Shown in pieces: positions 1 through 26,918 of a stretch of DNA of 26,918 nucleotides (positions are counted from its first letter, which is position 1; every line of letters begins with the position of its first letter). The stretch is taken from positions 1 to 26,918 of the IMG/VR virus record IMGVR_UViG_3300037264_000977; one strand, 5' to 3'. Origin of the DNA: a virus. Made by a program: the position numbers and the translations under genes. Under the pieces are notes generated by a model that did not search any database, was not told where the DNA came from, and saw nothing but the letters and a program-made list of their open reading frames with translations.

Positions 1-209
1 GAAAGTTCGTTCAGGCCGGAATCGTAGGTGCCGATGCCGAGTTCAAAGCCGGTGCCGCTGTCCTCGACGAAGTAATGAACTTGGAGGGTGTTGAGCGTCG
101 GAACGACAGCGCTGAACGCGATGTGACGCGGCGTGGCCCCGGCAAGCGCGTAGCTTCCGGTGCCGGCCGTCGTCGTTGTTTCTTGAACCCGATCGAAAAG
201 ATTGGCCAT
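1..209 (-). CDS. Phage tail-fibre/structural protein, N-terminal part (cut by window edge)
   Basis: An open frame starts at the ATG on 207-209 and runs off the left edge of the window without a stop, giving 69 visible codons. The protein begins MANLFDRVQETTTTAGTG and continues with segments such as HIAFSAVV and GFELGIGTYDSG. This layout (VQETTTT, Gly/Thr turn, GIGTY) resembles a short beta-rich module found in many phage tail-fibre or tail-spike proteins; that likeness is from memory. A Shine-Dalgarno-like AAGGTG lies about 5 nt upstream, and the gene begins 9 nt after the preceding stop codon. It closes a run of small fibre-attachment genes, so it is probably the start of the fibre or another tail-tip protein. 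Full length and receptor-binding region are unknown because the rest lies outside the window. Confidence 0.7.
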   Translation of the reverse strand, partial: MANLFDRVQETTTTAGTGSYALAGATPRHIAFSAVVPTLNTLQVHYFVEDSGTGFELGIGTYDSGLNEL

Positions 210-218
210 GATGTCACC

Positions 219-581
219 TTATGCGAATGTGATGTCCCACGTAAACTGAATCGCCTCGCCCGTCAGCACTGTCTCCGTCGGGAAGTCTGCCTTCACGAAC
301 AAATTGCCCGCAGCGGCGGCGTCAAATACGCCGGCGTTCGTGATGCTGCGGCCATCCGTCGCTGTAATCAGCCCGATCAGCCGAAGCGTGTCGTCCGCCA
401 CCGTGGTCGTCACGACGAACGCGCTGCACAGCGATCGCGGCTCCGTCGACTCAGCGAACAGCGTCGTGTCGCCGGCCGCTGTGGTGCCGGCACCTGTGCC
501 CCAGCCGATGAAAAAACTCCACGCGGCTGCAAGCGCGGGCGGGATGAACGCCCGTCCGGTTTCTACTAGAAGCGAAGCCAT
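219..581 (-). CDS. Small phage tail/fibre-associated structural protein
   Basis: The predicted protein has 120 residues starting MASLLVETGRAF. The start at 581 is preferred over an upstream one at 611 because AGGAGA lies about 8 nt before it. The N-terminal third is hydrophobic and aromatic (PPALAAAWSFFIGWGTG). The C-terminal part (GVFDAAAAGNLFVKADF, then GEAIQFTWDITF) looks like a beta-strand module seen in small phage structural proteins near tail fibres; this is recalled, not searched. It lies between a fibre-tail adaptor-like gene and a fibre-like gene and overlaps the upstream gene by 16 nt. No enzymatic motif is visible. A virion or tail-tip role is inferred from position. Confidence 0.6.
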   Translation of the reverse strand: MASLLVETGRAFIPPALAAAWSFFIGWGTGAGTTAAGDTTLFAESTEPRSLCSAFVVTTTVADDTLRLIGLITATDGRSITNAGVFDAAAAGNLFVKADFPTETVLTGEAIQFTWDITFA

Positions 582-748
582 GCCCTGATCTCCTGTTTTG
601 CCCTGCGCCAAATGCGCGCAAAGCGGCTTTCAGTGCTACCAAACGCAACCACGCCAAGGTCGCGCTTCACGGTCCCGTCGCGGTTGAGCACGACCGCGCG
701 AAGCGTTGCCCTCTTGACGCCGGCACCGAGCTGGACGGTTCCGGTCAT
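566..748 (-). CDS. Small hypothetical protein (60 aa)
   Basis: This 60-residue basic protein starts MTGTVQLGAGVKRATLR. Its first half is probably beta-strand (ATLRAVVLNRDGTVKRDLGVV) and its end is Arg/Trp-rich and helical (RFARIWRRAKQEIRAWLRF). The start codon overlaps the stop of the preceding gene as ATGA, a typical translational-coupling arrangement. No family is recognised. It sits between two tail-tip genes in the same orientation, which supports it being real. The Arg/Trp-rich tail could touch nucleic acid or membrane, but nothing shows this directly. Confidence 0.55.
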   Translation of the reverse strand: MTGTVQLGAGVKRATLRAVVLNRDGTVKRDLGVVAFGSTESRFARIWRRAKQEIRAWLRF

Positions 749-1032
749 GCGTCTCTCACGAATAGGTTGGCCTCCATCGAGAGGACGTTGCCGTCATCTG
801 TGCCAACGACCACCGTGAACTTGTATTGCGTGTCGGCGACTCCGTCAGCCGCTCGGATTTGCACGCGCTTTCCGGAGAAGGACGGTCCCGAGAGCGTCAG
901 CCCGGCCGGCGCCGCAGTGAGCGATATGATCGACGAAAGCGCCTCGTCCTCCGCCATGTCAACCGTGAAGTCGAACGTGAAGACCCGGCTTTCAACCGGC
1001 TGCTTTTCAAGATAGGGGAGGTCGTAGCTCAT
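745..1032 (-). CDS. Phage fibre-tail adaptor-like protein
   Basis: The predicted protein has 95 residues starting MSYDLPYLEKQPVESRVF. Its pattern is an N-terminal YLEKQP-type segment, then DEALSSIISLTAAPAGLTLSG, then DTQYKFTVVVGTDDGNVLS and a final strand. This matches the small immunoglobulin-like proteins commonly annotated in phages as fibre-tail adaptors, which link a fibre to the tail. That family match is from memory. No strong Shine-Dalgarno is seen, so expression may depend on coupling to the giant gene, whose stop lies 21 nt upstream. The next gene overlaps its end by 4 nt. Confidence 0.55.
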   Translation of the reverse strand: MSYDLPYLEKQPVESRVFTFDFTVDMAEDEALSSIISLTAAPAGLTLSGPSFSGKRVQIRAADGVADTQYKFTVVVGTDDGNVLSMEANLFVRDA

Positions 1033-1053
1033 AGCTCATTTTACCATGTTGGA

Positions 1054-4000
1054 CTAGGTTGGCCCCAGTAGCTCGTCTCGCGCGCCCGAGCGCAGTGCGC
1101 GGGGGAGCAGGAGGAGCGTGCGCTGATTGAGCGGAAGCCCCGCGAGCGCGATCGACCGGCGGATGCTGCGGGCGTCGAGCATGAGCGGCGTGTCGGGGTA
1201 ACGCTCGTTCCAGCTCTGCGCTGCGGCGAACGCATCTTTCACGTCCTGATCCTTCCCGTCGCGGATGCCGCGCACGATGTTGTCGTAGACTTGCTGGCGC
1301 ACCTGATTGTAGAACGCCGCGTCCTGCTTCACGATCCGGTCGTGCGCGTATATCTCGGCCATCGACGCGCTCGAGAACCCGAGCGATTGCCAGAACGACT
1401 CCATGTGGCCCACGTCTGTGATCTTCCGGCCGGCCGGATCGGTGGCAACCCCGGTCGTCCAGTAGTTGTAGCCCTTGACCATGTTGCGTGCCGCGACGGG
1501 CAGCGCCTCGTTGGCTGCACGATTGTATTCACCTTGCGTCAGAGCACCCACGCCCTTCACTGCACCTTCGATCATCGCGCCGACCGGACCGAGCACATCC
1601 GAGAGGACTCGCTCGTAGGTGGCATCGGCCGCACCCAGTCGGGTGCCGGGGATGATGTCGCCGAGACCCACGCGAGAGGAGAACTGCATCCCGGTTAGGG
1701 AGTTGATCGCGCCGGTCATCAGGAGGCCGGACAGGTCCGCGCCAACGACGGCCTCGCTCGCATCCTTCAGCGCGTTGCGCATCGCGCGCCGCGTGTTGAA
1801 CTTGCTGCCAAAGAGCCGCTGCGAGATCACGTCGATGATGTCGAGTATATTTGACATGAAGGGCAGGCCCTCGGTGCCGGCGGCCAGCCACAGGCTCAGC
1901 AGCGCGAAGCTCGCCGCGCGCGGGCTCTGTTTGTAGAGGCCCGTAATCATCTCGACCATGTAGATCGGGAAGCTCTTGAACACGAACAGGAGCGAGCCCA
2001 AGTCGGAACGAGCGAGACCGGGGCGGTTCGCCTCGTCGTAGCGGAATTGAGTTTTGTAAACCACGTCTTTCGCAAACTCATAGACCGTCGGCGTCGGGAG
2101 CTTCCCGGTTCTCGAGAGGTCCTGACCCGTTTTAAACGCGGCGATGAACGTCGCCAGCCGGTTTATGTGCTCGCCGGCGCGGAAGGGCGCCATCCAGACT
2201 TTGATCGCATTCTGGACGCGCTTCGAGCGTGAGTAGATACTGCCTCGCGCCATGCCCATAATCTGAAAGAGTTCCGTGTCGAGGATCGTCCCATCGCGCG
2301 CGGCCATGATAAGCGCGTCGCGCAGGCCCGGCACAGCATCAACCTCGGGGATCGGGCTGCCGCGCTTATCCTCCAGCTTCGGCAGATTCGTGAGGACGTT
2401 GTAATTTGAAGCTGCGGCTTTCAATCCGCCGAATACGCGGGCGTAGGACTCTGCGGCATTGGAATACTGTGACAGGTAGGGCACCGTGGCGAGCGGGAGC
2501 TGCGAGAGCTGCACACCCATCGCGGCGAACGAGCCGCCGAGGAAGTGGAGGGACGCGAGCGAGCGAATCTTCGAGGACCAGTTCGACTTGTCGTGCGCGG
2601 GGTTCATGACGTAGCTCACCCGCTCCTCCGCGAGGTTGCGGTAGTGGCCCGCGAGCGGTCCGTCGCCAGCCCACACATCGCGCGCTGGATCGACAGCGAA
2701 TGTCGGGCGGCCGTTGGCGTCCTGTCCCACGCGAACCTTCCGGCCCTGCATCGCGTCCGCCAGCGCGGCGCTGAACTCGCTGTGCGCGACCTTGTTCGAG
2801 ATGCCGACCGCGAACTCCGCCAGAATGCGCTCGCCGTCGGTGCTGAAGCCCGGCACGTTTAAACGACGGAAGATTCGGTTCCGGCGCGTAGAGTCGGCCT
2901 CGATGGTGAACTTGGCCAGCCGCTCTCGCTCGGTTTGCGTGAGCTTGATCCCGAGCCGGTTCGCTGTGTCGAGGAAGTCGAGATAACTGATCCCGCCATC
3001 ATACTCGACCTTCTGCCGCGTGCCCCACTCGAACGTGACCTCGGGGAACTTCGGCCCGAGCGCTTTTTGCAAGTGGTCCAACGCATCCTGCGCCTGCTTT
3101 TGTGTCTGGAACTGCGTGTAGAACACGGTCACCGGGCCCTGATCGGTCTTGATGTAGCCGTGCGTCACGAAGTCGCCATAGCGCCGCTCGGGGATGTAGC
3201 CCGTGCGCACCAGCTCCTCGATCTGCGCACGGCGGCTCGTCTCCCACGTCTGGTAGGCGGTAGACTCCGCGCCGAGTGCCTGCCTGTAGACCGTCTGGTC
3301 CGCGATGAACTCCTCGCGAAGCATGTTGTTGACCATCTCGCCGGCCTGATCGAACATGCGACGTTGGTGCTCCGTCAACAGGCTGCGAATCCGGTTGTAT
3401 TCGGGCGACCCGACGGCGTAGTTTCCGACGGTGCGCTGCATGAGTGCGTTGCTGACTGCATCCCGGTCTGCCGTGCTCGTCGACAGCGGCAGCCACTCGC
3501 TCATGTTCTTCTCGACCGAGTCCGCGATCAGGCGCTTTTTGCGGTCGCTGTGCGCGAACAGCACGTTCGCCACGTTCGCCACGCCCTTGCTGCGCTCCGA
3601 AATCTTCAGGAGCGACATCAGGTTCTTCTCCACCCAGCGCATCGACGAGCCACTGGACGAGTCGCCAGCGTGTTTGAATATCTGGTCCCACGTCTGCTTC
3701 GGGGCCCCGGCTTCCTCCACGGCGGCGCTCACGCGATGGAGCATCTGCATGTGCTGCGCGCTGCCCTTCGTGTATTGGTCGTCCATGTTGTCGAGCAGCG
3801 CCTTCGAGTAATACAGCTCGAAACCGTCGGATTCCAGCATCGTCATGCCATCCTGCGGCAGCGGCAGCGTGGCGTCCAGTGCGGCGCGCGAGAACATCTT
3901 GCCCTGATTCTGGCTCAGGCGGATGTCGTCGATCGCGTTCTTGAAGTTGTAGCCGGCCTTGCGGAAGTTCTCGGGACTGACCGGCGCCTTCAGCGCGATG

Positions 4001-7000
4001 TCGATCCAGTTCCGCACGAATGCCTGCTCGCGGTCAGGGCGCAGCTCGAGGCGAGAGCGCCCGCGCGAAACGACCTCACCGAACAGGTCGATCGTTTCCT
4101 TGTCCTTGTTCACGACGCGTCGGAAGTATCCGCGCTCGAGCCCCATCTGTTTCGCTTGCTTGCGGGTCGCGTCCATGCGCGCCTTGATCGCCACCCACAC
4201 GGCCGCCTGCACCTGATGGATCGGCCAGCCGAGGCGGTTCGCGAGCGTCCGCGTCTCCTCCTCGACGAACGAGTATTGAGACTGCGAAATCTTGCCGTCC
4301 TTGTCGCCGTAGCCGAAGGCATGGGCCATCCACATATCAATCGTGCCGCCCTGCGTGTGCGCGCCGTAATTGAGCGGGTCGATCTCGATCATGAGGTTGA
4401 CGAACAGGTTGTTGCGCTTCCGCCCGCCAACGATCTCACCTTTCTTGTTCATCCGGTCCAGCCCCGTCATCACCAGCGCGGCGCTGCGCGACATCTCCTC
4501 CGGGAATACTCCGGACCTGATCGGCTGCCCTTCCTTGAACTGGTGCCATGCGGTCCACGCGTGCTTGAAGTTGAGCGGCACTGTCGTGCGCGGAGAGAAA
4601 ATAGACAGGAGCTTGGCGAACTTTGTCGCTTCCTCCCGGTTCCCGCCCATGAGGTCGAGAATCGCGCGGCTCGACTCGTCATGCCAGTATCGCCCGTATG
4701 GCTCGCCCTCGAACGCAAGGCCGCCGATGCGCCGGCGCAGCTTGCGCAAGTCGGTGCCGGTCTTGATCCAATCAGCCGCGCCGGGATACGTCGTGCTCGA
4801 CGCGCTCAGCAGGTCCTCGGTGCCGGCCTTGTTCATTGTGTCGATGCCGCTCTTGGCATAGTAGCCGGCGTCGATCGCGGTGAAGATATCCTCGTAGGTC
4901 TGGAAACCCTGACCGTCGAAGTAGTTGATGATCCTCGTGAGGATGGCCCTGATCTTTTGCCAGATGCTCTCGATCGCCCCGGTCGCGGTGAGTTGCCCGT
5001 TGCGCCAGAACTGGAACGCGTAGGCGCGCGCCTCGCGCGGATTGCCGGCGGCCTCGTCGGCGAGATTCGTGCCATTCTCCGTGTCGTAGCGCTTCAGGGC
5101 CTCCATCAGCTTGTTGAACTCTGCTGTGCCGGGCTCGAACGCGCGCCGGATGACACCGCGCTCGCCTTCGGCCAGCACATTAAGCTCGAGAAAGTGGAAT
5201 CCCTCGTGCGCAGCAGCAGACAGAATATCCTGCGCGTTGTAGGCAAGCCCGATGACGTTCTTGCCGCCTTCCGCGAGCGCCTGCGCGAAATACCCGGCAG
5301 AGCCGTCCATGACCTGAAGCCGAACCTCGAGGTTCCCCGGCGCGCCGAGGATCGTGTTGAGGTAGCCAAGGGCCGCCTTGCCCCGCTCGGCGTAGAGCTG
5401 CTGAACCATCTGGTGTGCGCCGCGTGACACTTTATTCGACTCGCGCAGGATGGCGTCGCGCATCATCGCCGGCAAGAGGTCGGCCTTCTGCGTCGCGTAT
5501 TGCCGATTTTGGGGCGGCAAGCCCTCGTTCGCCTTCCCGAAGTTGACCCACGCATTCTGGCCAGTCGTCTCGGTCAACAGCGCGGCGTTAGCCTTGTCGG
5601 AGAACATCTGCGCGTGCGCTCGGGTTGCGTTTAGCTCGCCATGCACCCCGAACTCGAAACCGGTCTTCGCGTGACCGTAGAGGTCATGAACCGCGCGGAA
5701 CTTGTAGTTTTGCTCGTTCGTAAGGAACGGGTGCTCGAGACTACTCGCAAACACAAACAGGTGCGAATTCTCGAACACGTCGCGGCGCATCTCCGCCGAA
5801 TTGGGGTAGGGGAACGCTTGCTGCACCGGTTCGATCTTAATGGTCTTCGCAACATGATCGTATTGGGCCTCGGTCTCGCGCGCCAGAGCCTCGTAGGCAG
5901 TGCTCACCTCGGGGTTGGTGCTGCGCACCTCCAGCAGATCGTAGGCTTCAGCAACGGCGCGGCCCAGTGACGGGTCAAACTGGATGTAGGGAATCACCCC
6001 GATTGGCGGAAGCCCAACGCTGCGGTTATATTCCTGCGCAGTGTCAAAGAGCGGATGCGACACGGGAATCTCGAGCCCGGTCCGAAGGTCGGTGATCGCG
6101 ATCTGTCCGGACGCGCGCGCAAGCTGAAGCGCTTGAGGCAGATTCGGAACCACAGTGCCGACGCTCAGCACCGACTCGCCATCGCTGCGATCAAACCAAG
6201 TGTGCAAGACGTTAGCCGGGTTCGAGAGCGAGGTGCCATTCAACGCCACGAATGAGCTGATGTCCTCCGGCGAGACGATGCCATCCTTCAAGTCCCGGCG
6301 TGGGATCAGGGGGAGCCCGACGACGTAACCGCTGCTGCCGCGTAGATCGCGCCCGGTCACGAGGTTCATCGTCGACCATTTCGTCGCCTTGTGCGCGTCG
6401 AGCGCACCCTGCGAATTCTGTTGCAAAGTTTCTGTAGTCGGCGCCTTCGACACGCGCGTCTGGACAAAGATGCGGAGCTGCCCGTTCGGATACAGGACCG
6501 CCTCGTAGCCGTTGGCCACGACTAGCTTCTGAAACTCTGCCACCGCGATACTGAAGTCCGGTCCGTAGCGATACTTGATGTCCTGCATCGCCTTGAGGAA
6601 CAGCGGGTCCTCGCGCAGGTTCGTTACCCTGTAGACCTTCGCGGCGTCGAGCGTTCCGACATACTTCTGCCCGCGTTGAACCTCGGGCTCGACGTAGTCT
6701 GTGCCTTCCACGACAGCAGATGTGTAGAGGCTGCCGAACTCGAGGTTTACCGCCTGATCCCGGCCCTTGATGCCCCGGCCCATCATCCTCGGGTCGAGCT
6801 GGCTGAGCCCCGGTCTGCCCCAGTGATTGAACGTGATCGTAGTCTGCGGCACAAGCGCGGCGCGTGACCGGTATGCCTGCATAGTGATGCCAGCAGCCTC
6901 AGCCTCTCTCGCGTATCGCTTGATGTTCTCCGGCGACATGACGCCGTCGGCCTGCTCACCACCTGAGAAGTAGCGCACTTCTGTCGGGAGATACTTCCAG

Positions 7001-9408
7001 CCGAGCGCCTTCGCCGCCATGATGCGGTGGTTACCTTCGTTCACCCATGCTTCGCCGTCCTGATTGACCATGATGAACGGAACGTAGTCACTGTCCCGTT
7101 CCGCCGAGAACGTCGGAAGCCGGCCGCGTTCCTTCATGATCCTGATAAGATTCTGAAGGGTATCCTGCCGCACATTCTGCTGCTCTCCAGCCAAACCGGG
7201 AATTTGCGCGAGCACGTCAACCGGAACGAGCACCTTCTGGTCACGGTAGTAGCCCGTCACCGGGCCAAAGCGCTTGGGCGCGCCAATCGCATTACGCCCA
7301 GTCTCCGCGTTCAGTTGCCGGTGACCTTGCAGCCATTCGCCGCCGGGATTATCCGTCCCCAGCTTCGGCTCCATCGCGGCCTTCGAGAACAGCATCCGGT
7401 TCGGCCCGAGATGCCGCTTCACGGCGTCGGCCAGCTCCGGAACGAACCGCTCGTCGGCCAGAAGCGCAGCACGCTGGTCTTCGGGCAGGCCCTTCACATA
7501 CTTGAGCGCTGCGTTGCGCGCTTCTGTATTCGAGACCGGCTGGCCAGTAGTAGTCAACTGCTCCAGAATCACGTCAATCGCAGCGGCGCGTGGAGTCAGG
7601 CGGGCGGAAAAGAGCGGCGCGTCGCGCGGGTCGGTGACGACCGTGTTGACCACGTCGCTGACCGTAGTCGTGAGGTAGTCGAGGATGGTCTGCTGGTCTA
7701 CCGGCGGCATCGTCCCCTTGAGGGCCGCCGCCGCGTTCTGCGCCAGCATTTGCTGGCCGATGGTCGTATCTGCGTCGGGCGCACTCGACTGCGCGACCGC
7801 TTCCCGCAGCATAGTCTTCAGCCGGCCAGAGAGCGCCTTCCCGCGACCGGTGCGCGCCAGATTCGGGTTCGCGAGCACAAGCGACTCGACGTGTTTGTCG
7901 GCCTCGGTGATTCTCTCGTTGCGGATGTCCTCGACAGTCACCGGCGTGACCGGCTTCACGCGCTCGCGCGGGGCCTCGGTCACCAGCTCGAGCGGACGCG
8001 GGGCGAGGGCGGGCGCAGCTTTCGCCTGCTCAGCCGTCAGCAGCAGGCCAGCCTTACGCCGAATCGCGGCGATGTCGCCAAAGCTCTCGTTCCGGATCGC
8101 TTGGAGGATTTCTGCCTCCGGTATCCCGGCCTTCGCCAGCGTCTCGAACTCGTAGGGCGAGAAGACCGGCACGGCCGGGTTCTGCGGGATGACGCGGCCG
8201 TCGACATCCAGCTCCACGGGGGCGGCATACGGCCGAGTCCTGACCGCCGGGACGCCTTCCCCGATCCTGCGCTCGGGCGCGGGCTGGGGCGCCGGGGGAA
8301 GCGGGGCCCGTCCATAAATTGACAGGAACGTCCCCTCTTGAATGGGTTCCTCCTCGGGCCGGGTGGTGTAGGCGCCGGGCTTTCCCGGAAACGCCACGGG
8401 AGGCAGGGTAGGACGCTCCGTGAGGGGCTGGAAGGGCACTTCCACGCCGGGGGCAGCCTCCGGGCCTCCGGGGGGCACCGGGGCCTCCGGCGGGGCTGCC
8501 GGGGGCGCTGGCGGGGCCGGCGCTACGCCGGGAGGCGGAGCGGGCGGAGCCTCCGGGGCCGTGCGGGGCCGGAAGGCGGCGGCAGTTCCCAGCGCGCCAA
8601 ACGTGGGGATCGCGCCGAGGGTCGTCGTAATCATGGTGTCCCGGAGCTGCTTCGTCTCCGGGATGTTGCCGGTGGCGAACGCGCCCTTCACCACGTCCTG
8701 CGCTGTCTCCGTGGCACCCTCGACCAGCGGGGAGCCAATCAGCGCAGCCGCCAACCGGAACGGAAGCGGCCCGACTTTCTTGCCGAGTAGGAGCGCAGCC
8801 GGGACCAACAGAGACGCGAAATCGAGCGCACCAGATATCGCGCCGCCTGCAATCGCGCGGCTTTCTGCATTCGTAGCGCCGGCCTCGCGGGCCATCTGGT
8901 AAGTTTCACCGATCTCGTTCGTGAAGCTCGTTGCCGCAGCGCCGCCGACCATACCGGGTAGGAACCGGCCGCCGGCGAGCTTCGAGGCCGCGCCGAGGAT
9001 CGTGCCAGTGCCGAGAGATGCTGCAAGGCTCGCCAGCAGATTGCCGGCGGAATAGCCGGTGATGTCGATGAATTTCTTGGGGTCCGCCAACGCCTCGTCG
9101 ACCGAGAACGGCTGTGGAAATTGACGCTGCTCAACTTCCGCTCTCTGGCGGACGCCGGCGCCGAACCCGCCGATAACCGGGGCGCCAGTCTGCGCGGCGG
9201 CCAGTTCGAGAGAACTGCCGGCAGCAGCCGTCAAGCCGGTGCGGCCCGCTCCGAAACCAGACGCGACTACGCCGGGCGGCTGAAGTGCAGCCGGGGCGAT
9301 GACCTTAGCGCCGGGAGGAAGCAGGAACGATCCGGCCGGAGTAAGTTCCGTTCCGGTATCGACTATTGGCTCGCCGGCTTCGGGCGGGACCAGAATGTCG
9401 TTAGCCAT
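1054..9408 (-). CDS. Giant polyvalent virion/ejection protein (2784 aa)
   Basis: One uninterrupted frame of 2784 residues. Visible in order: Gly/Ala-rich hydrophobic segments (about 105-270); a Pro/Ala linker (about 277-330); a ParB-like region with EGNHR at 791-795; an ADP-ribosyltransferase-like region (about 860-990) with an LDP...GRG start, Tyr/Glu-containing strands and a GYEAVLY element; an HDLYGH motif at 1241-1246 followed by ELNATRAHAQMFS and TTGQNAWVNFG; a zincin-like HEGFH at 1401-1405; a region (about 1556-1745) with GGTIDMWM, Asp at 1691; a PLxRFG-like motif PERRYG at 2073-2078; and hydrophobic stretches near 2467-2527. Such multi-domain proteins are known in phages and conjugative elements as polyvalent proteins, packaged and delivered with the DNA. 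It follows two likely ejection proteins and precedes fibre-attachment genes. Domain names rest on motif recognition only; catalytic activity is inferred. I saw no motif of N4-type virion RNA polymerase. Confidence 0.85.
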   Translation of the reverse strand: MANDILVPPEAGEPIVDTGTELTPAGSFLLPPGAKVIAPAALQPPGVVASGFGAGRTGLTAAAGSSLELAAAQTGAPVIGGFGAGVRQRAEVEQRQFPQPFSVDEALADPKKFIDITGYSAGNLLASLAASLGTGTILGAASKLAGGRFLPGMVGGAAATSFTNEIGETYQMAREAGATNAESRAIAGGAISGALDFASLLVPAALLLGKKVGPLPFRLAAALIGSPLVEGATETAQDVVKGAFATGNIPETKQLRDTMITTTLGAIPTFGALGTAAAFRPRTAPEAPPAPPPGVAPAPPAPPAAPPEAPVPPGGPEAAPGVEVPFQPLTERPTLPPVAFPGKPGAYTTRPEEEPIQEGTFLSIYGRAPLPPAPQPAPERRIGEGVPAVRTRPYAAPVELDVDGRVIPQNPAVPVFSPYEFETLAKAGIPEAEILQAIRNESFGDIAAIRRKAGLLLTAEQAKAAPALAPRPLELVTEAPRERVKPVTPVTVEDIRNERITEADKHVESLVLANPNLARTGRGKALSGRLKTMLREAVAQSSAPDADTTIGQQMLAQNAAAALKGTMPPVDQQTILDYLTTTVSDVVNTVVTDPRDAPLFSARLTPRAAAIDVILEQLTTTGQPVSNTEARNAALKYVKGLPEDQRAALLADERFVPELADAVKRHLGPNRMLFSKAAMEPKLGTDNPGGEWLQGHRQLNAETGRNAIGAPKRFGPVTGYYRDQKVLVPVDVLAQIPGLAGEQQNVRQDTLQNLIRIMKERGRLPTFSAERDSDYVPFIMVNQDGEAWVNEGNHRIMAAKALGWKYLPTEVRYFSGGEQADGVMSPENIKRYAREAEAAGITMQAYRSRAALVPQTTITFNHWGRPGLSQLDPRMMGRGIKGRDQAVNLEFGSLYTSAVVEGTDYVEPEVQRGQKYVGTLDAAKVYRVTNLREDPLFLKAMQDIKYRYGPDFSIAVAEFQKLVVANGYEAVLYPNGQLRIFVQTRVSKAPTTETLQQNSQGALDAHKATKWSTMNLVTGRDLRGSSGYVVGLPLIPRRDLKDGIVSPEDISSFVALNGTSLSNPANVLHTWFDRSDGESVLSVGTVVPNLPQALQLARASGQIAITDLRTGLEIPVSHPLFDTAQEYNRSVGLPPIGVIPYIQFDPSLGRAVAEAYDLLEVRSTNPEVSTAYEALARETEAQYDHVAKTIKIEPVQQAFPYPNSAEMRRDVFENSHLFVFASSLEHPFLTNEQNYKFRAVHDLYGHAKTGFEFGVHGELNATRAHAQMFSDKANAALLTETTGQNAWVNFGKANEGLPPQNRQYATQKADLLPAMMRDAILRESNKVSRGAHQMVQQLYAERGKAALGYLNTILGAPGNLEVRLQVMDGSAGYFAQALAEGGKNVIGLAYNAQDILSAAAHEGFHFLELNVLAEGERGVIRRAFEPGTAEFNKLMEALKRYDTENGTNLADEAAGNPREARAYAFQFWRNGQLTATGAIESIWQKIRAILTRIINYFDGQGFQTYEDIFTAIDAGYYAKSGIDTMNKAGTEDLLSASSTTYPGAADWIKTGTDLRKLRRRIGGLAFEGEPYGRYWHDESSRAILDLMGGNREEATKFAKLLSIFSPRTTVPLNFKHAWTAWHQFKEGQPIRSGVFPEEMSRSAALVMTGLDRMNKKGEIVGGRKRNNLFVNLMIEIDPLNYGAHTQGGTIDMWMAHAFGYGDKDGKISQSQYSFVEEETRTLANRLGWPIHQVQAAVWVAIKARMDATRKQAKQMGLERGYFRRVVNKDKETIDLFGEVVSRGRSRLELRPDREQAFVRNWIDIALKAPVSPENFRKAGYNFKNAIDDIRLSQNQGKMFSRAALDATLPLPQDGMTMLESDGFELYYSKALLDNMDDQYTKGSAQHMQMLHRVSAAVEEAGAPKQTWDQIFKHAGDSSSGSSMRWVEKNLMSLLKISERSKGVANVANVLFAHSDRKKRLIADSVEKNMSEWLPLSTSTADRDAVSNALMQRTVGNYAVGSPEYNRIRSLLTEHQRRMFDQAGEMVNNMLREEFIADQTVYRQALGAESTAYQTWETSRRAQIEELVRTGYIPERRYGDFVTHGYIKTDQGPVTVFYTQFQTQKQAQDALDHLQKALGPKFPEVTFEWGTRQKVEYDGGISYLDFLDTANRLGIKLTQTERERLAKFTIEADSTRRNRIFRRLNVPGFSTDGERILAEFAVGISNKVAHSEFSAALADAMQGRKVRVGQDANGRPTFAVDPARDVWAGDGPLAGHYRNLAEERVSYVMNPAHDKSNWSSKIRSLASLHFLGGSFAAMGVQLSQLPLATVPYLSQYSNAAESYARVFGGLKAAASNYNVLTNLPKLEDKRGSPIPEVDAVPGLRDALIMAARDGTILDTELFQIMGMARGSIYSRSKRVQNAIKVWMAPFRAGEHINRLATFIAAFKTGQDLSRTGKLPTPTVYEFAKDVVYKTQFRYDEANRPGLARSDLGSLLFVFKSFPIYMVEMITGLYKQSPRAASFALLSLWLAAGTEGLPFMSNILDIIDVISQRLFGSKFNTRRAMRNALKDASEAVVGADLSGLLMTGAINSLTGMQFSSRVGLGDIIPGTRLGAADATYERVLSDVLGPVGAMIEGAVKGVGALTQGEYNRAANEALPVAARNMVKGYNYWTTGVATDPAGRKITDVGHMESFWQSLGFSSASMAEIYAHDRIVKQDAAFYNQVRQQVYDNIVRGIRDGKDQDVKDAFAAAQSWNERYPDTPLMLDARSIRRSIALAGLPLNQRTLLLLPRALRSGARDELLGPT

Positions 9409-9411
9409 TGG

Positions 9412-10710
9412 CTACTTTATGGGCTTGTGTGAACCGTCTTTTTGGACTTCAAATTTCTGCCCGCCGATTTCATATTGCGTGCCGGGCGGGCCAACCTGCT
9501 GAACCGGGAGCTGGCGCGCTTGGCCGCCCCGGACCTGAATGACCTCCGAAGGCTGTCCGGGGAGCCCCGGAATAACGGACGTTGTCGGCTTCTCCGGCGT
9601 CCCGCCGCCAAACAGGATCGCGGCATCGGTTGGGCTGATTGCCTTTTTGCTCAGCAGATTGCCAACCAGTGTGTTCCGCGCGTTGATCGCCTGAGTTCTC
9701 GCGGCGGCCTCCGCAGCGGCAGGCGCGCCCTTGAGCAGTTCTGCGAGCGCCTTCGTCTGCGCCGCTTTGGTCCCCTCGCCTGCGATGATGGTCGCCTGCA
9801 AGTTCGCTAGGTTCCTCTCGGCAGCGACGCGTTCGCGGCGGGTGCGCGCTGACAGCACGCCCTGCTGCGCATCAAACAGCTTCTCCGCCACCTCCACTTG
9901 CTGAAGCTGCTCCGGCGTGGTGGCAATCGCGCGGGCCGTCCCGAATTCGCGGTCGCGCAAAGACGCCGACAGGGCTTGAGCTTTCTGCGCAGCCGTCACG
10001 CCGGGAATCGTGTTGACTGTGCCACGGGAAGTCTCGGGCGTGATCTCACGCATGGTGCCGCCGCGCTCGATCGTGTCGAGCATATCCTGCCTGACGTTCG
10101 TGTAGCTCGTGCTGCCGTCCGGATTCGTAATCGCCACGATGGGATCGGGCTGGGGCGCGACCACGGGGACGGGCACACTGGGAGCCGGAGCAGGGGTGGG
10201 CGCTGCCGCAGGGGCACGCGCCGGAGCCGTTTGGGTCGTGCGGCCAGTGAGCACGTCGCCGATCGTCTTGCCGACACCGGTGATATCCAAGCCCGAAAGA
10301 ATCTTCAGCGCGCGCTCGAGTCTATTCTCGGGAGTCGCACCGGGCGTCGTTGCAACGACCTGCTCGGCCGCGCCAGCGCCTTGCGAAAGTAACACGGTGG
10401 CCGGAAGGGCGCGCGCGAGCAGATTGGGAGCAGTGGCAGCAGCAGCCGCTACGCCGGGAGCGGGCGGAACCGCCCCGCCGGCAGCACGAGCCGCAGCAAG
10501 GGCAGGGCCGGGCCTCGCGAATTGCGAACCACGAAAGTCCGTAGTGCCACCACGGTAGCCGACCTCACCGGGACGGGGCGTGGGTGGAAGCGCGCCGGGG
10601 GTGCCGGGGGTGCCGGGAGCAGCAGGAGTCGCGCCGAGCCGGTTGAGCGGATCGCCGCCCGGCTGGAGAAGCGGCTCGAGAGAACTCCGGACAAACGGAT
10701 CAAGGGCCAT
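9412..10710 (-). CDS. Putative internal virion/ejection protein (432 aa)
   Basis: The protein has 432 residues starting MALDPFVRSSLEPLLQPGG, with a TAAGG Shine-Dalgarno about 7 nt before the start. The first 200 residues are Pro/Ala/Gly-rich and low in complexity. The middle is helical and charged (about 235-345: runs such as EQLQQVEVAEKLFDAQQGV and RRERVAAERNLANLQ). The end is Gly/Gln-rich. No enzyme motif is seen. It lies between a 325-aa helical protein and the 2784-aa giant protein, with a 3-nt gap to the latter. In podoviruses this place usually holds proteins ejected ahead of the DNA, so an internal virion or ejection role is inferred. Confidence 0.6.
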   Translation of the reverse strand: MALDPFVRSSLEPLLQPGGDPLNRLGATPAAPGTPGTPGALPPTPRPGEVGYRGGTTDFRGSQFARPGPALAAARAAGGAVPPAPGVAAAAATAPNLLARALPATVLLSQGAGAAEQVVATTPGATPENRLERALKILSGLDITGVGKTIGDVLTGRTTQTAPARAPAAAPTPAPAPSVPVPVVAPQPDPIVAITNPDGSTSYTNVRQDMLDTIERGGTMREITPETSRGTVNTIPGVTAAQKAQALSASLRDREFGTARAIATTPEQLQQVEVAEKLFDAQQGVLSARTRRERVAAERNLANLQATIIAGEGTKAAQTKALAELLKGAPAAAEAAARTQAINARNTLVGNLLSKKAISPTDAAILFGGGTPEKPTTSVIPGLPGQPSEVIQVRGGQARQLPVQQVGPPGTQYEIGGQKFEVQKDGSHKPIK

Positions 10711-10719
10711 GTGTGCGCC

Positions 10720-11697
10720 TTACTGGTTCGTGTTGTTGCTGATCTGCGCGAGCGAGTTCTGCGCAGCGGTTGCGGCCGACGCAATCGACGCGATCGCAGC
10801 GGCCGACTTGACCGCAGCCTCCACGCGCGCCTTCGTATTCTCGGTCGTGAGGTCAACGAAATTCTTCTGGTCCTGAAGGAACGACGCATTGGTCGACTTG
10901 CTCCAGTCCAGAGTCAGTGCCTCGCCGGCGACCAACGCCCGGTAGTAGTCCGAGGACGAGTCGTAGAGCTTGAGCCGCGCCGAAGTGACCGCCGAACCGT
11001 AGTCCACGGACTCTTTGACGATCCCGAGCCACGCGCGGAGGTAGTTGACCGTCGCGTCAATGGCGCCGAGGCGCAGCCTGATACCCTGCTCCACAGCGAA
11101 GCGGATGTTCTGAATCTCGATCTCGACCTGCTTGATCGCGACCTCGCGGGAATGCGTCGACACCTTCTGGCTCAACGCGTCTTGGATGCGGGCGGTCGCG
11201 TTGAACAGCCCGCCAGATGGCAGCGCGAACCCACGCCCGGCGAACTGCTCGATAACCTCGTCCGTCTGCCGCTGCGCGTCAAGCGCCTCGCGGGCCCTCG
11301 AGCGCTCCCATATCTGGTCCTCGACAGCCGCCGGGATGCCGGTGCCGCCGTTCCGGATCGTGTCGCATATCCAGTTGTCGATCGTGTCCGGAAGGCAATC
11401 GTCGATCTCGGGGAAGAACCGCTCAACCAGCGCCGTCAGGCGTGCGTCGAACTCCGGCCCGAGCTGGTTGAACAGCTCGTTGAAGCTCGACTTGAACTCG
11501 AGAGCCGCGTCTCCGTTGGGCGGGAGCGGCGGGCCATCAACGTCGGGCTGTTGGATCGCCGGCGGAGGGGAGAGCGTCACGATGCTGAGCGCGGCGGTCT
11601 GCGCCTCGTTAGCAAGGTCGATCGCCGCTTCGCCGTAGTCGTTCGCGAACGCGCGCGCCTCGTTGATGATTTCCTCGATGGTTGCTTCTGCGCTCAC
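10720..11697 (-). CDS. Putative internal virion/ejection protein (325 aa)
   Basis: The protein has 325 residues and starts at a GTG whose first bases overlap the stop of the upstream gene (GTGA). It is mostly helical: an acidic N-terminus, a Pro-rich linker (about residues 44-62), a region with two cysteines around 110-122 (DDCLPDTIDNWICDTIRNG), long amphipathic helices, and a C-terminal Ala/Ser helix (VKSAAAIASIASAATAAQNS). The C-terminal Ala/Ser/Ile repeat could pack in a helical bundle or against membrane. Similar proteins stand just before the large internal protein in podophage genomes, as recalled. I infer a role with the next two proteins in DNA ejection; no catalytic residues are recognised. 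Confidence 0.6.
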   Translation of the reverse strand: MSAEATIEEIINEARAFANDYGEAAIDLANEAQTAALSIVTLSPPPAIQQPDVDGPPLPPNGDAALEFKSSFNELFNQLGPEFDARLTALVERFFPEIDDCLPDTIDNWICDTIRNGGTGIPAAVEDQIWERSRAREALDAQRQTDEVIEQFAGRGFALPSGGLFNATARIQDALSQKVSTHSREVAIKQVEIEIQNIRFAVEQGIRLRLGAIDATVNYLRAWLGIVKESVDYGSAVTSARLKLYDSSSDYYRALVAGEALTLDWSKSTNASFLQDQKNFVDLTTENTKARVEAAVKSAAAIASIASAATAAQNSLAQISNNTNQ

Positions 11698-12524
11698 GAA
11701 ACTCTCCGTCCAAGCACGATCGGGAAAAACTCAATCTGGTCAAGCTCGAAGTCAGACCCATCGACGCCGATCAGGTCGTAGGCCCAATACCGCGATTTTA
11801 CACCTCGGCCGAGAGTTTCGCCAGCGCCGGCCAAAGACGCGGCCCGCTTCCGGAACATATACACGCGCGTCGCGCCGCCGTCGGTGATCGTCCGGATGTA
11901 GATCGGGCCGTCATTCCGGATGCCCATGTAGACCCGTGGAACGCGCTTGAAGAACGCGGTCCCGTTGTCGGTCTGCGGGAGGGCCATGAACCACGGGATT
12001 TCGTCGCCGGCATCGGTGTTCCCGTCGAGCTGGTAGATGCCGCTGCCCTTCGCGCCGTAGTAGCGCGATCCGATTCGGCACATCGAGTTGAAGTCGAAGT
12101 TGTCATATTGCCCGTGCGCGAGCGTGTCGGCGTTGGCCACCCAGCAGGTAAACTCCTCGTCCCCGATCAGGAGAACGATCGTGAACGCGAGCCCGTCAAC
12201 AAGCGTCACGGCAAAAGTCGCCGCGCTCTCCAGATTGTCAGAGATCGTCGCGCCGTCTACGAGGGCGATTTCGACGAGCTTCTGAAGGGTGAGCACTTCG
12301 TCAAACTCAACCGCCTCGGTCTCGCTGATGAAAAAGATAGCCGAATCCAGCAGCGACTCGTCGAACGTGGAGGCGTCCGTAATTGTCGCCGGGTAGGACG
12401 CAGAACCACCCTCAACGTCGTCAAACACCGTCTCGTCCGACACCGTATCGGTGAAGATCGCGGTATTCGGCAGCGCCTCGTTTCCGGTGAACTGGTCGGT
12501 AAGGGTTAGAGGATAAACAGCCAT
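11694..12524 (-). CDS. Phage structural protein with N-terminal tandem repeats (276 aa)
   Basis: The protein has 276 residues starting MAVYPLTLTDQF. Residues about 6-115 are five to six imperfect repeats of 19-22 residues with a pattern like (I/L)xDxxxFxExLxxxAxF, for example TITDASTFDESLLDSAIFF and LVDGATISDNLESAATFAV. The C-terminal half (about 125-276) is a compact beta-rich domain with SRYYGAKGSGIYQLDG and PRVYMGIRNDGPIYIRT. The ATG overlaps the upstream stop as TGATG. It follows an unrecognised 782-aa tail-region gene and precedes the ejection cassette. The acidic, beta-forming repeats suggest a tail or virion surface element; its exact role is unknown. Confidence 0.7.
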   Translation of the reverse strand: MAVYPLTLTDQFTGNEALPNTAIFTDTVSDETVFDDVEGGSASYPATITDASTFDESLLDSAIFFISETEAVEFDEVLTLQKLVEIALVDGATISDNLESAATFAVTLVDGLAFTIVLLIGDEEFTCWVANADTLAHGQYDNFDFNSMCRIGSRYYGAKGSGIYQLDGNTDAGDEIPWFMALPQTDNGTAFFKRVPRVYMGIRNDGPIYIRTITDGGATRVYMFRKRAASLAGAGETLGRGVKSRYWAYDLIGVDGSDFELDQIEFFPIVLGRRVS

Positions 12525-14872
12525 CAGGCTTTCCCCACAAAAGCAAGGTATTGAGTGGCCCCATCGCTAAACCCGCCGACAGTGACCACGACCGAGTCTA
12601 GCTGGTAAACCGCGTTGCCGAACTGATTCGTCGGCTCCAACTCTGGATCATCATAATACAAATTGCCATGCTGGGCAAACACCGGGGAGGCGACCTCGAC
12701 GATCATGGCGGGCGGGCTGGCGAAATTCCCGAACACGAACACGGTCAACGGCGTCGTCGGCATGAACCCGCCAGCGGTGGCCTCTGATGGAACTGGCGCG
12801 CCCACGGCGAGCGGCCCGACGTTTAGCTGGGCGGCGGCGTTCGGGCCGAAGGTTGTAGCCGGATTCAAGGAAGACTGAAACGCGCCCTGCGACTGGAAAA
12901 AGCTGCCCCCTGCCGCAGTCCACGGGCCGACATAGTTGCACGAGAGGTAGCCGGCCGGGAAAATGCCAGAGGCCGCATCGGCAACCTTATATCTAGTGCT
13001 GTATAGGCGCGCATAGCTTTGGCCGTCGTTGACTATCGACTGTGTGAAGTCGTTGCCGGTCCGAAATTGATTGTTCCTGTAGACGTGCAGCAGCGCCTCT
13101 CGCTCATTTAAAAACGGGACTACGGTAGTTCGCGCGCTACTGTTTTCTGACCCGGTAAAACCTCGGTTGTATACGAGCGCATAGGTCTCGTCGTAGTGCT
13201 CTATTACCGGGCAAAAAGTTATGAGGATGGGATCGAACGGAAACGTGGGCCGGTTCACCGTGTAGTAGCAGCTCGGGTCGAGCATGTAGTTCGTCGGGTT
13301 CTCAGTGAACTCTCCCGGAATAAGACGCGGAGGGACGAGTTCGTTGTGGTATATACCGGAAATAGGAGACTCCTGAACTGTAGTTGTCTCCGTGACCGTT
13401 TTTGAGCTTCGCTCAAACACAGTAGATATGTGAGGTGACGAGAACCCGGCCATGACGCGCGAATGCGCAGGGGTGAGGGTGTGCGAGCCACCGAACTTGA
13501 CGTTTCCGTCCGGGCTCACCTTAAACCCGCCGTCGCCCATGCCGATCGCCGGATTCGCGGGATTGGCAATCGTAAAATTGTTAATGCCCTGACATGAAAA
13601 CACGGAAGACCCATAAACCTCGGTGCAGAATCGTTGGGTTCCAAGAAACTGCACGAGAGTATTCGAGGTGCATGGAGTAAGCACTAACGGCTGATTGCTG
13701 CGTGTGAGTATCCAGCGTGTGACGATCTCTTGCTCGCCCACATAGTAGACATGAACCGGCGCGTCCTGACTGGCGAAAGGCATGTTGGCGATCTGAAACG
13801 CCGTCAAAAAATCGCTGTTGAACCAGTTGTTGCTCCCCGTCGGTATCCACACGGCGCTAAATTCGGGAAACGTGGCGATCTTATTGGACTCCTCCTCAGT
13901 GACCGCTGCCGCAGGAGTTCCATTGGGTTGCAGGGAGAAGCTAATTTTGAACCGGGAGCATAAATAATGCGCCGGCAGCGGAGATGAAGACGACGAAACG
14001 ACGACGTTCTGCGCACTGACGCCGGACGCACTGAACGCCCAGCCGCACCCGCTATACCACGGGAACCCGGACGAGTAGGCACTGGCCATTTCCGTCGACG
14101 ACAGTAATTTGAGCACGCCGGGCCGGCCGACCGAGAACGCCCAGTTGAGCCCGAGCGTCGTCTGGAAGCCTTCGAGGCTGGGCTGTTCTGCGACCTCCTC
14201 AGCGGTTGGAATATACTTCGTGATGGACCACGAATCACAACACTTGCCCGTGTTCACGATCGGGGCCGCAAAGACGCCGACCGAGGATATTTCTATCACC
14301 CAATAGCGGGGCGTCATGACTGCCGGGTTCCCCACGGGAACGTCGAACTTCAGGATGCCGTGCGTCTTGCCGAATCCAAAGCTGAATGGGGCGTTCTTGC
14401 CGGCGGCGTGATAGCACCCAACGGCGAGGCGCATCAATCCGGTAAACCTGCTGGCCGACACGCGAGAATTCGCCGCGACGCGGAGCTGACTTGGGACCTT
14501 GTAGCCGACCGTGCGATCCGCTGTCTCAGGCTCGGGACGTGGTTGGCCGTCGATCGGGTTGATCCGCTCAACGACACCGTCGTTATAGGCGGCGTCATAA
14601 TTCTGGCCGGAGCCATCGCGGGTGAGGAGAAACCCGAGCTTGTCCCTGCACTGCGCGCCGCCGATGACCGTGACGTAATGCTGATCGCCGTGAATGCGCG
14701 ACTCGGTCGTGTAGTCCGGCCCCACTTGATACCGCGTCAGGTGCGGAATCTCGTAGGGCGGCGACTCGCGAAACTCGTCCTCCAGCTTAGACACGCCAAG
14801 CGGGAGGTGCGCTCCCGCTACGTCCGGCTGTCCAAGCAGTTTTATGTGCTTAGGTGTCCGAGGATCACGCAT
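12524..14872 (-). CDS. Unrecognised large structural protein, candidate tail-tip or receptor-binding protein (782 aa)
   Basis: The protein has 782 residues starting MRDPRTPKHIKLLGQPDVAG. It is rich in aromatic, Ser, Thr, Asn and Pro residues, with little helix-forming sequence, as expected for a beta-rich virion protein. No enzyme motif, transmembrane segment or coiled coil stands out. The start overlaps the previous gene by 8 nt. By eye, the DNA from about 13000 to 13950 has more A/T and less third-position G/C than neighbouring genes. Such local drift is common in receptor-binding genes acquired or diversified separately. I do not recognise the family. Its position between nozzle-like and ejection genes fits a tail-associated or adsorption protein. 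Confidence 0.7.
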   Translation of the reverse strand: MRDPRTPKHIKLLGQPDVAGAHLPLGVSKLEDEFRESPPYEIPHLTRYQVGPDYTTESRIHGDQHYVTVIGGAQCRDKLGFLLTRDGSGQNYDAAYNDGVVERINPIDGQPRPEPETADRTVGYKVPSQLRVAANSRVSASRFTGLMRLAVGCYHAAGKNAPFSFGFGKTHGILKFDVPVGNPAVMTPRYWVIEISSVGVFAAPIVNTGKCCDSWSITKYIPTAEEVAEQPSLEGFQTTLGLNWAFSVGRPGVLKLLSSTEMASAYSSGFPWYSGCGWAFSASGVSAQNVVVSSSSSPLPAHYLCSRFKISFSLQPNGTPAAAVTEEESNKIATFPEFSAVWIPTGSNNWFNSDFLTAFQIANMPFASQDAPVHVYYVGEQEIVTRWILTRSNQPLVLTPCTSNTLVQFLGTQRFCTEVYGSSVFSCQGINNFTIANPANPAIGMGDGGFKVSPDGNVKFGGSHTLTPAHSRVMAGFSSPHISTVFERSSKTVTETTTVQESPISGIYHNELVPPRLIPGEFTENPTNYMLDPSCYYTVNRPTFPFDPILITFCPVIEHYDETYALVYNRGFTGSENSSARTTVVPFLNEREALLHVYRNNQFRTGNDFTQSIVNDGQSYARLYSTRYKVADAASGIFPAGYLSCNYVGPWTAAGGSFFQSQGAFQSSLNPATTFGPNAAAQLNVGPLAVGAPVPSEATAGGFMPTTPLTVFVFGNFASPPAMIVEVASPVFAQHGNLYYDDPELEPTNQFGNAVYQLDSVVVTVGGFSDGATQYLAFVGKA

Positions 14873-15440
14873 CCGCCGCTGTCAGCGTGTAGGTCACGAG
14901 AATCTGGTCGAGGTTGACGACCGCTCGCGAAGATGCGAACCGGCTCGCCGCGAACAGTGTGCCCGTGACGCCACTCTTGACGTTGGACGAGACCAAGAAC
15001 GCGCCGTAGATGGTCTTCGTGGCGTTGATGTTGAACTGCGACGCCGCCGGGTTCGTGATGGACTGCGCGGCAGCCGCGCCCTCCACCCACTCGACGCGGT
15101 TGGCCTGCGTGTAGGCTGTGGACTCGGTCGAGTTCGCGGCGATGTTGGCCGCCGTATCACCCGCGACTGGCGTGTAGTTGCCCTCGAAAATCCCGATATA
15201 CCAAGTCGTTATCTGCGCAGTGGCGTGGAACTCGGTGTTGAGGATGTGGTTCAGGCCCTCGTTCACGACGATGTTCTCGTCGAACTGCCACGGCTGCACG
15301 AGCCTGTCGCCCCTGCGGACGGCGGAGCCCCAAAGCCCCTTGATGAAAACCTTCGAGCTGGGCAGATAGAGCCCGCTTCCACCGGCGCGCTCGAAGCGGC
15401 CTTTGCGGAGTTCGTTGATAAGCGCTGGATGCAGATTCAT
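14865..15440 (-). CDS. Phage structural protein, tail region (191 aa)
   Basis: The protein has 191 residues starting MNLHPALINELRKGRFER, preceded by AGGAGA about 6 nt upstream. The central part (NIVVNEGLNHILNTEF, TTWYIGIFEGNYTPVAGD, TESTAYTQANRVEWVEG) and the beta-rich end (KTIYGAFLVSSNVKSGVTG) match a protein type often found among phage tail-module genes; this is recalled, with no specific function known to me. It lies after the nozzle-like gene with a 9-nt gap and overlaps the 782-aa gene by 8 nt. A virion role is inferred. Confidence 0.65.
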   Translation of the reverse strand: MNLHPALINELRKGRFERAGGSGLYLPSSKVFIKGLWGSAVRRGDRLVQPWQFDENIVVNEGLNHILNTEFHATAQITTWYIGIFEGNYTPVAGDTAANIAANSTESTAYTQANRVEWVEGAAAAQSITNPAASQFNINATKTIYGAFLVSSNVKSGVTGTLFAASRFASSRAVVNLDQILVTYTLTAADA

Positions 15441-15449
15441 TCGTCTCTC

Positions 15450-16769
15450 CTAAGCAGTAACGGGTGTGTGGCGCCGGACCTCGGCCTCCGCGAAATCGCG
15501 GGAGACCAAACCTGAACTCGACTGTCGCCGCATTGTTCCGATGACCTGACGAATGCCGTCGGTCTCGCGATACATCGCGGCACCTTCACCATACATTCCG
15601 AGCATTATACGCTCTTTGTCCCCGAGTTGCACAGCCCCGCCAGCCATTCCTTTGACGAACCCGCGCTCGGAGAACCAGCCGACCACGACACCGGCGTCGG
15701 CCGACCGGCGGCCACTGGCCTGCTCGGTTTTCGGGAACGTAATCCCGGTGCCCTTGATCGCCCCGTAAGGAAGAACGATCCGGGGCGTGAACTGGTCCGG
15801 GCCCGCACCAGCGTAGAAGTAAGTCCGCTCGGTGGTGGCGATGAACAGCCCGTCCACTACGGCCTTTACGATGGCGATGTCGTGGTTGAACAGCAGGAAG
15901 TTCCGCTGTGGGTTGTGCAGCCCGTAGCGCAGCGCCTCGGTGAACCACACAACGCGGCCGGACACTCCGTAGATGCGTCCGTTGTAGTGCTCCAGCATCT
16001 CCATCGGGATCATGCGGTCCAGATGGAGCGTGTTGAGCTGCTTGCCCGGCGTCGTGCTGGCCGAGATATCGAACTGCGTGTTCCCGGAGGCCGGCAGGTC
16101 CGCGTGCTTGTAGAGCACTTCGCCGTTGACCGGCGACACGTAGAGCCGCAGAGCCGCGAGCGTCGGATACGCCGCCGCGATCGGCGGGAACCCGGTGACG
16201 CGGATTGAGCCGGGGGCGGCAAGCGTGATCGAGATCGGGTCGACCGCGCCCGACTCCTCACCGGAGGCGTCCACGAACGTCCAGCTCACGCGGTAGATGC
16301 CAGCAGGCATCGCGCCGGCGATGGCAGTCAGGATCGGCACCGTAGACGGCCGCTCGGGAGCCCACTCCTCGCGCGCCTCCGAGGGCGCGACCTTGCCGTT
16401 CTGCACGCCGTTCGAGAAGTAGACCGTGCCATTCACCTCGAGGAACGAGACCGGGCGGAAGGGAATGAGATCGGGGTTGCCCACGCTTGCGCCCACGAGG
16501 CTGCCGTCAACCTGTGAGTTGACGCGCTTCAACTGCGCGCCGTCGACGTAGAACGCCGTCGTGCGGTCGCGCGCCCACAGGCTGTGGGTCTGCGAGGCCG
16601 GCGTGCTGATGACCTGCGTATAGCCCTTGCGCCGGGAGACGAGCCCGTTGCGGTCGATGTCGATGTTGACCGCGTTCAGCAGCTCGTCGATCTCGAGCGA
16701 GCGGTCGACGTTGTTGACACCTTTGGTGAACGGGCCGTATTTGGCCGTTGTCTGAGACTCAGCAGCCAT
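15450..16769 (-). CDS. Tail nozzle / tubular protein B-like structural protein (439 aa)
   Basis: The protein has 439 residues starting MAAESQTTAKYGPFTKG. The opening segment (GPFTKGVNNVDRSLEID, then ELLNAVNIDIDRNGLVSRRKG) is typical of podovirus tail nozzle proteins related to P22 gp10 or T7 gp12, which begin a beta-propeller. Repeating strands follow, including SLWARDRTTAFYVDG, LEVNGTVYFSNGV and EHYNGRIYGVSGRVVWFTEAL, spaced like propeller blades. An alternative ATG at 16787 would add six residues; neither start has a strong Shine-Dalgarno, and the downstream one is chosen as the shorter overlap. It overlaps the adaptor-like gene by 11 nt. The order adaptor then nozzle supports the assignment. 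Confidence 0.7.
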   Translation of the reverse strand: MAAESQTTAKYGPFTKGVNNVDRSLEIDELLNAVNIDIDRNGLVSRRKGYTQVISTPASQTHSLWARDRTTAFYVDGAQLKRVNSQVDGSLVGASVGNPDLIPFRPVSFLEVNGTVYFSNGVQNGKVAPSEAREEWAPERPSTVPILTAIAGAMPAGIYRVSWTFVDASGEESGAVDPISITLAAPGSIRVTGFPPIAAAYPTLAALRLYVSPVNGEVLYKHADLPASGNTQFDISASTTPGKQLNTLHLDRMIPMEMLEHYNGRIYGVSGRVVWFTEALRYGLHNPQRNFLLFNHDIAIVKAVVDGLFIATTERTYFYAGAGPDQFTPRIVLPYGAIKGTGITFPKTEQASGRRSADAGVVVGWFSERGFVKGMAGGAVQLGDKERIMLGMYGEGAAMYRETDGIRQVIGTMRRQSSSGLVSRDFAEAEVRRHTPVTA

Positions 16770-17514
16770 CGTCGCCAGCCCATGCACCGAGTCGGAATCC
16801 GGGGGTTGGAGAATTCATCCGCTTCACGGCATTCTGCGCCCGATTGATCGCGGCGGCGAAGTCGTCGAGCATACTGCGGCCGATGCGCCGCGCTTCGCCC
16901 TGTGCCTCTCCGGTGTCATTGTTCGCCGTGTTCTTCAGCAGTCGGCCGGTCACGTAGTCGCACAGGTCCAGATGATACTGCTCGGGAAGCTCCGGCGAGG
17001 TGTCGGTCGCCAGCGTTAGCGTGTTGATCGGCAGCCGCGCCACGCGCAGCCGCGCGGTAGGCGCCAGCGCAATCACCGCTGCGTTGGGCTTGCGCCAGAA
17101 CGTAATTTTACTCGTCGCTGTGTCGGTCGCGAACCTCGAGGGGCGGCCGGCAAACATTTGCAGCGGCGAGTTTGTATCGAAAAACTCGGGATCGGGCAGC
17201 GGTTGCCCGTAAATCTGGCTCCACGAACGACGCCCGAGCGGGATGTCGGAATCGCTGAGCCTCGCCGACAAGACGCCGAGAATGGACGCGTGCAGCGCGT
17301 AGTCGGCCTGACCGTCAATAAGTGTGATCTGGACGACCGTCGGCGTTGTGTCGTCGACGAGGGTCCACGTCTCGCGCGCGAAGATGCGCTGAGCGGCTAT
17401 GAGCTGACGCAGAATCCGCTCTTGCGACCAGAGCTTGTCGGGGTCTCCGACGACAAGCGAAGATTGGTCATCAAGAGCAGCACGGCATTCTGCGATCAGC
17501 TCACTTGTTTTCAT
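16759..17514 (-). CDS. Phage head-tail adaptor-like protein (251 aa)
   Basis: The protein has 251 residues starting MKTSELIAECRAALDDQ. The frame is open further upstream, but the ATG at 17514 follows the previous stop by one base (TGA-G-ATG), so this start is chosen. The N-terminus is helical (LWSQERILRQLIAAQRIFARETW), then beta strands (VVQITLIDGQADYALH), then a helical C-terminus with YHLDLCDYVTGRLLKN and EAQGEARRIGRSMLDDF. This helix-strand-helix order is characteristic of the ring proteins joining portal to tail (T7 gp11 or P22 gp4 type, annotated 'phage adaptor protein'). That match is from memory, supported by the following nozzle-like gene. Confidence 0.65.
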   Translation of the reverse strand: MKTSELIAECRAALDDQSSLVVGDPDKLWSQERILRQLIAAQRIFARETWTLVDDTTPTVVQITLIDGQADYALHASILGVLSARLSDSDIPLGRRSWSQIYGQPLPDPEFFDTNSPLQMFAGRPSRFATDTATSKITFWRKPNAAVIALAPTARLRVARLPINTLTLATDTSPELPEQYHLDLCDYVTGRLLKNTANNDTGEAQGEARRIGRSMLDDFAAAINRAQNAVKRMNSPTPGFRLGAWAGDDGC

Positions 17515-17515
17515 C

Positions 17516-17980
17516 TCAGCTCGGCCGAACTTCGGCCGTGTAATCCAACTCCGGCAACAGCCGGGTGCCGTTTTCGTCCACTGCGAGCCCGAGCTTGCGG
17601 AACGGGAACCGCAGCGATTTGATGAAATCCACACCGCCCACTGTGGACGGACGGGGCTTCACCACGCCTTCGATCGCGTTGTCGAGGATGTGCACCACTT
17701 CCACCGGCACATCAACCTCGTGGCCGCGCTTGATGTAGTAGCCGCGACCGTTGCAGCCGACGAACACCGGGTCGATCTCCGAGGAGCTGCGCTTCTCCTC
17801 GATGAAGATGCGCAGACGCTTCTGCGAAGACGCTTGGGAGATGTTGCTCTCCAGTTCCGCGCGATCCGCCTTTTCCTTCTCCAGCTCGGCGATTCTTTTC
17901 AGAGCCGCCGTCAGCGCCGGGTCCTGTCCAGCTACCTCGCCGCCGAATGCTACCGTTTCCCCACCAGTCACTTCCGTCAT
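17516..17980 (-). CDS. Hypothetical phage protein with N-terminal coiled coil (154 aa)
   Basis: The protein has 154 residues starting MTEVTGGETVAFGG, with GGAGGG upstream. Residues about 22-55 form a charged heptad-like helix (LKRIAELEKEKADRAELES), likely a short coiled coil. The rest is a small mixed domain with PVFVGCNGRGYYIKRGHEVDV and VPVEVVHILDNAIEGVV. I recall similar proteins next to capsid genes in other phages but know no function. It lies between the capsid-distal terminator and the connector genes. A head-associated or assembly role is possible. Confidence 0.65.
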   Translation of the reverse strand: MTEVTGGETVAFGGEVAGQDPALTAALKRIAELEKEKADRAELESNISQASSQKRLRIFIEEKRSSSEIDPVFVGCNGRGYYIKRGHEVDVPVEVVHILDNAIEGVVKPRPSTVGGVDFIKSLRFPFRKLGLAVDENGTRLLPELDYTAEVRPS

Positions 17981-17995
17981 GATTCCCTCCGTTGG

Positions 17996-18241
17996 TTAGT
18001 CGTCATCCTCCACTGCTTCCTTGAATGCCTTGGCAAACTCCCCATCAGCACTCTTGGACTCCAGTTTTTCGACCAAGTTCCCGACCGTGGCCAGCAACTT
18101 GTCCTTGCTCTCGAACGCGTATTTCATGGGCGGCGTGTAGCTCGGGATATCCCCGCCCTTTTTGCCGTAGGCTTGCGGCGGCGAGAACTCAAGCTCGTAG
18201 CCGTTCGCGATCGCCTCGATCCTGATGTTTCCGCCGGGCAT
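17996..18241 (-). CDS. Small hypothetical protein (81 aa)
   Basis: The protein has 81 residues starting MPGGNIRIEAIANGYELEF. A strong Shine-Dalgarno (AGGAGAGG) lies directly upstream. The N-terminal half has strands and a Pro/Tyr/Gly segment (GGDIPSYTPPMKYAFESKD); the C-terminal half is an acidic helix (LLATVGNLVEKLESK). It is the first gene after the hairpin terminator that follows the capsid genes. No family is recognised. Confidence 0.6.
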   Translation of the reverse strand: MPGGNIRIEAIANGYELEFSPPQAYGKKGGDIPSYTPPMKYAFESKDKLLATVGNLVEKLESKSADGEFAKAFKEAVEDDD

Positions 18242-18255
18242 ATACCTCTCCTGTC

Positions 18256-18297
18256 AAAAATGCGGCCGGTTCCGGCAACTAGCCGGCCGCCGGCCGC
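18256..18297 (-). terminator. Rho-independent terminator after capsid genes
   Basis: Read on the minus strand, GCGGCCGG (18297-18290) pairs with CCGGCCGC (18269-18262). An inner CCGGC-TAGTT-GCCGG stem can also form. One A and then five Ts (18260-18256) follow. A GC-rich hairpin plus T-run is the classic intrinsic terminator. It lies in the 83-nt gap after the 110-aa head gene and before the next gene's Shine-Dalgarno, so it would reduce transcription of connector and tail genes relative to capsid genes. Confidence 0.75.
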
Positions 18298-18324
18298 GTT
18301 GATTCCACTGCGGTCAGGCAGCGC

Positions 18325-18657
18325 TTAGTCGTGCGCTTCCCAAACCACGTCGTCGTTGTCGGTTTCGAGACCGACAACCGACACGTCGACCGTGAAGCCG
18401 TTGCCGGCCGAGACCAACGCGATCCCGGTGTCAACATAGGTTTTGGTGCCGTCGGCGATGGTGAGCAGTTGCGTGCCCGCCGGCGATTCCGCGTGCCATT
18501 CCGCGCTAACGCGGTCGGTCAGATTCGAGACCTTGATCCTGCGCGGCGAGAAGCCGAGCACGACCGTGAAGTCCGCTGCGACGCGGGAGCCCGTGCGGGA
18601 GCCGCTGGACGAGTTTTTCACCGAACCGTCGGTGAACTTGGTTTCTGCGAGAGCCAT
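18325..18657 (-). CDS. Putative head decoration/structural protein (110 aa)
   Basis: The protein has 110 residues starting MALAETKFTDGSVKNSSSG. The start at 18657 is chosen because AGGAGA lies about 8 nt upstream; an in-frame extension to 18699 has no such signal. It is beta-rich: VAADFTVVLGFSPRRIKVSN, EWHAESPAGTQLLTIADGT and FTVDVSVVGLETDNDDVVW. It directly follows the major capsid gene and precedes a terminator, the expected place for a decoration or head-completion protein made in high amounts. No specific family is recognised, so decoration is an inference from position and fold type. Confidence 0.6.
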   Translation of the reverse strand: MALAETKFTDGSVKNSSSGSRTGSRVAADFTVVLGFSPRRIKVSNLTDRVSAEWHAESPAGTQLLTIADGTKTYVDTGIALVSAGNGFTVDVSVVGLETDNDDVVWEAHD

Positions 18658-18684
18658 GAGATTTCTCCTGTGAGTGTGCGTTGG

Positions 18685-18707
18685 GCAGGCCGGGGTCACC
18701 GGCCCGC
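18685..18707 (-). other. Intercistronic hairpin after the major capsid gene
   Basis: On the minus strand GCGGGCCGG (18707-18699) pairs with CCGGCCTGC (18693-18685), nine pairs including one G-U, around a five-base loop. No T-run follows, so it is not a standard terminator. It lies between the capsid stop codon and the next gene's Shine-Dalgarno, where it could protect the capsid message 3' end or act as a processing or pause site. Confidence 0.5.
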
Positions 18708-18720
18708 CGTCACGCTACGG

Positions 18721-19707
18721 TTAGTTCGTCGCTGCGACTTCCAACCGGACCATGAACGCGTCGTTCAGGATCACGGCGTTTTGCATCACCTTCCAACCAG
18801 CCGTGCCGCGCTGGGCCAGAGGGTCACCCGCCACGGGCTTCGGATTCACGACCATGATGGTCGCGGCCGACTTGCCCTTCAGCGGAACGATGCCGTAGGC
18901 GTCCTTCGCGAGGACCAGCACCGGATACACGTCAGCGAGGCCGCCGCCGGAGGTCACCATCACGCCCGCTGCGCCACCGGCGCTGGCAAAGGCGGTGAAG
19001 ATGGTGGACCGGAGGTAGCGCACGTCTTCGACGGAGCCGATCTCATTCGACCACGGGGTCGTGGTCCCGTATTGCTTGGTCGGGATGAAACCCGCGATGT
19101 TGCGGATGTCGTTTTCCACGTCGACGTGGCAGATCGCGATGTAGGCAGCCTCGATCGGCTCGGTCCGGAAGTCCGGGGTGGACTTGACCACGTTGGTGAA
19201 CGGCGACGCGTTCTGGCGCTTGAGGGCGCGAGTGCCCTTACGCTGGAGCGTGAGGGTGATCGGCGTGTTCACATCGGTGCGGACGGCGCCGTTGGCGTAG
19301 AACACGTTCGTGCCCGCCTTGATGACGTTCCAGCGCACGGTCTCGAGCGTTTGCGCGGCTTGTTCGCCGAGCAGACCCGAGGTTTCCATGAGGTAGGGGT
19401 CCTCGTGGGTGTCCAGAATCACATCGGTGAACTCGACGTAGTCGCCGAACTGCTCGAGGGTGACCGGCACGTCGGTGACGGTGACCTTTTTACCCGTGGG
19501 CGTGACGCCTTCGACGAGCGGCGTGGTGGCGAGCGCCAACGCGTTGTAGCGCCGGAAGATCGCGACCTTCGTGCTCTTGGTCGGCAGCATGTAGACCTGC
19601 CCGAACTTCTCGATCACGAGATGGGGCAGACCGCGCCGGAGCAGCTTCGTAACTGCGTGGGCGGCAGTGCGGGGAGTGATATCCCCGTATTCGTTGTATG
19701 TGGCCAT
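18721..19707 (-). CDS. Major capsid protein, N4-gp56-like (HK97-fold family)
   Basis: The protein has 328 residues starting MATYNEYGDITPRTAAHAV. It forms the icosahedral shell. Features shared with the N4-gp56 family of capsid proteins include the N-terminal GDITPRTAAHAVTKLL region, the LPTKSTKVAIFRRYNAL segment, TDVPVTLEQFGDYVEFTDV followed by DTHEDP, and late strands with AYIAICHVDVENDIRN. Family membership is from memory of these conserved segments. AGAGGA lies about 7 nt upstream. It follows a scaffold-like gene and a 64-aa helical protein, and precedes a small putative decoration gene. Length is somewhat shorter than N4 gp56 itself but within the wider family. Confidence 0.85.
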   Translation of the reverse strand: MATYNEYGDITPRTAAHAVTKLLRRGLPHLVIEKFGQVYMLPTKSTKVAIFRRYNALALATTPLVEGVTPTGKKVTVTDVPVTLEQFGDYVEFTDVILDTHEDPYLMETSGLLGEQAAQTLETVRWNVIKAGTNVFYANGAVRTDVNTPITLTLQRKGTRALKRQNASPFTNVVKSTPDFRTEPIEAAYIAICHVDVENDIRNIAGFIPTKQYGTTTPWSNEIGSVEDVRYLRSTIFTAFASAGGAAGVMVTSGGGLADVYPVLVLAKDAYGIVPLKGKSAATIMVVNPKPVAGDPLAQRGTAGWKVMQNAVILNDAFMVRLEVAATN

Positions 19708-19735
19708 GATGGGTTCCTCTTTCCTTGGTTAAGGG

Positions 19736-19930
19736 TTACAGCGTGAGTTGCTGGGTCGCGGGCGCGCCGAGCGATTCGTAGTCTTCGTCGGTGACAGTCG
19801 CGTCCGCATCGAGCTTCGCCTGAGTAGCCACGAGCTTCGCGCGGAGATCAGTGATATCCGCATAGATCGCGCGCAGCAAATCCTTCGTCTCGTTGTCCAC
19901 GATCGCCGAAGAAATCTTTTCGATTGCCAT
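19736..19930 (-). CDS. Small helical protein between scaffold and capsid genes (64 aa)
   Basis: The protein has 64 residues starting MAIEKISSAIVDNETKD. The ATG at 19930 has GGGAG about 6 nt upstream and is preferred over an in-frame TTG at 19951. A helix at about 12-40 (KDLLRAIYADITDLRAKLVATQ) is heptad-like, so oligomerisation is plausible. The tail is short and acidic, then polar (ATQQLTL). It lies between scaffold and capsid genes; a capsid-assembly accessory is possible but not shown. Confidence 0.65.
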   Translation of the reverse strand: MAIEKISSAIVDNETKDLLRAIYADITDLRAKLVATQAKLDADATVTDEDYESLGAPATQQLTL

Positions 19931-19947
19931 GTTGCGCTCCCTAAAAA

Positions 19948-20988
19948 TCAATCATCGTTTGCGAGGGCTTCCGCAAAGCCGCTGTCGTAGTCGTTGGGGT
20001 CCTTGGAACCAGAGGGTGAGACTTTCGTCGCCTTGGTCTTGACGGGCTCCAGCGCTGCAACACGACTTGGGTCGGCTGCCGGCTCAGCGGGCTTGACAGT
20101 GGTCTTGCCTGCTGCTGGTGCTGTCCCGCCCTGCGACTCTGGCGATGGCGAGGAACTTCCTGTTTCCCTCTTGTAGCGACCGACAACGTCGATCACATCT
20201 TGAGGTGTGCCCTTATCATACGCTTGTTTCAGCGCGGGCTGCAAGTAGGCGGGTTGAGTGGCGATCCACGCCGGAACTTTTTCGATTACTGCGTCGTAGT
20301 CCGGAATGGCCCCACGCAACGTGGCCATGTGCGCATTATACGAGGTCTCGTAGTTCCGTTCAAGTAGCGGGCTGACCTGCGTGTTGACGTGCCCGAGGAC
20401 GTTAGCCAACGCCTGCACGAGCTTGTTCTGCGACTCGTGGTTGACCCGGCGCTGATAATACTCGAACGCATCGGCAACTTCGGGATAGTTCTCTTTGACT
20501 GCCGCCAAGAGTTTCTTGTCCGCCTCGGTCTCGACGAACTCGTGGAGCTTGAACTCCTCTGGCGGCGTCTCGGCATCGGCAGCAGGGGCAGCGGCCGGTG
20601 CAGCAGCAGCAGTGGGCGCAGCGGCAGCGGGCGCAGCGACGGCGGGCGCAGCGGCAGGCGCAGCAGCCGGAGCGGCAGCGGGAGCAGCGTCGGGTGCCGG
20701 GGCAGCGGCGGGCGCAGCGGCCGGAGCAGCAGGCGCAGGCGCGACAGCAGCATCCGAAGCTGCTGCATCGTCGGCCGCTTCCTTGGCCACAACGGCATCC
20801 GCCGTCACGGGCGCCGGAGCGGGCGTAGGCTTCTGGTCGCCCTTCTCGTCCTCGATATCCAGCGCGGCGAGAGCCTTAGTCCACTCCTCGTCAAATTCCT
20901 CGGCCGGCGTTGCCGGCACCTCGGGTGCCGCAGCCGGAGCCGCAGCGGGTGCCGGCGCAGCAGCCGGCGTGGTTGTCTCTGTCGTCAT
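19948..20988 (-). CDS. Putative capsid scaffolding protein, Ala/Pro-rich (346 aa)
   Basis: The protein has 346 residues starting MTTETTTPAAAPAPAAAP. Three parts are visible: an acidic, Ala/Pro-rich N-terminal half (about 1-145) with long AAPAAAP repeats; a helical middle (about 150-275) with EADKKLLAAVKENYPEVAD and NKLVQALANVLGHVNTQ; and a charged C-terminal tail. Helical, highly charged proteins just before the major capsid gene are normally internal scaffolds around which the procapsid assembles. No protease motif is visible, so self-cleavage is not suggested. Assignment rests on composition and gene order, since scaffold sequences are poorly conserved. Confidence 0.65.
   Translation of the reverse strand: MTTETTTPAAAPAPAAAPAAAPEVPATPAEEFDEEWTKALAALDIEDEKGDQKPTPAPAPVTADAVVAKEAADDAAASDAAVAPAPAAPAAAPAAAPAPDAAPAAAPAAAPAAAPAVAAPAAAAPTAAAAPAAAPAADAETPPEEFKLHEFVETEADKKLLAAVKENYPEVADAFEYYQRRVNHESQNKLVQALANVLGHVNTQVSPLLERNYETSYNAHMATLRGAIPDYDAVIEKVPAWIATQPAYLQPALKQAYDKGTPQDVIDVVGRYKRETGSSSPSPESQGGTAPAAGKTTVKPAEPAADPSRVAALEPVKTKATKVSPSGSKDPNDYDSGFAEALANDD
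20578..20760 (-). repeat. Degenerate GCN-type repeat inside the scaffold gene
   Basis: This stretch consists of short GCAGCGGGCGCAGC-like units encoding alternating Ala and Pro (about residues 77-137 of the scaffold). Units vary at third positions, so the repeat is kept at protein level rather than being a perfect DNA repeat. It is a likely site of length change between relatives. Confidence 0.7.
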
Positions 20989-21000
20989 TTGAATTCCCCC

Positions 21001-21237
21001 TTAGTCGTTGGACACCGGTGTCGGTGTCTTGATCCACGTCTCAAGCCGGTCGAGTGCGATCCAGCCCCCTTGTGCCCGAGGAACGTCAACGCCGTCGGAC
21101 ACATGCAGCGTCTTGTCGTGCTCAACCTTGAACAGCGCAATCACTTCGAGGACGGCGCTAAGCTCCGACGTTCCCCGATACTGGTGAAGCCTTGCCCTCA
21201 GCTCCGCCTGCCTCGCCTTGATTATCCCCGGTTCCAT
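21001..21237 (-). CDS. Small hypothetical protein overlapping the portal 3' end (78 aa)
   Basis: The protein has 78 residues starting MEPGIIKARQAELRARL. GGAGG lies about 6 nt before its ATG, within the portal gene, so the two genes overlap by 80 nt in different frames. The N-terminus is helical and basic; the rest includes LSAVLEVIALFKVEHDKTL and GGWIALDRLETWIK. No family is recognised. Without it, about 170 nt between portal and scaffold would be empty, which supports it being a gene. Confidence 0.6.
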   Translation of the reverse strand: MEPGIIKARQAELRARLHQYRGTSELSAVLEVIALFKVEHDKTLHVSDGVDVPRAQGGWIALDRLETWIKTPTPVSND

Positions 21238-23197
21238 TCAATGCCTCCAGTAGTGTGTTGAGAACGTCCACGGTTGCGGACGCCGTGTTTTTGTTCGCCT
21301 GCGAGATGTTCTTCACCGCTTCCGACAGCGTCTTGCGGATCATCGCCTGCGCGGACTGCGTCGCGAGCGCTTGTGCCTCCTGCTGCTGCCGCTCACGCGC
21401 CGCGCGCTTCTGCGCCACAACCTTCTCGTCCTCGAGCAGGTCCTCGGCAAGATCGCGCACCTTCAGCCGCTCCTCGACGAGCCGGCGTTCCTTGATGTGA
21501 TCCATCTGGCTCGCGCTGAGCGTGACGCTCAACTGGTCCAACTGGAGCGAGCGAACTTCCTTCGCAATCAGCGAGGTCGAACCGCGCGCGATCACCATGA
21601 AGTCGCCCTTGATCTCGGGCTTCGACCGGAACTCCATGTTCCAGTCATAGAGCGCGGTGATGGCGCTCGTCGTGAACCTGTCGAAGTTGCGGACCACGTC
21701 CCGGATCGGGAGCGCCGCAGCGCCCATAATCATCGACGCACCGCCCTGCGTGCGCAGCGCCTCGCTGCCACCCTTGGTCGGGTCGCCCAGCGCGGGCGGG
21801 GGCAGCGCCGTCTCGAGGTCCATGAACTCCATGAACAACTTGATGACGGCCTGCAACTCTGTGAGGTGCGAGTTGACCGTCACATCCTGCACAGCGCGGT
21901 TGCCCGCGTTGGTCGGGCTTCCCTTGCGCCCTTCCTTGATGTAGACCTTGAACGCGTGCGGGTCCCAGCTCTGACCCTCCATCAGGAGGTCCAAGTCCAG
22001 CTCAATCATCGGACCGGACACCGCGCTCGCGTTGTCGAGCAGCATCCGCGCCGCCTCGCAGATCGCCATTTGCGAATCGCGAATGATCTCGGGCAAGCCG
22101 CAGCCGGTCGTGTTGATGTCGTCCTCGGTGTAGACGAACGTATGGAACGGCGAAGTGGACTTCCGAACCTCGGGGAGCTTCAGCGCCTTGATGATTACGT
22201 CGCCGATCATGGCGACCTGCGCAGTGAACAGCTTGTCCTTTTCGCTCTCGGGAATCGCCTCGCCGCCGGCGGTCAACTGCGCACCGGTGACGCGCCCGTA
22301 GGCTTCAACGTATTCGTATTTGTTCGTGGTGATGTCGGCCACGTTCTCGCGATTGGACTTCCGGGAGCGAAGGTCCTTCTCCCAGTCCTGCTCCACGTAA
22401 TTGCCGGAAGGATACTTTTTCAGCACCTCGTCAACCATATCCGGCAGGAAGTCCGGACGATTGCGCAGCTCAGCGACGGACGCGCGGGACATCGGGTTCC
22501 TCTCGAACTCGAAGTCGTATTGTTCTTTGCACTTGGCCGAGAGGTCCGGGTAGTAGTTCCAGACCGGGACGAACTCGAACATGGGCTTGAGCCGCACGCT
22601 CGAGTGCGCCGTGTAGGCGCCGGTGAGGCCCGACTTGATCCACGCCCGCACCGATTCTTTCAGGTGGAACGGGCCCTTCATGACGCCCAAGCCGAAGATC
22701 ACGCCGCTGAAGACGACCTTGCGGGCGAGCGTGATGTATTCCATCTCCTCCAGCTCGTCCACGATCTCGGTGCTCATTTTCTCCGCGCGTTCCTTCGCGA
22801 TCAGCCCGACCTCGCGTTCGATCTCGTTGCTTGTCGGCTGGTTGGGGACGAGGGCCTTCTTCGTCGCGAGCGCGATCGCGTTGTTCACATCCTCCTCGGG
22901 GAGGTTGGGAACCTTGGTCGCAGAGATGGCCCAGTTCTTTTCCGACTGGGGGAACATCATCTCCATGATGCGGGCGACCGTGCCGATCGCCTTGACGCGC
23001 GTCGCCCGTGGATAGGCGCGCGAGCCGTTGGTGCGGAATTTCCTCTCGATCTCGGGATCGTAGTGCCCCTTGGTCTGCCGCAAGTTCCGGAGCCACTGCT
23101 GCTCGACTTCGTAGCGGTTTTTCTTGTAGACATCAAACGTGTTGCGGAGCTGGATGCCCATCGAGTCCAGCATCTTACGGTCGGTAATCGTCGCCAT
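21158..23197 (-). CDS. Portal protein (679 aa)
   Basis: The protein has 679 residues starting MATITDRKMLDSMGIQLRN. It forms the twelve-fold ring through which DNA enters and leaves the head. Supporting features are the N-terminal helical domain with EQQWLRNLRQTKGHYD, the GVIFGLGVMKGPFHL segment, FVPVWNYYPDLSA, the SPFHTFVYTEDDIN region with GCGLPEIIRDSQMAICEAAR (typical of podovirus portals), and a long C-terminal helix (about 570-650), as in P22-type barrel portals. GAGGAG lies about 6 nt upstream and the ATG is one base after the large terminase stop. The order terminase-portal-scaffold-capsid supports the call. The last 80 nt are shared with another gene. Confidence 0.85.
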   Translation of the reverse strand: MATITDRKMLDSMGIQLRNTFDVYKKNRYEVEQQWLRNLRQTKGHYDPEIERKFRTNGSRAYPRATRVKAIGTVARIMEMMFPQSEKNWAISATKVPNLPEEDVNNAIALATKKALVPNQPTSNEIEREVGLIAKERAEKMSTEIVDELEEMEYITLARKVVFSGVIFGLGVMKGPFHLKESVRAWIKSGLTGAYTAHSSVRLKPMFEFVPVWNYYPDLSAKCKEQYDFEFERNPMSRASVAELRNRPDFLPDMVDEVLKKYPSGNYVEQDWEKDLRSRKSNRENVADITTNKYEYVEAYGRVTGAQLTAGGEAIPESEKDKLFTAQVAMIGDVIIKALKLPEVRKSTSPFHTFVYTEDDINTTGCGLPEIIRDSQMAICEAARMLLDNASAVSGPMIELDLDLLMEGQSWDPHAFKVYIKEGRKGSPTNAGNRAVQDVTVNSHLTELQAVIKLFMEFMDLETALPPPALGDPTKGGSEALRTQGGASMIMGAAALPIRDVVRNFDRFTTSAITALYDWNMEFRSKPEIKGDFMVIARGSTSLIAKEVRSLQLDQLSVTLSASQMDHIKERRLVEERLKVRDLAEDLLEDEKVVAQKRAARERQQQEAQALATQSAQAMIRKTLSEAVKNISQANKNTASATVDVLNTLLEALNGTGDNQGEAGGAEGKASPVSGNVGA

Positions 23198-23198
23198 C

Positions 23199-24620
23199 TC
23201 AACTCCTCACATTGTAGCCGGGGTTGCCCGCGAGCTGCGCCAAGACGCGGCGGCGGTAGTCCGCATCATCGGCGGTTGTCACGCCGGTGCGGAAGTGCAT
23301 GTTCGCATACTCGTCGGCCTCGCAGACGTGGGAGAAGATGTTCTTCTCGGGCTTGTCCCTGTGCGCGTTTTGCAGACGTAGTTTCTCGTAATGATACCCC
23401 CCGGAGAGCCCTCGAATCAAGTATCGGGCACTCGGGTCGATCAGGCACCCGTCGTGCCGGGTGAGAAAGAACTCGGTCGCTTCGCGCCGCTGCTTCGCGT
23501 CGTTGGTGTAGGCGAGGCGCACCGCGCGCCTGCTGATCTTCAGCCCCTTCACCAGAATGTCCACGCAGTTCTGCTCGGTCGTCTGCGAACCGTAGCCCCC
23601 GCTCGGGTCGCCCGTGATGAAGATCGGGAGCCCGCGAAACTTGAGATTCAGGAGCGGGCGGAGCTTCCGGTCGATGAAGGTCTCGAGTGCCATCGTCTCC
23701 GTCTCGAGCGTGATCGCCTCGGCGAACGTGAGGCTCCGGCCGCGCACGTCCTCCTGCTTGATGACCGCCGCCGGCGTCCTCCCGAAGTCCATCCCGACGA
23801 CAATCGGGCGGGCCGGGTCCACGATCAACGGCGACTTCGCGACGTGCCGGTCCGCGTCGAACTCGGGTTGCACTGGCTTCCCCGCGATCGAGCGGCCGGG
23901 GAGCCCGTGGATATACATGCGGATGAAGTTCTCGCTCTTGCCCTTCATCATCGTGAGGTAGTAATCCCGCCCGCCCTTCAGGTTCTCCAGATTCTCCGCG
24001 TCCTTCGAGAGCCCGCTCGGCTGCTTGAACACCGACCAGCCGTTATCCTGCACCGGCTCGTTCGTGTCCGGGTCCAGACCCTCGGCGAGCTGGAAGCAGT
24101 AGGTGTCCTCGATCGGTGGGTTGGTGTCCCCCCACATCCCGTCCCACGCGCCGGGCAGGTCATACCACCGGCCAAGCCGGCCGTCGATACCGTCGATGAT
24201 CTCGCGCTCCATCTCGCGCTGCTCGTTGCACCACGCGAAGTTAATTTCGAGCGAGAGCAGATTCTTCACATCGTCCGGATTGTCGAGCGCCCGGAACATG
24301 ATCTCCCCCCGGATGTCGCCGATCTTCACGTAGTAGACCTTCTCGGTAGAGCGATACTCGCCGATCGAGCCGTTCGGGAACCAGTAGAAAAACGTCTTCA
24401 TCGTCGTGTCGCGAAGCTGCGGGGTCGTGTTCCGCGTGATGATCGCGCGCCCGTGCCGGAATCCGTCGGTCCAGTGCGGACGCTCCGCGAGTCGGCGAAC
24501 GACTTCCACCGAGCAGCCTGACGACTTGCCCGAACCAAACGGCCCGGTTAGAAGGCGGCGCCGCGCGTTCGACTGCATGAACCGCTCGATCGTGCGCGGC
24601 GGCTTGTATGCGAGTTCCAT
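23199..24620 (-). CDS. terL: Terminase large subunit (473 aa)
   Basis: This is the packaging motor: an N-terminal ATPase drives DNA into the head and a C-terminal RNase H-like nuclease cuts the concatemer. Visible motifs are Walker A GPFGSGKS (about residues 26-33, Lys32); a Walker B-type strand ending in Glu133 (INFAWCNEQRE, with Asn in place of the usual Asp); nuclease Asp278 in VVGMDFGRTP; and Asp338 in IFITGDPSGG. A third acidic cluster near the end (CEADEY) is plausible. The ATG at 24620 overlaps the previous stop (TGATG), with GGAAG upstream; a TTG one codon earlier is less likely. It is followed one base later by the portal gene. Confidence 0.92.
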   Translation of the reverse strand: MELAYKPPRTIERFMQSNARRRLLTGPFGSGKSSGCSVEVVRRLAERPHWTDGFRHGRAIITRNTTPQLRDTTMKTFFYWFPNGSIGEYRSTEKVYYVKIGDIRGEIMFRALDNPDDVKNLLSLEINFAWCNEQREMEREIIDGIDGRLGRWYDLPGAWDGMWGDTNPPIEDTYCFQLAEGLDPDTNEPVQDNGWSVFKQPSGLSKDAENLENLKGGRDYYLTMMKGKSENFIRMYIHGLPGRSIAGKPVQPEFDADRHVAKSPLIVDPARPIVVGMDFGRTPAAVIKQEDVRGRSLTFAEAITLETETMALETFIDRKLRPLLNLKFRGLPIFITGDPSGGYGSQTTEQNCVDILVKGLKISRRAVRLAYTNDAKQRREATEFFLTRHDGCLIDPSARYLIRGLSGGYHYEKLRLQNAHRDKPEKNIFSHVCEADEYANMHFRTGVTTADDADYRRRVLAQLAGNPGYNVRS

Positions 24621-24880
24621 CAATCTTCCAGCGTCTCGGGAAAGATGTAGCGCCCGTGAGCGTCGGCGTGTGCGTCACGCCGGCCGTTCCAATACTCCGT
24701 TGAGCGCGTGACCTGCACCGACTGCGCCAGTGCCTTGTTCAGCCACTCGGCGAGAATCTGCCCGATCGCTTCGCCCATCTTCCATGACCGGAATACGCAG
24801 GAGGCTCGCGTGCCGCGCGGGAGATTGAAGCCCACGCGGGCTTGTAGCCATCCGTCTCGATGCTCGAATGTGATGTTCAC
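24620..24880 (-). CDS. Small hypothetical protein between terminase genes (86 aa)
   Basis: The protein has 86 residues and starts at a GTG that overlaps the previous stop (GTGA), with AAGGGGG upstream. It opens with strands (NITFEHRDGWLQARVGFNL), then a helix (AIGQILAEWLNKALAQSVQ), then a polar His/Arg tail (GRRDAHADAHGRYIF). No family is recognised. Its position, coupled on both sides to terminase genes, suggests a packaging accessory, but nothing in the sequence proves it. Confidence 0.65.
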   Translation of the reverse strand: MNITFEHRDGWLQARVGFNLPRGTRASCVFRSWKMGEAIGQILAEWLNKALAQSVQVTRSTEYWNGRRDAHADAHGRYIFPETLED

Positions 24881-25443
24881 TGCGCCCCCTTCTCCGGTGT
24901 CACGTCGATCATCGGGCGCTCCTCGCCCACGACGATAGTCGGTCGGCCGGCACCGGGGTCGCTGAAGATGATCTTCAGCGAGAACCCCGAGCCGCCTCCC
25001 GAGCCTGCCCCCCCATCCCCATCTTTTCCGGGATCAAGTCCCGCTACGCGCGAGTGCCACTTGATCGAATCCATCCGCACCGCCGGCGCAACGTCCGGGT
25101 CGGTTGCGAGCATGAACGCGTGCTCCAACAGTTCCTCCGCTTGGAGCTTCGCCTTCGTCTTGAAGCTCAGGCCCTCGCTCACGATCACCGCGCGGTAACC
25201 CTTCACGAGCTTCGCGAAAATATCGTTGCGCAGCAGCGCCGCACCCTGCTCCGGGGTGAGGCCGTAGTGCTCCAGCGTTTCCTCCGGCGTCTCGATCTGC
25301 ATGGCCAGATCGAACGGGAGTCGCGCGGGCCATCCGTTGCGCTTGGCGATCGCCGCGAGCTGTGTCTTCTCGCTCTCTGCCCGACCGGGGGCCTCCCCGC
25401 CCTCGGCCTTCATGAACCCGTCGAAGGGTGACTCGGTCGCCAT
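24877..25443 (-). CDS. terS: Putative terminase small subunit (188 aa)
   Basis: The protein has 188 residues starting MATESPFDGFMKAEGG. It would recognise the packaging site and recruit the large subunit. The middle is helical: EETLEHYGLTPEQGAALL looks like an N-terminal DNA-binding helix pair, followed by a long helix region (FKTKAKLQAEELLEHAFML) and APAVRMDSIKWHSRVAGLDP. A Gly/Ser/Asp-rich linker (about 140-155) leads to a short C-terminal segment that could contact the large subunit. No sequence signature is decisive; the call rests on size, domain order and position just before the large terminase. AGGA lies about 7 nt upstream. Confidence 0.65.
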   Translation of the reverse strand: MATESPFDGFMKAEGGEAPGRAESEKTQLAAIAKRNGWPARLPFDLAMQIETPEETLEHYGLTPEQGAALLRNDIFAKLVKGYRAVIVSEGLSFKTKAKLQAEELLEHAFMLATDPDVAPAVRMDSIKWHSRVAGLDPGKDGDGGAGSGGGSGFSLKIIFSDPGAGRPTIVVGEERPMIDVTPEKGAQ

Positions 25444-25483
25444 CAGTGCATCCTACGCGGGCTCGAGAGCCCTGTCAAGTAGT

Positions 25484-26200
25484 TCACTGTGTCAAGTCCT
25501 TGACGGCCTCGAGGAAGCCCCGAAGCACGCTCACCGGCACGGCGTAGCCCACGTTGTTAAGTTCTTGACGGTCGATCTTCACGATCGCCCGGTTGAGCCC
25601 CACGAGCACCCACTGCCCCTGCTGGTAGGCAAACAGCCCCCCGCCGCTGTTGCCGGTGGTCATCCACGCGCTGTGCTGGATGATGATCCCGTCCGAGCGC
25701 TGGATCAGCCCGGCGGTCAACCACTGCGTCTGTATCTGGCGCACCCGTGGAAACCCTACCGCGATCACGGTCTCGTCCCGCGCCGGGTCGTTCCCCAGCG
25801 TGGCGCACGGGCACATCAGCGCGGGCGAGTGCACGAGGGCCAAGTCGAACCCCGGCCCCGTGGCAGCGATCACCAGTGGGAACGTCCCCATCCCGGTAAC
25901 CACCTCGATCGTGTTCATGCCGGGCAGCTCGGCCTGTCGGACGGCGTGGTAGTTGGTCAGGGCGTAGCCGGGGCGGATCACCACGAGCGAGGCGCCGCCT
26001 GTCATGATGCCCTCGCTCGTGCGCTGGAACATCGGGAGCACGTAGTCCCGCGTTACGCTGAACTCGGCCCCTTGCGCATCGCGCGGCCAGAGGAACCACA
26101 CCGCGAGGAACCCTACCGCGAGCCACGTCCCGATGGCTGCCGCAGCGGCGAAGGCAGCGGCTATTGCACTGAATCGTCTGAACTTGTCGTTGGAATCCAT
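25484..26200 (-). CDS. Membrane-anchored trypsin-like serine protease (238 aa)
   Basis: The protein has 238 residues starting MDSNDKFRRF. The ATG at 26200 is chosen because a strong GGGAGGT (26204-26210) lies 3 nt upstream; an in-frame extension to 26275 would cross a palindrome. A basic N-terminus leads into one hydrophobic segment (about 10-38), an uncleaved anchor or signal sequence that would put the rest outside the cytoplasm. The remainder matches trypsin/HtrA-type proteases: catalytic His85 in LTNYHAV, Asp119 in GFDLALV, Ser185 in TTGNSGGGLF, with spacing typical of the family. No PDZ domain is present. It heads the packaging operon, 40 nt before the small terminase. It may act in the envelope; a maturation-protease role is less likely given the membrane anchor. 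Confidence 0.8.
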   Translation of the reverse strand: MDSNDKFRRFSAIAAAFAAAAAIGTWLAVGFLAVWFLWPRDAQGAEFSVTRDYVLPMFQRTSEGIMTGGASLVVIRPGYALTNYHAVRQAELPGMNTIEVVTGMGTFPLVIAATGPGFDLALVHSPALMCPCATLGNDPARDETVIAVGFPRVRQIQTQWLTAGLIQRSDGIIIQHSAWMTTGNSGGGLFAYQQGQWVLVGLNRAIVKIDRQELNNVGYAVPVSVLRGFLEAVKDLTQ

Positions 26201-26247
26201 GGGACCTCCCTTCCTACGGTAGACCGGTGCTGTCCACAAAAGTTCCC

Positions 26248-26266
26248 TGTCCACCATTGGTGGACA
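26248..26266. promoter_or_regulatory. Perfect palindrome upstream of the protease gene
   Basis: TGTCCACCA-T-TGGTGGACA has nine-base perfect arms around a single T. A further TGTCCAC half site lies at 26231-26237. It is 48 bp upstream of the chosen protease start, in the 5' leader, where a dimeric regulator could act as roadblock or the RNA could fold. Confidence 0.55.
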
Positions 26267-26315
26267 TCGCGACATAATGGACGGATGTGTCGCGAAAAGC
26301 CCGCAATCGCGACAC
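26267..26315. promoter_or_regulatory. Cluster of TCGCGACA sites, operator-like
   Basis: TCGCGACA occurs at 26267-26274 and again at 26307-26314. Its reverse complement lies at 26288-26295. The latter pair forms a nine-base inverted repeat, GTGTCGCGA (26287-26295) and TCGCGACAC (26307-26315), with 11 bases between. Three copies of an eight-base word within 49 bp is unlikely to be chance and looks like repeated binding sites for one regulator. Confidence 0.5.
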
Positions 26316-26354
26316 GAAGATGTGGCACGATCGTATCAGGATTTGTCACAATAC

Positions 26355-26380
26355 GTCGGCACTTATAGCGATGTGCCGAC
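26355..26380 (-). promoter_or_regulatory. Dyad enclosing a TATAAG -10-like hexamer
   Basis: GTCGGCAC (26355-26362) and GTGCCGAC (26373-26380) are perfect eight-base arms around ten bases. On the minus strand a TATAAG hexamer (26367-26362) lies at this centre, a five-of-six match to the sigma70 -10 box, pointing at the protease gene. No good -35 is seen 16-18 bases upstream, so the promoter would be weak or activator-dependent. A protein bound to the dyad would cover the hexamer. Confidence 0.35.
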
Positions 26381-26431
26381 ATCCTAACCGGAATACTCAG
26401 GGCAGTGAGCAATCGGGCGACATACCCTAAC

Positions 26432-26449
26432 TGGGTAGCTGGCTACCCA
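26432..26449. promoter_or_regulatory. Inverted repeat TGGGTAGC/GCTACCCA
   Basis: Perfect eight-base arms TGGGTAGC and GCTACCCA are separated by two bases. The right arm overlaps the first of three CCCAATTTGGGG elements by five bases, so binding at the two could be mutually exclusive or cooperative. Confidence 0.45.
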
Positions 26450-26494
26450 ATTTGGGGTGTCCCCAATTTGGGGACGATCGCACCCAATTTGGGG
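26445..26494. repeat. Three iteron-like (A/C)CCCAATTTGGGG elements
   Basis: Copies lie at 26445-26457, 26461-26473 and 26482-26494. The full palindromic form is CCCCAA-T-TTGGGG; two copies begin with A instead of C. Start-to-start spacings are 16 and 21 bp. Tandem, palindromic, AT-centred sites like these are typical of repressor operators, partition-protein sites or replication-initiator iterons. Which one applies cannot be decided from sequence. Confidence 0.65.
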
Positions 26495-26604
26495 ACGCCG
26501 GCAGCCTATGCCCTGCCGCGCCCCGATCGTATGCAGGATATGACCTGCGGCGTCTAGTTTGGCGTATGGTTAGGGGGTCCAACCGGGCTGGACAATTAGA
26601 GGGT

Positions 26605-26631
26605 CTTTCAAACCGCCGGGAGCTTTGAAAG
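26605..26631. promoter_or_regulatory. Inverted repeat CTTTCAAA/TTTGAAAG
   Basis: Perfect eight-base arms are separated by eleven GC-rich bases. No T-run follows on either strand, so it is not a clear terminator. It adjoins another dyad that contains TTGACA. Confidence 0.4.
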
Positions 26632-26650
26632 TGTAACGAACTTGACACTT
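26629..26650 (+). promoter_or_regulatory. Dyad AAGTGT/ACACTT overlapping a TTGACA box
   Basis: Arms AAGTGT (26629-26634) and ACACTT (26645-26650) enclose ten bases. A perfect sigma70 -35 hexamer TTGACA lies at 26642-26647 on the plus strand. The only -10-like sequence (TATACG at 26669) is 21 bases away, longer than optimal. A rightward promoter is possible but unproven; the genes it would serve lie outside the window. Confidence 0.3.
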
Positions 26651-26772
26651 CCTAAAAATGGCCTGTGCTATACGGGGGAGGGAACTGCTGGAACACCGCG
26701 CGCGCGTTCCCCCCAGTGGCCCCCCCTAACGAGCGAAAAGAATTCTTTTTTATGGGCGATCGCGGGGTGCCG

Positions 26773-26787
26773 GTTAGCCGGGCTAAC
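26773..26787. promoter_or_regulatory. Palindrome GTTAGCC-G-GGCTAAC
   Basis: Seven-base perfect arms flank a central G. It lies in very GC-rich sequence with no gene nearby in the window. It may be another protein-binding site; short palindromes in such GC-rich DNA also arise by chance. Confidence 0.3.
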
Positions 26788-26876
26788 GGGGCGGGGGGAG
26801 GGCCGGACCGCCGCGCGAGGTGTCAAGCCCGAGGGCCCGATAGTCTTGATTCTAAAGGGGAAACGGGCTGAGGGCG

Positions 26877-26911
26877 GGGCAGAACGGGCAGAACATGCGC
26901 AGAGGCAGAAC
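26877..26911. repeat. Short direct repeats GGGCAGAAC at the right end
   Basis: GGGCAGAAC occurs in tandem at 26877-26885 and 26886-26894, and GGCAGAAC recurs at 26904-26911. The series is cut by the window end, so more copies may follow. It could be part of another iteron set or a simple low-complexity run. Confidence 0.45.
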
Positions 26912-26918
26912 GGAAAAA

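What the first reader, a model, noticed from the sequence alone, without database searches (positions are those of the whole stretch)
1054..9408. A 2784-aa virion protein built as a chain of candidate effector domains
One intact frame fills a third of the window and carries at least six recognisable motif regions separated by linkers. The arrangement fits polyvalent proteins, known from phages and conjugative elements, thought to be delivered with the DNA to blunt host defence. Being encoded right after two ejection-type genes suggests it is injected as the leading protein. The particular combination of ParB-like, ART-like, HDLYGH, zincin, glycosylase-like and PLxRFG-like parts may be new.
Basis: partly seen in the sequence, partly recalled or inferred. 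Interest (0 to 1): 0.85.

Follow-up and report, generated by a model that had tools for sequence, protein, structure and literature searches.

The report
Phage giant protein with swappable cargo
A phage known only from environmental sequence encodes one very large protein made of a conserved tail-end module plus exchangeable enzyme-like domains, of the kind thought to be injected with viral DNA to manage the new host; one of its domains belongs to a widespread phage family that has no curated name and no solved relative.

Summary
The ORF is real and intact (2784 aa, window 1054-9408) but lies on the minus strand. It is a polyvalent protein in the sense of Iyer et al. 2017. The C-terminal ~715 aa is the NCBIfam tail-700/PLxRFG module (E 4.5e-90), without the literal PLxRFG motif. 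Twelve IMG/VR relatives share a chassis (zincin, pre700 and tail-700), while the domains around it vary. The closest relative (87% identical) lacks exactly residues 677-849, the ParB-like domain, so this domain moves as a cassette. Other relatives carry Pfam ART-PolyVal or DUF3293 where this protein has DUF7178. The zincin (HEGFH plus Glu1459) and ParB parts are supported, the ART part moderately. The 'glycosylase' call failed a profile test. It models with high confidence and matches many phage proteins, but nothing in the PDB and no convincing Pfam or NCBIfam family. A short motif, [FY]S[RK]-A/G, recurs at module junctions and may be a processing site. Packaging and injection are inferred from context only. 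New variant of a known kind.

The parts
1054..9408 (-). Giant polyvalent-type protein, 2784 aa (P0001)
   Evidence: Intact ORF; homologues L001, L002, L131-L138, L158, L162
8539..9408 (-). Residues 1-290: Ala/Gly-rich hydrophobic N-terminal region
   Evidence: Weak PHROG 6958 'virion structural protein' hit to residues 35-276, E 0.004; recognisable in L131-L133; one hydrophobic segment at 189-207
8149..8571 (-). Residues 280-420: Pro-rich linker
   Evidence: Up to 30% Pro per 60 residues
7381..7389 (-). Junction motif FSK (674-676) immediately before the cargo region
   Evidence: [FY]S[RK][AG] at a similar place in most relatives
6859..7380 (-). Residues 677-850: ParB/Srx-like domain, EGNHR (R795)
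   Evidence: Exactly absent from L001 (residues 677-849); profile A4 to PDB ParB 6t1f E 4.6e-4; PF02195 weak in 4 of 8 members
6409..6861 (-). Residues 850-1000: ART-like domain (H862, Y895, E969)
   Evidence: Alignment A5; weak profile similarity to ART-PolyVal; related domain in other HDxxGH proteins
6034..6408 (-). Residues 1001-1125: 'x' domain, probably also found as stand-alone ~120-aa phage proteins
   Evidence: AlphaFold model; BFVD matches of 120-130 aa with target TM 0.77-0.79, attributed to this part by their length; occurs apart from HDxxGH in L029, L078, L125
5374..6057 (-). Residues 1118-1345: HDxxGH domain (H1241, D1242, H1246, E1258, H1265, E1280)
   Evidence: phrog_3170 E 3.4e-22; at least 120 IMG/VR stretches; invariant residues; pLDDT 89.6 model; no PDB match
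4798..5373 (-). Residues 1346-1537: zincin-like metallopeptidase domain HEGFH 1401-1405 + E1459
   Evidence: HExxH and downstream Glu invariant in 14 homologues
3883..4791 (-). Residues 1540-1842: DUF7178 domain (K1664, D1691)
   Evidence: PF23802 E 1.2e-8; alignment A7
3886..3894 (-). Junction motif FSR (1839-1841)
3802..3810 (-). Junction motif YSK (1867-1869), column conserved across the family at the start of the C-terminal chassis
3202..3843 (-). Residues 1856-2069: pre700 module
   Evidence: Conserved in all 13 family members
1057..3201 (-). Residues 2070-2784: tail-700/PLxRFG C-terminal module
   Evidence: NF032893 E 4.5e-90, 303 bits against a cut-off of 100
9412..10710 (-). 432-aa Ala/Pro-rich protein just upstream, syntenic
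   Evidence: Homologues upstream of the giant gene in L001 and L136; no family
10720..11697 (-). 325-aa helical protein upstream, syntenic in most relatives
   Evidence: Amidase_5 hit only E 0.058
11694..12524 (-). 276-aa virion structural protein
   Evidence: phrog_26502 E 2.8e-31
745..1032 (-). Gp77-like podophage fibre-tail adaptor, downstream
   Evidence: PF23148 E 3.2e-12

Best explanation
This is a polyvalent protein of a podovirus-like phage (relatives' contigs are mostly about 64 kb). A conserved chassis (zincin, pre700 and tail-700 at the C-terminus; a divergent hydrophobic N-terminus) carries exchangeable domains at two sites, before and after the zincin. Shown here: the architecture, the clean gain or loss of the ParB cassette, the replacement of DUF7178 by ART-PolyVal or other domains, conserved residues for the zincin and HDxxGH domains, and the position in the late gene cluster. 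Inferred: the C-terminal module packages the protein in the head; it leaves with the DNA; the zincin, or another protease, cuts the chain at [FY]S[RK]-A/G junctions; and the freed ParB-like, ART-like, HDxxGH and DUF7178 domains act on host or phage nucleic acids and proteins in the first minutes of infection, probably to blunt defence or reprogramme the host.
For: Tail-700 family membership, 303 bits against a cut-off of 100. Profile link of the C-terminus to phrog_10089 'DarB-like antirestriction'. Late-gene neighbourhood: terminase, portal-type, major head protein, adaptor, head closure and fibre adaptor on the same strand. L001 is about 87% identical but lacks residues 677-849 precisely; L131-L133 also lack ParB, so it was most likely gained. 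L134-L138, L158 and L162 share only zincin + pre700 + tail-700 of the enzyme-and-chassis part. ART-PolyVal lies after the zincin in L135 and L136 and before it in L162; DUF3293 lies after it in L137. Zincin residues are invariant. HDxxGH co-occurs with ART-PolyVal in 14, DUF7178 in 6 and zincin in 3 same-ORF cases among 126 loci. The junction motif is the best-conserved short segment between divergent flanks (62% against 11% and 15% mean identity). Published: DarB is in P1 heads and protects DNA, and zincins are proposed to process polyvalent proteins (PMC5512222); an equally placed 4515-aa DarB-like protein was found in JC1 virions by mass spectrometry (PMC9144972).
Against: No virion proteomics exists for this phage. 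JC1's protein does not share the tail-700 module, so it is an analogue by position only. No enzymatic activity has been tested. The window's ART-like domain is not a significant Pfam ART and has E in place of the usual D. Zincin-driven cleavage at the junction motif is untested, and the statistics for the motif are partly circular because the sites were located by the motif itself.
Confidence: 0.72

Rival explanations
1. It is mainly a large structural or ejection-channel protein; the enzyme-like domains are decayed or serve as binding and packing modules with no catalysis.
For: Helix-rich C-terminal region (low-confidence model) and a hydrophobic N-terminus; the ART-like domain has a substituted acidic residue; the podophage gene position is that of internal virion proteins.
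Against: Catalytic-type residues of the zincin and of HDxxGH are invariant over large divergence; cassettes are swapped for other known enzyme-type domains, which a purely structural role does not need.
Confidence: 0.15
2. It is a late-expressed, non-packaged protein that acts in the producing cell (for example on lysis or superinfection).
For: Packaging has not been measured for this family.
Against: Gene order (after the head and adaptor genes, before the fibre adaptor) and the published precedents for DarB, DdrB, N4 vRNAP and JC1 gp69 (PMC5512222, PMC9144972); relatives' proteins are annotated structural protein in several Pseudomonas phages.
Confidence: 0.08
3. A refinement compatible with the best explanation: it descends from the same ancestor as the N4 virion RNA polymerase, with tail-700 as a remote homologue of the N4 vRNAP C-terminal region but another payload in place of the polymerase.
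For: N4 vRNAP (9pnt) was the top of 350,542 chains for the C-terminal model (E 0.064); the best local profile alignment pairs the FxYD...R...G...F...F...NP segment of both C-termini; same gene position in N4.
Against: The model is poor (pLDDT 58, pTM 0.35), TM-score 0.09, hhalign probability 0.3% and P 0.18; none of this is significant.
Confidence: 0.3

Closest known systems
Polyvalent proteins (Iyer et al. 2017, PMC5512222), phage type
   Same: Several unrelated enzyme-like domains in one chain, zincin, ParB-like and ART-like domains, late-gene context
   Different: This exact domain set was not found elsewhere, and the HDxxGH domain matches no Pfam polyvalent (LPD or other) family convincingly
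tail-700 / PLxRFG domain-containing proteins (NF032893), e.g. Pseudomonas phage F116 gp60 and Klebsiella phages LASTA and ZX1
   Same: C-terminal ~700-aa module, similar genome size (~60-65 kb), junction FSR motif, ART-PolyVal in F116p60
   Different: About 26% identity or less over the C-terminus only; this family ends GLPLNQRT rather than PLxRFG; upstream domains differ
DarB / DdrB antirestriction proteins of phage P1 and DarB-like proteins of Bcep22-type phages (JC1 gp69)
   Same: Giant late-gene proteins; DarB and JC1 gp69 are in virions (literature); DdrB has a ParB-like and a zincin domain
   Different: No methylase or helicase match in this protein; JC1 gp69 does not match tail-700
N4 virion RNA polymerase
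   Same: Giant protein, same place in the gene order, contains an HExxH motif
   Different: No polymerase domain; C-terminal similarity not significant
Aromatic amino acid hydroxylases (PF00351)
   Same: H-[DE]-x-x-G-H motif with a later Glu, the two-His-one-carboxylate pattern; human PAH is the top PDB fold hit (E 0.098)
   Different: Profile match limited to 15 columns (3.7%), TM-score 0.15; not homologous on this evidence

Membership tests
Polyvalent proteins | Two or more domains of disparate type in one chain | tested here: met
   ParB-like, zincin, HDxxGH, DUF7178 and tail-700 in one ORF
Polyvalent proteins | Located among phage late genes or transfer genes | tested here: met
   Terminase to fibre adaptor on the same strand
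Polyvalent proteins | Delivered into the host with the DNA | not testable with these tools
   Needs virion proteomics and ejection assays
tail-700 / PLxRFG (NF032893) | Score above the curated cut-off | tested here: met
   303 bits against 100
tail-700 / PLxRFG (NF032893) | C-terminal PLxRFG motif (from the family name) | tested here: not met
   C-terminus reads GLPLNQRTLLLLPRALR
Zincin metallopeptidase (MPTase) | HExxH plus a downstream Glu ligand | tested here: met
   H1401, E1402, H1405 and E1459 invariant in 14 sequences
ParB/Srx superfamily | Profile similarity to a known ParB and the conserved active-site Arg | tested here: met
   6t1f E 4.6e-4; EGNHR R795
ART-PolyVal / Tox-ART-HYD2 | H-Y-D active site and a family match | tested here: inconclusive
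   H862 and Y895 present, E969 for D; no Pfam hit; hhalign 6.5%
HhH-GPD DNA glycosylase | Profile similarity including helix-hairpin-helix | tested here: not met
   hhalign 0.4%; C-terminal model unreliable
DarB-like antirestriction | Adenine methylase fused to an SF2 helicase | tested here: not met
   No such Pfam or NCBIfam hit
Aromatic amino acid hydroxylase | Fold and profile similarity beyond the HDxxGH motif | tested here: not met
N4 virion RNA polymerase | C-terminal domain homology | tested here: inconclusive
   Top fold hit from a low-confidence model; profile P 0.18

The most novel reading that the evidence does not exclude
The HDxxGH domain is a previously undescribed phage metalloenzyme family with a fold not represented in the PDB. 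It is spread both as stand-alone genes and as cargo in giant proteins delivered with viral DNA, and in this phage lineage the cargo is cut free at a conserved [FY]S[RK]-A/G junction.
Probability: 0.35. Interest if true: 0.78.

Novelty: new variant of a known kind. Interest (0 to 1): 0.57.

Why it matters
Polyvalent proteins were defined by computation and few of their domains have been tested. Here a close pair of phages differs by one clean domain, and a family shows a fixed chassis with exchangeable cargo, so cargo function can be tested by swaps in a constant background. The HDxxGH domain is common, strongly conserved, confidently modelled and has no curated name, which makes it a good target for finding a new phage enzyme.

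Tried and rejected
HDxxGH as an aromatic amino acid hydroxylase: the motif and a later Glu fit, and PAH is the top PDB fold hit, but the profile match is 15 columns and the TM-score is 0.15.

HDxxGH as a MATCAP (PF08014) peptidase: two of 38 members matched, the better at E 3.6e-4, but hhalign gave nothing (the MATCAP alignment held only 3 sequences).

DUF7178 as an HhH-GPD glycosylase: no profile support; the conserved Lys/Asp pair remains only suggestive.

The phage's trypsin-like protease (25484-26275) as the enzyme that cuts FS[RK]-A junctions: found in only 3 of the 20 records searched, although motif-bearing relatives of about 64 kb (L134, L135, F116, 8P) have no match. It also has a predicted membrane segment.

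FSR motif as a general polyvalent signal: not enriched in HDxxGH giants outside this chassis.

JC1 gp69 as direct proof of packaging: it does not share tail-700.

tail-700 against N4 vRNAP: suggestive, not significant.

Modelling residues 1541-2740 gave low confidence, so no structural claim rests on it. A search of the window record for LPD38 rang in no control genome and says nothing. Two coordinate slips gave errors, one alignment reference was out of frame, and one hhalign run used the wrong mode (repeated in 83).

Full report
1. The observation. The window is a 26,918-base IMG/VR virus record. An intact 2784-aa frame lies at 1054-9408 on the minus strand. The next genes upstream on that strand encode 432, 325, 276 and 782 aa; a 95-aa Gp77-type fibre-tail adaptor follows it. 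Terminase, portal-type, major head, adaptor and head-closure genes lie further upstream on the same strand. It is therefore a late-cluster gene of a podovirus-like phage. Relatives' contigs are 64,258, 64,256, 64,251, 63,811 and 66,528 bases, so the window is probably less than half a genome.

2. Anatomy. NCBIfam places residues 2070-2744 in tail-700 (PLxRFG domain-containing protein) at E 4.5e-90, three times the curated cut-off in bits. Pfam gives only DUF7178 (1572-1743, E 1.2e-8). PHROGs links the C-terminus to several unknown giant families and one DarB-like family, and residues 1122-1288 to phrog_3170 of unknown function. Profiles built here from relatives give ParB-like 675-862, ART-like 842-999, x 1001-1125, HDxxGH 1118-1330, zincin 1346-1537, DUF7178 1532-1842, pre700 1856-2068 and tail-700 2070-2780.

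3. Modularity, the strongest result. The nearest relative, L001, is 87% identical over residues 848-2784 and 82% over 1-681, yet lacks exactly residues 677-849, the ParB-like domain. L131, L132 and L133 have the same order ART-x-HDxxGH-zincin-DUF7178 (with tail-700, cut by the contig end in L131), also without ParB, so the cassette was most likely gained by the window's lineage. L134-L138, L158 and L162 share only zincin, pre700 and tail-700 of these. Pfam finds ART-PolyVal between zincin and pre700 in L135 and L136, before the zincin in L162, and DUF3293 after the zincin in L137. ParB-like domains like this one occur as small proteins in other phages. In L148-L152 they are fused directly to ART-PolyVal, the same ParB-ART order as here, and in L148 the next gene carries DUF7178.

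4. The HDxxGH domain. In 92 non-redundant copies H1241, D1242, G1245 and H1246 are invariant by design of the search. G1257, E1258, H1265 and E1280, which were not in the pattern, are invariant too, and Q1284, N1285, Q1307, K1308 and P1313 are over 90% conserved where present. The copies lie in ORFs from about 210 aa up to 4052 aa. AlphaFold2 models residues 1000-1345 at pLDDT 89.6 and pTM 0.84. Foldseek finds many phage proteins in BFVD (39 at E up to 1e-3, mostly uncharacterised) but nothing in the PDB below 0.098. The best PDB hit, human phenylalanine hydroxylase, has a similar HDxxGH motif but TM-score 0.15. No Pfam family covers it convincingly: of 38 members scanned, the only notable hit was MATCAP in two members, best E 3.6e-4, which profile comparison did not support. 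No NCBIfam model matched it in the proteins tried. Invariant His, Asp and Glu residues suggest a metal site, but this is inference.

5. Other domains. The zincin has HExxH and a downstream Glu invariant in 14 proteins down to about 22% identity. The ParB-like profile reaches a solved ParB at E 4.6e-4. The ART-like domain has His and Tyr in the expected order but Glu for Asp, and is not a significant ART-PolyVal match. DUF7178 has an invariant Lys and Asp, and one remote homologue is annotated N-glycosylase/DNA lyase, but hhalign against Nth/MutY-type proteins gave 0.4%. I therefore do not call it a glycosylase.

6. Junction motif. [FY]S[RK] followed by a small residue appears at the start of the cargo region and just before pre700. 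It occurs in all 13 family members near pre700 (1.5 expected among the 15 proteins tested), and in F116p60 and 8P just beyond the tested interval. In 11 family proteins the tetrapeptide class occurs 28 times against 0-6 for permuted versions. Around the pre700 copy the six-residue site averages 62% identity against 11% upstream and 15% downstream. Cautions: the sites were located by the motif, the copies before pre700 are homologous by descent, and the motif is not enriched in other giant proteins. Iyer et al. (PMC5512222) proposed that zincins split polyvalent proteins into working units; these junctions are candidate sites. The phage's trypsin-like protease is an unlikely general cutter because most motif-bearing relatives lack a match to it.

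7. Mechanism. The most likely account is a packaged, ejected carrier whose C-terminal module is constant and whose cargo is exchanged under selection by host defences. The constant module, the exchange and the conserved residues are shown. Packaging, ejection, cleavage and cargo activity are inferred. For packaging, published precedents are P1 DarB and DdrB and N4 vRNAP (PMC5512222), and the equally placed DarB-like gp69 of the 61-kb podovirus JC1, found in virions by mass spectrometry (PMC9144972). JC1 gp69 does not share tail-700, so it is a positional analogue only.

8. Known or new. As a class this is a phage polyvalent protein with a tail-700 module. The domain combination was not found in 50,697 phage records, and GTDB genome contigs gave two distant loci. 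The clean ParB cassette, the chassis-and-cargo picture and the delineation of HDxxGH are new here as far as the held literature goes; a search for HDxxGH, DUF7178, PF23802 and tail-700 found no paper.

Noticed in passing
window 25484-26275 (-): Trypsin-like serine protease (PF13365 E 9.8e-14) with an N-terminal hydrophobic segment, encoded beside the terminase region; also in L001's and L132's contigs but not detected in the other relatives.
   Followed up: partly
window 13001-14000, inside the 782-aa gene 12524-14872 (-): GC drops to 0.536 against about 0.63 for the window; the 782-aa product has no PHROG, Pfam or NCBIfam match, possibly an acquired tail or spike part.
   Followed up: no
L148-L152: Small phage proteins fuse the same ParB-like domain directly to ART-PolyVal; in L148 the next gene carries DUF7178.
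   Followed up: partly
L005 (Synechococcus phage MinM2) 3391-11802: 2803-aa giant protein annotated RelA/SpoT carries HDxxGH and LPD38 and lies after two hypothetical genes, as in the window.
   Followed up: partly
L006 (Rhodococcus phage E3 gp205) and many Mycobacterium smegmatis phages (e.g. L007): HDxxGH domain in a structural protein of E3 together with DUF7178, and in hypothetical proteins of about 187 mycobacteriophage records (433 aa in Cane17).
   Followed up: partly
window 2935-5427 (+): An 830-aa open frame antisense to the giant gene; most likely a by-product of high-GC codon use.
   Followed up: no
window residues 1001-1125 (6034-6408, -): The 'x' domain appears to match many stand-alone ~120-aa phage proteins by fold (BFVD), another unnamed and widespread module.
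   Followed up: partly
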